The position numbers were made by a program, and so were the translations under genes. Shown here piece by piece: positions 1 through 64,000 of a stretch of DNA of 64,000 bases. The stretch is taken from assembly GCA_948470335.1 (NCBI GenBank), contig CAOKOL010000009.1, forward strand, positions 1 to 64,000. The letters are read 5' to 3'. Numbering within the stretch: position 1 is the first letter of the stretch; every line of letters starts with the position of its first letter. This DNA comes from an uncultured Lachnospiraceae bacterium (lineage in GTDB: Bacteria > Bacillota > Clostridia > Lachnospirales > Lachnospiraceae). The notes beneath the pieces were generated by a model. That model was not told the origin of the DNA and did no database searches. It was given only the letters and a program-made list of their open reading frames with translations.

Positions 1-127
1 TATAAGCATAGCTTCGCCATCCCCACAGTGTCCTTTGCCACCCCAGTGCCTTTTTTTCATACATATACCGCACCAATCATAGGCATATGCATCCCACTAT
101 CTCCCCCCTCCCCCACCTGCGCAGCCT

Positions 128-919
128 TCAAACTCTCACAGCCGGTTCCGGTTCCTTCTTCCAAATATCCTTCTTCCCGGCATCCTCTTTCTGCCCCGGA
201 AGTCCGATCTTTCTCAACTCCGCCTCTTTCCTCATCGCATAAGCCGTCCACTCAATGGCCTTCCCTTTCGCCATATTCCCCGCACAGAACGGACATCCGG
301 ACCCCCGTTTCGTCCGATTGGCAATCACCGCTTCCCACTCATGCCCTTCCGAACACTTCCACCAGACCTTCTTTCCGCTTCCGGGGCGCAGCGTCTCAGG
401 ACTGACACCCAAATTGAAAAAAGGATGCCACTCTTTCATCAACTGCGGCTCCAGCGTCGCCAGATCATTAAATCCCGGCCAGGCTTTCTTCCCGGTACAG
501 TAAGGACATTCATGTCCTTTCGTCGCCCTGTTCCCCACCGTCGCTTTCCACTCATGGCCCAGCCCGCACTGCCACCAGACACTCCTGTCACTTCCATAGG
601 TAACCATCTCCGGCATCAGTGTCCCGTTTTTTACCGGATGCCACTGTGCCGCCAGCGCAGGATTCGTGCTGGCCAGATCATTAAACCCCTTCCAGGCCTT
701 CCGGTTCGTACAGTAAGGGCAGCCTGCGTCCTTCTTAACCCGGTCACTGATCATCGCCTGCCATTTATGCCCTTTTTCACAGACCCACCAGATTTTTTTA
801 TGGCTGGCAAATCCGGTTTTTACGGGGTCAAAATCTTTATTTTCCGAAATTGACCATTGACGAATCAGATCCTCTTTCCCCTTTTGGACACAGTACTGCA
901 GCAAACTCATATCTTCCAT
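128..919 (-). CDS. Zinc-ribbon repeat protein (DUF4379-like, three repeats)
   Basis: A 263-residue soluble protein made of three tandem copies of a motif of the form WW-C-x3-GHxW-x(4-5)-R-x(4-6)-CP[YF]C, each preceded by a short segment ending in a W-H-P turn (for example ...AAQWHP and MKEWHP). The four cysteines/histidines per repeat would bind zinc (treble-clef/zinc-ribbon type). This repeat family is common in Firmicutes and phages and its function is unknown, although nucleic-acid binding is usually assumed. The start is the ATG at 919 because GGAGG lies 6 bases upstream on the minus strand. The longer reading frame to 1000 has no ribosome site. A short basic C-terminal tail follows the last repeat. 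It stands alone on the minus strand, with no terminator seen in the 127 bases left in the window. Confidence 0.85.
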   Translation of the reverse strand: MEDMSLLQYCVQKGKEDLIRQWSISENKDFDPVKTGFASHKKIWWVCEKGHKWQAMISDRVKKDAGCPYCTNRKAWKGFNDLASTNPALAAQWHPVKNGTLMPEMVTYGSDRSVWWQCGLGHEWKATVGNRATKGHECPYCTGKKAWPGFNDLATLEPQLMKEWHPFFNLGVSPETLRPGSGKKVWWKCSEGHEWEAVIANRTKRGSGCPFCAGNMAKGKAIEWTAYAMRKEAELRKIGLPGQKEDAGKKDIWKKEPEPAVRV

Positions 920-1058
920 ACCACGCCTCCGTTTCCCTGCATGTACGCCCGAAGTCTTACAAGGACTATCGCGGCGGAACCTCAAAAGCACCATAATCAA
1001 CAGGTACAGAACCGGCAGAAAACCTTATTTACGATACTGTTACCATGACCATTTAAGA

Positions 1059-1088
1059 TTTCGCAGATTGTTCCCATCTGCGAAATAA
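1059..1088 (+). repeat. Inverted-repeat arm, left copy
   Basis: Thirty bases that reappear exactly in inverted orientation at 1431-1460. The core is itself a small hairpin: CGCAGAT, loop TGTTCCC, ATCTGCG. The two arms bound about 400 bases of non-coding DNA rich in hairpins, which suggests a MITE-like or other non-autonomous element, though no transposase is present. Confidence 0.7.
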
Positions 1089-1190
1089 GACCTGTAACCC
1101 CGATTAATAAAGGATTTTTCAAAATCCGACCCTAAAATTGACCCCAAACAGAAGCGTTATCAAACATGAAATAAAATCGAAAACATCCGC

Positions 1191-1218
1191 AAAAATGCGC
1201 CTTGCCGGCGCATTTTTT
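1191..1218. terminator. Bidirectional hairpin with A/T tails
   Basis: AAAAATGCGCC, loop TTGCC, GGCGCATTTTTT. The stem is G/C-rich and flanked by A and T runs, so it can act as an intrinsic terminator in either direction. There is no convincing gene directly on either side. It lies inside the element bounded by the 1059/1460 inverted repeat. Confidence 0.6.
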
Positions 1219-1262
1219 CTGACCACTTTTTTGACCCTTAACAAAAAGATTTCCCATATAAA

Positions 1263-1301
1263 AAGATGGATTTGCCGTAATACCCCAGGCAAATCCATCT
1301 T
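1263..1301. other. Perfect 14-bp hairpin in non-coding element
   Basis: AAGATGGATTTGCC pairs perfectly with GGCAAATCCATCTT around an 11-base loop. The flanks are A-rich on the left and TATTTT on the right, so it could be a terminator or a structured RNA stem. It lies in the 920-1501 intergenic stretch, where no plausible gene is seen. Confidence 0.55.
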
Positions 1302-1348
1302 ATTTTCCCGAATTCTCTCCGGGAATCGCAGGAAATCCGATTATTTTA

Positions 1349-1377
1349 TTGACAATTATTTGAGATAGAAGTAAAAT
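1349..1377 (+). promoter_or_regulatory. Consensus promoter, no gene downstream
   Basis: TTGACA (1349-1354), 17-base spacer, TAAAAT (1372-1377). This near-consensus sigma-A promoter reads rightward into about 100 bases that contain three short hairpins (AACTG/CAGTT, AATTG/CAATT and the CGCAGAT stem at 1437-1457), then the 3' end of the convergent LysM gene. A small RNA transcript is possible. Confidence 0.55.
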
Positions 1378-1430
1378 AAGTGCCATGTGAACTGCAAAAC
1401 AGTTAGAATTGTTACAATTATTTCCATATT

Positions 1431-1460
1431 TTATTTCGCAGATGGGAACAATCTGCGAAA
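1431..1460 (-). repeat. Inverted-repeat arm, right copy
   Basis: Exact reverse complement of 1059-1088. It lies directly downstream of the promoter at 1349-1377 and next to the terminator of the LysM gene. The stem CGCAGAT/ATCTGCG would form in RNA from either strand. Confidence 0.7.
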
Positions 1461-1470
1461 ATAAAGCCGA

Positions 1471-1494
1471 AAAAAGAGCTCCCTTTCCGGGAGC
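1471..1494 (-). terminator. Intrinsic terminator of the LysM-LRR gene
   Basis: On the minus strand GCTCCC, loop CGGAAA, GGGAGC is followed by CTTTTTT, just after the stop codon of the gene at 1502. This is a normal rho-independent arrangement. Confidence 0.7.
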
Positions 1495-1501
1495 CCTTTC
1501 C

Positions 1502-3412
1502 CTATTCCCCATTCAGTACCCACTCATCATCAATCACCAGCGTACGCAGCCACCGGTAATGCTCCGGATTCTTTTCATAATCCGCCAGCCGTTCCTGTCC
1601 GGTTTCCGTCTCGCTGTCTTCTCCCGAAAGCCTGAAATAATACAAATTCGGCAGTTCTTCCAGAAAACTGCTGTCAAACGCCCCCAGATGCTGAATATTC
1701 AGACTTTCCAGTCCTGTGCATTTCGCCAGATCCGCAAAAAATTCCTCCCCATAAGACACCTGCTCATGATAATCGGTATCGGGCATTTTATCCGATGAGA
1801 ACGTAGTGGGGTCTTCGTTGTTAAATCCCAGGGCATAAAGATGGGTGAACATGCTGATTTCCAGATGCAGCGATTTCAGCCGGGGCAGCGACGAAAGCCA
1901 TGCCGTATTTTTTAACGGCTCCGCCGAAACAATGGAAAGCTCCTCCAGGCTGATACAGTCCGCCAGTTCCTCATAATCGGAAATGGTTCCGATCTCCATG
2001 GTCAGCGACCGCAGATTCGGCATCTGCGACAAATCTCTGGCGGTGGTCAGATTAAAGTCCGCCAGCTCATATTCGCCGCCCGGCCGCAGGCCATTAACGG
2101 ACACCTCGTCCCTGCCCGGAACGGGATGCTCGGTCAGGGTAATTTCCGTGATCCAGGCCACATCACTGGCTTTAAGCGGCCGGTTTTCCAGCTCCCTGCG
2201 CTCCTCTTCCGACAGATCAAAATGATAGCGCACCATCCGCTTCAGCAGATCTTCCCATTCCGCCGAGACAATAACCAGTTCATAATCCTCCCCTGTCAGC
2301 TCCATATCTTCCTCCGTCCCGTAAAGGAATGCCGCCATGGCAAAGGGATTGTGCAGCTTCTCCCAGTCCCAGGTTTCATGGCCCATGTAAGGACGGTATT
2401 TCAGACTGCTAAAGTTCTTCTCCCCCTCCAGTTCCGTAAAAGAAGCCGCGATATACCGGGTAATTTCCTCAATCGGGCATCTGAGCCCCGTATCAGTCCC
2501 ATCCTCCGGCAGCGGACAGCAGCCGATAAATTCCGCCGTATAAATGCCGCTGTCCACATAGGCTACCGCAAAGGCTGTCTCTCCTTCCTCTGTCTGCGCC
2601 CTGAATGTATAGAAAAACAATTCCGTCCCGTCGTCCCGGAGATAACTGGAAAACGCAGGATCGCCAAACCGAATCCCCGCCGCATTCTCTGCCGTCCGCT
2701 CCATACAGCTTCTGACCTGCTCCGTCGCTCTCTGATACTGTTCCCGGTCGCTGCCCGGAAAGGGAAATGCCGCCGACGCAGAATCCGTGATATGTCCATA
2801 CACCTTTGCCTCCTGGCATTCGGACCAGTAGACCTCCAGACAGGGCTCCCATTCCGGATAGCCGAAATGCCAGTCGCTGGGAATATCATAAGTACAGCAG
2901 GGAGAACTAAAACCGCCCTGGGAAAATTCCTGCTTTCTGACATACCGGATCTGCGGCACGGAAAATTCCATGCCGGGCAGTAAAACGGATCTGCCTTCCA
3001 AAAGGTCCGGGTATTGTCCTGCCAGAATCCTCCACTTTGTCCCTGTCCTGTAAAATTCCCTGGATATCCCCCACAGCGTATCCCCTGCCTGCACCTGATA
3101 AAAAGTGCCTTCCGGCGACAGCAGCACCATATAATTTTCCGGGTCCGCTCCCTCCGGTATCTCGGAAAGCAGCGGATAGCTCTGCTGTGAATTTTCCAGT
3201 CTGGTTAGCTGCTCTTTTAGCTTCGCTTCCCGGTCCTCCTCCGTTTCGGCATCTTCCTCCGTCCGGGAAGCCGGCCCGCCTCCGCTGCCAAACCAGGACA
3301 GTATGCCTCCTCCTGTTTTCCCCGCCATATAAAAATCAGGATACAGCATCATCAGCACCAGCGCCAGAAAAGAGTACAGGCGGATTCCCCTCTTTTTCCG
3401 AAAAACAGACAT
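1502..3412 (-). CDS. Membrane-anchored LysM protein with C-terminal leucine-rich repeats
   Basis: A 636-residue protein. The N-terminus has a basic stretch and one hydrophobic segment (about residues 10-25), so it is anchored or secreted. Residues about 40-80 are acidic and low-complexity. A LysM peptidoglycan-binding domain follows (about 105-165, with the typical YQVQAGDTLWGIS start). The middle part is not recognised. The last 180 residues contain leucine-rich-repeat-like units (LRSLTMEIG..., LEELSIVS..., LKSLHLEIS...). The start at 3412 is chosen because GGGGAG lies 7 bases upstream; the frame extends to 3487 without a good ribosome site. It is likely a cell-wall-associated surface protein. 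It stands alone, with its own terminator at 1471-1494. Confidence 0.8.
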   Translation of the reverse strand: MSVFRKKRGIRLYSFLALVLMMLYPDFYMAGKTGGGILSWFGSGGGPASRTEEDAETEEDREAKLKEQLTRLENSQQSYPLLSEIPEGADPENYMVLLSPEGTFYQVQAGDTLWGISREFYRTGTKWRILAGQYPDLLEGRSVLLPGMEFSVPQIRYVRKQEFSQGGFSSPCCTYDIPSDWHFGYPEWEPCLEVYWSECQEAKVYGHITDSASAAFPFPGSDREQYQRATEQVRSCMERTAENAAGIRFGDPAFSSYLRDDGTELFFYTFRAQTEEGETAFAVAYVDSGIYTAEFIGCCPLPEDGTDTGLRCPIEEITRYIAASFTELEGEKNFSSLKYRPYMGHETWDWEKLHNPFAMAAFLYGTEEDMELTGEDYELVIVSAEWEDLLKRMVRYHFDLSEEERRELENRPLKASDVAWITEITLTEHPVPGRDEVSVNGLRPGGEYELADFNLTTARDLSQMPNLRSLTMEIGTISDYEELADCISLEELSIVSAEPLKNTAWLSSLPRLKSLHLEISMFTHLYALGFNNEDPTTFSSDKMPDTDYHEQVSYGEEFFADLAKCTGLESLNIQHLGAFDSSFLEELPNLYYFRLSGEDSETETGQERLADYEKNPEHYRWLRTLVIDDEWVLNGE

Positions 3413-3654
3413 GACTTCACTCCCCTTTTTTATAAAGTTCCGCAACTCCCCTCCTGGGGCTTGTACGGTCCGTTGCTGTTTTTTCATAAATCAATTGACA
3501 CTACCCTCCGTATGCACTCCCGGAGTTTTTTTGCCGCAAAAATAACCGCAGCTTTTTCTATATCATATCACACTTTCCGGAACCTGTTTTTACATTTTTC
3601 TTTCGATTCTCTATCGCTCATATTACAAAAATCCTTTTTTCTTCCATTATTCTC

Positions 3655-3682
3655 TTGCTATTCTCCTTAAAATCCGTATAAT
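3655..3682 (+). promoter_or_regulatory. Promoter of the first GT-C-like membrane gene
   Basis: TTGCTA (3655-3660), 16-base spacer, perfect TATAAT (3677-3682). It lies 66 bases before the ATG at 3749, in an AT-rich intergenic stretch between divergent genes. Confidence 0.6.
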
Positions 3683-3748
3683 GATACCAGTAAGTCAGAA
3701 AAACTGTCTTTCGATATCTATTTTTAATGAACTGCCGGGAGAAAAGCA

Positions 3749-6139
3749 ATGAAAAAACTGATTGCGCAAAAAACAACCGATTTCAGGTCAAAACTGGCCG
3801 GGCTTTCCGGAAAGCCCCTTCTGTTCTGCATATTTCTCAGCGCCGTCATGATTACCATATGCAGCACCTGTTCCTTTTTGTTTGCCACCAATAGCTGGGT
3901 GGACGCCAACTGTCTGTTTACCGTAGGGCGGTCCATGTTTCACGGTCAGGTTCTCTATCGTGACATTATTGACCACAAAAGACTTTATATTTATACAATC
4001 AACATTTTAGGATATCTGTTCAGCCACCGCTCATTTTTCGGCATGTATCTGGTGGAAATTCTGTTTTTTTCCGTATTCTTGTATGTTTCCTACCGGTCGC
4101 TGCGCATTTATGTCAGCCGGCATACCGCCCTTTGCCTGCTGCCATTGCTGGCGGCGGTGGCTGCTGCCTGCAATTCCTTTGACCGGGGCTGCAGCGCCGA
4201 AGAATTCGTCCTTCCCATGGCTGCGGCCTGTATTTATTTTATGCTCCGCTATCTGGACAGCGGCTGCGATGAAACCCGGATGGACTGGAACATCCTTCTG
4301 ATCAACGGCATCCTGGCCGGCATTGTCCTGTGGATGAAATATACGATGCTGGGACTGTGGTTCGGTTTCATGGCCATGGTCTTCTTTCTGATGCTGTCCA
4401 AAAAACAGGTAAAACGGGCATTTCTGTCATGCCTGGTTTTTCTTGGCGGCATGGCTGCCGCCTCACTCCCCGCACTGCTGTATTTTGGCATTAACGGCGC
4501 ACTGGAAGACTGCTGGAACATCTATTTTTATGATAATATTTTTCTTTACACCTCGGAAAAGCCCAGTCTGGCCGACCGCTTCTCCAGTATGCGGAATCAT
4601 TACCTGCGCCAGAGCAAAGGCAATCCTTTGGTTACTTTAAGTGTCTGGGGCGGCATACTCCGGAATATTGTTTCCCTGCCTGCCGGCGCAGAAACATCCG
4701 GCCAGATGCATCGCCGGCCCATCCTGCCGGATGCTCCGCGGCAAAATAATCTGCTTTGCCGCCTGGCCCTGCCTGTCATGTATCTGTTTTTGCTGCTGGG
4801 CATTTATTGGGGCGGAAAAAATTTCTGGTATTATTTTCTGATCACCGTTCCTTTTGCCCTGCTCGGCTTTATCGCTCTGGGCACATTCTGGGAACGCACA
4901 GGCAGGCAGTATTTTCAGACAGGCAGAAAACCGGTCCTTCTCCTGACCGGACTGACTGCCCTGTCGGTTATCTGGGCATGGTTTCACTGCAACAATGCCT
5001 CTCTCCATCTGGGAAAATGGGAGGATACCGAACAGTACCAGTTCGCCCGAATTATGGAACAGTCCGAACATCCCACCTTACAGGTATATGACTTTTTTGA
5101 TCTGGGATTTTATAATACGCTGGATATCGTGCCTACCTGTCCCTACTTCACGCTTTTCAATCAGCCGAAACTGCTGGAAGCTGCGCGGGAAGCCCAGTAC
5201 GACACGGTCTGGCACAAAAAAGTAGAATATGTAGTCTGCTGGAATACGGTTCCTTCCTTTATACGGGACCGGTATCATCCGGCCGCCTATCATGAGGAAA
5301 CCGGCCATATCCTGCTGCGCAGGGATGAGGGGCAATGCTACACCACCACATTCGCAGGACAGGAAAACGGACGCCCGATTGCAACGGCCGACTGCATGGA
5401 CTGGCACTGTATCTCCAGTGGGCAGGATATCGTTTTAGAAGGAATTCTTCCCTGTCCCGTCACATCGGGAGAACTGAAAATCACGACGGACATCCCGGAA
5501 ACAGGCCGGCTCCCGGAATTCCAGGTAGCCGGACCAAACGGCGATTTTACCCCCGTGCAGGTCTCGGATTCCGTAGATATCAGCGGAACACGCTCTGTCC
5601 TTCTCACCTTTCCGGACACGCAGCTTACCCGCATCCGAATTATCCCTGACCAGACGGACGGCAGCTGGCAGACCCGCATCGACATTATGACCTCCGAGCC
5701 GTGGGATACGCCGCTGTATGAAAGCCCCATCGCGAAACCGCTCGGACATGAAAACAGCGCCGCCTCATATCTGACCATGGACAGTAATATAGATACCGGC
5801 TGGCACACGGAAACCGCCCAGACAAAAGGACAGGTTTTCGACCTGATCCTGGATCAGCCATATGCCGGCATCTGCGGCGTCAAACTGACGCCGGACCCCC
5901 GGAACGAAAAATATGTCCGGGCGCTGCAAATTCACAGCACACCGGACAATGAAAACTGGTCCCTGTTAGATTCCTGGTCCGAAAACCAGACCGATTTTTT
6001 CTTTGACCCTGAAACAACCTGTATGCTCCGCCTGATTACCGGAGATATCCCAGAAGGAACGGCGGAGGAATGGGCAATCAATGAAGTATACCTGTGGAAG
6101 CTTCTTCCGACAGAGGAAGCCGGTCAGCTCCCCCGCTGA
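3749..6139 (+). CDS. Polytopic GT-C (GT39-like) membrane protein with extracellular discoidin-like domain
   Basis: 796 residues. Residues about 20-400 form roughly ten hydrophobic segments. An early outside loop carries the pattern DxxDHKR, equivalent to the DHKG loop of the paralogue at 8379. This arrangement is typical of GT-C enzymes that move sugars from polyprenyl-phosphate carriers to acceptors outside the membrane. The C-terminal about 270 residues are soluble and beta-rich. They end in an F5/8-type (discoidin-like) module (NSAASYLTMDSNIDTGWHT...), probably carbohydrate-binding and extracellular. GGGAG lies 8 bases before the ATG. The sugar and acceptor cannot be read from sequence. 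The paralogue at 8379-10367 shares the same architecture but has a shorter tail. Confidence 0.7.
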   Translation: MKKLIAQKTTDFRSKLAGLSGKPLLFCIFLSAVMITICSTCSFLFATNSWVDANCLFTVGRSMFHGQVLYRDIIDHKRLYIYTINILGYLFSHRSFFGMYLVEILFFSVFLYVSYRSLRIYVSRHTALCLLPLLAAVAAACNSFDRGCSAEEFVLPMAAACIYFMLRYLDSGCDETRMDWNILLINGILAGIVLWMKYTMLGLWFGFMAMVFFLMLSKKQVKRAFLSCLVFLGGMAAASLPALLYFGINGALEDCWNIYFYDNIFLYTSEKPSLADRFSSMRNHYLRQSKGNPLVTLSVWGGILRNIVSLPAGAETSGQMHRRPILPDAPRQNNLLCRLALPVMYLFLLLGIYWGGKNFWYYFLITVPFALLGFIALGTFWERTGRQYFQTGRKPVLLLTGLTALSVIWAWFHCNNASLHLGKWEDTEQYQFARIMEQSEHPTLQVYDFFDLGFYNTLDIVPTCPYFTLFNQPKLLEAAREAQYDTVWHKKVEYVVCWNTVPSFIRDRYHPAAYHEETGHILLRRDEGQCYTTTFAGQENGRPIATADCMDWHCISSGQDIVLEGILPCPVTSGELKITTDIPETGRLPEFQVAGPNGDFTPVQVSDSVDISGTRSVLLTFPDTQLTRIRIIPDQTDGSWQTRIDIMTSEPWDTPLYESPIAKPLGHENSAASYLTMDSNIDTGWHTETAQTKGQVFDLILDQPYAGICGVKLTPDPRNEKYVRALQIHSTPDNENWSLLDSWSENQTDFFFDPETTCMLRLITGDIPEGTAEEWAINEVYLWKLLPTEEAGQLPR

Positions 6140-6148
6140 CTCCCTTTT

Positions 6149-6200
6149 CCCGCTGTCTTTCAGGCAGCGGGCTTCATTCCCCCGAATACGGAATGAAGCC
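6149..6200. terminator. Overlapping hairpins between convergent genes
   Basis: Two stems: CCCGCTG/CAGCGGG (6149-6171) and an 11-bp perfect stem GGCTTCATTCC/GGAATGAAGCC (6170-6200). They share bases at their boundary, so only one can form at a time. They lie between the convergent ends of the membrane protein and aspartate kinase. There is no strong T-run, so termination is inferred from position. Confidence 0.5.
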
Positions 6201-6213
6201 GCACCTGCTTCCT

Positions 6214-7533
6214 TTACAGCTCGATCAGCACAAAAATATCATAAATCGCCCGGATCGCCGCTTCAAAATCCTGATTGGCCACGCCGATAATGATATTCAG
6301 TTCACTGGAACCCTGGTCGATCATCTTCACATTGATGCGGGCATGGGCCAGGGCGGAGAAGATTCTGCCCACGGTTCCTCTGGTGCCCCGCATTCCTCTC
6401 CCAACCACGGCGATCAGAGCCAGATCTGCCTCCAGGTCGATGGAATCCGGCCTGGCCAGCCTGTGGATATCCGAGATCACCGCCTGTTCCTTTTCCTCAA
6501 ATTCCGTCTGATGTACAAACACGGTAAAAGTATCAATGCCGGAAGGCACATGTTCAAAGGAAATCCCGTTCCGCTCGAAGGCTTCCAGCACCTTTCTGCC
6601 AAACCCGATCTCCGTATTCATCATGGCTTTTTCGATATTGATCGCCACAAAGCCCTTCTTTCCGGCGATTCCCGTAATGGTATATTTCGGTTTGTGGCAG
6701 GTATTCTCCACAATCATCGTGCCCGGATCTTCCGGACAGTTGGTGTTCTTGATATTAATCGGAATGCCCTGCTGCCTCACCGGGAAAATAGCGTCTTCAT
6801 GAAGAACGGTGGCGCCCATATAGGACAGCTCTCTTAATTCCCGATAGGTAATGGTGGTGATGCTCTGAGGATTCTGAATAATATGGGGATCCGCCACCAG
6901 AAATCCCGATACGTCCGTCCAGTTCTCATACAGCCGGGCATGAAGCGCCCTAGCCACAATGGAACCGGTGATATCGGAGCCGCCCCTGGAAAAGGTATGG
7001 ATGGAACCGTCCGGCATGGAACCGTAAAAACCGGGGATCACCGCGCTTTCCTCCTGAGCCAGCCGCGCGGAGAGAACCCTTTGAGTTTCGTCCGCGTCAA
7101 ATTCTCCGTTCTCATCAAAAAAGATCACATCGGCGGCATCAATAAAGGTAAAGCCCAGATAGGCGGCCATCACAAGGCCGTTTAAATACTCGCCGCGGGA
7201 AGCCGCATAATCGGCGCCTGCATGTTCCCGCATATTTTTCCCGATCAGGGCAAATTCCTGGTCCAGAGACAAATCCAGTTCAAGCCCGTCGATAATCTCC
7301 TGATAACGGTCCCTGATCTGGTCTAAAATCAGTTTGATGTCCTCTCCGTCCTCCGCCGTATGATAACAGGCATACAAAAGGTCCGTCACCTTCGTATCGT
7401 CGGCAAACCGTTTTCCGGGAGCGGAGGGCACGATATATTTACGGTCCTGATCCGCGTGAATAATCTCGCCTACTTTTTTAAACTGCTCCGCACTGGCCAG
7501 AGAGCTTCCGCCAAACTTTGCAACCTTTTTCAT
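6214..7533 (-). CDS. lysC: Aspartate kinase
   Basis: 439 residues. It phosphorylates L-aspartate, the first step of the lysine/threonine/methionine (and diaminopimelate) pathway. The N-terminal kinase fold begins with the family signature KFGGSSLA. The middle contains the conserved segments SRGGSDITGS and the TDVSG...VADP region (here WTDVSGFLVADP). The C-terminus has two ACT domains (from about residue 300), which normally bind the feedback amino acid. The start is the ATG at 7533, where GGAGGAAGATGAG precedes. The upstream TTG at 7557 would place the ribosome site inside the gene. It is monocistronic. The leader is only about 80 bases, too short for a lysine riboswitch. Confidence 0.93.
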   Translation of the reverse strand: MKKVAKFGGSSLASAEQFKKVGEIIHADQDRKYIVPSAPGKRFADDTKVTDLLYACYHTAEDGEDIKLILDQIRDRYQEIIDGLELDLSLDQEFALIGKNMREHAGADYAASRGEYLNGLVMAAYLGFTFIDAADVIFFDENGEFDADETQRVLSARLAQEESAVIPGFYGSMPDGSIHTFSRGGSDITGSIVARALHARLYENWTDVSGFLVADPHIIQNPQSITTITYRELRELSYMGATVLHEDAIFPVRQQGIPINIKNTNCPEDPGTMIVENTCHKPKYTITGIAGKKGFVAINIEKAMMNTEIGFGRKVLEAFERNGISFEHVPSGIDTFTVFVHQTEFEEKEQAVISDIHRLARPDSIDLEADLALIAVVGRGMRGTRGTVGRIFSALAHARINVKMIDQGSSELNIIIGVANQDFEAAIRAIYDIFVLIEL

Positions 7534-7617
7534 AATCTCATCTTCCTCCAGCTTCAAATTAACTATATTTGGAAATTCTCTTATGTAAATCTTCCTTAAT
7601 ATAAACTTCTCCTATCT

Positions 7618-7645
7618 AACATACACTAATTTTCAGGAATATCAA
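7618..7645 (-). promoter_or_regulatory. Promoter of aspartate kinase
   Basis: On the minus strand TTGATA, 16 bases, TATGTT, about 85 bases before the start codon. The match is moderate. It is divergent from the carbonic anhydrase promoter at 7708-7736. Confidence 0.45.
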
Positions 7646-7707
7646 GTATTTTTTTCATCCGGATAAAAATAACAGAAATTCCGCCTCCCCGCCCGCCTCC
7701 AATTTTC

Positions 7708-7736
7708 TTTACAAATATGCCGGGAAATGTTATACT
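7708..7736 (+). promoter_or_regulatory. Promoter of carbonic anhydrase operon
   Basis: TTTACA (7708-7713), 17 bases, TATACT (7731-7736). It is followed by a small leader hairpin ACAGCC/GGCTGT around 7752-7772 and then the GAGGAGG ribosome site before the ATG at 7796. Confidence 0.65.
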
Positions 7737-7795
7737 TTTTGACAATAGAGCACAGCCGGCCCTGACTGGCTGTAAAATATGAGGAGGGTAACCCT

Positions 7796-8362
7796 ATGGC
7801 ACATCTGGACAACGCAAAAAAAATTTCGGCGAACGAAGCGCTGGAAAAACTGAAGCAGGGAAATGAAGCCTATCTGAACGCCTCGGCAAACAGCGGCGAT
7901 ATTTCTCCCGCTATCCGAACGGACACCGCCGAAAACGGTCAGCATCCCTATGCCATTATCATCACCTGTTCCGACTCCCGTGTGATTCCGGAAAGTATCT
8001 TCTCGGCAGGGATCGGAGAATTATTCGTGATCCGCGTAGCAGGAAATATTATGGGAGACCATCAGCTCGGCAGCGTCGAATACGCGGCGGACCATCTTGG
8101 CTGTCCTCTGGCGGTGGTTCTGGGACATACCTGCTGCGGCGCTGTCGGCGCGGCCATAGAAGGCGGCGCGGAAGGCTTTATCCGGACCATTACCCAGGAG
8201 ATCAAGGCGGCCATCGGAGAGGAAACCGACGGCTATAAGGCAAGCTGCCTGAACACCCGCCATAATGTGGAGCGGATTCAGAACAGCCTGAACATTCCGG
8301 GTCTGGAAACCATCGGCGCGATCTACCACATTGAGGACGGGCGTGTGGAATTTCTCAAGTAA
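7796..8362 (+). CDS. Beta-class carbonic anhydrase
   Basis: 188 residues. It interconverts CO2 and bicarbonate in the cytoplasm. The zinc ligands of the beta class are visible: C58 with the D60/R62 dyad (CSDSR), and H111 with C114 (HTCC). The length is normal for the short bacterial type. GAGGAGG lies upstream of the ATG. The gene ends 16 bases before a GT-C-like membrane protein with no terminator between them, so the two are likely co-transcribed. No carboxylase or bicarbonate transporter is adjacent, so the link is unexplained. Confidence 0.93.
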   Translation: MAHLDNAKKISANEALEKLKQGNEAYLNASANSGDISPAIRTDTAENGQHPYAIIITCSDSRVIPESIFSAGIGELFVIRVAGNIMGDHQLGSVEYAADHLGCPLAVVLGHTCCGAVGAAIEGGAEGFIRTITQEIKAAIGEETDGYKASCLNTRHNVERIQNSLNIPGLETIGAIYHIEDGRVEFLK

Positions 8363-8378
8363 ATATGGAACCTGAAAC

Positions 8379-10367
8379 ATGAAAAAGCTTACGGACTATT
8401 TAACCGGCAGGCAGACAAAAGCTTATCTGTTCTGCCTTTTCACGGCGGCTACACTGATCACTCTGTTCAGCCGCTCCTCTTTTTTATACCCCTTTAACAA
8501 CTGGGCAGATACCAATGTCTATATGACCATGGGCCGGGAAATGCTGCGGGGCGCCGTGCCCTACCGGGATTTATTCGACCATAAGGGCCTTTTATGGTAT
8601 TTTCTTTATATGTGCGCCAACCTGATCAGTACAAAAACCTTTCTGGGACTGTATCTGATTGAGATTCTTTCTTTCAGCATTTTTCTCTTTTACTCATGGA
8701 AATTACTGGATATGTTCTGTCCCGCTTTTTACGGGGCGGCGGTTCTGCCTGTTCTGGGCTGCCTGATCACCGTGTCGGATGCTTTCGGAATGGGCGGAAG
8801 CGCGGAGGAAATCCATCTTTCCCTTGCGGCGGCAGGACTTTACTATCTGATTCGGTTTATCCGGGGCACCGATGCGCCCTCCTCCCCCGGCCCGCTTTTG
8901 ATTTCTTATCCGGTCGTTTATCTCAACGGCATATTTGCCGGCTGTGTGCTCTGGAGCAAATATTCCCTGCTGGGATTCTGGTTTCTGTGGATGGCCTCCG
9001 TATTTTTTCTGCTGGTTTTCGGAAAAGAATGGAAACGCGGCCTGATAAGCTGCCTGGTATTTCTGCTGGGAATGGGCACCGTTTCTCTGCCCTGCCTGCT
9101 CTATCTGCTGGCCACCGGTTCCTTTTCCGACTTCTGGAATACCTATATTGTTATCAACCTGCGGTATGCCAGCCTGGAGGAACGCCGGAGCCTGAGGGAA
9201 CAGTTTCAAAACTCCCTTCATTATTTCTTGATGATGTTTGGCTGGAATAAGATTCTGGGTACCCTGACCATAACCGGCCTCGCCGCCGTCACGGTCTTTC
9301 CCGTATATTCGAAGTCTTTGGCAAAGCGGCTGATTCTGCCTGCTCTGTTTCTTTTCTCGGCAGGCGTGGCCTATATGGGAATGGTGTCTCATTTTTATTA
9401 TTTTATGGCTGTGGCGCCGTTTCTGGTCCTGTTTTTCCTCGCCGCCGGTTTTCTAGCGGCAAAGCTGCGGACCTGGTTCCGGAAAGAATCTGCCGCGGCG
9501 GAAACCATTCGATACCGGCAGAGCAGGCCGGCTGCCGGACAGGCGCCAAAAGCCGCCGGCTGTCTCCTCCTTCTGGCCGTAAGCTGTCTGTATGGCTGGC
9601 GCAGAAGTCCGAATGTTCCATATATGAAGTACAGAAAAGAGGAGCTGACCCAGTACCAGGCCGCCGCCATCATCGACCAGGAGGAAGACCCTACCCTGAT
9701 GTATTATCACAACCTGATTGACATCGGCGTTCTGATGGCTTCTGAAAAAGCAGAACCATGGGGCAAATATTTCTTTATGCCCAATATTTCCTATGAAGCC
9801 TGGCCCGCCCTCCACGACGCCCAGGAAGAAGGCATCCGAAACCGGGAAGCGAATTTTGTAATCACCTATCAGTACGGTACGGAGTCTCTGCGGCGAAACT
9901 ATCATCTGGTCCGATATTTCCCTGCCAGCGAAAAAGACCGGGGCGATTCCTATCTGCTGATGCAGGCCAACCCCTACGACCTGTATGCCGAGTCTAAACT
10001 GGCATTTCAGCAGGACGGCAGCCTTTCCTGCACGGGAGAAAAACTGCGGTGGACCGACCGGGGGGATGAGAACGCCTGGGTGCTGATCGGAACGCTGGAT
10101 CAGCCGATTGCCGCGGAACATATAACAGCCATAGCCCCTGACGGCAGAACGCCGGACATTTATCTGTATGTATCGGAAGATGGGGAAAACTGGATTTCAG
10201 GAACTGTGAGAAAAGAATTTGATGAACTGTCACTGAACTTTGAGCCTGAAACGATTCGATATGTAAAACTGATTGCCGCCAGAAATCAGACTGTGAACGG
10301 CCTGTGGCAGCTTATGGTATATGAACCGGCAGAGGCGGGCGGACAGCCGCACGGGGGGGAACCGTAA
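8379..10367 (+). CDS. Polytopic GT-C (GT39-like) membrane protein, paralogue of the one at 3749
   Basis: 662 residues. It aligns along its membrane part with the protein at 3749-6139: both have a F/YNxWxDxN-like opening, the DHKG/DHKR extracellular loop, SAEEIHL/SAEEFVL and a matching run of hydrophobic helices up to about residue 400. The C-terminal 250 residues form a shorter extracellular beta-rich region ending in a discoidin-like segment (IYLYVSEDGENW...). A GT-C glycosyltransferase role on a lipid-linked sugar donor is inferred, and the substrate is unknown. The ribosome site is weak (GGAACC), consistent with coupling to carbonic anhydrase 16 bases upstream. A diverged copy of the dispersed structured repeat follows the stop codon. 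Confidence 0.7.
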   Translation: MKKLTDYLTGRQTKAYLFCLFTAATLITLFSRSSFLYPFNNWADTNVYMTMGREMLRGAVPYRDLFDHKGLLWYFLYMCANLISTKTFLGLYLIEILSFSIFLFYSWKLLDMFCPAFYGAAVLPVLGCLITVSDAFGMGGSAEEIHLSLAAAGLYYLIRFIRGTDAPSSPGPLLISYPVVYLNGIFAGCVLWSKYSLLGFWFLWMASVFFLLVFGKEWKRGLISCLVFLLGMGTVSLPCLLYLLATGSFSDFWNTYIVINLRYASLEERRSLREQFQNSLHYFLMMFGWNKILGTLTITGLAAVTVFPVYSKSLAKRLILPALFLFSAGVAYMGMVSHFYYFMAVAPFLVLFFLAAGFLAAKLRTWFRKESAAAETIRYRQSRPAAGQAPKAAGCLLLLAVSCLYGWRRSPNVPYMKYRKEELTQYQAAAIIDQEEDPTLMYYHNLIDIGVLMASEKAEPWGKYFFMPNISYEAWPALHDAQEEGIRNREANFVITYQYGTESLRRNYHLVRYFPASEKDRGDSYLLMQANPYDLYAESKLAFQQDGSLSCTGEKLRWTDRGDENAWVLIGTLDQPIAAEHITAIAPDGRTPDIYLYVSEDGENWISGTVRKEFDELSLNFEPETIRYVKLIAARNQTVNGLWQLMVYEPAEAGGQPHGGEP

Positions 10368-10390
10368 CGGCTGTTTGCTTCCGCGGGATA

Positions 10391-10523
10391 CACACGCAAA
10401 CGCAGAGGAACTATGCCGCTGAAAGCGGCGTGTTCACCGTATGCCTGATTGCACCGGACCTGAAAGTAAGAACCTGCTGCAATGTCTGCGGTGCGGAATC
10501 CTGCAAATCAGGATTCGCATTCA
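10391..10523 (+). repeat. Dispersed structured repeat, copy C (diverged)
   Basis: It shares GCAAACGCAGAGGAA, a stem-loop, and the ending GCGGAATCCTGCAAA...GGATTCGCATTCA with copies at 33277-33446 and 60503-60645. The central hairpin is GCCGC-TGAAA-GCGGC here but GTCGC-TTGAAA-GCGAC in the others, so both sides of a base pair changed together. The long first hairpin is missing and about 50 extra bases sit between hairpins two and three. It directly follows the plus-strand gene ending at 10367. Confidence 0.65.
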
Positions 10524-10542
10524 CTTTTAGGGCCTGCCTCTG

Positions 10543-10767
10543 TCAAACATATACGTTCAGAATTTCTCCATCTATATATTGCAGTTCCCAATGACTGAAT
10601 TCTTTCTGTTTCTGCCACTTTTTACCTGCGCCCAGCGTCTCTCCTGTCACGCTCCTGCGCAGGTATATTCTGCTTACCCGCTTGTCGGCCGCCAGTTTGT
10701 GCAGTTTTTCCACCGAAATAATTCGTTCATTCCGCCAAATTAGTTGTAATTTCCTTAGTACTTTCAT
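10543..10767 (-). CDS. Small conserved protein, paralogue of the one at 18507
   Basis: 74 residues, family not recognised. It shares a clear pattern with the 68-residue protein at 18507-18713: ISVEKLH-x-LAADKR-x3-IYLR-x2-V-x-G near the middle, then EFS-x-W-x-L near the end, and both finish in VYV. The start is the ATG at 10767, with GTGGAG 9 bases upstream; the frame runs back to 10878 without a ribosome site. In the paralogue the last codons overlap the next gene's ATG. Here the equivalent ATG is changed and only a seven-codon frame follows, so this copy is an orphan. It is probably at the end of the glycan locus, separated from the peptidase gene by 154 AT-rich bases. Confidence 0.65.
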   Translation of the reverse strand: MKVLRKLQLIWRNERIISVEKLHKLAADKRVSRIYLRRSVTGETLGAGKKWQKQKEFSHWELQYIDGEILNVYV

Positions 10768-10921
10768 AAATCTTTCTCCACTTTCTATATATTTCTTCCG
10801 AAAATCTCCCCCGATTTTCAGACAATATAATAAACGGCAGAATTCTGAAAATATTACAGTATTTTTTGTATTTTTCACTTATTAATTTGAATTATCACGT
10901 TATTTCCAATTGTACTTGCAA

Positions 10922-11890
10922 TTATAACGCAGCCCGGTCATCAGCGCATTTCAGCCCGTACATAGGCCCGGCTTCCAGCACCGCCCGTTTGACCGCCTCC
11001 GATATCACGCGGGCCGCCAGCGTCCCCGCCACATTAATATCGGCCCGAACCTCTCCCGCGGACATGGCGTAAATGGTATCCCCGTCTGCCGTGGTATGGA
11101 CCGGACGGATGCTGCGGGCATAACCATTATGGGCCATTCCGGCGATTTTGGCCAACTGGGTCTTTGTGAAAGCGGCGTTTGTAATCACTGCGCCGATAGT
11201 GGTGTTGGCATGAGGGTTGAGCGCAAGCTGCTCCTGCATGGCATACATGGTTTCCTCGCTGTCCAGAAAGCTTCCTGTCTTCGGATCACACAGTCCGGCC
11301 AGCTTCCGGTTCGTCCGGTAGTCATAAATGTCTCCCAGCGCGTTCACCGCGACCACCGCTCCCATTTTCAGATCGCCCACGGCTGCCGCATAGATTCCCA
11401 GACCGGAATTCATCATGCCGGCAGGTCCCAGAAGCTTTCCCACGGTAGCCCCTGTTCCGGCTCCCACATTGCCCTGAGCCGGCATGTTTTTCTCTGCGTT
11501 TTTACAGGCCTCGTACGCCATCTCCTGATCGGGGTGGGCGTTGGCCGCAAGCTGCAGGTCAAAAATACAGGACTGGCAGACGATGGGCACCACCACGTCT
11601 CCTACCGGAAATCCGATATTCCGTTCCGCCAGATATCTCATCACCCCGCCGGCCGCATCCAGACCGAAGGCGCTGCCGCCGCTTAACAAGACCCCATGAA
11701 CGCCCTCATTGGCAGCCAGCGGATTCAGAAGCGCCGATTCTCTGGAAGCCGGTCCGCCTCCCCTGACATCCACGCCGGTGGGCGCGCCCTTTTCACATAA
11801 AATCACCGTACAGCCCGTAGCCTGTTCCAGATTCTGGGCATGACCGATTTTAATTGGCCCAATCTCCGTAATACTGATTTCTCTTAACAT
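10922..11890 (-). CDS. P1 (DmpA/S58) family aminopeptidase-like protein
   Basis: 322 residues. The family includes D-/beta-aminopeptidases that mature by self-cleavage before a serine or threonine, creating an N-terminal nucleophile. Visible family features are RGGGPASRE (about 43-51), the glycine-rich SGGSAFGLDAAGG, NVGAGTGATVGK, and MNSGLG, where the serine after asparagine is the likely cleavage nucleophile (inferred). The full family length is present. A GGAGG site precedes the ATG. It is the last gene of the long minus-strand glycan locus, 12 bases after the TraX-like gene, so it is co-transcribed. A role in the glycan pathway is not evident; it may act on peptides or amino-acid conjugates. 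Confidence 0.85.
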   Translation of the reverse strand: MLREISITEIGPIKIGHAQNLEQATGCTVILCEKGAPTGVDVRGGGPASRESALLNPLAANEGVHGVLLSGGSAFGLDAAGGVMRYLAERNIGFPVGDVVVPIVCQSCIFDLQLAANAHPDQEMAYEACKNAEKNMPAQGNVGAGTGATVGKLLGPAGMMNSGLGIYAAAVGDLKMGAVVAVNALGDIYDYRTNRKLAGLCDPKTGSFLDSEETMYAMQEQLALNPHANTTIGAVITNAAFTKTQLAKIAGMAHNGYARSIRPVHTTADGDTIYAMSAGEVRADINVAGTLAARVISEAVKRAVLEAGPMYGLKCADDRAAL

Positions 11891-11902
11891 CCTGCGGTCC
11901 TC

Positions 11903-12631
11903 CTATAAAATTCGCTGCAATATCCCCAGAATAAACAAATGTGCCGGATAAAACAGGTAAAACAGCCACTTTGTTCCTCTGTGTCCGCCCAGCGTCCCGT
12001 CATAGCACAATAGCAGCGGAATCGCCAGAAAAATTCCTGCCTGACACGCCTGGAGCCACCACAGGGACGGCTGCATAAGCGCCATCAGCCTGATAAAATA
12101 TACCACTTCAGCCGCGCCTGCAAGGGCAAAAGCCAGAAACTGTTTTTTCCGGTCGCCTCTGTAAAGGGCAAAATAGTAGGGCCATAAAACGCCCAGCACC
12201 GGCCAGTCTCCGATCAGAGAGAAGATGCAAAAGATCGCTACCAGCGTGATCTGCACCGGCCTGGGCCAGTTTGTCCGCAGGCGTACCGTTATCGCCAGAA
12301 GCCCCAGAAACAGCGTATAAATCATCCCCATCCCCACAAAACGCAGATGGCCGCCGCTTTCAAAAAAACTGAACGCCGCTGCGGAGATCAGGGCAAACAC
12401 GCCCATACGACAGATATATTTTTTCAGATTTCTTGTATAAAAAAAGCCTTCCGCCAGAAAATAGCACATAATCGGCGCCGTCAGCCTGCCGATTACATGG
12501 AGGGCCTGTCCCTGTATCGTATTCAGCGGGACAAAAGCCCAGGCAATATGATCGATCAGCATCGCGATAATCGCCAGTATTTTCAACTGATAGGCATTGA
12601 GCGCAAAAGGCATTCCCGGTCTGTTTTCCAT
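11903..12631 (-). CDS. TraX-family membrane protein
   Basis: 242 residues with about seven or eight hydrophobic helices. It begins with the family-typical segment LNAYQLKILAIIAMLIDHIA and continues with RLTAPIMCYFLAEGF and a YPAHL motif near the C-terminus. TraX of the F plasmid acetylates the pilin N-terminus. Chromosomal Firmicutes homologues are not characterised, and because this one sits inside a surface-glycan operon, acylation of a glycan is a reasonable guess. The start is the ATG at 12631 with AGGAGG 6 bases upstream; the longer frame to 12703 would run into the preceding gene. It lies 25 bases after the GT2 gene and is clearly in the same transcript. Confidence 0.85.
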   Translation of the reverse strand: MENRPGMPFALNAYQLKILAIIAMLIDHIAWAFVPLNTIQGQALHVIGRLTAPIMCYFLAEGFFYTRNLKKYICRMGVFALISAAAFSFFESGGHLRFVGMGMIYTLFLGLLAITVRLRTNWPRPVQITLVAIFCIFSLIGDWPVLGVLWPYYFALYRGDRKKQFLAFALAGAAEVVYFIRLMALMQPSLWWLQACQAGIFLAIPLLLCYDGTLGGHRGTKWLFYLFYPAHLFILGILQRIL

Positions 12632-12656
12632 AAATTCCTCCTTTTTGTGCGTATCC

Positions 12657-14489
12657 TTAAAATTCCACCGGCATCCAGTAAGGATTCCGGAATGTGAAAT
12701 CATTCCGGTCCAGCGTCAGATTCACATTATAATAGGGATCGCCCTGTTCCAGAATGTCCCGCCACCGTTCCCGGAACAGACGCATCTCCCCGTGAAAACG
12801 CTCCAGCTTCTCCGGCGTATTTTCCAGTCCTCTGGATTTGGATTCATAGTGATAGGCCCGGGCATAAGGCTCATATACCACCAGCCAGCCGGCCCTGCGC
12901 ACTTTCAGGCAGAAGTCCACGTCATTAAAAGCCACCGCCAGCGCCTCTGTCATGCCGCCCACCGCCAGATACACCTCTTTTTTCACCATCATACAGGCCG
13001 CCGTCACCGCACTGAGGTCCTGGGCTGCCACTGCTCTGGCCATATATCCCCATTCGCTGCCGGGAAGCCCTACAAAGGCATGTCCCGCCACGCCGCCCAG
13101 GCCGATAATCACGCCGGCATGCTGAATCGTATCGTCTCCGTAGTAGAGCCGGGCGCCCGCAATGCCCACATCCGGCCGCATACACTGGCCCAGCAGCTCC
13201 TCCACACAGGCGCCGTCGATCATCTCAATATCATTATTCAAAAGCAGCAGATATTCTCCCTTCGCATGAGAAACGCCGAAATTGTTAATGGCAGGATAGT
13301 TAAAACCTCTCTCATCCTTCCACTCTACCACCCGGAAATTTTTCAGCTCCCGCTTCTTTTGCTCATAGTAGGCAAACGTCTCCGGCTCCTCGCTGTTATT
13401 CTCCACGATAATCAGTTCCAGATTTTGATAAGAGGATTTTTCCAGCAGCGAACGGATGCACAGTTCCAGATCCGAACAGTGGTCTTTGTTGGGAATAATC
13501 ACCGACACCAGCGGTTCCCGGGGCCGCTCGTATACCGTATGATACATCCCCGGCTTGATTCCATGGGACACCGAAGCCCGGATGCCCGTCCTGCGGTAAT
13601 GGTCCTCCACCGCCCGAAGCCCTGCGTCAAAGGCATAGGTTTTGCTCTCCGGATTCCGGGAGGTAGAACTGCGGTGGCAGCGCCAATGATAGAGAAGCTT
13701 CGGAATATGGCAGATTTTTTCCGCTTCTTCCGCACAGCGGAAAATCAGATCATAGTCCTGCGCGCCGTCATACTCTGCGCGCATCCCGCCGACGGTACGG
13801 AGAAGACCGGCCTTTACCACAAACAGGTGACAGATATAATTCATCGTCCGCAGCAGATCAAGATTGAAATCCGGTTTAAAATGAGGCTCAAAAAACTTTC
13901 TGCCCCGCTCGTCTACCTTGTCCTCATCAGAATAGAGCACCTCCGCCTCCGGGCACCGGTTGATACATTTCACAATTTCATACAGAGCGTCCGGCGACAG
14001 CAGATCATCGTGATCCAGCAGGGCAATATAATCTCCTTTTGCCATTTCAAATGCCCCGTTGGTATTTCCGGCGATGCCTCTGTTTTCTCCCAGGTTGACA
14101 TAGCAGATCCGCGCGTCCTGTCCCACGAACCCAAGGGCGGTTTCCTCCAGATCCCGGTTCCCGCTGCCGTCTGCCAGGCAAAGCTGCCATTTCCCATAGG
14201 TCTGCTCCCGGACGGACTTTACCAGCTCCTCAAAATATCCTTTCGGCGTCCGGTACAGCGGCACCGCCAGACTGATCAGCGGCTCGGCGGCAAACTGAGT
14301 CGTCCGCTGCCGTTCCAGATCTCTTGCGGTAGGCAGCGCCCCTTTTCTCCACTGCTGAAAGCTGACTTCCTCCAGACGGAAAAATTTCATATATATTTTT
14401 TTCAGGCATTTCTTAACGCCGTTTTTCCGGCAGTAGTCCGCCGTTTTCGCCAGCAGGCTTTTCGGTTTTCGTTCTTCCTGTACTTCCAT
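12657..14489 (-). CDS. Tandem GT2 glycosyltransferase
   Basis: 610 residues with two family-2 glycosyltransferase domains. The first (about residues 75-300) has the nucleotide-sugar motif DHDD, preceded by GENRGIAGNTNGAF. The second (about 330-580) has the NND(I) motif (LLLLNNDIE), VTAACMM and FNDVDFCLKVR, typical of rhamnosyl/glucosyl-type GT2 enzymes of surface polysaccharides. It probably adds two sugars, or both linkages of a repeat, on the cytoplasmic face. Two starts are possible: the ATG at 14489 (GAGGAG 3 bases upstream) and a GTG at 14531 with a weak site. The protein is clearly paralogous to the 14544 gene and follows it by 12-54 bases. Confidence 0.88.
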   Translation of the reverse strand: MEVQEERKPKSLLAKTADYCRKNGVKKCLKKIYMKFFRLEEVSFQQWRKGALPTARDLERQRTTQFAAEPLISLAVPLYRTPKGYFEELVKSVREQTYGKWQLCLADGSGNRDLEETALGFVGQDARICYVNLGENRGIAGNTNGAFEMAKGDYIALLDHDDLLSPDALYEIVKCINRCPEAEVLYSDEDKVDERGRKFFEPHFKPDFNLDLLRTMNYICHLFVVKAGLLRTVGGMRAEYDGAQDYDLIFRCAEEAEKICHIPKLLYHWRCHRSSTSRNPESKTYAFDAGLRAVEDHYRRTGIRASVSHGIKPGMYHTVYERPREPLVSVIIPNKDHCSDLELCIRSLLEKSSYQNLELIIVENNSEEPETFAYYEQKKRELKNFRVVEWKDERGFNYPAINNFGVSHAKGEYLLLLNNDIEMIDGACVEELLGQCMRPDVGIAGARLYYGDDTIQHAGVIIGLGGVAGHAFVGLPGSEWGYMARAVAAQDLSAVTAACMMVKKEVYLAVGGMTEALAVAFNDVDFCLKVRRAGWLVVYEPYARAYHYESKSRGLENTPEKLERFHGEMRLFRERWRDILEQGDPYYNVNLTLDRNDFTFRNPYWMPVEF

Positions 14490-14543
14490 ATGCTCCTCTT
14501 TTCCGACACAGGCTACGCGGTCAGATTCCACAGACCTGCCGTT

Positions 14544-16694
14544 TCAGCGCCATCCGTCCCTTTCATAATCAATGGAACAGTCCGGCGCCGTAAGCGTCAG
14601 GTTCGGATTGTAATAAGGGTCGCCCTGTTCCATATACATCGGCCACCGTTCCTTTAAAAGCGCTTTTTCCCGCTCAAACCGCTCCGCCTTTTCCGGCGTC
14701 GTCTCGTACCCTCTGGATTTGGACTCATAATGGGTAAGCTCCACCTGGGGATTCCAGACCACCAGATAGCCCTGTTCTCTCACTTTCAGACAGAAATCCA
14801 CATCGTTATAGGCCACCTGGAACACCTCGGAAAATCCGGCGGCCGCGTCAAACACCTCTTTTTTCGTCATCATGCAGGCGGCAGTCACCGCACTGTAATT
14901 CTGCTGCACCACAGCCCTGGCGTCCCTTCCCGGATCATAGCCTTCCAGGCCGCAGAGCACATGGCCGCACACGCCGGCCAGCTTCATCACCACCCCCGCA
15001 TGCTGCACGGTGCCGTCGGCATAATAAAGCTTCGCTCCCACAACGCCTACTTCTGGCCGCTGGCAGTTGCCAAGCATTCCTTCTATCCAGTCAGGAGAGA
15101 GCACCTCGGTGTCATTATTCAGAAAAATCAGATACTCCCCTTTTGCATGGGAAACGCCGAAATTATTAATGGCCGCAAAATTAAATTTGTTTTTCCACCG
15201 TACGACCCGCACCCCATCCTTTTCAAGCTGCCCGTAATACTGTCTGATTTCTTCCGTTTCGCTGTTATTTTCCAGCACAATGATCTCGTAATTCCGATAG
15301 GTGGATTTCTCCTTGATTGACCGGATACAGGCTTGAAGCGTCTCCTTCTCATCTTTATTCGGTATCAGAATCGACACCAGCGGTTCCCCCCGCACCGGAT
15401 AGCGCACATGATAATACCCCGGATGCTCCCGGTTCAGTTCCACCGTTCCCGCCGTGCCTGTCCGTTTCAGATGGGCTTTAAGCGCCCGTTTTCCCGCTTC
15501 AAAACAGTACAGTTTGCTCTCCGGGTTCCCGGCCGTGGAAGCCGGATGGCTCCGCCAGTGATACAAAACCCTCGGCAGATGGAGAATCTCCCTGGCCCGT
15601 TCCGTACATTTCAGAATGAAATCATAGTCCTGGGAACCGTCGTAGTCCGGAGAAAATCCCCCCACCTGTCCGGCCAGTTCCCGGCGAACCAGGAAAAAAT
15701 GACAGATATAATTGTTGGAGCGGAGCAGATCCGGATTAAAATCCGGTTTCAGATGAGGCTCAAAATGGAGCTTTAAATCCATCGTCACCTTATCCTCATC
15801 GGTATAGAGAATATCCGCCTCCGGATGGCTGTTCACGGCCCTCGCCGCTTCATAGAGGGCGGAAGGCTCCAGCACATCGTCATGATCCAGCAGGCCCACC
15901 CACGCGCCCTCCGCCATGGCAAGAGCCGCGTTGGTATTTCCGGCGATGCCTCTGTTTTCACCTAAAATCTGATACCGGATCCGTTTGTCCTGTTCCGCGT
16001 ACTCCCGTAAAATCTCCTCTGTCTCCTTCCAGACACCGCTGCCGTCTGCCAGACACAGTTCCCAGTTTTCATAGCTCTGGGCCCACACCGACTCGATCAT
16101 TTCCCGCAGGTACTGCTGCGGCGTCCTGTAGACAGGCACCACAATACTGATTAAGGGTTCCTCTGAAAGAGGCGGCATATCCGTCAGACGATGACGGCAG
16201 AGCCATTTTTCATATTTGTTTTCCTCCGTCTCGTAGCGGGCTTCCCACTGGGCTTTCAGCGCCGACGGCCCCTCTTTTACGAGGCAGCGCAGGTCATTCT
16301 TCACCATCGGGAAACCAGTCATCCGCACCATCTTTTTCAGGCTGACAAAACGGCGGCTCTGCTCCCGCAGAAGCTCTCCGGGATACACCGCCGTTCTGAC
16401 ACGGCTGCGGCCGTCGCTGATGGAAACGATATACTTTTCCCCCATATCACAGGAAAATTTCAGATCGAATCCACAGTCCCGGCGGCGGACGTCGCCGAAG
16501 ACGCTGATGCTGGCGTCGGGCCTGTCCAGCCTGCGGACAGCCGTTTCCACCTTCCTTCCGGTCCGATCCGTCACCTGATATTCCACCGAACGGCCGGACA
16601 GTGCTATGGCCCAGCCGGTGATACGGACGGTCTGTGCAAACAGTTCCATCTTGTCTATATAATGTCTAATCTGCTTTTTACCTAACATACTCAT
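14544..16694 (-). CDS. Tandem GT2 glycosyltransferase with N-terminal accessory domain
   Basis: 716 residues. Residues 1-95 form a small beta-rich accessory domain (ITGWAIALSGRSVEYQV) that also starts the 16754 protein. The first GT2 domain (about 160-400) has GENRGIAGNTNAAL and DHDD. The second (about 425-690) has NNFGVSHAKGEYL, LNNDTEV, VTAACMM and YNDVDFCLKVR. It is likely a bifunctional cytoplasmic glycosyltransferase for surface glycan repeat units. The ribosome site is AGGGAAAG before the ATG. It lies 59 bases downstream of the 16754 gene and directly upstream of the other tandem GT2 gene. The three genes probably arose by tandem duplication. Confidence 0.9.
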   Translation of the reverse strand: MSMLGKKQIRHYIDKMELFAQTVRITGWAIALSGRSVEYQVTDRTGRKVETAVRRLDRPDASISVFGDVRRRDCGFDLKFSCDMGEKYIVSISDGRSRVRTAVYPGELLREQSRRFVSLKKMVRMTGFPMVKNDLRCLVKEGPSALKAQWEARYETEENKYEKWLCRHRLTDMPPLSEEPLISIVVPVYRTPQQYLREMIESVWAQSYENWELCLADGSGVWKETEEILREYAEQDKRIRYQILGENRGIAGNTNAALAMAEGAWVGLLDHDDVLEPSALYEAARAVNSHPEADILYTDEDKVTMDLKLHFEPHLKPDFNPDLLRSNNYICHFFLVRRELAGQVGGFSPDYDGSQDYDFILKCTERAREILHLPRVLYHWRSHPASTAGNPESKLYCFEAGKRALKAHLKRTGTAGTVELNREHPGYYHVRYPVRGEPLVSILIPNKDEKETLQACIRSIKEKSTYRNYEIIVLENNSETEEIRQYYGQLEKDGVRVVRWKNKFNFAAINNFGVSHAKGEYLIFLNNDTEVLSPDWIEGMLGNCQRPEVGVVGAKLYYADGTVQHAGVVMKLAGVCGHVLCGLEGYDPGRDARAVVQQNYSAVTAACMMTKKEVFDAAAGFSEVFQVAYNDVDFCLKVREQGYLVVWNPQVELTHYESKSRGYETTPEKAERFEREKALLKERWPMYMEQGDPYYNPNLTLTAPDCSIDYERDGWR

Positions 16695-16753
16695 ACTTTC
16701 CCTGTCTCAGTTTATCGTTCCGCCATTTTCTCCCGGATTCCCCGGCGATGGTT

Positions 16754-18520
16754 TCAGCCTTTCCAGACAGCCCTTGCAAACGGATTCATCAGATGGCGCA
16801 GGCCCGCCCCGGACAGTCTGCACGCATATTCCGTCATGGAGGTTTCACTGTCCCCGGCCTCCATTGCGCCGTATTTTTCCCAGTTTTCCGCGGATACGGC
16901 AAACAGGGAAGGAAGCTGGGCATGTACGTTCCGGTACCAGTCCGTATTTCCCATCTGATCCGCCATATGATCTCCGCTGCCCTGGTAGAGTACCGCAGCA
17001 TGGCCTTCTGTTACCCTGATTCCCGCCGAGACAATCCGGCCATCCTGATTCAGAAGCTTCGGGAACACCAGGCCGATCCCGCCGCAGACGGCCCACTGTG
17101 CCAGTTCCTCAAAGGTTTCCGGCGCAAGCGGCTCCGCGGTTCCGAACTCTATGATATATACCGACGGCAGCTCCTTTTGCGTTTCTGCTGTCCGCACCGC
17201 GCCGCGGCCTTCTTCAAAACGCAGCGTCTGCCACCTTATGTTATGGCTCCACTTCACCCGGATCAGATAGCGCTCCCGGTCCTGAAAAAATGCCCGGGCG
17301 TTGTACCCCATCCGCTTAAAATGGGCATTGATCGCCCGAAGCTGGGCATCGAGGGCGTAGGGCTTTGTCTCCACAGACTTTGCCGTGGAGGTCCGGGCCA
17401 CCCGCCAGTGATACAGCACTTTCGGAATGTGACAGACCACATCGGCCCGCTCTGCCGCCTTAAAAAAAATATCCCAGTCCTGGGCGCCGTCCATCCGTGA
17501 ATCAAATCCGCCGGCAGCTTCCATAATATCCTTTCGGATCATGGAAAAATGCGTAATATAGTTGGCGGAATACAGCGTCTCCAAAGACCAGTCCGGCTTG
17601 AAAAGCGGGTTGTAGCATTTGATTCCGTCCTCGTCGGTCAGGTCACTGTCCGTATAGATAAATCCGGCCTTCGGCTCTGTTCTCAGCAGCCTGACCGCTT
17701 CCTCCAGCGCCTCCGGCTCCAGAAGGTCGTCGTGGTCCACCATGGCGATCCACTCACCCTCAGCCATCTCCAGCGCCTGATTGGTATTTCCGGAGATGCC
17801 CAGATTCCGTTCCAGCTTCCGGTATATCACCCGTCTGTCTTTGCCGGCAGCCTCCCTGACAAGAGATTCCAGACCGCCGCCGTCCTCCGAACCGTCCGCC
17901 AGACAAAGCTGCCATTTCTCGTAGGTCTGCTCCGTCACCGACCGGATCATCTCCATAAAATGAATGGGCTCCGGACGATACACCGGCACGATAATGCTGA
18001 TCAGCGGGTCCTGTTCTTCCACACCGCACTGCCGGTCCGGTCCGGACCCCGTATCCCGTCTCCGGACAGTTTTGCCGTCCCGGCCGGACTCCCCCCGGCC
18101 CAGCAGCCTTTTCGCGCCTTTTTTCAGCCGGGCTTTTATCCCTTCGATTCCCGCCGGTTCCGCCTGTTCGCCTTTCACCACATACACCTGCCGCCGTCCG
18201 TTCTCCCCTTTCTCAGAAAATGTCAAACGGTAGGTTTCCTCCGGGGAAGATGGAAAAGAGATGCGGAATCCAAACGGCGCCTCTGTTTCTGCCGTCTGCG
18301 CCTCCGGTCCTTTCGCCTGCGCCTGAACGCCAAAAAAGGCCGAAAGAATATCCGGCCGTTCTGTCCACTCTGCGCTAAGTCCCTCCACAGGCTGATTCCG
18401 GCAAGTCACCCGGACCTCAATCTCCCTCTTTTGGAGGGAGACGGCCCAGCCCACGATCACTGTCTGCGCATATCTGCTTTTTATGCCCTCTATATGGCTT
18501 TTTATCTCACACGTATACAT
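16754..18520 (-). CDS. GT2 glycosyltransferase with accessory domain and degenerate second GT domain
   Basis: 588 residues. The N-terminal about 110 residues match the accessory domain of the 14544 protein (VIVGWAVSLQKREIEVRV). A complete GT2 domain follows (about 175-420), with GISGNTNQAL and the DHDD motif. The final 160 residues correspond to only the second half of a GT2 domain (FPKLLNQDGRIVSAG aligns with the AKLYYADGTVQHAG region of the neighbour). The NND motif and the FNDVDFC segment are absent, so this second domain is likely inactive. The ATG lies inside the end of the small upstream gene (14-base overlap), with GGAGAAGAG in front, implying translational coupling. Confidence 0.85.
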   Translation of the reverse strand: MYTCEIKSHIEGIKSRYAQTVIVGWAVSLQKREIEVRVTCRNQPVEGLSAEWTERPDILSAFFGVQAQAKGPEAQTAETEAPFGFRISFPSSPEETYRLTFSEKGENGRRQVYVVKGEQAEPAGIEGIKARLKKGAKRLLGRGESGRDGKTVRRRDTGSGPDRQCGVEEQDPLISIIVPVYRPEPIHFMEMIRSVTEQTYEKWQLCLADGSEDGGGLESLVREAAGKDRRVIYRKLERNLGISGNTNQALEMAEGEWIAMVDHDDLLEPEALEEAVRLLRTEPKAGFIYTDSDLTDEDGIKCYNPLFKPDWSLETLYSANYITHFSMIRKDIMEAAGGFDSRMDGAQDWDIFFKAAERADVVCHIPKVLYHWRVARTSTAKSVETKPYALDAQLRAINAHFKRMGYNARAFFQDRERYLIRVKWSHNIRWQTLRFEEGRGAVRTAETQKELPSVYIIEFGTAEPLAPETFEELAQWAVCGGIGLVFPKLLNQDGRIVSAGIRVTEGHAAVLYQGSGDHMADQMGNTDWYRNVHAQLPSLFAVSAENWEKYGAMEAGDSETSMTEYACRLSGAGLRHLMNPFARAVWKG

Positions 18521-18713
18521 GTATCTCTTCTCCGCTTTTGTAAAGAAGATTCCACTGGCTGAATTCCCGTTCCTTTTCCTTTGAGCCGATCTCCTGACCC
18601 AGTACCGTACTGCGCAGGTAAATTTCTCTCAGCCGTTTGTCCGCAGCCAGTTCATGAAGCTTTTCCACTGAAATAATCTGGTCATTCCACCAAAAATCCA
18701 TGCGGTGACCCAT
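18507..18713 (-). CDS. Small conserved protein translationally coupled to a GT2 gene
   Basis: 68 residues, family not recognised. It has the same core as the 74-residue protein at 10543: ISVEKLH-x-LAADKR, IYLR-x2-V-x-G, EFS-x-W-x-L and a final VYV. The start is the ATG at 18713 with GAGGAGG 8 bases upstream; in-frame ATGs further up lack a ribosome site. Its last codons overlap the ATG of the GT2 gene by 14 bases. It has no membrane segment or signal peptide. Position and overlap suggest it is an accessory or regulatory subunit of the glycan machinery, but this is only inferred. Confidence 0.7.
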   Translation of the reverse strand: MGHRMDFWWNDQIISVEKLHELAADKRLREIYLRSTVLGQEIGSKEKEREFSQWNLLYKSGEEIHVYV

Positions 18714-18898
18714 AAAACCAACCTCCTCATCCATCGCCCGGAATCTGACAGATACCCATCTGTTCCTGCGTATTCTTCCCAAATACGAAAGGGCGTTTCC
18801 TGTTTCTGACACCTTTATAGTATAATATATGCCCGAAAAAGTCAGTTTATTCCAGTTTCCATGGAAAAAGAATGCTGATTCCCAGAATCTTTCTTTTT

Positions 18899-20653
18899 TC
18901 AGCCGCCAAATGCGACCAAATCTTCCGTGACGTCCGCAAGCAGCCGGTCAGCTTCCTCCAGGGTGCCGCCTCTGACGCCGATATAAAATTTAATCTTCGG
19001 TTCCGTTCCCGAAGGACGGGCACAGCACCAGGAATCATTGCCCAGCTCGTAATACAGTACATTGGAAGCCGGCAGACCCACCGGCGACGTTTCCCCGGTG
19101 TTCCGGTCCGTTCTCATCCCGCTGTGATAGTCTCTGACCGCCAGTACTTCCATGCCGCCAAGCCGTTTAGGCGGCGCGGTCCGCAGCCGTTCCATGATCT
19201 CCTGAATCCGGGCGGCTCCCTCCATCCCTTTCAGGGTAATGGTATGCAGTCCCTCCCGGTAAAAACCGTATTTTTGATACATGGCAAGCATCTGATCCCA
19301 CAGGGTAATACCCAGATGCTTACAGTAAGCGGCCGCCTCGCACAGTGCCATCACAGCAGACACCGCGTCCTTGTCTCTGGCATAGGTGCCGATCAGGCAT
19401 CCATAGCTTTCCTCCAGGCCGAATACATACTCCCGGTTTCCTTTTTCCTCAAACCATTTGATCTGCTCCCCGATATATTTAAAGCCGGTCAGCACTTCGA
19501 TCAGCTCCGCCCCGTAGGCCGCCGCCAGGGCATCCGCCATATTGGTGGTTACGATTGTCTTCACCAGCGCGCCCCGAGCGGGAAGCTGTCCGGCAGCTTT
19601 TTTCTGACTTAATCTGTATTCCGCAATCAGCATACCTGACATATTTCCGGTAAAACTGATATACTCCCCGGTTTTCGTATCTTTTACATAGATTCCCAGC
19701 CGGTCCGCATCCGGATCCGTCGCCAGCACCAGATCCGCATCTTTTTCCTTCGCCAGTTTCAGAGCCATCGTAAATGCATTCGGATCTTCCGGGTTCGGAT
19801 AGCTGACCGTGGGAAAATCGCCGTCGGGCCGCTCCTGCTCCGGAACCACATACACATGGGTAAAGCCCAGCTCCTTCAAAATACGCTGTACGGGCAGACT
19901 GCCCGCACCGTGAAGCGGCGTGTATACGATTTTCAGACTGTCCCCTTCTTCTCGAATGATATCGGGGTGAATCACCAGCTTTTTCAGCTCCTCCATATAA
20001 GCGTCGTCGATCTCTGCACCCGCCCGCTGATACAGCCCGGCCGCCCGGGCCTCCTCTAATGTCATGGTTTTGGCAGCGGCGTAATCCGTAATCAGACCGA
20101 CCTGCCGGATAATTTCTTTATCCTTAGGCGGCGTAATCTGTCCGCCGTCCTCCCAATACACCTTATAGCCGTTATATTCCGGCGGATTATGGCTGGCCGT
20201 AATCACAATCCCGGCGATGCAGCCCAGCTTTCTGACTGCAAAAGACAGCTCCGGCGTCGGCCGCAGCGTCTCAAAGCACCAGGTTTTAATGCCGTTGGCA
20301 TTCAGGCAGAGCGCCGTTTCTCTGGCAAATTCCGGGGACATATGACGGGAATCGAAAGCAATTGCCACACCTTTGTTTTCCCCATTCTGCGACAGGATAT
20401 AATTGGCCAGTCCCTGGGTGGCCCTGCGTACCGTATAGAGGTTCATCCGGTTTGTTCCTGCCCCCACAACGCCTCTTAAACCGCCCGTACCAAATTCCAG
20501 GTCTTTATAAAACCGGTCCCGTATCTGCGCCTCATCCCCCCCTATGGCGGTCAGCTCCTCCCTGACGGACCGGTCAAAACAGGGATTCCGAAGCCATTCC
20601 TCATAGCGCTCTCTGCTTTTCTCTGTGATATCCATTTTCTGTTCTTTCTCCAT
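18899..20653 (-). CDS. pgcA: Phosphoglucomutase / phosphomannomutase
   Basis: 584 residues, alpha-D-phosphohexomutase superfamily, of the long clostridial type. The active-site serine loop TASHNPP is at about 152-158 (S154), the metal-binding loop DPDADR at about 313-318, the sugar-binding loop GLEESYG at about 420, and the phosphate-binding RPSGTEPK near the C-terminus. It interconverts glucose-6-phosphate and glucose-1-phosphate. The next-upstream gene (20678) uses glucose-1-phosphate, so the two form a supply line to CDP-glucose. A ribosome site GGAGA precedes the ATG. A 185-base gap follows before the small gene at 18713. Confidence 0.93.
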   Translation of the reverse strand: MEKEQKMDITEKSRERYEEWLRNPCFDRSVREELTAIGGDEAQIRDRFYKDLEFGTGGLRGVVGAGTNRMNLYTVRRATQGLANYILSQNGENKGVAIAFDSRHMSPEFARETALCLNANGIKTWCFETLRPTPELSFAVRKLGCIAGIVITASHNPPEYNGYKVYWEDGGQITPPKDKEIIRQVGLITDYAAAKTMTLEEARAAGLYQRAGAEIDDAYMEELKKLVIHPDIIREEGDSLKIVYTPLHGAGSLPVQRILKELGFTHVYVVPEQERPDGDFPTVSYPNPEDPNAFTMALKLAKEKDADLVLATDPDADRLGIYVKDTKTGEYISFTGNMSGMLIAEYRLSQKKAAGQLPARGALVKTIVTTNMADALAAAYGAELIEVLTGFKYIGEQIKWFEEKGNREYVFGLEESYGCLIGTYARDKDAVSAVMALCEAAAYCKHLGITLWDQMLAMYQKYGFYREGLHTITLKGMEGAARIQEIMERLRTAPPKRLGGMEVLAVRDYHSGMRTDRNTGETSPVGLPASNVLYYELGNDSWCCARPSGTEPKIKFYIGVRGGTLEEADRLLADVTEDLVAFGG

Positions 20654-20677
20654 ATAGTCTCCTTTTTTCCGGGCCGG

Positions 20678-21451
20678 TCAGTCCCAGGTCTTCCAGGGCG
20701 CCTCGCCGGCCGCCAGCAGATCTTCTAGGAATTTCCTGTCCCGCTGGGTATCCATACATTTCCAGAATCCGTGATGGTGGTAGGCCATTAACTGTCCGTC
20801 CGTGGCCAGCCGCTCTAAGGGCTCCTTTTCCAGTACCGTCTCGTCTCCGTCCAGATAATCGAATATCTTCGGATTCATCACCATAAAACCGCCGTTAATC
20901 ACCGTGCCGTCCTCCTTCGCTTTCTCCCGGAAGGAGGTGATGGTTCCGTCACTCTCGATATCAATTACGCCAAACCGCTGCTCCACATTCACCGTAGTAA
21001 TCGTGGCGATCTTGCCGTGCTTTTCATGAAATTTTAACAGCGCGGGAATATTCACCGTGGAAACGCCGTCGCCGTAAGTCAGCATAAAAGGCTCGTTCCC
21101 GATATAATTGCGCACTCGTTTTACCCGGCCTCCGGTCATGGTGCTGTAGCCGGTATCCACCAGCGTCACTTTCCAGTGCTCCGACGTGTTATTGTGGACG
21201 ATCATATCGTTTTTTTCCAGATCAAAGGTCACGTCGGACATATGGAGAAAATAATCCGCGAAAAATTCTTTTACCACATGCTGTTTGTATCCCAGGCAGA
21301 TAATAAACTCGTTAAACCCGAAATGGGAGTAAATTTTCATAATATGCCACAGAATCGGCTTTCCCCCGATCTCAATCATCGGCTTTGGCTTTAAATGGCT
21401 CTCCTCGCTGATTCTGGTTCCCAGTCCCCCTGCCAGTATTACAACCTTCAT
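20678..21451 (-). CDS. rfbF: Glucose-1-phosphate cytidylyltransferase
   Basis: 258 residues. It makes CDP-glucose from CTP and glucose-1-phosphate. The N-terminal nucleotidyltransferase signature is ILAGGLGTR followed by KPKPMIEIGGKPILWH; TYGDGVS carries the catalytic metal aspartate. The full family length is present. The start is the ATG at 21451, where GGAGGAG lies 4 bases upstream; the longer frame to 21508 lacks a site. CDP-glucose is the usual precursor of CDP-3,6-dideoxyhexoses, but neither the 4,6-dehydratase (RfbG) nor RfbH is in the window. Either they are elsewhere or CDP-glucose itself is the donor. Confidence 0.93.
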   Translation of the reverse strand: MKVVILAGGLGTRISEESHLKPKPMIEIGGKPILWHIMKIYSHFGFNEFIICLGYKQHVVKEFFADYFLHMSDVTFDLEKNDMIVHNNTSEHWKVTLVDTGYSTMTGGRVKRVRNYIGNEPFMLTYGDGVSTVNIPALLKFHEKHGKIATITTVNVEQRFGVIDIESDGTITSFREKAKEDGTVINGGFMVMNPKIFDYLDGDETVLEKEPLERLATDGQLMAYHHHGFWKCMDTQRDRKFLEDLLAAGEAPWKTWD

Positions 21452-21504
21452 TTTTCTCCTCCGTTTCAAATTCCCCTGATTTTGCAGGTCCGTCTTCCCC
21501 ACTG

Positions 21505-23091
21505 TCACCGTACGGACAGGCTGTCCCGGCTTTCTTTTCTGTAAATCCGCCAGAATCTGTTATATTCCTCATAGGTGAAGCCTGCACGCGAAAGCCGGTC
21601 CATGGCCTCCTGGTCGGAATACATAATATAGATACCATTTTCATCCGTTTCTTCCGGAACCGTAAAGCAATAGTGACCGTAGCTGTTATTTTCCCCGCGC
21701 CGGGCGTTCCATTCCTCCGGAGAAAGGGGCCTGCGGATCAGCGTGTAGATATAGGGCTGAGAAACATTGTCGTCGCTGATATCCACATAGATATTCCGCT
21801 CCGTCCCGCGGGGATACGTTTCCTCAATCCGGTCCAGCATCTGAATCAGACTGTCATTGAAATACTGCTGGGGATAAATATCCTCCGGATACTGAAAGTA
21901 GTAATAATTTCCAAAGCTCAGAAAGCAGACCCCGTAGGCCGCCGCAATCCCCGCCGTAACCCATTCTTTCCGGGGCAGCCTTTCCAGCAGAAAATCAAAG
22001 GCCAGCGCCACAAAGTAAATGAACGGAAAGTAAACGGCATTGGACTTGTTGATATTGGGCAGCATCATAACCATATCCACAGCCATAATCACCCAGAACA
22101 TAATCGCTACAAAGGTCTGGGCGTCATAGGTTCTGTTTTTTATGCTTTTCACCGTCCGCACAAGGGAAATCAGAATCCCGGCCAGCAAAAAAGGAACCGA
22201 GATGTAGTACAGCGTTCCAAACCGGGCAAACCCGTTGTACGGAACCAGATCCGCGGTCAGCAGCATTTTGAAAAGTCCTTTGTTGGCCGGAATATTCGCC
22301 AGGGAAAACTCTCCGCCCCGATAGTATTCCAGCCTGTGTATGGTAAACAGCGGCGTGGAAATCGGTTCCAGATATTCCATATTTACCGCGATAAACAACA
22401 GAAGCGGCAGCGCAAAGACCGCCAGCAGAGCTGCGAAAACCGCCGCCTGCCGCACCTTGATTTTCCTGTTCCAAAGCAGATAGAAAAAGGAAAGCAGCAG
22501 AAACACGGGCAGCAGCACATAGGACACCGCATAGGAATAAAGGGTAACGCCGAAACTGAAACCCGCCAGGGCAAACCAGCCTGTTTTCTGCCGCTTCACA
22601 GCCAGAATCAGCCAGTAGACCGACATGGTAAAAAGACCCAGCAGCAGGTTACAGTCCAGTCCCCACCGGGAAGACATAATATAGTAAGGACAGAGGGTAA
22701 TCAGACCCGCCAGTATCACGGCGGAACGTTTTTTCATCGTCTCTTTGCCGATCAGATATCCGAAAATCACCGTGACCGCACCCAGGCAGACCGCCGGAAG
22801 CCGAAAGGCGGCGGGACGGAAACCGATGATCCTGATAAATACGGACGCCAGATAAGCATACAGGGCGCTCTGCCCCGAACCGTAATTGGTCAGATAAACC
22901 GGATGATACGTCATATAGCGGTCCGTTCCGTAATTCGCCAGGCAAAAGGCGTCATAAGCCATGCCGGCCTCGTCCACATGAAGCCCCCGCGGCACCGAGG
23001 TCAGCAAAAACAGCCTGGTGAACACAAATACTGCGCCGATGACCGCCAGGGCTATGACAACCCTGCGCTTCTCCTTCTCTTTATCAGCCAT
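21505..23091 (-). CDS. GT39/ArnT-like membrane glycosyltransferase
   Basis: 528 residues with about eleven to thirteen hydrophobic helices. The first outside loop has the PRGLHVDEAG motif with the acidic D-E pair characteristic of GT39/ArnT-type enzymes, which take sugars from polyprenyl-phosphate. The C-terminal 130 residues form a soluble extracellular domain. Its ATG lies inside the end of the previous gene (8-base overlap ATGGCTGA), showing translational coupling. It probably decorates the surface glycan outside the cell with a sugar from the lipid-linked donor made by the GT2 at 27070. Confidence 0.83.
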   Translation of the reverse strand: MADKEKEKRRVVIALAVIGAVFVFTRLFLLTSVPRGLHVDEAGMAYDAFCLANYGTDRYMTYHPVYLTNYGSGQSALYAYLASVFIRIIGFRPAAFRLPAVCLGAVTVIFGYLIGKETMKKRSAVILAGLITLCPYYIMSSRWGLDCNLLLGLFTMSVYWLILAVKRQKTGWFALAGFSFGVTLYSYAVSYVLLPVFLLLSFFYLLWNRKIKVRQAAVFAALLAVFALPLLLFIAVNMEYLEPISTPLFTIHRLEYYRGGEFSLANIPANKGLFKMLLTADLVPYNGFARFGTLYYISVPFLLAGILISLVRTVKSIKNRTYDAQTFVAIMFWVIMAVDMVMMLPNINKSNAVYFPFIYFVALAFDFLLERLPRKEWVTAGIAAAYGVCFLSFGNYYYFQYPEDIYPQQYFNDSLIQMLDRIEETYPRGTERNIYVDISDDNVSQPYIYTLIRRPLSPEEWNARRGENNSYGHYCFTVPEETDENGIYIMYSDQEAMDRLSRAGFTYEEYNRFWRIYRKESRDSLSVR

Positions 23092-24784
23092 GCTTCGTTC
23101 CTTTCTGCCCTTCCCCCGCCGTTTCTGTTCCCCTTCTCTTTTTCCGCAACAGCCATACGCCCGCCACGGACGCCACAGCCAGAAGATTCACCGCCAGAGA
23201 CGCTTTCTGGATTCTGGTGCCCGAATATTCCACCAGCACGGTTCCGCCCGTCATGGACTCGTCAAAATACACCCGGATATATCCGTTGTACCCCTCGTCT
23301 GTCACCGTCAGCGGGACCACCCTGCCGCCGTCCATATAGTGCGCGGTATAGCCTTTGTACCACACCAGGGGCACGTCGCAGTATCCTTTTCCATAGCCAT
23401 AGTCAAAGACAATGCCCATCTTCTTTTCTTCCGTATAGGGCAGGCTGACCCTGCGGTCCGTAAGAACCGGGCGGTCCGGCTCCGACTCAAACAGAGACAG
23501 ATCGGTCTTTTTTGGCAGCCATTCTTTCTGCACGATCTGGAAACTGTACCAGCAGTCTTTCTCCGTAAATGCATTTTCCTCTATCTTTACATAGTCAATG
23601 TTCGCGTTTTCAAAATACCGGTTGCCGAACAGTACCATCACGCACAATACCGCAAGAACCGCTTCCTTTCCGAACCGTCCCCGCCATTTTTCCTGTACCG
23701 CAAGACCGATGGCAATGGCCAGAAACAAGGTAGCGATCGCGTAAAAACGCCAGGGGAACTGAATGCTGTTCAGTACCGGCTGCAAAAGGGGCCAGGGAAA
23801 ATATCTGGACGCCACATACAGAAGCGCAAAGCCGATCCCCAGAAACCAGTAGATTTTCTTCCGGCCGCCGCTTTTCTTTTCCTCTCCCGGAAGCAGCAGA
23901 ACCGTCAGGCACATCAGCAGAACGCCCGTGTCAAAATTATAGGTGTAATCATAATATCCGGTTCCAAACAACTGAACCAGCCCCACCGCATTGTCCGTAA
24001 CCGTAGTCCAGGGCTGGCTAAACCAGAAGGAATTGGACAGAAGCTGTTCGATCATGGGAAGCCAGAAGCCGATGCTGCAAAGCAGCGTCACGGCCGCCGT
24101 CAGCAGCAGTTTCACAAACTTCCGCCCGTTGAGCACCACTGTTTTAAAGTGGAACAGACAGATCCCTGCCGTGGTACACAGTGCAATGGCCAGGGAAATG
24201 GAATGGCTGAACATCAGTCCCCAGAATCCCAGCCCCATCACCCAGGCTTTCTGAAAATCCCGGTAAATCAGATCATAAATTCCGTAGACCACCAGCGGAA
24301 AAAATACAAAAGCCTGCGCTTCCCCCACAGCCCCCCGCACATACAGATTGGCAATGTGGTACTGGCAGGCGGAAAAAATCACCGCCGTAATCAGCGCCGT
24401 ATCCTTATCCTTCGAGATTCCCTTGGCGCACAGATATGTGGTCACAAAACATCCCACAATCGTCAAAAGCGCAAACAATTTATAGCTGGTTTCAATCGTA
24501 AGGCCGGCCAGCCGGAACAGAGCCGGAATATACAGAAACAGCTCCGGATAAAACAGCGACGACCCATAGCCCCTGTGATTTAAAAACAGCGGCCCGATGC
24601 GGACGGGAATCTGTCCGTTTAACAGCCCGTCCTTGATATTCTCGATTCTCAGCAGATGATAAGAAAAATCATGACCGTTGTGCAGCCGGGTATTCCCCAG
24701 CGGAGAGGCCATATACGCAACCGTCAGTATCCCAATGATCAAAATAAAGGAATTCTCCCTGATCCAGTCAGCAATCCGTTTCAT
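23084..24784 (-). CDS. Polytopic membrane protein, PTPS_related (GT-C-like) family
   Basis: 566 residues with about thirteen hydrophobic helices and a C-terminal outside domain of about 120 residues followed by a last helix and a basic tail. The first loop (LHNGHDFSYHLLRIENIKDG) matches the family known as '6-pyruvoyl-tetrahydropterin synthase related, membrane protein', which is thought to be a GT-C-type glycosyltransferase despite its name. The neighbour at 24768 belongs to the same family (CHDLNFQLYRIEGIKDA at the same place). The ATG overlaps the end of that neighbour by 17 bases, with GAGGAG upstream. The reaction is unknown. Confidence 0.75.
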   Translation of the reverse strand: MKRIADWIRENSFILIIGILTVAYMASPLGNTRLHNGHDFSYHLLRIENIKDGLLNGQIPVRIGPLFLNHRGYGSSLFYPELFLYIPALFRLAGLTIETSYKLFALLTIVGCFVTTYLCAKGISKDKDTALITAVIFSACQYHIANLYVRGAVGEAQAFVFFPLVVYGIYDLIYRDFQKAWVMGLGFWGLMFSHSISLAIALCTTAGICLFHFKTVVLNGRKFVKLLLTAAVTLLCSIGFWLPMIEQLLSNSFWFSQPWTTVTDNAVGLVQLFGTGYYDYTYNFDTGVLLMCLTVLLLPGEEKKSGGRKKIYWFLGIGFALLYVASRYFPWPLLQPVLNSIQFPWRFYAIATLFLAIAIGLAVQEKWRGRFGKEAVLAVLCVMVLFGNRYFENANIDYVKIEENAFTEKDCWYSFQIVQKEWLPKKTDLSLFESEPDRPVLTDRRVSLPYTEEKKMGIVFDYGYGKGYCDVPLVWYKGYTAHYMDGGRVVPLTVTDEGYNGYIRVYFDESMTGGTVLVEYSGTRIQKASLAVNLLAVASVAGVWLLRKKRRGTETAGEGQKGTKHG

Positions 24785-27059
24785 CTTCTCCTCTTTCCGA
24801 AACAGCGGCCCTGTCGTCCGGACAGTCCGGGACTTCGTCCGCAGCCTTCTCCTTTTTCCGTTTCCATAAGCTGATTCCGGCCCAGCTTGCCAGCGTCAGC
24901 ATACTGACCAGTTCAGCCGCCCGGTATCTTCCCCGGCCCGCATAATAGACACGGAAGGTACCCTCGCTCAGACCGGGAACCGTCACCCGGACCACATTGT
25001 TTTCTCCGATCGTAACCGGCAGCTCCTGTCCCGTATTCAGATCCACCGCCTTATACCCGGGATACCACAAAAGGGGCACTTCGATCCAGGCATTTTCCAG
25101 CCCGTTGGCATAGTCCACCGTCACGGTCGTCCCCTTTTTCTCCTTGTCCAGCACCTGAACGCCGTCCTGGGATATGGTATAGAGACAGCGCGTAAGCTTC
25201 TCCGTATCCGTACCGTAAAGCAGATATTCCTGATTCATGCCGATGGTGCTGTTTAAATTGATCGCCTGCGCCTTTTCCAGATATACCGGCATATTCTGGG
25301 TGGCGGAAGCGCCGAAAGCCACACAGCCGTAGATGCCAAGGCCAAGCAGAATCCCCAGGCAGAGCCGTTCTGTTTTTACGGAGAGAACCGGATATTCCCG
25401 GGCGCCGGCCACAGCCATGGCCATCACCACAGCCAGCGTAACAGGCCCCAGAAACCTCCATGGAAACTGCAGGGTGGTGGTAAGCACATTAACCGCTTCG
25501 ATACCTTCCAGCTTTCTCCAGGGAACCAGGCTGGTAGCGCATACAAGCATCACAAGACCAAAGAGAAACAGGGGCAGTCCAAAGCTGTCCCTTCCTCTTT
25601 TTTTCACCAGGAACAGCACAATCCCGCCGAGCAGACAGGCGCTGACCGCCAGCCCCAGTGTCTGAGACATCTCTCCCAGAATGCCGTGGGACAATTCATA
25701 GGACAGACCATAGTTATCCCCGAACAGATTCAGAAGCTGCGCCGGGATAATCACATGGTCATGGAAAATATTTCCTCCTCCGCTCAGATGGTTCTGTACC
25801 AGATCCAGGGAATAAAAATCAAAAAAGGGCACCAGAAACCAGAGATTTAAAAGCAGAATCAAATCAATGCTGTACAGAAGATACAAAAGCCTGTGCTCGG
25901 AAAAAAGCCGCCTGATATAGACAAGCCCCAGAAACACGGCCAGAAAAGCCGTCAGAAGCGTCCCGATCAGATGGGACTGGAACACACAGGTGGCGCCGAT
26001 CACCAACTGAGGCCACTTCCGCTTATCGCCGATAAACACATGGTAGATCCCGCTGACCACCAGGGGCATAAAGCACATGGCAAGCAGTTCCCCTACCGCC
26101 GCCCTCTCATGGACGCAGATCACCCGATAAGTGGCCACCGTATAAACCACCGAGGCAAGGGTGGAATAATAAGAGGATTTCGTGATGGACTTCACGGCAT
26201 AATACATGACCAGCGCCGTGGCTAAATTAATCAGGAACAGGAACACCTTAAAGGACAGCACCACAGACATGCCCATGATCCGCAGAATGGCCGGAAGATA
26301 CAAAAACAATTCAGGATAGAGGGCCGCCGTGGCATAGCCGTACCCGTCCAGATGCGTGGGATGGACACGGGCCGGAAACTGGCCGCACAGCAGGGCATCC
26401 TTGATCCCCTCGATGCGATACAGCTGAAAGTTCAGGTCATGACATTCCGTCAGATAATCGGAAAACAGAGGGTAGCTTGAAAACAGCACCGCCAAAATGA
26501 CCGCTGCCCCATAATACCAGTTTTTCCCCGGTTTTCTGCCGCCGAAATAGTAAACTCCAAACAGCAGATATAAGACAATAAACAGTGCCATCACAAAGCC
26601 CGCGTCACTGTACAGCGGCCTGCCCGGCCAGAGCGTAAAACCTGTTACCTGAATCCGCCCTTCGGTGCCCTCCGGATAAACAATCCGGGCATGAATCTTG
26701 TTCTCCCGCTCTTTAAACAAAATCTCATAGGTATTGACCCGGATCCCATTCGTAATATCCCGGCTGTCGATCAGCCCGTGTTCCGGACTGTAAAATTCTA
26801 TGACGGCCTTTGGCACGTCGCCGGAGTCGATCACATGCACGTCAATCAGACAGTCTCCCTCCGGCAGCAGAAACCCCGGCGAAATCTCCGTCACCCCGTC
26901 CCGCTCCTCGCATTCTGCCGACAGTTCTTTTAAACAATCCAGATCCCGCTGAAACCAGATCAATACACAGATCACCAGTCCCAGTACGCCATACAGCGCA
27001 ATCGGCCGGATTTTTTTCCAGGGCAGATTCCGAAACTGACCGTTCTCCCATACTATCAT
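24768..27059 (-). CDS. Large polytopic membrane protein, PTPS_related (GT-C-like) family
   Basis: 763 residues. One N-terminal helix (about 20-38) and a soluble beta-rich domain of about 120 residues precede the membrane part, which aligns with the protein at 23084 (HDLNFQLYRIEGIKD, GYGYATAALYPELFLYLPA). About a dozen helices follow, then an extracellular beta domain (DLNTGQELPVTIG...), a last helix and an acidic tail. A role as a lipid-linked sugar transferase or glycan modifier is inferred. The start codon has only a weak ribosome site (GAGTGAG), but the stop of the upstream GT2 is 10 bases away, so coupling is likely. Confidence 0.72.
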   Translation of the reverse strand: MIVWENGQFRNLPWKKIRPIALYGVLGLVICVLIWFQRDLDCLKELSAECEERDGVTEISPGFLLPEGDCLIDVHVIDSGDVPKAVIEFYSPEHGLIDSRDITNGIRVNTYEILFKERENKIHARIVYPEGTEGRIQVTGFTLWPGRPLYSDAGFVMALFIVLYLLFGVYYFGGRKPGKNWYYGAAVILAVLFSSYPLFSDYLTECHDLNFQLYRIEGIKDALLCGQFPARVHPTHLDGYGYATAALYPELFLYLPAILRIMGMSVVLSFKVFLFLINLATALVMYYAVKSITKSSYYSTLASVVYTVATYRVICVHERAAVGELLAMCFMPLVVSGIYHVFIGDKRKWPQLVIGATCVFQSHLIGTLLTAFLAVFLGLVYIRRLFSEHRLLYLLYSIDLILLLNLWFLVPFFDFYSLDLVQNHLSGGGNIFHDHVIIPAQLLNLFGDNYGLSYELSHGILGEMSQTLGLAVSACLLGGIVLFLVKKRGRDSFGLPLFLFGLVMLVCATSLVPWRKLEGIEAVNVLTTTLQFPWRFLGPVTLAVVMAMAVAGAREYPVLSVKTERLCLGILLGLGIYGCVAFGASATQNMPVYLEKAQAINLNSTIGMNQEYLLYGTDTEKLTRCLYTISQDGVQVLDKEKKGTTVTVDYANGLENAWIEVPLLWYPGYKAVDLNTGQELPVTIGENNVVRVTVPGLSEGTFRVYYAGRGRYRAAELVSMLTLASWAGISLWKRKKEKAADEVPDCPDDRAAVSERGEDETDC

Positions 27060-27069
27060 CAGTTCTCAC

Positions 27070-28005
27070 TCACGCTTTCTCTTTACAGATATAAATCGGC
27101 CGTTCCTTCGTCTCCAGATAGGTTTTCGCCAGATATTGTCCCAGCACGCCGATACAGAACAACTGCAGACCGCCGATAAAGATAATGATACAGGCCAGAG
27201 AAGGCCAGCCGCTGGTAGGATCCCCGAACGTCAGTGCCCGGACCACGATGAAAATAATCGCAATGGCCGCAAGCACGCACATCAGAACTCCTGCCCAGGA
27301 GGCGATGGCCAGCGGCGCCGTGGAAAAGGCCATAATGCCCTCCAGCGAGTATTTAAACAGCTTCCAGAACGACCATTTCGTCTCTCCGGCCACCCGCTCC
27401 ACATTCTGATATTCCAGCCATTTCGTGCGGAAACCGACCCATCCGTAGATTCCTTTGGTAAAACGGTTATATTCTTTCATGCTTAAAATGGCGTCGGCCA
27501 TCTGTCTTGTCATCAGCCGGTAGTCCCTGGCGCCGTCCACGATCTCCGTATTGGAAATCTGATTCATCAGCTTATAGAACTGGCGGGCAAAAAAAGAACG
27601 GATCACCGGCTCCCCTTTTCGGTCCACCCGCCTGGTGGCCACGGAATCATAACCTTCCTCTTTGATCGCCTTGTACATCTCCATCAGATAGGAAGGGGGG
27701 TCCTGTAAATCCGCATCCATCAGCACCAGGTAATCTCCCGTGGCATGTTCCAGCCCGGCATAGATTCCCGCCTCTTTTCCGAAATTCCTGGAAAATGAAA
27801 TATAGTGAACCTGCCCGTCCCTGCCGTGCAGTTCTTTTACCACATCCAGCGTCCGGTCTTTTGACCCGTCGTCCACGAAAATCAGCTCCAGCTCCACATC
27901 TATCTGTTTAAACTTTTCCCGTTCCGCGCAGATTGCCTCATAAAAAAAAGGAATGCTTTTTTCTTCATTATAGCTTGGAACAATAATGGAAATTGTTTCA
28001 CTCAT
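27070..28005 (-). CDS. DPM1/GtrB-like polyprenyl-phosphate glycosyltransferase
   Basis: 311 residues. The GT2 domain (about 1-230) has VPSYNEEKSIP, FVDDGSKD and DADLQDPP, the signature of the dolichyl/undecaprenyl-phosphate sugar transferase subgroup. Two hydrophobic helices at about 230-290 anchor it. It makes the polyprenyl-phosphate-sugar that GT-C enzymes use on the outer face, which fits with three GT-C-like genes immediately downstream. It is the first gene of the long minus-strand operon. The ribosome site GAGAGGAAAG precedes the ATG, and a promoter lies at 28046-28074. Confidence 0.92.
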   Translation of the reverse strand: MSETISIIVPSYNEEKSIPFFYEAICAEREKFKQIDVELELIFVDDGSKDRTLDVVKELHGRDGQVHYISFSRNFGKEAGIYAGLEHATGDYLVLMDADLQDPPSYLMEMYKAIKEEGYDSVATRRVDRKGEPVIRSFFARQFYKLMNQISNTEIVDGARDYRLMTRQMADAILSMKEYNRFTKGIYGWVGFRTKWLEYQNVERVAGETKWSFWKLFKYSLEGIMAFSTAPLAIASWAGVLMCVLAAIAIIFIVVRALTFGDPTSGWPSLACIIIFIGGLQLFCIGVLGQYLAKTYLETKERPIYICKEKA

Positions 28006-28045
28006 AGTGCTTTCCTCTCAACATCTTAACAATCGTATATTCCGT

Positions 28046-28074
28046 ATTCTACCACAAAAAGATAAGGATGCCAA
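28046..28074 (-). promoter_or_regulatory. Promoter of the surface-glycan operon
   Basis: On the minus strand TTGGCA, 17 bases, TAGAAT. It lies about 40 bases before the first gene (ATG at 28005). The divergent DUF1292 promoter is 25 bases away, so the two share a short control region. Confidence 0.6.
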
Positions 28075-28098
28075 CTATTGTTTTTGGAGGCATAATCC

Positions 28099-28127
28099 TT
28101 GCCAAACGGCGCTTTCTCTGTTAGAAT
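28099..28127 (+). promoter_or_regulatory. Promoter of the DUF1292 gene
   Basis: TTGCCA (28099-28104), 17 bases, TAGAAT (28122-28127), about 50 bases before the start codon. Confidence 0.6.
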
Positions 28128-28178
28128 AGGGAAAAGAACCCAATATACTAATATTTTCAGAAAAAGTGAGGATTGATG

Positions 28179-28493
28179 ATGGCTTCGAAAGCAAATCAGG
28201 GAAATGATGAAATCACCGTAACGCTGACCCTGGAAGATGACAGCGAACTGGAATGCGTGGTTTTGACAACGCTGGACGCCGGCGGAAAACAATATATGGC
28301 TTTGCTCCCGATCACAGAAGAAGGATCGGAGGAAGAAGGAGAAGTTTACCTGTACCGGTATGCCCAGTCTGAGGACGGACTTCCCGTACTGGAAAATATT
28401 GAATCCGACGAGGAATACGATATCGCGGCGGAAGCCTTTGATTCCTGGCTGGACGACCAGGAGTTTGACGAGCTGGTATCCGAGGAAGAATAA
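28179..28493 (+). CDS. DUF1292 protein (YrzB-like)
   Basis: About 104 residues and very acidic, with a conserved pattern of alternating strands: ITVTLTLEDDSELECVV, then YMALLPI and VYLYRY, ending in an acidic helix (FDSWLDDQEFDELV). DUF1292 proteins are widespread in Firmicutes and of unknown function. They are often near yrrL/yqgF, which are not present here. Two adjacent ATGs are possible (28176 and 28179); the second sits 7 bases from GAGG and is preferred. It is monocistronic with a strong terminator. Confidence 0.85.
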   Translation: MASKANQGNDEITVTLTLEDDSELECVVLTTLDAGGKQYMALLPITEEGSEEEGEVYLYRYAQSEDGLPVLENIESDEEYDIAAEAFDSWLDDQEFDELVSEEE

Positions 28494-28521
28494 AACAAAA
28501 GAATAAACAAGACCTTACAGG

Positions 28522-28592
28522 GACGGTACGGCAGGACAGATGGGAAAAGGACTCTAACCGCTTTTCCGTCTGTCCTGCCGTACCGTCTTTCT
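28522..28592. terminator. Very strong hairpin between convergent genes
   Basis: The first 19 bases of the stem (GACGGTACGGCAGGACAGA and its complement) pair perfectly, then it continues with a bulge to about 27 pairs around a short loop. TTTCTATTTCT follows on the plus strand. It serves the DUF1292 gene and could also stop transcripts from the helicase gene ending at 28619. Confidence 0.85.
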
Positions 28593-28618
28593 ATTTCTCT
28601 GATGTCTGTCTCTCTGCC

Positions 28619-30553
28619 TTACCGGATCTGTCTCTTTTTTCCGCCCCGTTCCTGCTTTCCTGCGGTCTTTTCTTTCTCCGGCTCCGGCGGCAGATATTCT
28701 TTTACAAACCGGGACGGCTCCTGCCTGTGCCCGTAACGTTCTCCCGGACAGCAGATATACAGATGATCTTTTGCCCGTGTCATGGCCACATAAAACAGCC
28801 GGCGTTCTTCCTCGATTTCCGCAGGCTGCGCCGCTTTTTTATGGGGAATGATTTCTTCATTGACATCGGCGATATAAACCGTGTCATATTCCAGCCCTTT
28901 GGAAGCGTGGATTGTGGACAGCACCACCCCATCGCTCACCTCCTGCTGCTTCTGCCGCTGCTGTTTCAGCTCCTCTCCATACCGCTCTATGTACCGGAAC
29001 CATTCTTCGCAGTTTTTAAAATCCTTTGCATTTTCATGAATTTCTTCCAGGATATCCAGAAGCTCTCCCGGCTTCATCCGGCGGTACCTGGCATATTCCT
29101 CCAGATACGTCTCATAGCCGACGGCTTTCCTGATATAGTTGATGGCCGCATAGGGCGCCATCTTCGCCAGCATTTTAAAATCATATTCCATCCGGTCAAT
29201 CCGTTCTTCCATCCAGTCCTTTCCCTCATAAAACCGGTAAAGCTGCTCAAAAGTCACCTGCACCTCGGTAAACACGCTTCTGGTAATATAGCGGTTGGGC
29301 CGGTTGGAAATCCGCAGAAAATGCTCACGGCTGTAATCGCCCCGCGCGATATAGAGATACGTCATCAGATCCTGGGCAATCCAGTGGTCGTACAGATTCG
29401 CCGTCACATCCCGCATCTGAAAGGGAATGTTATAGGCCATCAACTGCCTGACCAGGCCGCCGGCGTTGCGGTTGGTGCGGAACAAAACGGCGGTACCGCC
29501 GATCTTTTCTCCCCGGTTCTGACATTCTTTTAAGGAAACCGCGATGGCATTGTACTGTTCCCTGGCCGTGGCAAACCGGCGGGTCAGAACCTGGCAGACC
29601 GGCGGACGGGCAGGGCGGATTTTTTTCGGAAACCGCACCTGATTATGGCCGATCAGGCGCAGGGACGCTTCCACAATATTGGCATCACAGCGGAAATTCC
29701 GATCCAGCAGTACTTTTTCCGTCCCCGGAAAATCCTTTTCAAATCCCAGCATAATTTCCGGCTTTGAGCCCCGGAACCGATAGATAGACTGATCGTCGTC
29801 TCCGACAATAAACAGATTCCCCGTCTGTCCGGCCAGCATTTTCAGAATATCATACTGAATTTTGCAGATATCCTGAAACTCGTCCACCAGAATATAGGGA
29901 TATTTATTCTGCCACGCCTCCAGAATATCCTTTCTGGCCCGGAACAGCTCATAACAGTATACCTGCATATCATCAAAATCAATCAGCCTGTTTTCCGCCA
30001 TCATCTGCTGATAGCCCTGATACAGTTTCTGAAACACTTCCTCAGGACAGTTGGCGGAATAATAGTGGGACAGATCAATCCGCTCTCCCTTTACCATGCT
30101 GATCTCGGCGATAATGCCCGAAACAAATTCCCGTTCGTCCTGCAGCTCCAGACCGCAGTGACGGACCAGCTCTTTTATATATGCGGTTTTCTGTTCTTCC
30201 CGGATAATATTGGACGCCTGATAGCCATAGGCATACTGAATGATTTTAAAGAAAATGCTGTGAAACGTGGAGAAAGTCACCCTGCCTTTCCGGCCGTCCA
30301 TCATCCGGGTGAACCGCTCCTCCATCTGTCTGGCGGCGGCTCTGGTAAAAGTCACCACCAGTATATTGGAAGGGCTGACCCCCCGGCTTTCGATCAGTTC
30401 CCTGACCCGCCGGGTGATCACCATGGTTTTGCCGCTTCCCGGACCGGCCAGCACCATCATCGGTCCGGCCCCATGGGAAACGGCCGTGCGCTGGGCATCG
30501 GTCAGAGAGCCGTCCCTCCGCCCTGCGTTGTTTCCTGTTTGATTCTTTTCCAT
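28619..30553 (-). CDS. UvrD/Rep-family (superfamily 1) DNA helicase
   Basis: 644 residues. It is an ATP-dependent 3'-5' DNA helicase. The Walker A motif AGPGSGKT is at 36-43, the Walker B/motif II is DEFQD, and later motifs include GDDDQSIYRFRG (motif III) and STIHASKGLEYD (motif V). It is shorter than PcrA/UvrD (about 720-740) and carries a lysine-rich C-terminus. It follows gltX by 19 bases on the same strand and is probably co-transcribed. The ribosome site is weak (AGGA 15 bases upstream). It likely has a repair or replication-restart role. Confidence 0.9.
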   Translation of the reverse strand: MEKNQTGNNAGRRDGSLTDAQRTAVSHGAGPMMVLAGPGSGKTMVITRRVRELIESRGVSPSNILVVTFTRAAARQMEERFTRMMDGRKGRVTFSTFHSIFFKIIQYAYGYQASNIIREEQKTAYIKELVRHCGLELQDEREFVSGIIAEISMVKGERIDLSHYYSANCPEEVFQKLYQGYQQMMAENRLIDFDDMQVYCYELFRARKDILEAWQNKYPYILVDEFQDICKIQYDILKMLAGQTGNLFIVGDDDQSIYRFRGSKPEIMLGFEKDFPGTEKVLLDRNFRCDANIVEASLRLIGHNQVRFPKKIRPARPPVCQVLTRRFATAREQYNAIAVSLKECQNRGEKIGGTAVLFRTNRNAGGLVRQLMAYNIPFQMRDVTANLYDHWIAQDLMTYLYIARGDYSREHFLRISNRPNRYITRSVFTEVQVTFEQLYRFYEGKDWMEERIDRMEYDFKMLAKMAPYAAINYIRKAVGYETYLEEYARYRRMKPGELLDILEEIHENAKDFKNCEEWFRYIERYGEELKQQRQKQQEVSDGVVLSTIHASKGLEYDTVYIADVNEEIIPHKKAAQPAEIEEERRLFYVAMTRAKDHLYICCPGERYGHRQEPSRFVKEYLPPEPEKEKTAGKQERGGKKRQIR

Positions 30554-30572
30554 ATTTTATGTTTTCATGTCC

Positions 30573-32024
30573 TTAAGACAGCTTCTCGATTCCGATTCTG
30601 ATTCTGCGCAGGGATTCCTCTTTGCCCAGCACTTCCATAATCTCCGTGGCTCCTGCCGGCGTCATCTGCTTACCCGACACGGCGGTGCGGACAGGCCACA
30701 TCACATAGCCGTTTTTGCAGCCTTTCTCAGCCACATAAGCCGCCAGCAAAGCGTACAGCGCGTCATTGCCGTAATCTTCCTGGGCTTCCAGCCGGGGCAG
30801 CAGCTCCCTGAGGGTTTCCAGAGAACCTTCTTTTGTGGTCTTCATCTTCTTATGGACATACATCTGACTGTCATACTCCGGCAGCTCCTCAAAGAAGTCC
30901 ACCAGCGGCAGGATATCCGGGAATGTCTCAATTCTGGTCTTTACCATACCGGCAATCTTATGGAGATCCAGCGGCTTTGTCAATCCCTGTTTCAGATAGG
31001 GCTTGGCCATCTCGTAGAATGCTTCGTCATCCATCGCTTTCAAATACTCGCCGTTCATCCATTTCAGCTTGGTAAAGTCGAAAACGGAAGGAGACTTGGC
31101 CATATGCTGGTAATCAAAAGCTTCCACCAGCTCCTGCAAACTGAAAATCTCCCGGTTATCCTCCGGGCTCCATCCCAGAAGGGCCACGAAATTCACGATG
31201 CATTCCGGCAGAAAACCCTGCTCCAGCAGATCTTCAAAGGAAGAATGGCCGCACCGCTTGCTCAGCTTGTGATGCTCCTCGTCGGTAATCAGCGGACAGT
31301 GTACATAAACCGGCACCTCCCATCCGAAGGCTTCGTAAAGACGATTGTATTTGGGTGAGGAAGACAGATATTCATTGCCCCTTACCACATGGGTAATGCC
31401 CATCAGATGGTCGTCCACCACGTTGGCAAAATTATAGGTGGGGTAGCCGTCGGATTTGATCAGCACCATATCGTCAAGCTCCCCGTTGTCCACGGAAATA
31501 TCGCCGTAGATCTCGTCGTGGAAGGTGGTGGTTCCGGTCCGGGGGTTATTCTGACGGATCACATAGGGAATGCCCGCCGCCAGCTTTTCCTCCACTTCCT
31601 CTTTCGACAGCCCCAGGCAGTGCTTGTCATACACCATAACCTCTTTCCCTGCCACCTGGGTTTTCAGACTTTCCAGACGCTCCTTATCGCAGAAGCAGTA
31701 ATAGGCCTCGCCTTTCTCAATCAGTTTCTTCGCATATTCCAGATAAATCCCCTGAGCCTGCCGCTGACTCTGCACATAGGGGCCGCAGCCCCCCTCTTTG
31801 TCCGGGCCTTCGTCATGGGACAGGCCGGCTTTCTCAAGGGTCCGGTAAATAATATCCAAAGCCCCCTCCACAAACCGTTCCTGGTCGGTATCTTCTATTC
31901 TCAGAAGGAACTCTCCTCCTTCATGCTTCGCAATCAGATAAGCATACAGCGCCGTCCGCAGATTGCCCACATGCATACGGCCCGTGGGGCTGGGCGCAAA
32001 TCTTGTTCTCACTTTATCGCTCAT
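30573..32024 (-). CDS. gltX: Glutamyl-tRNA synthetase
   Basis: 483 residues. It is a class I aminoacyl-tRNA synthetase that charges tRNA(Glu), and in most Firmicutes tRNA(Gln) as well. The HIGH-type motif is [12 protein letters not shown] at 10-21 and the KMSKS-type motif is KLSKR (about 250). Full length. GAGGTG lies before the ATG. It is transcribed from the promoter at 32099-32127. The leader contains a stem AAGCCCG/CGGGCTT (about 32050-32080), but no T-box sequence is seen. Confidence 0.96.
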
Positions 32025-32098
32025 AATTTTTCACCTCAAAATTCATTTCATAAGCCCGCGATTTTGCAGTCTCATCCGGGCTTTCCATTCCGTATAGG

Positions 32099-32127
32099 AG
32101 TATAGCATTAATTGGGGGAATTTACAA
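32099..32127 (-). promoter_or_regulatory. Promoter of gltX-helicase operon
   Basis: On the minus strand TTGTAA, 17 bases, TATACT, about 75 bases before the gltX start. Confidence 0.6.
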
Positions 32128-32374
32128 TTAGAAGATTTGAGACAGGATAAGAATGTTGCGGCCCGCCTGCAATCAGTTCTTCTGCCGGATGCCATTTTCC
32201 GACTTTGTTTTATCACTTTCCAGCGGATGCAATCTTTCCGCTGTCATAATTTCACTCTTTATAGATGAATTTATGTTTCTTCTAAATCCTGTTCTTACCT
32301 TATAAACTTTTCATAAAAATAATGTTTGGAACCATACTATTCTCACAATACTTTTCAGACGGAGTTTCCTACAA

Positions 32375-32833
32375 ATGAACAAGCAATCACTGGAGCAACA
32401 GACAGAAGATCTGAACCGGCTCCCCGAAGATACGCCCGGTCAGAGAATCAGAAAACTGCGGCTGAAAGCCGGCTACAGCCAGAAAGAGCTGAGCAAACTG
32501 CTGGGATTTACTTCCAACTATCTGGGACAGGTTGAGCGGGACAGCAAACCTCTCTCCAAAAATATGACCCTCGTCCTGTGCAACCTTTTCCATGTGGATT
32601 TCAGTTATCTGCACCACGGCATCCGTCCGGTTCGTCTGGAAGAACAGGACAGAGTACAGGAAAGCCTGCCCGGCGGCCATAACATACGGACGCTTCTGAA
32701 CGACCTGATTGATAACTGCTCCGGAGATGAATGCCGGATGCTTGAACCGATCGTCGAGTCACTGCTTTACTCAATACGGGAAACCGGGTGGATCGAACTG
32801 CCGGAAGACGGCCAGACCGGGGACAAACCCTGA
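32375..32833 (+). CDS. XRE-family helix-turn-helix regulator
   Basis: 152 residues. The Cro/CI-type HTH is at about 23-78 (RIRKLRLKAGYSQKELSKLLG...NYLGQVERD), where Q-K-E-L is the usual turn. The C-terminal 70 residues are not recognised. It is a DNA-binding transcription regulator with unknown targets, alone between gltX and tyrS. CGGAG lies 11 bases before the ATG, so the site is somewhat far. No neighbouring phage genes were seen. The 270 bases upstream hold only a weak stem CAGCGGA/TCCGCTG (about 32221-32243). Confidence 0.85.
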   Translation: MNKQSLEQQTEDLNRLPEDTPGQRIRKLRLKAGYSQKELSKLLGFTSNYLGQVERDSKPLSKNMTLVLCNLFHVDFSYLHHGIRPVRLEEQDRVQESLPGGHNIRTLLNDLIDNCSGDECRMLEPIVESLLYSIRETGWIELPEDGQTGDKP

Positions 32834-32900
32834 TTTGGTTTCACGCTGATGTTTTAACGGTGCGGATTCGGAAGCAACAAAGGTTTGGCTCCATTTTTTC

Positions 32901-32929
32901 TTGACTTTTGAAAACCGCTGCTTTATAAT
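32901..32929 (+). promoter_or_regulatory. Promoter of tyrS T-box transcript
   Basis: TTGACT (32901-32906), 17 bases, TATAAT (32924-32929), starting a leader of about 600 bases before tyrS. Confidence 0.75.
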
Positions 32930-32935
32930 ACTTCG

Positions 32936-33281
32936 CATAGCACCGCGACAACAGTTTTGTCCCTGTTCAGGACAGACTTTTATTCAGACAGACAGGCGAT
33001 GACGGGAACAAGTAACAGTCAGTACGGACGGACAGAAAGCTGCCGGAAGATGAGAGGCGCACGAAACGGCTGATTTGTGAATACATCCCTGAGCTTCACA
33101 CCGAACGGATGCGCAGGCAGGCTCAGTAGGCTGTGACGGTTTTGGACATCCGTTACCATGTCGGGGCATATATGTGCCCGCTTAAGGCGGCAGACCCCAG
33201 GGCGATTCCCTGACGGCCGGCCGTAAAAAAAGGTGGTACCACGGGAATAACCCTCGTCCTTTTATGGGACGGGGGATTTTT
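32936..33281 (+). promoter_or_regulatory. T-box riboswitch, tyrosine specific
   Basis: The invariant T-box sequence AGGTGGTACCACGG is at 33231-33244. It is followed by an intrinsic terminator (CCCTCGTCC/GGACGGGGG then TTTTT, 33251-33281) that competes with the antiterminator. A probable specifier codon UAC (Tyr) lies at 33082-33084 in a bulge-like context GUGAAUACAUCC. Uncharged tRNA(Tyr) would stabilise antitermination and raise TyrS. The 5' boundary is inferred from the promoter. Confidence 0.92.
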
Positions 33282-33446
33282 GTATCATAGGAAAGTCCTT
33301 TGTACTTCCCTATGATACAAAAATGCTCCGCTTAGGATGCACAGGGTCTGCCCCAGCGAAGCGAGGGTACGCAAACGCAGAGGAAATTGTCGCTTGAAAG
33401 CGACGCGTTTGCGGCGCAGAATCCTGCAAAGCAGGATTCTTATTCA
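33277..33446 (+). repeat. Dispersed structured repeat, copy A
   Basis: About 170 bases, near-identical to copy B (60503-60645) except for about 27 extra bases near 33342-33368. It starts in the T-run of the T-box terminator with TTTTTGTATCAT. It holds hairpin 1 (TTTTTGTATCATAGG... closing with ...CCTATGATACAAAAA, 33277-33323), hairpin 2 (CGCAAACGC...GCGTTTGCG, enclosing GTCGC-TTGAAA-GCGAC) and hairpin 3 (AGAATCCTGC-AAA-GCAGGATTCT). It ends TTATTCA. It lies between the T-box terminator and the tyrS start. Confidence 0.8.
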
Positions 33447-33534
33447 TTTCTTATCACTCTATATACGCTCAGGTTTCCGCCGCACCCGCTTTTGCGGAAT
33501 CCCGAACGTACATCATTCACAAACGGAGGAGACT

Positions 33535-34758
33535 ATGACTATTTTTGACGAACTGGTGAAAAGAGGGCTGATCGCCCAGCTCACCGACGAAGAAGAAATC
33601 AAGGAACTGATTAACAACGGAAAAGCCACCTTTTACATCGGCTTTGACCCCACCGCCGACAGCCTCCATGTAGGGCACTTTATGGCCCTCTGTCTGATGA
33701 AGCGGCTGCAGATGGCGGGCAACAAGCCCATCGCCTTAATCGGCGGCGGCACCGGCATGATCGGCGACCCTTCCGGCCGAACCGATATGCGCCAGATGAT
33801 GACCGAAGAAACGATTGCCCACAACTGTGAATGCTTCAAAAAACAGATGAGCCGGTTTATCGACTTTTCCGAGGGCAAGGCGCTGATGGTAAACAACGCG
33901 GACTGGCTGAAAGAGCTGAACTACATCGAAGTGCTGCGGGAAGTAGGACCGCATTTCAGCGTAAACCGGATGCTGACCGCAGAATGCTACAAACAGCGGA
34001 TGGAAAAGGGGTTAAGCTTCCTGGAATTCAACTACATGATAATGCAGAGCTACGACTTCTACGCTCTGTATCAGAAATACGGCTGTAATATGCAGTTCGG
34101 CGGCGACGACCAGTGGAGCAATATGCTGGGCGGCACCGAGCTGATCCGCCGGAAACTGGGCAAAGACGCCTATGCCATGACCATCACCCTGCTGCTGAAT
34201 TCCGAAGGCAAAAAGATGGGCAAAACCCAGTCCGGCGCCGTCTGGCTGGACCCTGACAAAACCTCGCCCTTCGACTTTTACCAGTACTGGCGCAACGTGG
34301 CCGATGCCGACGTGCGCAAATGCCTGCGGATGCTTACCTTCCTTCCGCTGGAACAGATCGACGAGATGGACGGCTGGGAGGGCAGCCAGCTAAACCTGGC
34401 CAAGGAGATCCTGGCATACGAACTGACAAAGCTGGTACACGGCGAGGAGGAAGCCGGAAAAGCCCAGGAAGGCGCCAGAGCACTGTTTGGCAGCGGCCAG
34501 AATACGGAAAACATGCCTACCGTGGCACTGACTGACGAAGATTTCACCGACGGTGCCATCGACATTCTGACTCTGGTAGCGAAATCCGGCCTGGTGACCT
34601 CCAAATCTGAGGGACGCCGTGCGGTGACTCAGGGCGGCGTGATGGTGAACGGAGAAAAGGTGGAAGATATTAAGCTGACTTATGGAAAATCAGATTTTGA
34701 AACGGAATTTATCCTGAAAAAAGGAAAGAAAAATTTTCGGAAAATCATATTAGGCTGA
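33535..34758 (+). CDS. tyrS: Tyrosyl-tRNA synthetase
   Basis: 407 residues, class I synthetase. It has the HIGH-type motif HVGH in the sequence [13 protein letters not shown] and the KMSKS-type motif KMGKT. The C-terminal S4-like RNA-binding domain ([16 protein letters not shown]) is present. The start is the ATG at 33535 with GGAGGAG 5 bases upstream; the frame opens earlier but only through the repeat in the leader. Expression is controlled by the tyrosine T-box at 32936-33281. Confidence 0.97.
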
Positions 34759-34829
34759 TCGATATCCGAAAACCGTTTTTCAGGCGGGAATACGGCAACA
34801 GACACATACAAACCAATGCAGGACTCAGG

Positions 34830-34876
34830 ACAGGGTACGAAGCGAAGCTTTTATGAGCGCTTTGTACCCTGTTTTA
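34830..34876 (+). terminator. Terminator of tyrS
   Basis: ACAGGGTAC pairs with GTACCCTGT, extended by AAGCG/CGCTT with one mismatch, and is followed by TTTTA. Confidence 0.75.
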
Positions 34877-34942
34877 CAAAATATCTTTTTCATTACCAAA
34901 CTGTCAAATATCCATATCTGCAATAAAATTTTCATCCCCCTC

Positions 34943-34980
34943 TTGACATTCCGCTATATTTGTATATAATGAATATATAC
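34943..34980 (+). promoter_or_regulatory. Promoter with overlapping palindromic operator (YtrA-type)
   Basis: TTGACA (34943-34948), 16 bases, TATAAT (34965-34970). Overlapping the -10 is a perfect dyad GTATATA-ATGAA-TATATAC (34962-34980). This placement is typical of autoregulating GntR/YtrA repressors, and such a repressor is the next gene. Confidence 0.7.
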
Positions 34981-35054
34981 AATATATTTTACATTAACAG
35001 TGAACACCCTCCGGCACTCCGCCGTCGGTCTTCCTGCGGAAAGAAGGGATCATA

Positions 35055-35429
35055 CTGAACATTATTATATCGAATGCATCCGATAAACCCATATACGAAC
35101 AGATCTGCACCCAGATCAAAGACCTGATTATCACCGGACAGTTGAAAGAGGGCGACGCCCTGCCCTCCATGCGCTTTCTGGCCAAGGAACTGCGCATCAG
35201 CGTCATTACCACGAAACGGGCTTACGAAGAACTGGAACGGGACGGCTTTATCACCACCATGACCGGCAAAGGCAGTTTTGTATCCGGAACAAATCTGGAG
35301 CTGATACGGGAGGAACATCTGAAACGGATAGAACAGCACATGATTCAGATTAAAGAACTGGCCGTCAGATGCGGCCTGCGCCTGGAAGATCTTCAGGAAA
35401 TGCTGGCCGTCTTTTACACGAATGCATAA
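35055..35429 (+). CDS. GntR-family (YtrA subgroup) repressor, apparent CTG start
   Basis: About 124 residues. The winged-helix domain (about 5-75) has the family hallmarks KPIYEQICTQIKDLIITG, LPSMRFLAKELRIS and TTKRAYEELERDGFI. A short C-terminal helical dimerisation region follows, as in YtrA-type proteins. The homologous N-terminus begins at about 35055, but the in-frame codons upstream of the first helix contain no ATG, GTG or TTG. AAGAAGGG is 6 bases before a CTG at 35055-35057, which is the best candidate. The only standard start (TTG at 35142) would delete the first helix. The downstream ABC genes are its likely targets. Confidence 0.85.
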   Translation: MNIIISNASDKPIYEQICTQIKDLIITGQLKEGDALPSMRFLAKELRISVITTKRAYEELERDGFITTMTGKGSFVSGTNLELIREEHLKRIEQHMIQIKELAVRCGLRLEDLQEMLAVFYTNA

Positions 35430-35497
35430 CCCCGCTGTTGTCGGATACACACCGGCCGGCACACCTGACAGTTTTATGGAAAGTAAAGGAGAACACT

Positions 35498-36370
35498 ATG
35501 AATACTGCTGCAAACGCTTTAGAAATCAAAGGACTGACCAAACACTATCCCGCTTTCTGTCTGGATCATATTGACCTGACCCTGCCCATGGGCAGCGTTA
35601 TGGGATTTATCGGAGAAAACGGGGCAGGAAAAAGCACCACCATCTTCTCGATTCTGGGAGCGATCCGGCGCGACGGCGGCACCGTCCGCATTCTGGGACA
35701 GGATACCGCCCAGGGGATTCCCCTTTCGCTGAAAGAGCAGATCGGCGTGGTGCTGGACGAATGCTGCTTACCGGAGACACTGAACCTGAAAGATATCAAC
35801 GGCATTATGAAAGCAGCGTACCGCACCTGGAACAGCAAAACCTTTTTCCGCCACGTCCATCGGTTTTTCCTGGACGAGACAAAGCGGATCAAAGACTACT
35901 CCCGCGGCATGAAAATGAAGCTGTCCATCGCCTGTGCCCTTGCGCACGACTCCCGGCTGCTGATCCTGGACGAAGCCACCAGCGGACTGGACCCCGTGAC
36001 CAGAGACGAACTGCTGGACCTGTTCTATGAATTTATCCAGGACGAGCAGCACTCTATTTTCATGTCCTCCCACATCACCAGCGACCTGGAAAAAATCTGC
36101 GATTATGTCACATACATCCACAAAGGAAAGCTGATACTGTGCCAGGAAAAAGACGGGCTGATGCAGCGGATGGGGATATTGAAATGCTCCGAAACCGTAT
36201 TCCGGGACATCGACCCTGCCGCCGTCCACGGAAAGCGGACCACCGCTTTCGGCGTGGAAGCGCTGGTGGAACGACAGAAAATCCCCGCAGGCTTAGTAGT
36301 GGAACATGCCAGTCTGGACGATATTCTGATCTATCTGGTGAAGTCGGATATGTCCCGCGTAAAGTCCTGA
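35498..36370 (+). CDS. ABC transporter ATP-binding protein (YtrB-like)
   Basis: 290 residues. Walker A is GENGAGKST (about 44-52), the ABC signature region is YSRGMKMKLSIACAL, Walker B is LLILDEATSGLD, and a conserved His is in SSHITSDLEKI. The signature has SRGMK in place of LSGGQ, which is common in this subgroup. It powers the permease at 36431, exporting or sensing a cell-envelope-active compound (inferred from YtrA-type regulation). AAAGGAG precedes the ATG at 35498; the frame extends further up but overlaps gntR. Confidence 0.92.
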   Translation: MNTAANALEIKGLTKHYPAFCLDHIDLTLPMGSVMGFIGENGAGKSTTIFSILGAIRRDGGTVRILGQDTAQGIPLSLKEQIGVVLDECCLPETLNLKDINGIMKAAYRTWNSKTFFRHVHRFFLDETKRIKDYSRGMKMKLSIACALAHDSRLLILDEATSGLDPVTRDELLDLFYEFIQDEQHSIFMSSHITSDLEKICDYVTYIHKGKLILCQEKDGLMQRMGILKCSETVFRDIDPAAVHGKRTTAFGVEALVERQKIPAGLVVEHASLDDILIYLVKSDMSRVKS

Positions 36371-36430
36371 ATAGCAGAACCGAAGACAGGAAGCTCACCG
36401 CATTATGTTATAGAAAGGTTGGTAACGAAT

Positions 36431-37078
36431 ATGAAAGCACTGTTATTAAAAGATATCAGAGTTTTGTCCATTAACATGAAGTTTTATTTCATCCTGATCC
36501 TGCTGTATACGTTTATGGGGGCATTTGTTGATAATATGGGGATTTTCCAGTTGTACCCGATTCTGCTTTTCTCCCTGTTTCCGATCACTGCCCTCTCCTA
36601 TGACGAGCGCTGCCACTGGAACCAGTACGGTATTACAATGCCCATAAGCCGCAGAGATCTGGTACTGAGCAAATATATCTTAGGAATCGCAGGCGCACTG
36701 CTGATCTCTGTTTTCACCCTGGCTGTCAATCTGCTGTTTCGGTACGGCAATACCGATCCCGGAACGTTATCCTGCTTTATTCTGGCCGTCATGTCCGCCA
36801 GCATGATTTCTCTGGACTTAATCCTGCCGATCTCTCTCTGCTTCGGAACAGAAAAGGGGCGGCTGTTCTATCTGGGCACCGTCATTCTGCTCTGCGCCGC
36901 ACCCGCCATACTGGACGGCGTTTTCAATGCCGGCATGGGGCTTCCCAAAGACATCGGCGGCATATCATTTTCCGGCCTGACCACGGCCGTCTGCGCCTTT
37001 GCCCTTTTGTCGCTGCTGCTGACCGTCTTTTCCATAACCGTCAGCATCCGGATATTCGACAAAAAAGAACTGGTGTAA
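36431..37078 (+). CDS. ABC-2-type permease
   Basis: 215 residues with about six hydrophobic helices. The segment SYDERCHWNQYGITMPISRRDLVLSKY is typical of the ABC-2 permeases paired with YtrB-like ATPases. It is the membrane partner of the ATPase at 35498, 60 bases upstream. The ATG at 36431 is chosen; an alternative TTG at 36419 lies directly on the AAAGG site. Confidence 0.88.
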   Translation: MKALLLKDIRVLSINMKFYFILILLYTFMGAFVDNMGIFQLYPILLFSLFPITALSYDERCHWNQYGITMPISRRDLVLSKYILGIAGALLISVFTLAVNLLFRYGNTDPGTLSCFILAVMSASMISLDLILPISLCFGTEKGRLFYLGTVILLCAAPAILDGVFNAGMGLPKDIGGISFSGLTTAVCAFALLSLLLTVFSITVSIRIFDKKELV

Positions 37079-37164
37079 ATTCCCTGACACAGAGCTGAAA
37101 CGGAGCGCATAAAATAAATGGATTGAAGAATACTATAAGCGAAATTCTAAATTAAGATTAAGAA

Positions 37165-37641
37165 ATGAGAATATCAATCATGAAAGACCAGCTTCGAAAG
37201 CTGCCGTTCCTCTTCGGCGTGGGAGGAGCGGCTTATTATACGGCGGAAATGACATGCCGGGGATTCTCTCACTGGACCATGTTCGTGTTAGGCGGCATCT
37301 GTTTTGTTATCATCGGCCTGCTGGAAAACCGGCTGCGCTACAGCCATTCCTACACCTGGCTGATGGCAGTTTCTTCTATTATTATAACCGTTCTGGAATT
37401 TCTGACCGGACTGGTCGTAAACCGGTGGCTTGGCCTGAACGTATGGGATTACAGCGGACAGCCCTTTAACCTGATGGGCCAGGTCTGTCTGTTGTTTTCC
37501 ATAATCTGGTATTTTCTTTCTTATGCCGCCATCGTTCTGAACAATTATCTCCGGTGCTGGTTCTTTCATGAAGAACACCCGCACGTGCTGGCCCGGAAGC
37601 TGCAGGAAATCAGCTCCCGCCAGACCGCAGCCGCAAAATAA
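37165..37641 (+). CDS. CmpB-like putative ABC transporter permease (four-helix membrane protein)
   Basis: 158 residues with four hydrophobic helices. It matches the family annotated as 'putative ABC transporter permease' (ABC_trans_CmpB), with the conserved segments EFLTGLVVNRWLGLNVWDYS and FNLMGQVCLLFSIIWY. The function is not established. It follows the ytr-like permease by 86 bases on the same strand and may be part of that operon. Two starts are possible (37165 and 37180); neither has a strong ribosome site. Confidence 0.75.
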   Translation: MRISIMKDQLRKLPFLFGVGGAAYYTAEMTCRGFSHWTMFVLGGICFVIIGLLENRLRYSHSYTWLMAVSSIIITVLEFLTGLVVNRWLGLNVWDYSGQPFNLMGQVCLLFSIIWYFLSYAAIVLNNYLRCWFFHEEHPHVLARKLQEISSRQTAAAK

Positions 37642-37691
37642 ACAGACAAACACCGGTATGCGATTTTTCATTTCGCTTCTACGCTGCTTCC

Positions 37692-40247
37692 TTATTTCAT
37701 ATATTTTTTCAGCAGCCGCGCCACACCCTGGGGATCAATGGGCTTGGACACATGCGCGTTCATGCCGGCCCCCAGGCATTTCTGAATATCCTCGGAAAAT
37801 GCGTCGGCCGTCATGGCGATAATCGGGATATCGGCGTCCGGCCGTCCGGAACTTCGAATCCTCTGCGCCGTCTCATAGCCGCCCATCACCGGCATCCGAA
37901 TATCCATCAGCACCCCGTCATAATAGCCTGGTTCCGATGCCTGATACTTGTCCAGACAAATCTGCCCGTTTTCCGCCCAATCCAGCTCCAGACCCAGTTC
38001 TGACAACAGTTCTTCGGCTACTTCCCAATTCAGCTCATTGTCCTCGGCCAGAAGAATCCGCCTGCCCTGGAAGTTCTCCTCGTCTTCTTTCTCATCCTCG
38101 GAGATTTCGCCAAGATCTGCCATATAGGGGCGCAGGCCATAAAACAGGGTGGATTTAAACAGCGGCTTGGAAATAAATCCGTCGATTCCCGCCGCCCTGG
38201 CTTCCACTTCGATATCCGCCCAGTCATAGGCAGAAATCAGCAGAATCGGAATGTCCTCTCCCACACACCGGCCGATTTCCCTGGCCGTCTCAATTCCGTT
38301 CATACCGGGCAGCTTCCAGTCGATCAGAATAATCTGATAATCATCATGGCATTTATGACGCTTTTCCACCATCTTGACCGCAGTCTCCCCGTCCAGGGTC
38401 CATTCCGCATTCACGCCGATGGATTTCAGAGAAGCCACCGCGCTTTCACACAGTTGTTTATCGTCATCCACCACCAGCATATTCCACTGGGGCAGAATCA
38501 TATCCTGCTCCTGAGCCACTCCTTTTTCCATATCCAGAACCACATTGAACTCGGTCCCCTTGCCCGGCTCGCTCCATACTTCAATCGAGCCCTTCATGGC
38601 ATCCACGATATATTTGGTAATCGCCATTCCAAGACCGCTGCCTTCCGTCTTGTTCACCCGGGCGTTATCCTCTCTGGCAAAGGACTCAAATATTTTCTCC
38701 CTAAATTCCTGAGTCATGCCGATTCCGTTATCTTTTACCTGAAAATGCACCCTTACAAAGTTCTCTCCTGCCGGAGATTCTTCTTCATACAGAGACAGAT
38801 TAATTTCTCCGCCCTCAGGAGTAAATTTCACGGCGTTGGATACCAGGTTCAGCAGCACCTGGTTCAGACGAATGCCGTCACAACAAACATTTTCCGCTGT
38901 AATATCATGAATCGACACATTAAACCGCTGCTTTTTCGCATTCACCTGGGGCTGTGAAATATTTACAATGCCCTCCATCACCTCCCGCAGAGACACCTGA
39001 TCATAGTTCAGCGTCATCTTGCCGCTCTCAATCTTGGACATATCCAGCACGTCATTGATCAGCCCCAGCAGATGTCTGCTGGAAAGCGTAATTTTTTTCA
39101 GGCAGTTCTGTACCTGCTGCCGGTTGTCGATATTGGCAGTGGCGATGGCCGTCATCCCCACTATGGCATTCATAGGCGTACGGATATCATGGCTCATATT
39201 GGAAAGAAACTCACTTTTGGCCCTGTTGGCATACTCCGCCATCTTCCTTGCTTCCTCAAGCTGCTGAATCTGCCTTCGGGTCAGGTTGAAATATCTGACA
39301 AAGATCAGAAGCAGCACGGCCAGAATCACCGAACAGCATGTCAGCGCCATGTACACCCATTCCCGGCTCAGGCCGCTGATGGTGTCGCCCAGCGTGACAT
39401 AAGGCATCGTCGTAATCAGATACCACTCCGAATAGGCCAGCTTTGTGCCGTACACATGCCGCTGTTCTCCGTAGATTTGGATGCCCGCCGAATAATCCTC
39501 CCCCTTTACCATGGCCTCCGACAATTCTTCTATATACTGTTCCGAACTCATCCCGTCCACGCCGTCATACATATTGCGCACGCGGTCAAAATAGTTGGCA
39601 TTGTTCCCTTCTGCGCTGCGGATGACAAAGCTGCCGTTTTTTCGGATAATAAAAGAATATACTCTTTCATTATTTTCATCCAGAGAAAGCGTCTGGCTCA
39701 GATAACTGGTGGGAATGCCGGCCACAAGCGCCACGCTCTCTCCGCCGTCGCTCATCGAATAGGCAACCGGAACGCCCAGCAGAATAATATCCTTTCCGTC
39801 CTCGTCCGTTCCCACGGCTACTTTATCCTTTCCCGCATTCAGCGAATGCAGATACGGTTCAGGATCAGTCACCTGCACCTGATCGCCGTATATCATCTCA
39901 AACGTTCCGTCCGACGAACAGAGCGCCAGATAGGAAAATGACCTGGCTCTGGCATTGTATTCCAGACGCTCCCACAGTTCTTTTATATTCCTGGAGCTTC
40001 CCGGCTGAATCGTATTAACCAGAGCTCTCACCTGAGATAAACGCAGACTTATGGTCGTCTCAAAATGCATGGAAACCTGTTCGCTCATGCTGGACATATA
40101 GGTCAGCCCCACCTGGGTAATGGTTTCCGAGCTTCTTCTGTCCATGCGGAAAGCCATATAGGAAAATATACAGATACAAAGCACGGCCACTATAATCACA
40201 CTGGCCAGCAAAAATCTCGTCGTATGATCTTTCGTTTTTTTATTCAT
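37692..40247 (-). CDS. Hybrid sensor histidine kinase with two receiver domains
   Basis: 851 residues. The N-terminal helix is at about 10-32, followed by an extracellular sensor of about 265 residues (dCache-like) and a second helix (about 300-322). A dimerisation/phosphoacceptor domain has the H-box FLSNMSHDIRTPMNAI, and the ATPase domain has DNGIGM and GSGLGM. The first receiver (about 590-710) has VVDDD and the phospho-aspartate in LIDWKLPGMNG. The second (about 735-850) has LAEDNELN and LMDIRMPVMGG. It probably relays to an unlinked phosphotransfer or DNA-binding protein. GGAGG lies 6 bases before the ATG at 40247. No partner is adjacent. Confidence 0.93.
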   Translation of the reverse strand: MNKKTKDHTTRFLLASVIIVAVLCICIFSYMAFRMDRRSSETITQVGLTYMSSMSEQVSMHFETTISLRLSQVRALVNTIQPGSSRNIKELWERLEYNARARSFSYLALCSSDGTFEMIYGDQVQVTDPEPYLHSLNAGKDKVAVGTDEDGKDIILLGVPVAYSMSDGGESVALVAGIPTSYLSQTLSLDENNERVYSFIIRKNGSFVIRSAEGNNANYFDRVRNMYDGVDGMSSEQYIEELSEAMVKGEDYSAGIQIYGEQRHVYGTKLAYSEWYLITTMPYVTLGDTISGLSREWVYMALTCCSVILAVLLLIFVRYFNLTRRQIQQLEEARKMAEYANRAKSEFLSNMSHDIRTPMNAIVGMTAIATANIDNRQQVQNCLKKITLSSRHLLGLINDVLDMSKIESGKMTLNYDQVSLREVMEGIVNISQPQVNAKKQRFNVSIHDITAENVCCDGIRLNQVLLNLVSNAVKFTPEGGEINLSLYEEESPAGENFVRVHFQVKDNGIGMTQEFREKIFESFAREDNARVNKTEGSGLGMAITKYIVDAMKGSIEVWSEPGKGTEFNVVLDMEKGVAQEQDMILPQWNMLVVDDDKQLCESAVASLKSIGVNAEWTLDGETAVKMVEKRHKCHDDYQIILIDWKLPGMNGIETAREIGRCVGEDIPILLISAYDWADIEVEARAAGIDGFISKPLFKSTLFYGLRPYMADLGEISEDEKEDEENFQGRRILLAEDNELNWEVAEELLSELGLELDWAENGQICLDKYQASEPGYYDGVLMDIRMPVMGGYETAQRIRSSGRPDADIPIIAMTADAFSEDIQKCLGAGMNAHVSKPIDPQGVARLLKKYMK

Positions 40248-40444
40248 CCTGCGCCTCCGATAAAACAACAATCAGATATCATGAGGAAGTTTGGATATAC
40301 TTTCCTGTGATATAAAAAAAGCAAATCAGAAAAGGATTCCCCACGGCCAAAGCGGTGAAAGCAACCTGTCCTGATATGCTCTAGTGTACCACGCAAACTG
40401 AAAAAATGTCAATGCAATCGATATGGTTTTCTAATCTTTCTCAA

Positions 40445-42412
40445 TCACCCCCTCACAATCTCATAGTAAGTCCGGGCTGTCAGACGGTAAACCGTCAGAT
40501 AAAACAGGGCGAACAAAAGGCCGGCACAGACGGTACAGACGGCAAACAGCCCTTTCTGATTCATCTGAAACATGGTCAGCAACTGACACACCGCCGGAAA
40601 TGCCGCCGCGATATGAAGATATGCCGTAAGCAGAGGCAGAAAAAACACCTGCCGCACCTGCCTGTCAATGGTTTTTTTCACCTCCCTGTCACTCATACCC
40701 ACCTGCTTCATAATCCGGAACCGGTCATGGTCGTCAAACCCTTCCGTGATCTGTTTATAGTAGATAATCATCACCGTCATAATCAGAAACAGCAGCACCA
40801 TGAAAATCCCTACGAAAAACAGACTCCCGTATAACTGGTAAAAATCATCTCTGGCCCGATAAATGTCATCCACATGTTTCAGCGTCGGAACACTCCCCGA
40901 CAGCCCCTCCGCCATGGACGCAAAACATTCCCGCTGCCTGTCCGCGCCGCCTTCCAGATTATAACGGTAGACCAGGCGAAGCTCCGGCACAAACATCCGG
41001 TTATATTCCGCCTCATTTTCCAGCAGCCCTTTCAGATCCTCCATGGAAGGCACGATCAGCAGCGCCTCATCAATCATGCCGTTCAGCTCATTGATGACAA
41101 ATTCCGGATATTCCACCCGCTCAGTGATCCGGTATTCATATCTGCCCACCGTAATCCGTTCCTCCGGAACGGAGAAATTCGTCCAGACAGCCGCCTGCCC
41201 CGGCGCAAGCTTTAAATCGCTCCCGCTTTCCCTGTTATAATCCTCCTGGGTAATGCAGGATACCGCCGCCGGCACTCCCCCTTTCAAGTCAAAATCCATC
41301 TGATCTCCTGACCGCCTCATCGTATGATATGTGGCAAAATGCCAGGACTCATCCGTTACCTCCACCCCGTACGTCCGGGCATGGGCCTGTACCCCGTCTC
41401 TGACCTGTCCCACGTCAGACCCTTCCCCGACACACTGTACTTCACCGTCCCGGTAAAACAACCGTTTCAGCACATCTTCCTCCCCGACCACCAGGCTGGT
41501 GCAGGAACCGGCCACCAGAAGAACTGCCGTGGACAAAACGGCGATGCTGGCCAGCCCTGCCGCATTCTGTTTCATCCGGTACATCATTCCGGACACGGAG
41601 ATGAAATTTTCCGGCCTGTAATAAAAATGCCGGTTTCCTTTCAACAGCTTCAAAAGCGCTATCATTCCTGCCGTAAAAAGACAGTAAGTTCCCACGATTA
41701 CCAGCAGGACGGCAAAAAAGAACACATTGAACGCCTCCACGGCAGACCGGCAGGTAATGGCAAGCCCATAGCCGCCTGCCAGTGCCGCAAGACCCGCAAG
41801 CGCCACCAGCCATCTGGCCTTTGGCTCCCGCTCCCCGTGCCGGCTCCCTTTTAACAAAGTGATGGGATTGGTCCGGTAAACCACCAGAATATCATAGAGC
41901 AGAATCAGCCCGTATCCCCCAAGGAACAGCCCCGCCGTCCTGACCACCGAACGCAGGGGAATCTGAAATGTCAGCTCTACCTGCATATGAACGATTTTCA
42001 TAAGAACCAGAAACATCATCTGGCTCATCAGACAGCCGAACAGGATGCCCAGAACCAAAGTTGCCGCAAAGCTTAATGCCACCTCCCACATCATCATCAG
42101 CGACAGATGCCGCCGCTCCATTCCCAGAATACAGTAAAGCCCCAGCTCCTTCTTCCGCTGCTTCATCACGAAGCTGTTGATATAAAACAGGATAATGACA
42201 GAAAAGAATGCGGCGATATAAGTGCTGAGCTCCAGCAGATACCCCATAGTGCTGCTGCCTTTGGCACCGCTTTTCACTACCATAACGGCAATCGAGGACA
42301 GAATGTAATACAGCCCCGTAATCATCGAACCTGCCAGCAGATAAGGAAAATAGATACTTTTGTTTTTCCGGATATTCTGAAAAGCCAGCCTTGGATAAAA
42401 AAATTTATTCAT
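40445..42412 (-). CDS. BceB-type FtsX-like ABC permease
   Basis: 655 residues with ten hydrophobic helices and a large extracellular loop of about 200 residues between helices seven and eight, the hallmark of BceB-type peptide-antibiotic sensors/transporters. The start FFYPRLAFQNIRKNKSIYFPYL is typical. The ATG overlaps the end of the ATPase gene by 8 bases (ATGAATAA), so the subunits are made in a coupled way. GGGAGGG precedes the ATG. It likely gives resistance to bacitracin- or lantibiotic-like compounds. The usual kinase and regulator (BceRS) are not beside it. Confidence 0.92.
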   Translation of the reverse strand: MNKFFYPRLAFQNIRKNKSIYFPYLLAGSMITGLYYILSSIAVMVVKSGAKGSSTMGYLLELSTYIAAFFSVIILFYINSFVMKQRKKELGLYCILGMERRHLSLMMMWEVALSFAATLVLGILFGCLMSQMMFLVLMKIVHMQVELTFQIPLRSVVRTAGLFLGGYGLILLYDILVVYRTNPITLLKGSRHGEREPKARWLVALAGLAALAGGYGLAITCRSAVEAFNVFFFAVLLVIVGTYCLFTAGMIALLKLLKGNRHFYYRPENFISVSGMMYRMKQNAAGLASIAVLSTAVLLVAGSCTSLVVGEEDVLKRLFYRDGEVQCVGEGSDVGQVRDGVQAHARTYGVEVTDESWHFATYHTMRRSGDQMDFDLKGGVPAAVSCITQEDYNRESGSDLKLAPGQAAVWTNFSVPEERITVGRYEYRITERVEYPEFVINELNGMIDEALLIVPSMEDLKGLLENEAEYNRMFVPELRLVYRYNLEGGADRQRECFASMAEGLSGSVPTLKHVDDIYRARDDFYQLYGSLFFVGIFMVLLFLIMTVMIIYYKQITEGFDDHDRFRIMKQVGMSDREVKKTIDRQVRQVFFLPLLTAYLHIAAAFPAVCQLLTMFQMNQKGLFAVCTVCAGLLFALFYLTVYRLTARTYYEIVRG

Positions 42413-43172
42413 GATGCTTCCCTCCCGTGGCCAATACGGTAAGCGTATCGGAAATTCTCTGGTACAGATCTTCATTGCGCATCCTGCCCCGGTAGATCTG
42501 ATGATAAACGCTGCCGTCCTTGATAAACAGCACCCTGCCGGCATGACTGGCCGCCCTGGTGCTGTGGGTCACCATCAGCACCGTCTGCCCCTGGCTGTTG
42601 ATCTCCTCGAACACTTTTAACAGACCGTCCGTGGCTTTGGAATCCAGCGCTCCGGTAGGCTCGTCAGCCAGAATCAGTTTCGGTTTGGTGATTAATGCTC
42701 TGGCCACTGCCGCCCGCTGCTTCTGACCCCCTGATACCTCATAAGGGTATTTGTCCAGCAGCTCGCCGATGCCCAGCAGCTTGCTCAGCGGTCTGATCCG
42801 TTTTTCCATCTCGTCAGGATGCTTTTTGGACAAAACCAGCGGCAGATAAATATTGTCCCGCAGAGAAAAGGTATCCAGCAGATTAAAATCCTGAAACACA
42901 AACCCCAGATTTTCCCTCCGAAACGCCGCCATCTGATGCTCCGGGATAGATGACAGATTTTTCCCCTCCAGCAGCACCTCGCCCCCCGTAGGCCGGTCCA
43001 GCGCCGCCATAATATTCAAAAGAGTCGTTTTCCCCGAACCGCTCTCCCCCATAATCGCCACGTACTCCCCTTCCTCCACGGAAAAGTTCACGTCCGTCAG
43101 CGCCTGCACCTGGGTTCCGCCAAACCGGGTGGTATAGATTTTTTTCAAATGCTTCACTTCTAACAATGCCAT
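42405..43172 (-). CDS. BceA-type ABC transporter ATPase
   Basis: 255 residues. Walker A is GESGSGKTT (about 39-47), Q-loop QDFN, signature VSGGQKQR, Walker [13 protein letters not shown] and H-loop TH. It belongs to the MacB/BceA/LolD-like subgroup. GGAGAG lies upstream of the ATG. It is the energy unit for the permease at 40445. Confidence 0.95.
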   Translation of the reverse strand: MALLEVKHLKKIYTTRFGGTQVQALTDVNFSVEEGEYVAIMGESGSGKTTLLNIMAALDRPTGGEVLLEGKNLSSIPEHQMAAFRRENLGFVFQDFNLLDTFSLRDNIYLPLVLSKKHPDEMEKRIRPLSKLLGIGELLDKYPYEVSGGQKQRAAVARALITKPKLILADEPTGALDSKATDGLLKVFEEINSQGQTVLMVTHSTRAASHAGRVLFIKDGSVYHQIYRGRMRNEDLYQRISDTLTVLATGGKHHE

Positions 43173-43266
43173 TTCTTTCTCTCCTATAGTATATTCTTTG
43201 TTCCGGCGTCCTTTCGGCTTATATCGACAGGACTGCCGGCGGTTGTTTCTGGCTTTTACTGATCTT

Positions 43267-43341
43267 ATTATAAAAGAAAAAGAAATGTACAGCCATCGTT
43301 TTCGCTTACATTTCTTTGTTGGAATCTTACGTTTATGTAAG
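43267..43341 (-). promoter_or_regulatory. Promoter and candidate operator of the BceAB operon
   Basis: On the minus strand TATAAT (43267-43272) has no recognisable -35. In its place lies an 11-bp inverted repeat AAAGAAATGTA/TACATTTCTTT (43279-43289 and 43307-43317). A second dyad CTTAC/GTAAG is at 43326-43341. An operator replacing the -35 box fits activation by a BceR-type response regulator. Confidence 0.55.
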
Positions 43342-43355
43342 GTTGGAGGGGAATG

Positions 43356-43595
43356 TTAAGCAGGATAAGACAGGTTTGAAAACGCCTTGCCTGATTTGCT
43401 TATCATTATATACTTATCCGCATCCTGTCCCCGCTCTGTCGCAGGCATAATAAACTGATCTAAATTAATATCCAATTTCTTTTCTGTTTCTTCTAAAAGA
43501 CCATTTACTCCCTGTAAAATCTGAATTACATATTTCAATTTATCTTCCGGCATTTGCTCTAATAATTGCATGGCTTCCTGTCTGATCGCCGTCAT
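43356..43595 (-). CDS. Orphan antitoxin-like small protein
   Basis: 79 residues. The N-terminal part (MTAIRQEAMQLLEQMPEDK then VIQILQG) resembles short Firmicutes antitoxin-type proteins (DUF2281-like); the C-terminus is variable. No toxin partner is adjacent. The start at 43595 has GGAGGTATATT in front; the frame continues to 43697 without a ribosome site. It is likely a free-standing antitoxin or the remnant of a pair. It lies at the left edge of the AT-rich scar region. Confidence 0.6.
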   Translation of the reverse strand: MTAIRQEAMQLLEQMPEDKLKYVIQILQGVNGLLEETEKKLDINLDQFIMPATERGQDADKYIMISKSGKAFSNLSYPA

Positions 43596-43637
43596 AATAT
43601 ACCTCCATCCATACGACATACTCTCTTTTTCAATTAC

Positions 43638-43666
43638 ATTATAACATCCAATCACTGTTCTTTCAA
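43638..43666 (-). promoter_or_regulatory. Promoter of the antitoxin-like gene
   Basis: On the minus strand TTGAAA, 17 bases, TATAAT, about 45 bases before the start at 43595. Confidence 0.65.
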
Positions 43667-43786
43667 TCCGCATAATTTTCCACCCATTATCGAACATTCA
43701 TTCCATTACTGTTCAGGTGCTCCCATATTCCATTGTAAATAGTGCTGAAATTTGAAAAATATTTTTAGTCCCAAATATATGGGATC

Positions 43787-44218
43787 CGGACACTGGAACG
43801 GCACATGGAAGAACTGAAATGCCTGATGAATCAGATTTTAAAACCATAAACCCAAAGAAAAGTACCTGACGATGAATAATTCTTTTGAATATATTTCCAC
43901 TCTTCAACACTGTCTGAAGACCGCGGAAAAACAGCTTGAAGCGTTCCGTTCCGGGGAAAAGTATGTCCGCATGCCACAGGAACACCGGAACATGGCCCAG
44001 GCATATGAGCGGCGGATACGAGATATCTGAAAGACAGCATTGAAAATGAGCCGGAACATACATGAAATAAGGAGATGTATGCCCTTATTCGGGAAATGAT
44101 CCATTACCGGAACAGCCTTATGCCAGAGAAGAATGTGACGCCCTCCTTGTAACCGAATACGAAGAAAAATACAAAAAGATACTGCTGAAAGCAAAGGAGG
44201 AGTATGAATACATTCCAT
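43787..44218 (+). pseudogene. IS66-like transposase fragments
   Basis: Three short plus-strand reading pieces in different frames. At 43787-43848 is the end of a small ORF (TLERHMEELKCLMNQILKP). At 43872-44030 is an N-terminal piece beginning MNNSFEYISTLQHC and containing EAFRSGEKYV. At 44070-44218 is an internal piece containing EMIHYRNSLMPE and, one frame over, EYEEKYKKILLKAKEEYEY. I recall the last as resembling the C-terminal third of a clostridial IS66-family transposase. Stop codons and shifts separate the pieces and no terminal repeats are visible, so this is a decayed element. Confidence in the IS66 assignment is moderate. Confidence 0.5.
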
Positions 44219-44223
44219 AATCA

Positions 44224-44406
44224 TTACACCTTTTGTAGTTTTCTTTCTTTCATTTCTTTTAAAAAGGCTCTTCCACCTTCATTATAGAAATTGATTCTTT
44301 CTTGTGTTGTCATATCTTTTGTAAGCTCATAGTGATATTCCCTAATCTTATGAATATCCTCAATCGTAAAATCAGGACTGATAATTGGTTTTGTAATCAT
44401 AATCAT
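44224..44406 (-). CDS. Putative antitoxin of the PIN toxin module
   Basis: 60 residues: ITKPIISPDFTIEDIHKIREY followed by a basic helical tail. Short charged proteins of this kind, found next to PIN proteins, act as antitoxins. The first ATG overlaps the toxin stop (ATGA, 4 bases), and a second ATG six bases on has better spacing to GTGAGG. In this module the toxin gene comes first, which is less usual than the antitoxin-first order. It is AT-rich compared with the neighbours. Confidence 0.7.
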   Translation of the reverse strand: MIMITKPIISPDFTIEDIHKIREYHYELTKDMTTQERINFYNEGGRAFLKEMKERKLQKV

Positions 44407-44879
44407 TCCTCACTTTCCAATAGCACAGAAGGATTCCATATCTCAATCATCTTGTATCCTTCTAAATTTGTAATTGCCCTTACCCCTCTAATTGTCTTTA
44501 CATTTACAATATGCTTAAAATTCCATGAAATAATGCAGTCACATTCATTTATAACTGCCGCCCCTATATGCTGACAATCATCGAAACTTTTTTGTGTCAG
44601 TATTCCCATATCAATAATTTTGTTTGCTACGTTTATTATATCTTCCGTAATATCAAATGTTGTAAACTGTATTTCATTCAAACTGTCAATAATCTGTGTT
44701 TTCTTTGGCTCTGAACAGTTCTCTATTTCTCTTAATGTCACTGTGGATAAATATACCTCATACTTTCCAGCCTTAAACATTTCCCACAACTGCTTTGTAT
44801 CCGCCATCTTTTCAGGCACATCCTCCTGCATCAAATGGCTGATAACCGATGTATCTAAGTATACCTTTAACTTCCGCAT
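44403..44879 (-). CDS. PIN-domain toxin (VapC-like ribonuclease)
   Basis: 158 residues. The acidic residues of the PIN fold are visible: the first D in VYLDTSVIS (about 9), E in TLREIEN (about 52), D in DDCQHIGAA and D in CDCIISWNFKHI. PIN toxins are Mg-dependent RNases that cut tRNA or rRNA. The gene is clearly AT-rich and stands in a small island with its antitoxin, flanked by transposase debris and a truncated ABC gene, which suggests transfer. The promoter is at 44922-44950. Confidence 0.85.
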   Translation of the reverse strand: MRKLKVYLDTSVISHLMQEDVPEKMADTKQLWEMFKAGKYEVYLSTVTLREIENCSEPKKTQIIDSLNEIQFTTFDITEDIINVANKIIDMGILTQKSFDDCQHIGAAVINECDCIISWNFKHIVNVKTIRGVRAITNLEGYKMIEIWNPSVLLESEE

Positions 44880-44921
44880 AGAGCATCACTCCTATTCCAG
44901 TTCCACAAATCAATTGTATAT

Positions 44922-44950
44922 ATTATACCGCTTTCTTCCCATTATTTCAA
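44922..44950 (-). promoter_or_regulatory. Promoter of the PIN toxin module
   Basis: On the minus strand TTGAAA (44945-44950), 17 bases, TATAAT (44922-44927). The -35 box lies exactly at the junction with the truncated ABC ATPase gene. Confidence 0.7.
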
Positions 44951-44951
44951 T

Positions 44952-45443
44952 CAGCACCGCAGTCCGGCCTCTCTGCTGTCAAAAAACGAAAAAGAAGATC
45001 TGGCCCTTTCGGCACTGAAAGAAGTGGGGATTTCACATCTTGCGGAAGAAGAATACACCACACTAAGCGGCGGCGAGCTTCAACTGGTTTTGCTGGCAAG
45101 AGCATTATGCCAGAACAGCGATATTCTGATTCTGGATGAGCCTGCCGCACATCTGGATATCCGGCACACCCACCGTATCATGAACCTTCTGTTTCGTTTT
45201 TCCAGTGAAAAAGGGAAAAGCGTCGTTATTTCCACCCATGATTTCAACCATCCGCTTCAATTTGAGGATATGGGGGCAAATGTAAAGATGGCGCTGATGG
45301 ATCACGGAAAGCTCAGCGGCGTAAGCTCTCCGAAATCATTGTTGTCCCCGAACAGCCTGGAACAGATGTATCAGGTCAAAAGCCGTATTGTCAAAGTAAG
45401 TGACAGCCCCGAACGGCATTTTATAGCTACATGGAGTGAATAG
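44952..45443 (+). pseudogene. 5'-truncated FecE/FepC-type ABC ATPase
   Basis: The reading frame holds only the C-terminal part (about 163 residues) of a siderophore/B12/metal-type ABC ATPase: ALKEVGISHL, signature LSGGELQLV, Walker B ILILDEPAAHLD and H-loop STHDF. The Walker A motif and the first 90-100 residues are missing. The frame is open upstream of 44952 but has no homologous sequence or sensible start. The break falls next to the PIN module promoter, so insertion or deletion there removed the 5' end and any permease gene. A start at GTG 45024 could still make a non-functional fragment. Confidence 0.85.
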
Positions 45444-45449
45444 AGCAAA

Positions 45450-46541
45450 ATGAGAAAAAGAATCGTAATCGTTTCCATAATTATGGCGGTATCTATATTC
45501 TGTAACGGCTGTTTTCATGGCAGGACAAAAACGGATCATGAGATAAAAGCCGGCGAACCGCTGGTGGACTGCGCCGGACGGGCTGTGGAAATCCCCCGCA
45601 AAAAGGATCGAATCGCATGTCTTTACGCATATACCGGCCATGTCGCAATCCTACTGCAATGTGAGGAAAAAATCGTTGCGGTTGTGGACGGCTTAAAACG
45701 CGACAATCTTATGCAGATGAAAATTCCCGGGCTGAATGAACTGTCGGCACCCTATAACAGCGGCGCCATCAATATTGAAGAACTGGCCGCAGCAAAACCT
45801 GACCTGATTTTTCTGCGCGCATCCAATCTGCAGGATGAGGGCGAACTGGAAAAACTGGATGGTCTGGCCATCCCCTATGTCGTCGTCGAATATGTGACCA
45901 TGGAAGATCAAAAGCAAAGCATCCGGATTATGGGGCAGGCTCTTGACAGACAGGATGAGGCCGAGGCCTATTTATCTTATTATGAGACGACCATTTCCAT
46001 GGTTCAGGAACGACTGGCAGCACTCCCGGAAGATCAGCGAAAAACCGTATACCATTCCGTGAATGAAGTGGTCCGCACAGATATGCCCGGCACCCTTTCT
46101 TATCAGGTGCTGGAGGCGGCCGGATGCAAAAATGTCGTGACTGCGGATCAGGAACTCAGAATTGACGGAGAAAAGGGGTATGCAAGCGTCGAACAGATCT
46201 ACCTGTGGGACCCCGATCTGATCCTCGTCAATGAACCCGGCGCATGGGAATATTTCCGCACGGATGCAAAATTTTCAGGACTGCGCGCCGTCAGGGAAGG
46301 CGCTGTCTATCAGTTGCCGGTGGGACTTTCCCGCTGGGCACACCCGGGATCGCTGGAATCGCCCCTTGCAGTACTGTATATTGCGTCCACACTGTATCCG
46401 GAATATTTCTCAGATATTGATATGACAGAAGAAATACGTGATTTTTACGATACCTTCTTTCACATTGCTTTAACAGAGGAAGATATCGGCAAAATTTTAA
46501 AGGGCGAGGGAATGAGAACCCCCAGAGAGGAGGAACATTAA
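45450..46541 (+). CDS. Metal/siderophore-type ABC substrate-binding lipoprotein
   Basis: 363 residues. A lipoprotein signal peptide ends in FCNGC (about residues 18-22). The mature part is a two-lobed TroA/BtuF-like (Peripla_BP_2) domain with the segments LVDCAGRAVEIP, NIEELAAAKPDLIFLR and VEQIYLWDPDLILV. It would capture a metal chelate, haem, cobalamin or similar outside the membrane. Its ATPase partner 6 bases upstream is truncated and no permease is present. The next gene overlaps by one base (TAATG). It may still work with another transporter. The ribosome site is weak, as expected for a coupled gene. Confidence 0.88.
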   Translation: MRKRIVIVSIIMAVSIFCNGCFHGRTKTDHEIKAGEPLVDCAGRAVEIPRKKDRIACLYAYTGHVAILLQCEEKIVAVVDGLKRDNLMQMKIPGLNELSAPYNSGAINIEELAAAKPDLIFLRASNLQDEGELEKLDGLAIPYVVVEYVTMEDQKQSIRIMGQALDRQDEAEAYLSYYETTISMVQERLAALPEDQRKTVYHSVNEVVRTDMPGTLSYQVLEAAGCKNVVTADQELRIDGEKGYASVEQIYLWDPDLILVNEPGAWEYFRTDAKFSGLRAVREGAVYQLPVGLSRWAHPGSLESPLAVLYIASTLYPEYFSDIDMTEEIRDFYDTFFHIALTEEDIGKILKGEGMRTPREEEH

Positions 46542-47254
46542 TGTATCGCTATTACCTTTCTTTTGATGACACTGACAATCCGGAAACACCCGGCACCGGC
46601 CATCTGCTGCAGGAATTTCTGGACAGACTGCCCTATGACTGCACATTTATTTCCAGACATCAGTTATTCGTACATCATGACGTACCCTATACGTCCCATA
46701 ACAGCGCAATGTGTGCCTTAATATCGGAAGATGCGGATTTTAACCGGCTGGTCAGCGACGCATCCGAATATTTGAAAGCACATTCCGCGGCAGGATCAGA
46801 TCCGGGGCTTTGCGCTGCGGACTGCCAGAAGCTTTCCCATCCGGAACGCGTAGTCGCATGGGGATACCGGGCAAAAAAAGAACTCCTGCAAAAGAACGAA
46901 GCCTACGCGCTTGCGGAGGAATGCCGCATTCATCTGAGTGAGCACGGCGGCGACGGACAGGGCGTCGTGGGCGCACTGGCGGCGGTGGGACTGCGTATTT
47001 CAGGCAATGACGGACGGGTGAAAGGCAAAAAACAGATACATAAAGACCGCCTGACTGTGGGCGAACTGCTGGAAATAACAGGCTTTGACAGAGTGTGTGC
47101 CTATGGCATCGGCCAACTGCAGGAACATGCGGTTGTCAGAACAGACAATCATTTTGTCAAAGCCATATATCAGAATTACTGCAGCACCATCCTGACCGTT
47201 TTTGATGAGGATTCATACCGGCTGCTGACCAAGGACCAGCTAAAATGTTATTAG
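46541..47254 (+). CDS. TiaS-like 'DDTD' protein linked to a binding lipoprotein
   Basis: 237 residues. It opens with YLSFDDTDNPETPGTGHL, very like the GIDDTD signature of archaeal TiaS (tRNA(Ile2) agmatinylcytidine synthetase), where the aspartates bind metal and ATP. Further parts are GGDGQGVVGALAAVGLR and VCAYGIGQLQEHAVVRTD. The C-terminal OB-fold and zinc ribbon of TiaS are absent. Bacteria normally use TilS for this tRNA, so a tRNA role is doubtful. The gene overlaps the metal-type binding lipoprotein by one base, with GAGAGGAGG in front, so the pair is a translational unit. The function is unknown; a kinase-like or ligase-like reaction on an imported ligand is possible. Confidence 0.75.
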   Translation: MYRYYLSFDDTDNPETPGTGHLLQEFLDRLPYDCTFISRHQLFVHHDVPYTSHNSAMCALISEDADFNRLVSDASEYLKAHSAAGSDPGLCAADCQKLSHPERVVAWGYRAKKELLQKNEAYALAEECRIHLSEHGGDGQGVVGALAAVGLRISGNDGRVKGKKQIHKDRLTVGELLEITGFDRVCAYGIGQLQEHAVVRTDNHFVKAIYQNYCSTILTVFDEDSYRLLTKDQLKCY

Positions 47255-47266
47255 AGGCGGGACGCT

Positions 47267-48163
47267 TTACGGCTTGCACACCCCGCAGGGCTCGTATCCG
47301 TCCTCTGTCAGTTGGTTCCGGGTCCCTTTATAATCTGTTCTGTGTTCTTCCTTGATCCGCTCTACGCTGCCGCAGTCAGGCAGATGGAACCGCATCGTAT
47401 TGGTATTGAGCACATAATCCGTCAGCTTTTGCCGGCCGCCGACTCCTGCCGCAACCGGCTGCGGCTCCCCAAGATTGCTGTTCCCGGTCGCATAGTCGAT
47501 CGCCACGCCGGGCTGTCTGTTATAGACAAAAACATTGAAGGAAACCCCTTCTCCGGCGTCCTCCACGGAATAGGCCTCCATCTGCACGCCGGCGGCCACC
47601 AGATTATCCCCTTCAAAGACGGGTGTCACCCGGTACATAACATGATATTCGGTCTCCTTCACATAATCGGCGACCTGATTTTCAAAAGGAAGCATTCCGT
47701 CTACATTCAGATAGCGGGTGCCGGTGATCAGATTCTTCTCATTGGCATTCTCGCCGGATAGCTGATAGCCGATCAGATGGCAGCGGTTGTAAAGATATTT
47801 TCCGTCCACAATATCATATTTCACCGTCTGCCAGCCGGAAGGCTTTACCTGGCCGATGGCTCCCCGTTCCTCCGTCGGCATCAGGTCAATTCCGATACAG
47901 GCCGAAGCCGGACCACACCGGCCCAGATCGTCCAGGTCGGAGTAATGTTCAAAAGATTCCGTGGTGATTTCATCTTTTGTGAATGTAGGGATATTATCAT
48001 TTACAACCGTATACGGTTCATCGCGGTTTTCATCCGATAAGACATATTCTATCGTTTCCGGCGAATACGCGGCGGGGGAAGTATTATCCGTATTTTTACA
48101 GCCGGATATGGAGAGTAATAAAGCTATGACAAATGGGAAAAGAAAATGTGTTTTAATCTTCAT
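47267..48163 (-). CDS. EndA-like DNA/RNA non-specific endonuclease lipoprotein
   Basis: 298 residues. A lipoprotein signal ends in ISGC. The catalytic domain resembles streptococcal EndA: CGPASACIGIDLMP, GWQTVKYD, and NRCHLIGYQLSGENANEKNL. Here NRCH replaces the DRGH motif of the family, with the His kept as general base and the Asn for metal. The C-terminal 50 residues (FHLPDCGSVERI...CGVCKP) form a separate cysteine-containing module often attached to nucleases. It is surface-exposed and may serve DNA degradation, nutrient use or competence. The start is the ATG at 48163, before the signal peptide; the ribosome site is unclear. Confidence 0.85.
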   Translation of the reverse strand: MKIKTHFLFPFVIALLLSISGCKNTDNTSPAAYSPETIEYVLSDENRDEPYTVVNDNIPTFTKDEITTESFEHYSDLDDLGRCGPASACIGIDLMPTEERGAIGQVKPSGWQTVKYDIVDGKYLYNRCHLIGYQLSGENANEKNLITGTRYLNVDGMLPFENQVADYVKETEYHVMYRVTPVFEGDNLVAAGVQMEAYSVEDAGEGVSFNVFVYNRQPGVAIDYATGNSNLGEPQPVAAGVGGRQKLTDYVLNTNTMRFHLPDCGSVERIKEEHRTDYKGTRNQLTEDGYEPCGVCKP

Positions 48164-48231
48164 GATATCGTTTTGTACTTCATACAATCTTGTTATGAGA
48201 TTGCAGCTCCTTTCGTAACATTTTCACGCCT

Positions 48232-48260
48232 ATTATAACACCCATTTTTCCTTCTTTCAA
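48232..48260 (-). promoter_or_regulatory. Promoter of the endA-like gene
   Basis: On the minus strand TTGAAA, 17 bases, TATAAT, about 70 bases before the start. Confidence 0.65.
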
Positions 48261-48265
48261 TCACC

Positions 48266-48317
48266 GGAAAAGCAGCGTTCCGAATCCCAAATCCTGTTTG
48301 AGATCAGAATGCTGCTT
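48266..48317 (-). terminator. Terminator of the ABC/FtsX operon
   Basis: AAGCAGCATTC...GGAACGCTGCTT on the minus strand (11 pairs, one G-U), followed by TTCC, 29 bases after the stop of the permease gene. Confidence 0.55.
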
Positions 48318-48345
48318 CTTTCAACTGCCGCTAAAAAGGATCTGC

Positions 48346-50685
48346 CTACCGCGCGCTGATCGTATCCACCACCGACATCCCCTTAATCTTCCTCATCGGC
48401 CCGATCACCGCCGCCACCGACGCCCCGGCCATAATCGCCGCAATCAGCGCCAGCAGGCCAAAAGGAACAGTCCAGCCATCTCCCCATCTTTCAGTAATCA
48501 GTTGTCCGTACAGAAACCGGTGCAGCGGAAGTCCAAAGGCCGTGCCCGCCGCCAGGCCGCAGATCATATAAGAAGCCGTTTCGGCAATCACCATCCGGTT
48601 CAGTTGGCGCGCGCTGGTTCCGATGGCCCGCATGGCCCCATACTGTCTAAGCCTCGCCGACACGCTCATGCCAATGGTATTGATAATGTTGAACGCCGCG
48701 ATCAGCCCGACGACTGCCAGAAATCCGTATACAAACAGTCCAAAGGAATAATAGACGGCTCTCACCTCGCTGTTGCTGGCCCTCTGATCGGAAAACTGAA
48801 ATTCCTCTCCTGCGGCGTTACGCACTTCCAGGACGGCGGCATCCGATTTGTCCTTTAACTGAATATCCAGAATCGTATAGCCGGACTCGCCCGTCAGACT
48901 GCGAAACATGGTTTCGGAGCAGATCACCGTACCATCCGCCGTCCCGCGGTCGAAAAGCACAGAGTCTAAAATACCGGCGATCCGGACTGTCCGCGGGCCA
49001 AGCGCCGTGGCCAGCGTCAGCTCATCTCCCGTTTTCGCCGAAAACCCGTCACCGTTTACCAGCAGAACCCCTTCCCCCTTTTCGGCATCCTCCAGACTTC
49101 CCTCCCGCATGTCATCCTTCGCCCAGCCAAACTGATACTGTTCATAGGAAATCAGATTCACCGTTTTTCCTTCCCCATTCAGTCCGGCGGGCAGGTCATA
49201 GGCAAAACTCCGGCCGAAAACACGTCGAACCGCAGGACTTTTTTCTAATTCATCCGCCAGCGCGTCCGGAATCCGGCAGGTATTTCCCGGACTGACAATC
49301 GCCACGTCAGGTGCGGAAGGACGCAGCGGCGTCAGCGCATGCCCCATAAAATCAATCCCTGTACTGAACCCAAGAAACAGAATCATGCTGAATCCAAAGG
49401 AACAGGTTAAAAGCAGCAGATTTTTCCGGCTGCCTGCCGCATGGTGGAAGCCCAGCGCAGCCTCGATCGGAAGCCATCCTGTCCCGGCGGAATGCCTGAC
49501 GGCAAATACGGTGCCGGCATTGCCGGAAACCGCCTCAAGGGGCGATACCCGGGAAGCTCTTTTGGCCGGAGAGCGGGCCGCGGCAAGAACGGTCAGCAGG
49601 CCGATCACACAGCCCGATGCCAGACCGATTCCGCTGATGCCAAAAACCGGCATTTCTCCGAAATAAGTAGGACTGACAAACCGCAGCAGACCGCACAATC
49701 CCCAGACAATCATCACGCTGGAGGCAAGCCCGGCAGGGATTGCGGTCACACACCAGGAAAGGGCCTCTGCCCGCACAAAGCGCCTCACCTGCCGGGGCGT
49801 GGCGCCAATACACCGGATCATGCCGAAAAATTCCGTTCTCTGCGCCACATTGCTGTTTAAACTGCCCAGTATCATCAGCATCCCGGAAAAAGCCACCAGC
49901 ACGGCCAGAATCGCCGCCGTCAGATAGAGCACCCTGATATAATTGTCTCCGCTTTGCAGCAAAAGCCCCATCAGCTTGGCATTTTCTCCTACACAGTCCT
50001 CAGGGATATTCAGATTGGCGCAGATCTCTCCGATTGCCCGCCGTATGCTGCCGCCGGGCCCAAAGGCCGTGTAACAGACAAAATCATCTTTCAGCGTGGC
50101 GGACCGGAACCGGGTCAGATAAGCGTCGGCATTCAAAAATATTCCGAACGCGCCGTATTTTTGCATATCCGGCGTATCCTCCACAAAACCGGAGATCTGA
50201 AAAGACATTTCTCCCTCCGGCGCCGACAAAGTGACCATATCGCCCACCGAAAGACCAAGCCGGTCATGGACACCTTCCGAGACCAGCGCCTCCTGATCCG
50301 TTCCCGGAAAAGAACCTTCAATTATGCGGGTCGCCGGATAGAGGGAGAGAAAAGCTTCGTCAAATCCACAGACTACCGTTTCCGTTTCTTCGATCCGATA
50401 CCCCTGATCCAGCCGATAGTTGACTGCGGCATATCTGCTGAGGGTTTCCACATCCGGCCTGGCGCTGATAATCCCGATCTGTTCTTCATTAAGCCCTTTA
50501 AAAGCGGCGTGCCACGCGCCGTCGGTCCTGATGGCCTGCAGCTTCTGGCTTTGCAGAAACATATCTGCCATACCAAATACCGCCGCAACCAGAAATGCCG
50601 AAAACAGAATACAGAGACGGGTCATACGGGTCTGTCTGCGGTGTACCTTTGCCGAGATCGGAATCAGGTCAAGATAACTTTTCAT
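48346..50685 (-). CDS. FtsX-family ABC permease (large, two-lobed)
   Basis: 779 residues. One N-terminal helix is followed by an extracellular domain, three FtsX helices (about 255-375), a second extracellular domain and three more FtsX helices (about 640-770), which is the duplicated MacB-like arrangement of Gram-positive efflux/antimicrobial-peptide transporters. The ATG at 50685 has GGGAGGG 7 bases upstream and overlaps the ATPase gene by 17 bases. It is the last gene of the four-gene operon regulator-kinase-ATPase-permease. The substrate is unknown; cell-envelope-active compounds are likely. Confidence 0.9.
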   Translation of the reverse strand: MKSYLDLIPISAKVHRRQTRMTRLCILFSAFLVAAVFGMADMFLQSQKLQAIRTDGAWHAAFKGLNEEQIGIISARPDVETLSRYAAVNYRLDQGYRIEETETVVCGFDEAFLSLYPATRIIEGSFPGTDQEALVSEGVHDRLGLSVGDMVTLSAPEGEMSFQISGFVEDTPDMQKYGAFGIFLNADAYLTRFRSATLKDDFVCYTAFGPGGSIRRAIGEICANLNIPEDCVGENAKLMGLLLQSGDNYIRVLYLTAAILAVLVAFSGMLMILGSLNSNVAQRTEFFGMIRCIGATPRQVRRFVRAEALSWCVTAIPAGLASSVMIVWGLCGLLRFVSPTYFGEMPVFGISGIGLASGCVIGLLTVLAAARSPAKRASRVSPLEAVSGNAGTVFAVRHSAGTGWLPIEAALGFHHAAGSRKNLLLLTCSFGFSMILFLGFSTGIDFMGHALTPLRPSAPDVAIVSPGNTCRIPDALADELEKSPAVRRVFGRSFAYDLPAGLNGEGKTVNLISYEQYQFGWAKDDMREGSLEDAEKGEGVLLVNGDGFSAKTGDELTLATALGPRTVRIAGILDSVLFDRGTADGTVICSETMFRSLTGESGYTILDIQLKDKSDAAVLEVRNAAGEEFQFSDQRASNSEVRAVYYSFGLFVYGFLAVVGLIAAFNIINTIGMSVSARLRQYGAMRAIGTSARQLNRMVIAETASYMICGLAAGTAFGLPLHRFLYGQLITERWGDGWTVPFGLLALIAAIMAGASVAAVIGPMRKIKGMSVVDTISAR

Positions 50686-51364
50686 TCGCATTCCCTCCCA
50701 AATCCGTCAATATACCGTCAGATACCCGCATAACCCGATCTACCGAAGCGGTAAGATTGGGATTATGGGTAATCATCAGAATCGTCTGCCGGTAACGGCG
50801 GGAAGCCTGGGTAAGCAGATCTATCACGTCCTGGCTGTTCTGGCTGTCCAGATTTCCGGTCGGCTCGTCGGCCAGAATCAGTTTTGGTCTGGTAACTAAC
50901 GCCCGTCCGATGGCGACACGCTGCTGCTGCCCGCCGGATAACTGCCCCGGCAGATGACGGCGGCGGGCGGAAAGCCCCAGCAGCTCCAGAATCTCATCAA
51001 TGACGCCGGGGTCCGGCTTCCGGTAATCCAGAAGCAGCGGAAACATAATGTTCTGCTCCACGTTCAGCTCTGTCACCAGTTGGAAAGACTGGAAGATAAA
51101 TCCGATATTGCGCCGCCTGAAAATCGTCCGTTCCTCTTCCTTCATCCCAAACAAGTCCTGACCGTCCACCCGGATTGTCCCGGAAGACGGCTCGTCCAGC
51201 GCGCCGATACAGTTTAACAGCGTACTTTTACCGGAACCGGACTCGCCGATTACGGCGGCAAATTCTCCTCTTTCCATCGTAAAAGACACGTCCTTTAAAG
51301 CCTCTGTCTTTGCTTCGCCTGTTCCGTAGGTTTTGCACAGATTGCGTACCTTTAAGATTTCCAT
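50669..51364 (-). CDS. MacB/LolD-type ABC ATPase
   Basis: 231 residues. Walker A is GESGSGKST, the signature LSGGQQQR, Walker [13 protein letters not shown] and H-loop TH. It is the energy partner of the permease at 48346. The ATG at 51364 is chosen (GGAGGTG 11 bases upstream); another ATG 18 bases earlier sits directly on the GAGGAA. Confidence 0.94.
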
Positions 51365-51439
51365 TCTTTTTCGCACCTCCATTTCCTCTTACGGTACCCA
51401 ATCATACCAGAGACAGCTTACGTTTCGGTGAATCTGAGC

Positions 51440-52669
51440 TTACAGTTCCGTAAGAAACGACATGGTAAATACAGCGCCCTGCCCCTGGCCGCTCTGTACG
51501 GCAAGGATACCGCCCTGCCCTTCTACGATGGATTTCGCAAGGGAAAGCCCCAGCCCGGTGCCCTGGGTGTCCAGGGAATGGGCGCTGCGGTAAAAACGTT
51601 TGAAAATATGATGAATATCCTCAGGGGCAATGCCCTGGCCGCTGTCGGCAACACAAATTCGAAGCATAACCGGCGTCTGCTCCCAGGAAATTTCGATCTG
51701 ATCTCCGGATTGGGTGTGATCCAACGCGTTTTTCACGATATTTTCCACCGCTTCTCCTGTCCATTCTCTGTCGCAGACCAGTGTCTGTTCCGGATTTCCT
51801 TTCAGCAAAATTTCTTTGCCCTCCCTCCCGGCTCTTACCGTCAGTTCGCAGACAGCGCCTGTGATCAGTTCTTTTACATTACAGCAATTCTTTTCAAAAG
51901 AAATATTTCCCGCGTCAAGCCGGGTGATTTTCAGCATGGAACGGATCAACTGTTCCATACGCTTTAAGGAGACTCCCATTTTAGCCGTAAACTGCCTGAT
52001 TGTCTCCGGATTGTCCGGTTCTTCTTCCATAATCTCCTGATACATGGCAAGCGCCGCCAGCGGCGTCTTCAACTGGTGAGAAATATCAGATATGGTACTT
52101 TTCATAAATTCCTTCGCGGCCCGCTCAGACTCATTCTTAGCCTGAAGCATGGTGGCAAGCTGTTCCACGGAAGAAAAAATCCGATAAATTCCCCCCTCTC
52201 TGTTCCGGGGCAGACGGCCGGTATAATCTCCGCTGATATAGGCTGTCAGCACAGCATCCGCCTGTTGATAAAGCGTTCTTCTCTTTCTGAAAAAACAGCC
52301 GGTTCCGATGGCAAGAAACAAAAACAACAGGACGCAGGCAACGGCCAGTTCCCGGAGCAGACGCTCCCAAACCTTTAAAAACAGCGCAGGCACACGAAAA
52401 TCCGTCCTGCTGCCGATCCCTGCCGCGGCAAGCAAAGCCCGCCCGCCGTCTCCGCCCTCCCGGCTGGTAAGCGCCCTGGCAATAACGTCTCCGGAAACGC
52501 CCTGGTTTAAAAGGGAAGAAGCCACAGCTTCCTCATGGGAGAGATACAGCGCTTTCAGATGATTCATCTGACCGATTCCAAGCATCAGGCCCGCGCAGGG
52601 CAGCATCAGGGCAAATATAAGCAAAAACAGGCAGAACCCTTTCACCTGCCGGTCATAATACAGACTCAT
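51440..52669 (-). CDS. Sensor histidine kinase of the ABC operon
   Basis: 409 residues. Two helices (about 12-32 and 110-132) enclose a short extracellular loop of about 75 residues. The H-box is ISDISHQLKTPLAAL, then N-box NALDHTQ, and G-boxes DSGQGI and GTGLGLSL. It autophosphorylates and passes phosphate to the response regulator immediately upstream. Its ATG overlaps the regulator's stop (ATGA). GAGGTG precedes. The short loop suggests it senses a membrane signal or relies on the transporter as sensor. Confidence 0.94.
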   Translation of the reverse strand: MSLYYDRQVKGFCLFLLIFALMLPCAGLMLGIGQMNHLKALYLSHEEAVASSLLNQGVSGDVIARALTSREGGDGGRALLAAAGIGSRTDFRVPALFLKVWERLLRELAVACVLLFLFLAIGTGCFFRKRRTLYQQADAVLTAYISGDYTGRLPRNREGGIYRIFSSVEQLATMLQAKNESERAAKEFMKSTISDISHQLKTPLAALAMYQEIMEEEPDNPETIRQFTAKMGVSLKRMEQLIRSMLKITRLDAGNISFEKNCCNVKELITGAVCELTVRAGREGKEILLKGNPEQTLVCDREWTGEAVENIVKNALDHTQSGDQIEISWEQTPVMLRICVADSGQGIAPEDIHHIFKRFYRSAHSLDTQGTGLGLSLAKSIVEGQGGILAVQSGQGQGAVFTMSFLTEL

Positions 52670-53370
52670 AAAGACACCTCTTTCTCCTTCCACCGGTAGC
52701 CAAACCCGCGGACGGTAAGCAGATGCTCCGGATGAGAAGGGTCCGCCTCCAGCTTCTCACGAAGCCGCCGCACATATACGGACACCGTATTGTCGTCCAC
52801 GTAACTGCCCTCATCGTCCCACAGTTCCCGCAGAATCGCCTCCCTGGTAACGACGCGGCCCGCGTTCCGGGACAGCAGACAGAGCAGACGGTATTCGGCG
52901 GCTGTCAGCTCTATGGCTTTTCCATTTAACGACACGCGGCTTGCGGACAGGTCGATCCGCAAATCTCCGCACAGAATCATATTTTCCCCTTTTCTGGCTG
53001 ATATCCCCGCGCGGCGCAGCAGCGCGCGGATTCGGGAACACAGCTCCCCCAGCCGAAACGGTTTGGTAATATAATCGTCGCCGCCGCAATCCAGCCCCCG
53101 AATCACGCTGACCTCCTCATCCGAAGCCGTCAGAAAAATAATCGGCGTGGAATCTCCCCGCTTTCTCACCGCTTCGCAGACCTCGTATCCCGTTCCGTCC
53201 GGCAGCGTCACATCCAAAAGCAGCAGATCATACCCGTCTCCTTTTCGCAGACAGCAAAGCGCCTCCTTTACCGTCCTGGCCAGTTCCCACTCAAATCCGC
53301 TTTTCCTTAACGCATATCCCAGGCCGTCCACAAGGCCCATATCATCTTCCAGCAGCAGTAATTTACTCAT
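52666..53370 (-). CDS. OmpR-family response regulator of the ABC operon
   Basis: 234 residues. The receiver domain has acidic residues EDD (about 8-10) and the phospho-aspartate in LLDVTLPDGTGYE (about 53), then TA and K (TKPFR). The C-terminal winged helix (about 130-230) ends in RGFGYRWKE. It likely controls the operon it starts. A candidate direct repeat lies upstream at 53433-53457. GGAGG lies 8 bases before the ATG. Confidence 0.95.
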   Translation of the reverse strand: MSKLLLLEDDMGLVDGLGYALRKSGFEWELARTVKEALCCLRKGDGYDLLLLDVTLPDGTGYEVCEAVRKRGDSTPIIFLTASDEEVSVIRGLDCGGDDYITKPFRLGELCSRIRALLRRAGISARKGENMILCGDLRIDLSASRVSLNGKAIELTAAEYRLLCLLSRNAGRVVTREAILRELWDDEGSYVDDNTVSVYVRRLREKLEADPSHPEHLLTVRGFGYRWKEKEVSL

Positions 53371-53682
53371 TGGAGTTCCTCCCGATCATCTGTCACACCG
53401 TTTACATTTCGCCGTTTTTCAGCCGGCTCCCAACTGATATTCCATGACTGATATTCCGTTGACAGCCAGATCTATTATATCAGAAAGGGCGGATGAATCC
53501 CACTTTTTCTTTTGACATGCCCCGGCACTGACACAGGCGCCTTTTCTTTCAGACACTTTTTTCTTTTCTGCCGCATACATTATCTACAAAGCATTTTATG
53601 TTTGCGAAGCGGGCGGATTTTATGAGGACAGTTTCCCTTTTCCGCCCGCATCATGCAGCCAGTGCGATAAAAGGAGGAAATT
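53371..53682. other. Divergent control region, no gene seen
   Basis: 312 bases between the response regulator and the lipoprotein gene. They hold the 11-base direct repeat at 53433-53457, a TATAAT on the minus strand at 53474-53479 without a good -35, and AT-rich sequence. No convincing gene or structured RNA was seen. Confidence 0.5.
53433..53457. promoter_or_regulatory. Direct repeat, candidate regulator site
   Basis: ACTGATATTCC occurs twice (53433-53443 and 53447-53457) with a 14-base period, between the promoter-like TATAAT and the response regulator gene. OmpR-type regulators bind direct repeats, so an autoregulatory site is possible, although the spacing is longer than the usual 10-11 bases. 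Confidence 0.4.
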
Positions 53683-54684
53683 ATGAAACGAATTGCAGCG
53701 CTGCTGACGGCAGCTATGGTTTTAGCGGCATCTCTGGCAGGGTGCCAGCCCAAAGGCACTACCGGAGGCGGACAGACGCCGGTCACGCTCAATGAGGTGG
53801 CCCACTCTATTTTTTATGCCCCGCAGTATGCAGCTTATGAACTGGGATATTTTAAAGAAGAAGGCATCGATCTGACCATCGTCACCGGCTTTGGCGCGGA
53901 TAAGGTAATGACCGCCCTGGTGGCCGGCGAAGCGGATATCGGATTTATGGGGTCGGAAGCCTCCATCTACACCTACGCCAACGGCGCCGAGGACTATGCC
54001 GTCAACTTTGCCCAGTTGACCCAGCGGGCCGGAAACTTCCTGGTGGCCAGAGAAGCGCAGCCGGATTTCCAGTGGAGTGACCTGAAAGGGAAGACGGTTC
54101 TGGGGGGAAGGGCCGGCGGTATGCCGGAAATGGTATTCGAATATATTCTGAAAAAGAACAATATTGACCCCAAAGCTGACCTGACCATCGACCAGAGCAT
54201 TGATTTCGGACTGACAGCGGCGGCATTCTCCAGCAATGACGCGGACTATACCGTAGAGTTCGAGCCTCATGCGACGGCACTGGAAATGGAAGGCAGCGGC
54301 GTGGTGGTAGCTTCTCTGGGCGTAGACTCCGGTTATGTGCCTTACACCGCGTACTGCGCGAAGCAGAGCTATTTCAAAGGACATGAGGACATTATCCAGG
54401 GCTTTACCAATGCCATCCAGAAGGGCATGGACTATGTGAATTCCCATTCCGCCGAGGAAGTGGCCAAAACCATACAGCCCCAGTTCCCGGAAACCGACCT
54501 GGAAACCATCACAAAAATCGTGGAACGCTACCAGGCTCAGGATACCTGGAAAGAGGATACTGTGTTCCAGGAAGACAGCTTCAATCTGCTGCAGAATATT
54601 CTGATGGAAGCCGGTGAGCTTACGGAAAAGGTACCCTATGAAAAACTGGTGACTACCGTATATTCGGAGAAAGCGGCGGAGTAA
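53683..54684 (+). CDS. NMT1/SsuA-like ABC substrate-binding lipoprotein
   Basis: 333 residues. The lipoprotein signal ends in LAGC (about 17-20). The mature part is a type 2 periplasmic binding fold of the NMT1/THI5-like group: FYAPQYAAYELGYFKEEGIDL, VMTALVAGEADIGFMGSEA and LKGKTVLGGRAGGMPE. Such proteins bind thiamin precursors, sulfonates or nitrate-like anions. The ligand cannot be named here. GGAGG lies before the ATG. No permease or ATPase gene is adjacent, so it is an orphan. Confidence 0.9.
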   Translation: MKRIAALLTAAMVLAASLAGCQPKGTTGGGQTPVTLNEVAHSIFYAPQYAAYELGYFKEEGIDLTIVTGFGADKVMTALVAGEADIGFMGSEASIYTYANGAEDYAVNFAQLTQRAGNFLVAREAQPDFQWSDLKGKTVLGGRAGGMPEMVFEYILKKNNIDPKADLTIDQSIDFGLTAAAFSSNDADYTVEFEPHATALEMEGSGVVVASLGVDSGYVPYTAYCAKQSYFKGHEDIIQGFTNAIQKGMDYVNSHSAEEVAKTIQPQFPETDLETITKIVERYQAQDTWKEDTVFQEDSFNLLQNILMEAGELTEKVPYEKLVTTVYSEKAAE

Positions 54685-54748
54685 GCCAAAAGTCTTTTGC
54701 TGACCGCCTGTTTACGCAAAAAGGACGCAAAAGCTGTCAGCACCAAGC

Positions 54749-54800
54749 AAAACAGGGAAGCGCCGGCCTGGCTTCTGCCATGCCGCTTCCCTGTTTTTCC
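54749..54800 (+). terminator. Terminator of the lipoprotein gene
   Basis: AAACAGGGAAGCG pairs with CGCTTCCCTGTTT and is followed by TTCC. Confidence 0.8.
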
Positions 54801-54838
54801 GGCGGATTCTGTCTCCTGTTTCCGGTCGGTTGATTTCA

Positions 54839-55315
54839 TTACAGAATCTTTTCCATTCCTATTTTCTGAATTTTCAGTCCCAGCTTCTCATAAAATTTCA
54901 CGGCGTTCCCATTATCCGCCCACACGTTCAGCGTCACATTGTAATAGCCCTGCTCTCTGGCAAAATTCAGGACATATTCATATAACTGTCTGCCCACGTG
55001 GGCATTGCGGGCGGTTTCATCCACGCACAAATCGTCGATATACAAAGTCTTGATATCGGTCATGTTATTGTTATCAATATATTGCTGATGGACGCAGAAA
55101 GCATAGCCCAAAACCGTTCCGTCCTTTTCCGCGACAAAAATCGGCCGGTGATCATCCGCGATAATTGCTTTTAATTCCTCGTCCCCGTATTTCTTCGTTC
55201 CCGCCTTAAACAGATCGGGACGGGCGTCGCTGTGTACTTTCAGAACCTGATAAAGCAGTTTGTTAATTACTTCCATGTCAGACTCCGCGGCCCGACGGAT
55301 TTTTAAATTTTCCAT
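54839..55315 (-). CDS. GNAT-family N-acetyltransferase
   Basis: 158 residues. It has the GNAT motif A region DDLCVDETARNAHVGRQLYE, where R/Q-x-x-G-x-[GA] contacts acetyl-CoA, and motif B YNVTLNVWADNGNAVKFYEKLG. The substrate is unknown. GGAGGAATAAT precedes the ATG. It is a single-gene unit, convergent with the lipoprotein gene. Confidence 0.9.
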   Translation of the reverse strand: MENLKIRRAAESDMEVINKLLYQVLKVHSDARPDLFKAGTKKYGDEELKAIIADDHRPIFVAEKDGTVLGYAFCVHQQYIDNNNMTDIKTLYIDDLCVDETARNAHVGRQLYEYVLNFAREQGYYNVTLNVWADNGNAVKFYEKLGLKIQKIGMEKIL

Positions 55316-55411
55316 ATTATTCCTCCAAATCCTAATGATATTCTCACATTTACACGGTACATTATGTCAGATTTTCCAACGCTATTATTTTACCACGCGC
55401 AAATAGATCAT

Positions 55412-55915
55412 TCAAAACTTCCTCAGCCCGATTGACCCGTCATCCCCCGCATTCTCAATCTTCCGGATTTCCACATAATAGCCGGCCGTATCGCTCACCT
55501 TCACATACACCCGTTCCCCCTCTTTATGACCCAGAACTGCTTTGCCCAGAGGGGATTCCGTGGAAATCCACCCATTAATGGAATTCCCCCGCACCGTAGT
55601 CACCAGTGTATAGGTTTCTTCCTCGTCCTCATCCTCAAAATAAACCGTCACCCGGTTATTCAGCCCCGCCTCATCGCTTTTGGAGTCGTCGGACACCACA
55701 ACGGCGGTTTTAATCATCCGTTCCAGATAGCGGATACGGCTCTCATTGGCATTTTTATCCTTTTTTGCCGCATGATACTCAAAATTTTCGCTCAGATCCC
55801 CGTGGGAGCGGGCCTCCTTCACCGCCTCCAGCGCTTCTTTGCGCACCACCAGCTTTCTGTATTCGATTTCCTGGCGCATCCGTTCAATGTCCTTCTTTGT
55901 CACTTTATCATGCAT
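55412..55915 (-). CDS. GreA/GreB-family transcription elongation factor
   Basis: 167 residues. The N-terminal coiled coil (about 5-80) contains RSHGDLSENFEYHAAKKDK, where the acidic D-x-x-E pair at the coiled-coil tip normally enters the RNA polymerase channel and stimulates transcript cleavage. The C-terminal FKBP-like domain has ESPLGKAVLGHKEG. The length is close to GreA (158). The start is the ATG at 55915 with GAGGAG upstream. The longer frame to 56071 is a glycine/arginine-rich shadow without a ribosome site. A second, housekeeping greA probably exists elsewhere. Confidence 0.9.
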   Translation of the reverse strand: MHDKVTKKDIERMRQEIEYRKLVVRKEALEAVKEARSHGDLSENFEYHAAKKDKNANESRIRYLERMIKTAVVVSDDSKSDEAGLNNRVTVYFEDEDEEETYTLVTTVRGNSINGWISTESPLGKAVLGHKEGERVYVKVSDTAGYYVEIRKIENAGDDGSIGLRKF

Positions 55916-56108
55916 ATACTCCTCTTTTCCGGCGCGCCTGCCGCGCCTGCCAAAAATTCTCCCAAAGCCCTGCCGTCCTGATTTCGCGCCTGCTCCGCCG
56001 CCTTTTCCAATCCGGGCCGCCGTAGCTGCCGCCCTGCTTCCCTGTGACCTCGTCACTGAATCAGACACCATATTCCCGTATACTGTCTAAAACAGGAGGC
56101 GGCTCACT

Positions 56109-56306
56109 ATGTCAAAACGAAAAGCCATTGTCAATACCCGGGCCTGTGTGGCCTGCGGATGCTGTATGAAGGTCTGTCCCAAAAACGCGATTACCATTCC
56201 GAAAGGCATTCACGCCGAAATTGATAAAGAACGATGCGTCGGATGCGGAAAATGCGCAAAAGAATGTCCCGCAAGCATTATCACAGTGGAGGTGGCGGAA
56301 TCATGA
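56109..56306 (+). CDS. 2[4Fe-4S] ferredoxin
   Basis: 65 residues. Two cluster motifs are present: CVACGCCMKVCP (about 13-24) and CVGCGKCAKECP (about 43-54). It is a small electron carrier. GGAGG precedes the ATG. The stop overlaps the ATG of the next gene (ATGA), so the two proteins are made together. A weak TATACT lies about 25 bases before the ribosome site. Confidence 0.93.
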   Translation: MSKRKAIVNTRACVACGCCMKVCPKNAITIPKGIHAEIDKERCVGCGKCAKECPASIITVEVAES

Positions 56307-56896
56307 AACAGAAAAAGAAATGGTATGATTACCTCTGGATTGCTTCGCTGACTTATCTGATTCTGGGATTTTTTAATATACTGTTTGCCTGGCTGGGGCT
56401 TCTCTGCTTCTTTATTCCGCTGCTGATCGCCGTGATCAAAGGCAATAAAGCTTACTGCAATAAATACTGCGGCCGGGGACAGTTGTTTTCCCTTGCAGGC
56501 GGCCGGTTCGGGCTCTCCCGCAAAAAAGATGTTCCCGGCTGGATGAAGTCCCCATACTTCCGATATGGATTTCTAATTTTTTTCTTCACCATGTTTTTCC
56601 AGATGTTGTGGAACACCTATCTGGTATTCGCCGGCACAAAAAATTTAGGAACGGCGGTTACTCTGCTGTGGACTTTCAGGCTTCCCTGGCACTGGGCCTA
56701 CCACGGCACTTTCTTTTCCGACGGCGTGGCTCAGTTTGCTTTCGGCTTCTACAGCGTTATGCTGACTTCCACCGTACTGGGATTTGTGACAATGCTGTTA
56801 TTCAAGCCCCGTTCCTGGTGCGTTTACTGTCCCATGGGCACGATGACGCAGCTCATCTGCAAAGCAAAGCATAAAGCCGCGTCTCGGAAATCATAA
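56303..56896 (+). CDS. Membrane Fe-S protein (NapH-like 4Fe-4S binding)
   Basis: 197 residues with about four or five hydrophobic helices. It has two cysteine-containing cytoplasmic regions, CNKYCGRG (about 53-60) and CVYCPMGTMTQLIC (about 175-190), like the C-terminal CxxCPxG clusters of NapH/RnfB-type membrane electron-transfer proteins. It probably accepts electrons from the ferredoxin it overlaps and delivers them across or into the membrane. GGAGG lies 8 bases before the ATG. The acceptor is unknown. The gene is convergent with the Crp/Fnr regulator. Confidence 0.8.
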   Translation: MKQKKKWYDYLWIASLTYLILGFFNILFAWLGLLCFFIPLLIAVIKGNKAYCNKYCGRGQLFSLAGGRFGLSRKKDVPGWMKSPYFRYGFLIFFFTMFFQMLWNTYLVFAGTKNLGTAVTLLWTFRLPWHWAYHGTFFSDGVAQFAFGFYSVMLTSTVLGFVTMLLFKPRSWCVYCPMGTMTQLICKAKHKAASRKS

Positions 56897-56915
56897 CAGA
56901 ATGAGACAGACCGGA

Positions 56916-57590
56916 TCACAGTGTCAGGTCCCGCAGGCGTTTTTTGTCAAGAATCTTTACCCCTTTGCGGGAAACCTCCACGATCCCCTCGCTTGAAAAA
57001 TATTTCAGCATTCTCGACACCACCTCACGGGCGGACCCCATGTACCGGGCGATCTGCCCGTGCGTCAGTACAATCGTATCGGAACCGGTTCTGGCCGATT
57101 CGTCCGTCAGGAAAATAGCCAGCCGCCTGTCCATACTCATAAAAAGGATCTGCTGCATGACCCACATCACATCGGAAAAACGGCCGACGGCAGTCTCCAG
57201 CGCAAATATTTTAATACATGGATTGCGCTCCGAAACCGCCGCGAAGGCCGGCCCGCCGATCACATAGCATTCACTGTCTTCCTCCGCGTCAATCAGCACA
57301 TCAAAGGTAATGGCTTTCAGCACACAGGAGGCGGACAGCATACACATATCCCCTTTGTACAGGCGGTACAGCGTGACGTCCTTCCCCTCCTCTGACAGCA
57401 TATAGGTTCTGAGACACCCGGAACGCACAAATATCACGCCGGAACACTCATTGCCGTCATGGACATTTTTTCCTTTGGGATAGGTGACGGCATAGGAGTT
57501 TCGGCAGAGATGCGCTCTGTCCCCTTCCGATATTTCCTCCCAGAACGGGAAAATTTCTTCGTAAACCGGCTCAAATTCTGACTGCGGCAT
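56916..57590 (-). CDS. Crp/Fnr-family regulator
   Basis: 224 residues. The N-terminal cyclic-nucleotide-binding-like beta-roll (about 25-125) has GVIFVRSGCLRTYML. The C-terminal HTH (about 150-215) has LTHGQIARYMGSAREVVSRMLKYF, where S-R-E-V-V-S-R is the Crp-type recognition helix. It lacks the clear cysteine cluster of Fnr, so the effector is unknown. The start at 57590 has GGGGGAG upstream. The convergent ferredoxin pair may be a target. The promoter is at 57750-57778. Confidence 0.9.
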   Translation of the reverse strand: MPQSEFEPVYEEIFPFWEEISEGDRAHLCRNSYAVTYPKGKNVHDGNECSGVIFVRSGCLRTYMLSEEGKDVTLYRLYKGDMCMLSASCVLKAITFDVLIDAEEDSECYVIGGPAFAAVSERNPCIKIFALETAVGRFSDVMWVMQQILFMSMDRRLAIFLTDESARTGSDTIVLTHGQIARYMGSAREVVSRMLKYFSSEGIVEVSRKGVKILDKKRLRDLTL

Positions 57591-57749
57591 ATGGCTCCCC
57601 CTGTCCGTTCCCTCATTCTGACCACTATTGAAATACATCAGATATATCCTCTGAATCGGCTATGGAAAATTTCAGGAGTTTTCCACAACTGTTTCCGTAC
57701 ACAGAAAAACAGCCGGCGGCATCAGTAATGAAACCGCCAACTGCTTTTC

Positions 57750-57778
57750 AGTTTAACACATTTTCATATATTTGACAA
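57750..57778 (-). promoter_or_regulatory. Promoter of the Crp/Fnr gene
   Basis: On the minus strand TTGTCA, 17 bases, TAAACT, giving a leader of about 150 bases that contains the short stem GGCGG/CCGCC and AT-rich sequence. Confidence 0.55.
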
Positions 57779-57861
57779 AGGGTGATTTCGTTTCTTACCG
57801 CGCTTTTATCTCGTTTCTTATCCGAGTCATGCCCTCATCCATATTTTCCGGTTTCGCCGGT

Positions 57862-59706
57862 TCATTCTTTTCTAATCACTGCCCGGACGCCGTCGCCGGT
57901 ATTTTCCAGCGCCAGTCCCATCCCGTGAAGCGTTAAAATCTTTTTCGCCAGAAACAGCCCCATCCCCATATGCCGGTCCTTTCCGCTTCGGCTGTGATCT
58001 TCCGTATAAAACAGATCAAAGGCATGGACCAACTGTTCCTCCTTCATCGGGAATCCGGTATTCTCAATAACGCACCGCTCTCCTTCGATCCTGACCAGAA
58101 TACTGCCGCCAGGGATATTATAATCCACCGCATTGGACAGCAGGTTCCACACCGCCCTGGCCAGGTATTCCCTGTCGCCTTTCACCAGGAAATCCACCCG
58201 GTCCTCATACCGCACCTGGAGATCCTTTTCCCGGATCACAGGCCGAAACCGTTCCATCTGTTCCCGAATCAATTCAGAAAAAGACACTTCCTCTTTTCCT
58301 GGCTCCAGTTTTTCCGAATCCAGTTTTGAGATGCCGATCATCTCCGTCACCAGACCGTCCATTTCTTCTGTCTGACCGATTATCTGGGTCAGGTAGTAAT
58401 CCCTTTTTTCCTCCATATTGTGTTCCATCAGGTTTTCCGCGAAATTCCGTATGATTCCCAGCGGTGTTTTCAGCTCGTGGGCCATGGCATTGATGAAATC
58501 CCGGCGGGTTTCCTCCAGCGCCGCCTGTTTCCGATTGGTTTGATGAAACGCGCGGAGCACCTTTGCCAAACTGGCCAGGGTGAAAACAAATCCGATCAGA
58601 TAAATGTATTTCATATAGTCCATGGCGGCATGCCAGGGTCTGGCTTCCATACGGATTTCCGCGTAACCGGAAGGATCGTCTGTCATACCGATTTTCAGCC
58701 GGTATCTGCCCCGATAAATAAATATGCCCGCCGCCTCCTCAAAAGGCGGTTCCTCGATCCCTGTCTCCCAGGTAAATTCCTCCTGCTCCGGAAAAGTATG
58801 AAGGTAGCCGCTGGCATTCCACCGGCTCCATCTCTCATAAAGACCGCCGGTACGATACCATGACAGCAGATACGGCAGCGTAACATCCGCATAGGTGATC
58901 TGCCCTTCTTCCTCCCGGCCGTTTCCCGGCGCCGGATTTTTCCACTCCCACAGAATCCGGCTGTCCGTCCCCTCAAATTCTTTCTCCTCGCTCATAAACT
59001 GTCCGGTAGCAAAATCCGTTTTCCCGGCCAGTGTCTCAGTGACGTAAGCCTCTCCCGTCAGCGGATTTTCATACATCGGTTCCTCTCTTTGTTCCAATTC
59101 CTCCCAGGTCGTTTCCCGCCAGGTAACCTCCTGTACAATAATCCCCAAAAGCTCCTTCCCGTCCGCCGACAGTCTGAGGTAATACTTATATGGGGAGGGA
59201 ACCGTAAAGTCTGCCGCGATGACTGTCTGAATATCTTCCGCCCGATAAGCCGCCAGCTTTGCCAGTTCTTCCGAAGATAAATAATCATTCAGCCCAAAAG
59301 ACACTTTCGCGTGCCGAAAGTCTCCCGTATCGTCAGATATCTGAGCTCTGCCGCTTATCTCGTTCCGGCTTTGCGCCAGCAGATTTTTGTTTTCGTCGTA
59401 AAACGCCGCCGAAGCGCTCATAAAATCATTGTCAATCATCCAGAGTTTCTGATTGGAAAGCTCCTGATAAAAGGCGCCGCGCGTCTCCCGGTTCCAGTCT
59501 TCCTCCTGCCAGATTCCGTCTCTTACATCGAGTTCCCGGCCGGACGCGTCCTGCAGTACGGAGATCGCGTACTGTTCCAATTCCTCTCTGAATTCACCTG
59601 CAAATTTCTGCGCCATCAGCATCGTAGCCAGAATCATCATAATCAGATACAGCACTACAAACTCAGTCACTACCGGCTGCCAGAACTTCCTTTTCCTTTT
59701 CTTCAT
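57862..59706 (-). CDS. Sensor histidine kinase
   Basis: 614 residues. The first helix (about 11-33) is followed by a large extracellular sensor of about 330 residues and the second helix (about 365-390). The H-box is FINAMAHELKTPLGI, N-box NLLSNAVDYN, and G-box GMGLFLAKK. It pairs with the regulator immediately upstream, whose stop it overlaps by 4 bases. GGAGGTGGGAG precedes the ATG. The ligand is unknown. Confidence 0.94.
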   Translation of the reverse strand: MKKRKRKFWQPVVTEFVVLYLIMMILATMLMAQKFAGEFREELEQYAISVLQDASGRELDVRDGIWQEEDWNRETRGAFYQELSNQKLWMIDNDFMSASAAFYDENKNLLAQSRNEISGRAQISDDTGDFRHAKVSFGLNDYLSSEELAKLAAYRAEDIQTVIAADFTVPSPYKYYLRLSADGKELLGIIVQEVTWRETTWEELEQREEPMYENPLTGEAYVTETLAGKTDFATGQFMSEEKEFEGTDSRILWEWKNPAPGNGREEEGQITYADVTLPYLLSWYRTGGLYERWSRWNASGYLHTFPEQEEFTWETGIEEPPFEEAAGIFIYRGRYRLKIGMTDDPSGYAEIRMEARPWHAAMDYMKYIYLIGFVFTLASLAKVLRAFHQTNRKQAALEETRRDFINAMAHELKTPLGIIRNFAENLMEHNMEEKRDYYLTQIIGQTEEMDGLVTEMIGISKLDSEKLEPGKEEVSFSELIREQMERFRPVIREKDLQVRYEDRVDFLVKGDREYLARAVWNLLSNAVDYNIPGGSILVRIEGERCVIENTGFPMKEEQLVHAFDLFYTEDHSRSGKDRHMGMGLFLAKKILTLHGMGLALENTGDGVRAVIRKE

Positions 59707-60380
59707 TCTCCCACCTCCATCCGATACCCGGATTTGCGCACGGTTTGAATGGAACATCCGCAGCCGTCGATGGCCTTGCGCAGCTTTTTGATATGGTTGT
59801 CAACCACCCGTTCATTGCCGTCAAAGTCATAGCCCCAGAAGCGGATCAGAAGCTGCTCCCGGCTGTAAACGCGTCCGGGATTCTCCAGAAAAAACCGAAG
59901 CATCTCATATTCCTTCGGCGGCAGAGGAAGAAGCCGGTCACAGTTCCACACCCGGCGGCTTTTCGCATCCAGTTTCAGACTGCCCGCGGTTAATGTAAAG
60001 CCATCCCTGCCGGCCCCATGTACCCTTCCCGTCAGCGCCATGGCCTTCGCGTACAGCACCGGCAGGGAGAAAGGCTTGGTCACATAGTCGTCCGCCCCCA
60101 GGGAATACCCGTTCAGCATATCTTCTTCCAGCACCCGCGCCGTGATAAAAATCACCGGCACGTCGCTGTGGCTACGGATTTCCCGGCACACCGCAAAGCC
60201 GTCCTTTCCGGGCATCATCACGTCCAGCAGAATCAGGTGGAAGCTTTCCCTGTCCAAAATCTCCAGCGCTTCCGCCCCGTCCTCCGCCTTTTTCACTTCC
60301 CAGCCCTTTCCGGCAAAATAATCGGCTGCCGCCTCCGCCATCAGACGGTCATCCTCCACGATCAGCAGTTTCTGTTTCAT
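59703..60380 (-). CDS. OmpR-family response regulator
   Basis: 225 residues. The receiver (about 1-120) has VEDD and LLDVMMPGKDGF, with T and K in FITAR and VTKPFS. The winged helix (about 130-222) ends in RKSGYRMEVG. It forms a two-component system with the kinase at 57862. GGAGCGCGGG lies before the ATG. Confidence 0.95.
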   Translation of the reverse strand: MKQKLLIVEDDRLMAEAAADYFAGKGWEVKKAEDGAEALEILDRESFHLILLDVMMPGKDGFAVCREIRSHSDVPVIFITARVLEEDMLNGYSLGADDYVTKPFSLPVLYAKAMALTGRVHGAGRDGFTLTAGSLKLDAKSRRVWNCDRLLPLPPKEYEMLRFFLENPGRVYSREQLLIRFWGYDFDGNERVVDNHIKKLRKAIDGCGCSIQTVRKSGYRMEVGE

Positions 60381-60502
60381 TCCCGCGCTCCGTTATCAGT
60401 ATATTTGATGAGATTATTTTATCAGTTTCATATATCCTTTTTGTGTCTTTTTGAAAATAACTGAACCTGAAAAGTTTTGCCTCCCTGCCCTTTCCAAGCA
60501 AT

Positions 60503-60645
60503 TGAATAAGAATCCTGCTTTGCAGGATTCTGCGCCGCAAACGCGTCGCTTTCAAGCGACAATTTCCTCTGCGTTTGCGTGTGCATCCTCGCGGAGCGTT
60601 TTTGTATCATAGGGAAGTACGAAGGACTTTCCGATGATACAAAAA
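60503..60645 (-). repeat. Dispersed structured repeat, copy B
   Basis: Near-identical to copy A at 33277-33446 (opposite strand), without the 27-base insertion. Read on the minus strand it starts with TTTTTGTATCAT directly in the T-run of the larC1 terminator and ends in TTATTCA. All three hairpins are present; the first has TATCATCGG pairing with CCTATGATA. Confidence 0.8.
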
Positions 60646-60662
60646 GGGGGCATTAAGCCCCC
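60646..60662 (-). terminator. Terminator downstream of larC1
   Basis: GGGGGCTTAATGCCCCC on the minus strand, then TTTTTG, which is also the first bases of repeat copy B. Confidence 0.75.
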
Positions 60663-60769
60663 GTTATCCAAGATTAGGCTGGGATTTTAACGCTTCCTGC
60701 AATACCTGTGAAAGCAGGAATTTCCTCCCCATCTTCTTCCAGTCCATTAAGGACGCGGCCAAGAAGTTT

Positions 60770-61492
60770 TCAGCACTCTCCCACAAACATCCGCAGCGCG
60801 TTGAGCACCTCGAATTCCTTTTCGCCAAACCCATACCCTACCGTCTCAATATTCATGGCAGGCAGCCGGTCGCGATGGGAGGCCAGCTCGGCGAGGATTG
60901 CGGCCCCCGTAGGCGTGGCGCATTCACCTTCAGCCGCTTTCGCGTAAACCGGAATCTTCGTCCCCGCCAGGATTTCGGCGGTGGCCGGAGCGGGCACGGG
61001 GAGAAGGCCGTGGGCACATTTCACAAAGCCGCTGCCCACATTGACCGCCGAAGCATAAACGGCGTCCGGAGCAACGCTATGGTAACAGATAGCAGCGCCC
61101 ACGATATCCACGATGGAATCCACCGCGCCCACCTCATGAAAATGCACATGTTCCGGCACAACGCCATGTACCTTCCCTTCCGCTTCCGCTACCCTGCCGA
61201 AAATCCTGACTGCCGTCCGTTTCACTTCTTCTTCCAGCGCGCTGTCCTCAATGATTTTCCGGATATCGGCAAAATGGCGGTGCGCATGTTCTTCCCGGTC
61301 GCAGACCACTTTGCATCTGGTTCCCATAATGCCGTTTTTCTTCGTCTTTTCAATCTCCAGATGAAAGCCGGGCACCCCCAGTTTCTCCAGCATTGTCTGC
61401 AAATACGCCCCGCTGACGCCGCAGTCCAGAAAAGCGCCCAGGGTCATATCCCCGCTGATCCCCGCGAAACAGTCGAAATATAAAATTTTCAT
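60770..61492 (-). CDS. larC1: LarC N-terminal part (LarC1), nickel-pincer cofactor synthesis
   Basis: 240 residues, the N-terminal (LarC1) half of the nickel insertase LarC. It has FDCFAGISGDMTLGA at the start, HFHEVGAVDSIVDIVGA, and a GYGFGEKEFEVLNALR end. LarC inserts nickel into the pincer cofactor made by LarB and LarE. The C-terminal LarC2 half, which carries the CTP-binding part in Lactiplantibacillus, does not follow; only about 110 bases separate the stop from a terminator. A LarC2-like gene lies upstream at 63375. GGAGG lies 10 bases before the ATG. Confidence 0.9.
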   Translation of the reverse strand: MKILYFDCFAGISGDMTLGAFLDCGVSGAYLQTMLEKLGVPGFHLEIEKTKKNGIMGTRCKVVCDREEHAHRHFADIRKIIEDSALEEEVKRTAVRIFGRVAEAEGKVHGVVPEHVHFHEVGAVDSIVDIVGAAICYHSVAPDAVYASAVNVGSGFVKCAHGLLPVPAPATAEILAGTKIPVYAKAAEGECATPTGAAILAELASHRDRLPAMNIETVGYGFGEKEFEVLNALRMFVGEC

Positions 61493-61547
61493 CCTCTGTC
61501 ATTTCCTCCCTGATATTCCAAAACTGTCTGTTCTAAAACGATACGGG

Positions 61548-62297
61548 CTACAACTGATTGATCTTAGACGCCATACAGGCCGCCCCGAACCCGTTGTCAA
61601 TATTCACCACGCCGATGCCGCCGGCACAGGAAGTCAGCATTCCCAGCAAAGCGGAAAGCCCGCCGAAATTCGCTCCATATCCGATACTGGTGGGTACGGC
61701 AATCACCGGCTTATCCGTCAGGCCGCCTACCACGGAAGCCAGCGCCCCTTCCATACCGGCTACCACGATAATCACCTTCGCCTGGTTGATCACCTCCACA
61801 TTATCCAGAAGTCTGTGGATGCCGGCCACGCCCACGTCGTACAGCCGCTTTACGGAATTTCCCATAACCATAGCCGTAACGGCGGCCTCCTCGGCCACCG
61901 GAATATCGGAAGTGCCTGCCGTCACCACGGCGATATAGCTGTCTGTCTCCCGGTATTCCTGCCGTTTTACCACGACGGCTCTGGCTTCTTTATAATAAAC
62001 CGCATCCTCTGTCAGCTCCCGGATTGTCTCGTAAACCTGTTCATCCGCCCGGGATGCCAGAATATTGCCCTTCGTCCGCCGCAGCATGTCCGCCACAATG
62101 CCCCTGATCTGTTCCAGGCTTTTTCCCGGACTGTAGATCACCTCAGGAAAACCGTTTCTGAGTTCCCGGTGGTAATCCACCTTGGCATAGTCCAGATCTT
62201 TATACGGCATTTCCTGCATCTGCTCCAGAGCTGTCTCCACACTCCGGCTGCCGGACTGCACCTCTCTTAACATCTGTTCCATTTCTTTTTTCGTCAT
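61548..62297 (-). CDS. larB: LarB, pyridinium-dicarboxylic mononucleotide synthase
   Basis: 249 residues. LarB carboxylates and hydrolyses nicotinic acid adenine dinucleotide in the first step of nickel-pincer cofactor synthesis. The C-terminal PurE-like (AIRC) domain has VVTAGTSDIPVAEEA, VVAGMEGALASVVGGL and VPTSIGYG. It is in front of larC1 by 55 bases. GGAGA lies before the ATG. Confidence 0.94.
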   Translation of the reverse strand: MTKKEMEQMLREVQSGSRSVETALEQMQEMPYKDLDYAKVDYHRELRNGFPEVIYSPGKSLEQIRGIVADMLRRTKGNILASRADEQVYETIRELTEDAVYYKEARAVVVKRQEYRETDSYIAVVTAGTSDIPVAEEAAVTAMVMGNSVKRLYDVGVAGIHRLLDNVEVINQAKVIIVVAGMEGALASVVGGLTDKPVIAVPTSIGYGANFGGLSALLGMLTSCAGGIGVVNIDNGFGAACMASKINQL

Positions 62298-62454
62298 TTT
62301 TCTTCTCCGCTCTTTATCCGGTCATTCCATGGAATCTGATACGCGCTGCCGATACCCGCTCCATTCCCCTTGCGTTTCGACGATAGTATATCAGCCAGTC
62401 CCGGTCGCTGACGCGCCGGATGCCGTCACGCCATCACTGAAACGCAATCGTTTC

Positions 62455-62871
62455 TCACGGGTGATTTCCAGTCTCATAACACCACTTCGCGATCTCCCCG
62501 ATCAGCTCCGACGGCAGGGGCTTGTCATAGGCAAGCTGTATCGTCCCTTTGCTGGTCTTACAGTCTTTCAGCCGTTCCGCGAATTCAATCACTGCCTCCG
62601 TCCCCGCGTACAGGCCGATATGGTTTTTATGAGCGGCAAACTGAATGATATTGTGTCCTTTCCGAAATGTAGGCATACTCCAGGAAATCCGTTCCTCTGC
62701 TTCCGGCAGAGCCGCCCGGACGGTTTCTCTGATCTTTTTCAGATACCGCTGTGCCGTTTCCGGCTGGGCGGCAATGTATTCGTCGATTGTCTCCGGCGCT
62801 TTTCCGCAGTAATGGCTCTGGTTCTGGTTTTTAAAACTTCTTCCGCATTTTGGACATGTCCACATACTCAT
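62455..62871 (-). CDS. DUF1801 protein with N-terminal zinc ribbon
   Basis: 138 residues. The N-terminal CPKCGRSF...HYC is a small zinc ribbon. The rest matches DUF1801 (YdhG-like): IDEYIAAQPE, PEAEERISWSMPTF and NHIGLYAG. Members have an iron-chaperone-like (frataxin-like) fold; the function here is not known. GGAAGGGAG lies before the ATG. It lies 12 bases from the DUF1905 gene and is co-transcribed with it. Confidence 0.88.
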   Translation of the reverse strand: MSMWTCPKCGRSFKNQNQSHYCGKAPETIDEYIAAQPETAQRYLKKIRETVRAALPEAEERISWSMPTFRKGHNIIQFAAHKNHIGLYAGTEAVIEFAERLKDCKTSKGTIQLAYDKPLPSELIGEIAKWCYETGNHP

Positions 62872-62883
62872 TTTCTCCCTTCC

Positions 62884-63171
62884 CTACATCCGTTCTTTCA
62901 CGGTTATTAAAACCGTATCTCCGGGCTGTTTTCCTATTTTAGAACGGATATCTTTCCGTATCCCGATGATATAACAGATGCTTCCGTCCCCGTTTTTCAC
63001 TCCCATATTAACAACACTGCCGTCGTAAGGCTCGCCGTCAAAGGTGACATGGACCTTTACCCGGCCTCTGCCGAATTCTTCCCGGATATCATACGGGAAA
63101 ACCACATAGGCGCCGCCTTTTCTGTCCGCCTCGAAAATCCGGGATTCATATTCGTATATTTTGGGATTCAT
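62884..63171 (-). CDS. DUF1905 protein
   Basis: 95 residues. It has the typical DUF1905 core FDGEPYDGSVVNMG and YIIGIRKDIRSKIGKQPGD. The function is unknown, and it is often found with DUF1801/YdeI-type proteins as here. GAGGTG lies before the ATG. A hairpin with a T-run is 20 bases upstream. Confidence 0.88.
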   Translation of the reverse strand: MNPKIYEYESRIFEADRKGGAYVVFPYDIREEFGRGRVKVHVTFDGEPYDGSVVNMGVKNGDGSICYIIGIRKDIRSKIGKQPGDTVLITVKERM

Positions 63172-63189
63172 ATTGCACCTCGTCGTTGT

Positions 63190-63232
63190 AAAAAAGGTGT
63201 AAAATTTTCACTGTTGAAAAACCTTACACCTT
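63190..63232 (-). terminator. Terminator-like hairpin in the leader of the DUF1905 operon
   Basis: On the minus strand AAGGTGTAA pairs with TTACACCTT (outer arms) and TTTTCA with TGAAAA (inner arms), followed by TTTTTT. It lies between the promoter at 63308-63336 and the DUF1905 ribosome site. It could be an attenuator, or an operator dyad. Confidence 0.6.
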
Positions 63233-63307
63233 CATTTTTGTACCATATATCCGCTGACATCTGTCCGTCTCTTTTATGATCGAAATATCGGTTCGTTTTA
63301 TGCAATC

Positions 63308-63336
63308 AGTATATCAAAAAGAGAAAAAAGTGTAAA
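63308..63336 (-). promoter_or_regulatory. Promoter of the DUF1905-DUF1801 operon
   Basis: On the minus strand TTTACA (63331-63336), 17 bases, TATACT (63308-63313). The leader is about 130 bases. Confidence 0.65.
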
Positions 63337-63374
63337 GGCAAATCCTGCGAAATACGCCGCCGGATTGTCCGGGT

Positions 63375-63905
63375 TCAGCCTCCCGCAGACGTTTCCCCCA
63401 GTATCTCCAGATTCAATTCCCCGCTGTCCGGATTCAGAATCGCCGCCATCACAAAAGCGTACAGCGTATAATAATCGGTGTCCAGGGAAAATTCCTCCGC
63501 GATCAGCCGTTTCAGCGCCGCCACGCTGTCATGCTCCGGGCGGATTCCTCCGCCCAGAAAATGCTTCGCCAGCACCGCGGTCCGACAGGTTTTCTTACCA
63601 TGGCAAAGGGTAATCTCTTTCGTGTGAATCTCATTGTGCAAATAGCGGTGCTCCGTCCGGATTTTATGCCATCCGCCGGTATGCAGCTCCTTTACGATGG
63701 TCCGCTCCACCTGCTCCGCCCGTTCTTCCCGGCAGTCGATCCAGATGATATAGGCAGGGCGGTTTTTCTTTGTAACCGTGGAAATCACCTGCACATTGGA
63801 AGCCCCTGCCTGATAAAAGACGTCCACCACCTGGCCGATACACTCTCCCGGAAGATGGTCGATCTGTACGGCAAACAGCGTACCTTCTTTCGAGTAAATT
63901 TCCAT
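63375..63905 (-). CDS. LarC2-like protein (C-terminal LarC domain as separate gene)
   Basis: 176 residues. It resembles the C-terminal half of LarC: a start VQIDHLPGECIGQVVD that matches the N-I-D-D-M-x-G-E-x-x-G-Y region, AGASNVQVISTVTKKNRP (46-50 KKNRP is the LarC2 motif), WHKIRTEHRYLHNE matching the R-x(3)-R...R segment, and IRPEHDSVAAL matching the KPE-x-D. A TG-rich nucleophile region is less clear. It is read on the minus strand, upstream of and separated from larB and larC1 by two other genes. The ATG is preceded only by a weak site, 2 bases after the stop of the partial upstream gene. Confidence 0.72.
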   Translation of the reverse strand: MEIYSKEGTLFAVQIDHLPGECIGQVVDVFYQAGASNVQVISTVTKKNRPAYIIWIDCREERAEQVERTIVKELHTGGWHKIRTEHRYLHNEIHTKEITLCHGKKTCRTAVLAKHFLGGGIRPEHDSVAALKRLIAEEFSLDTDYYTLYAFVMAAILNPDSGELNLEILGETSAGG

Positions 63906-63907
63906 AA

Positions 63908-64000
63908 TCAGTATTCCATAATATCCAGCGCCATCATTCCCACTTCCGCAGCGCGCGCTTTCGCACCGGGAATGCCTACGGTGATGTAAGCGGCTCGCTC
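63908..64000 (-). CDS. Partial gene at the window edge
   Basis: The last 30 residues of a gene running in from beyond 64000: ITVGIPGAKARAAEV then GMMALDIMEY. Family not recognised. Its stop is 2 bases before the ATG of the LarC2-like gene, so the two are in one transcript, and the missing part may be another nickel-pincer gene. Confidence 0.55.
   Translation of the reverse strand, partial: ERAAYITVGIPGAKARAAEVGMMALDIMEY

Follow-up and report, generated by a model that had tools for sequence, protein, structure and literature searches.

The window is the whole stretch of DNA analysed here, 64,000 nucleotides of contig CAOKOL010000009.1 from an uncultured Lachnospiraceae bacterium. It holds two adjacent intact genes, coding for a substrate-binding lipoprotein and for a protein with an N-terminal DDTD motif (the “DDTD protein”), preceded by a fragment of an ATPase gene:

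44403..44879, - strand: PIN-domain gene (PIN_3, E 1e-7) across the truncation point, outside the system
44961..45443, + strand: ABC ATPase gene of the FecE/MolC type, 3' fragment only (ABC_tran from profile position 77 onward; BLAST)
45450..46541, + strand: intact MolA-like substrate-binding lipoprotein, 363 aa (Peripla_BP_2, Pfam E 4e-21)
46539..46543, + strand: TAATG, overlap of the lipoprotein stop and DDTD start codons (sequence)
46541..47254, + strand: intact DDTD protein, 237 aa, of the TiaS-kinase-domain (TCKD) family, with the family-invariant residues kept
46565..46576, + strand: DDTD motif, residues 9-12, invariant in 38 family members
46595..46597, + strand: Thr19 of the GTG motif, invariant and aligned to TiaS Thr18 (HMMER alignments)
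47267..48187, - strand: convergent DNA/RNA non-specific endonuclease gene (Endonuclea_NS_2, E 5e-24), outside the system

The DDTD protein starts with MYRYYLSFDDTDNPETPGTGHL, which includes FDDTD. The lipoprotein TAA (46539-46541) and the DDTD ATG (46541-46543) have one base in common, and a GGAGG sits just 5' of this ATG. An earlier note on this DNA had described the two products as “fused in translation”. The TAATG overlap that it reported is present and coupled translation is possible, but a lipoprotein-DDTD protein fusion is rejected, the link being just a 1-nt overlap between genes, itself unconserved. Among the surveyed loci with a lipoprotein gene directly upstream (28 loci, see below), the spacing varies from -23 to +267 nt, and the one-base overlap is thus no family trait. 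The convergent nuclease gene ends 13 nt past the DDTD stop codon, at the spot occupied in other genomes by the gene of a four-cysteine partner, “Cys4”. On the other side, homology of the ATPase fragment begins at about residue 107-121 of its 268-280-residue homologues (BLAST), and the fragment is 36-41% identical to residues ~107-270 of the ATPases found beside other DDTD genes. The N-terminal ~107-120 residues, including the Walker A half, are absent, and the fragment thus reads as a relic of the operon's importer. No permease gene was found beside the ATPase and lipoprotein genes, so the window lacks a functional MolBCA importer with a full permease and a Walker A ATPase. An Rfam search of the window at gathering score gave zero matches.

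The lipoprotein is better preserved. In the PDB, it matches HI_1472 (MolA; E 1e-21), BtuF being unreported at E 0.001, and it is 36-45% identical to lipoproteins beside DDTD genes elsewhere. The earlier note had called it “TroA/BtuF-like”; MolA stands far ahead of BtuF.

A Pfam search with the DDTD protein of the window returned nothing significant. Sub-threshold NCBIfam matches over its kinase domain are to TiaS (E 6e-6) and to methanogenesis marker 11 (E 4e-11), and the two models match 37 and 38, respectively, of the 38 aligned family members. The family profile finds TiaS in the PDB at E about 1e-7. An AlphaFold2 model of the DDTD protein (pLDDT 93.7) superimposes on TiaS with a Z of 21.9 and an rmsd of 1.9 Å over 149 residues (VIA-align). 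TiaS entries top both the Foldseek and the VIA-align lists, other folds having a Z of about 7; a likeness to the fold of HPPK, a pterin kinase, lies at this level (Foldseek E about 0.01-0.09), counts as background and is not used. Together, the model, profile and structure matches show a TiaS-like kinase core and a resemblance that goes beyond chance, and the structure comparison called for in the earlier note thus returned the kinase fold. The invariant elements in the 38 members comprise DDTD, the Thr of the GTG motif, RHQ, YTSHNS, DPG, the glycines and alanines of a GxG..GALA type, and LR. In HMMER alignments, the first Thr of the TiaS CTTY motif falls opposite the GTG Thr; it is Thr18, which we take to be the autophosphorylated residue.

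With TiaS, the tRNA(Ile2) agmatidine synthetase (NF040849; PDB IDs: 3amt, 4rvz), the DDTD protein has in common the TCKD fold, the DDTD motif, the Thr18 match, and GxGxxGALA. At the RLI and KTRGN positions of TiaS, however, the DDTD family displays its own RHQ and YTSHNS motifs. Full-length TiaS is about 420 residues long, with FLD, OB, and zinc-ribbon domains, whereas residues 5-152 alone of the 237-residue DDTD protein match, with 25 bits against an NF040849 cut-off of 600. The later OB and zinc-ribbon domains have no recognised counterpart, and the C-terminal stretch (about residues 155-237) is the DDTD protein's own. The TiaS-type opening and the missing OB and zinc-ribbon end, both pointed out in the earlier note, are supported by these matches. 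Marker 11 (TIGR03280) is the best sequence family-model match, although it covers profile positions 137-282 only, scoring 42.6 bits where the cut-off is 255.8, and marker 11 has about 136 additional N-terminal positions. We know of no function reported for it, and literature searches on it returned nothing relevant. The best PDB profile match is a 252-residue chain from P. furiosus titled TiaS (PDB ID: 3u02; E 5e-10), with the TCKD fold in common (Z 17.3, 19% identity); unlike the DDTD family, it carries the TiaS-type motif PYKTRGNG. In Syntrophomonas-type loci, three DDTD-family genes stand in tandem (L076:9206-9946, L078:6934-7674). In the middle copy, DDTD has become DDSL and both SHNS and DPG are lost, so that its product resembles a non-catalytic subunit.

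Scanning 84,980 species genomes with a single pattern yielded 479 tblastn-confirmed stretches, the best 80 of which were fetched, their genes being called by a simple script and then clustered. These 80 loci come from syntrophic and sulfate-reducing Bacillota, from Geobacter and other Desulfuromonadales, from other Deltaproteobacteria, and from one Chloroflexi genome. Their recurring gene order is FecCD permease (-3), ATPase (-2), binding lipoprotein (-1), DDTD (0), and Cys4 (+1). Within eight genes of DDTD, a MolA-like lipoprotein is found in 32 loci and a FecCD permease likewise in 32, ECF components (double ATPase, CbiQ-like protein, small membrane protein) in 21, and a TonB-type receptor in 19; literature searches on tungstate and TonB uptake returned nothing relevant. 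Clostridium polyendosporum and a Pelotomaculum genome (L077, L036) display another ECF arrangement. Genes of molybdenum and tungsten (Mo/W) metabolism are found within the same distance: a molybdenum storage protein in 14/80 loci (cluster c11, a true member of its family with E 6e-74), TupA-like proteins in 13, and Moa/Moe-like proteins in nine, with TupB, MoaC, MoaE, and MoeA identified by reading of the sequences. A transporter, a Mo/W gene or a riboswitch accompanies DDTD in 67 of the 80 loci; the 13 loci that have none include several on short contigs. The genomic places of the homologues are thus non-random, as the earlier note had anticipated. Its question whether they always accompany Peripla_BP_2 transporters is answered in the negative: they often do (32/80 loci), but other loci have an ECF-type transporter, and some have none.

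In the bacterial operons, the nearest PDB match to the DDTD-linked permease is HI1471 (E 7e-76, against 8e-37 for BtuC). The lipoprotein family is closest to the uncharacterised 4ovk and next to HI_1472 (E 2e-42, against 2e-5 for BtuF; PDB profile search). HI1470-1472 form the molybdate transporter MolBCA of H. influenzae, whose MolA component binds tungstate as well (PMC4031551). That system has no described DDTD or Cys4 gene.

The partner Cys4 is a 70-residue protein with the pattern C-x(18-20)-CxNCxxRRWxxxxFxC. It is encoded within eight genes of DDTD in 45/80 loci and follows it at L077:6667-6879, L043:10765-10980, and in 37 other loci. It is also fused to the C-terminus of DDTD in two well-conserved members and a divergent one (fusions are seen, for example, in L022 and L002). 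In a fused member, the AlphaFold confidence of this domain is low (pLDDT about 56-77). Pfam has no family for Cys4 and gives one weak Fe-S match (E 0.0024); the protein probably binds a metal or an Fe-S cluster.

At the Rfam gathering score, 18 of 23 scanned loci carry the Moco/Tuco riboswitch (RF01055). When these RNAs of DDTD loci were used to build a covariance model, 23 more loci were added, bringing the count to 41/80. In 38/80 loci, the RNA heads either DDTD directly (18) or a series of at most six genes on the same strand that leads up to it (20), and in several loci DDTD has a riboswitch of its own and no transporter. No cobalamin riboswitch was found among the loci searched with Rfam, and RF01055 itself has no match in the window or the host genome. 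The 29 aligned RNAs lack the P3 hairpin and have no room for one. According to Regulski et al. 2008 (PMC2408646), P3-lacking RNAs correlate with organisms using the tungsten cofactor, a rule that is a correlation only; the same RNA type stands before the DDTD operons. The paper mentions an S. wolfei operon with genes of unknown function, and the passages considered describe neither the DDTD family nor Cys4 nor their linkage.

Since the 80 loci are the best matches to one sequence, a second sample of 15 stretches was drawn from genomes of the host's family and phylum; it overlaps with the first, L137, L141, and L143 being the same contigs as first-set loci. The order MolB-ATPase-MolA-DDTD recurs in eight of the 15 (two of these being contig-matched duplicates of the first set), an ECF arrangement in two near-identical stretches, and the riboswitch in nine. 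The divergent members L132 and L145 show no such link. L132 (G167), from the host's family, carries a degenerate motif, VDHADR, and a fused four-cysteine tail, and has no transporter nearby. Another genome of this family (G050; L131) preserves the operon intact, its DDTD protein carrying a fused Cys4 domain, and the window resembles a truncated version of that operon. By this comparison, the window locus is degraded and looks like what is left of a bacterial gene set that is widespread and undescribed; the lipoprotein and the putative DDTD enzyme are the sole survivors.

More distant occurrences are also found. Plasmid NZ_CP095398.1 of the haloarchaeon Natribaculum luteum has an unannotated DDTD gene (L146:5950-6708) adjoining a divergent FecCD importer, the binding protein of which is closest to 2etv and is not MolA-like. 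In an actinobacterial 3.8-kb record, DDTD adjoins a membrane protein weakly like an ECF small subunit. From these two loci, the link between DDTD and importers may be old, the link to MolA being established in bacterial operons only.

The gene is sparse in the host's surroundings: it was found in three of 299 sampled genomes of the host's family, host included, and in 27 of 398 sampled genomes of the phylum. In the latter draw, Cys4 occurs in 14/27 DDTD genomes and 1/371 others and is thus nearly exclusive to DDTD genomes. An aldehyde oxidoreductase of the tungsten type (AFOR, PF01314) is present in 27/27 against 201/371 (one-sided Fisher test, 1.5e-7), and RF01055 in 25/27 against 194/371 (1.5e-5), both tests ignoring relatedness. 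About 200 genomes have an AFOR and no DDTD gene, which is therefore not needed for AFOR. The host (G000) has one AFOR, and a search for the Cys4 gene in its genome gave no match. On its contig C7 (L129, G000:C7:10000-29999), genes for a TupA-like protein, a TupB-like permease, and an ATPase are clustered with three MoeA genes and with genes whose products read as MoaA and MobA. A FecCD set comes next, and its MolB-like permease shares 48.7% identity with a DDTD-linked counterpart. The AFOR and this cluster make the host look like a Mo/W user, and the C7 importer might serve the pair in the window. Seven FecCD matches occur across the host genome; a truncated one on contig C23, considered as the missing permease, was rejected as it belongs to another transporter set.

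The family, fold, operon, riboswitch, and co-occurrence of DDTD are established from sequence. The combination of a MolA/MolB-like importer with a Mo/W riboswitch argues for an enzyme of the Mo/W regulon and not for a corrinoid system. Membership of the family in this regulon is very probable, an enzyme rather than a regulator is likely, and tungsten rather than molybdenum would be a fairly likely metal. Overall, we favour with moderate confidence an enzyme of a Mo/W, most likely tungsten, cofactor regulon that performs a TiaS-type ATP activation after uptake. When the tungsten cofactor is low, the riboswitch would switch on the importer, either a MolBCA-type ABC transporter or an ECF type with a TonB receptor, together with the co-regulated DDTD enzyme. 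The latter would be cytosolic, would keep the ATP-using kinase core of TiaS, and would be no tRNA enzyme. It would spend ATP on activating the imported metal species or a pterin or cofactor intermediate, through a phosphorylated intermediate such as TiaS forms with cytidine, and Cys4 might present or receive the metal or the product. DDTD thus probably helps cells to acquire or use tungsten. An extended scheme, which we consider improbable, would have an organic form of tungsten (a metallophore or tungstopterin) imported and then remodelled by DDTD and Cys4, through TiaS-like phosphorylation of a pyrimidinone carbonyl followed by amine or thiol transfer; this would amount to a pathway for salvaging or modifying the tungsten cofactor, marker 11 being its archaeal counterpart.

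Other functions have to be weighed against a Mo/W-regulon enzyme. Accessory regulators are common for transporters, and DDTD adjoins two unrelated transporter types; its TCKD fold might therefore bind ATP together with a metal or cofactor, tuning the importer or the cofactor supply. We hold this to be unlikely, considering that catalytic-type residues are invariant across the 38 members, that several loci place DDTD under its own riboswitch with no transporter, and that the Syntrophomonas tandem genes with their degenerate copy resemble pairs of catalytic and non-catalytic subunits. The earlier note leaned towards an imported metallophore or corrinoid, and remodelling of a corrinoid or an iron siderophore could indeed be imagined by analogy with CbiZ beside BtuFCD, since vitamins or chelates are the usual cargo of FecCD, BtuF-type, ECF, and TonB-receptor transporters. 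The proximity of binding protein and permease to the molybdate/tungstate MolA/MolB, and a Mo/W riboswitch that is frequent in the loci searched with Rfam, where no cobalamin riboswitch was found, make this very unlikely and leave the corrinoid link unsupported. A bacterial tRNA-modifying analogue of TiaS is suggested by TiaS being the only clear structural relative, and seems hardly credible: the match is confined to the kinase core, the riboswitch and operon context is that of Mo/W, unlike TiaS, and so few genomes carry the gene that it is ill-suited to an essential tRNA function.

The pair in the window might also be a decaying, functionless relic in the host genome, which we regard as a serious possibility, if somewhat short of an even chance. 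The ATPase is truncated, and permease, riboswitch, and Cys4 gene are absent; yet both frames are full length and keep the family-invariant residues, and the AFOR and the MolB-like permease of the host's Mo/W cluster might serve them.

Little is understood about the way in which cells select, handle, and insert tungsten as opposed to molybdenum. The DDTD family is widespread in bacteria and undescribed; as the earlier note had supposed, no described system of this kind was found in the literature searched. Operons and riboswitches would place in the tungsten pathway a conserved pair, a TiaS-type kinase and a four-cysteine protein, found in Syntrophomonas and Geobacter relatives. The TiaS kinase fold may thereby work outside tRNA modification, and a lead is offered for methanogenesis marker 11.

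Two small neighbours of DDTD deserve mention. An uncharacterised protein of ~75 residues with an acidic tail is often encoded next to the molybdenum storage protein (clusters c12/c21, 16 loci; for example, L072:9391-9627 and L079:3559-3786), two representatives having no Pfam match. Small membrane proteins with an [LM]PGH-type motif lie beside ECF ATPase and CbiQ-like genes and DDTD (L041, L072, L104, and L107 of cluster c9, L077/L036 of c59, and L060); they are possibly an undescribed ECF substrate subunit for tungsten or molybdenum species.
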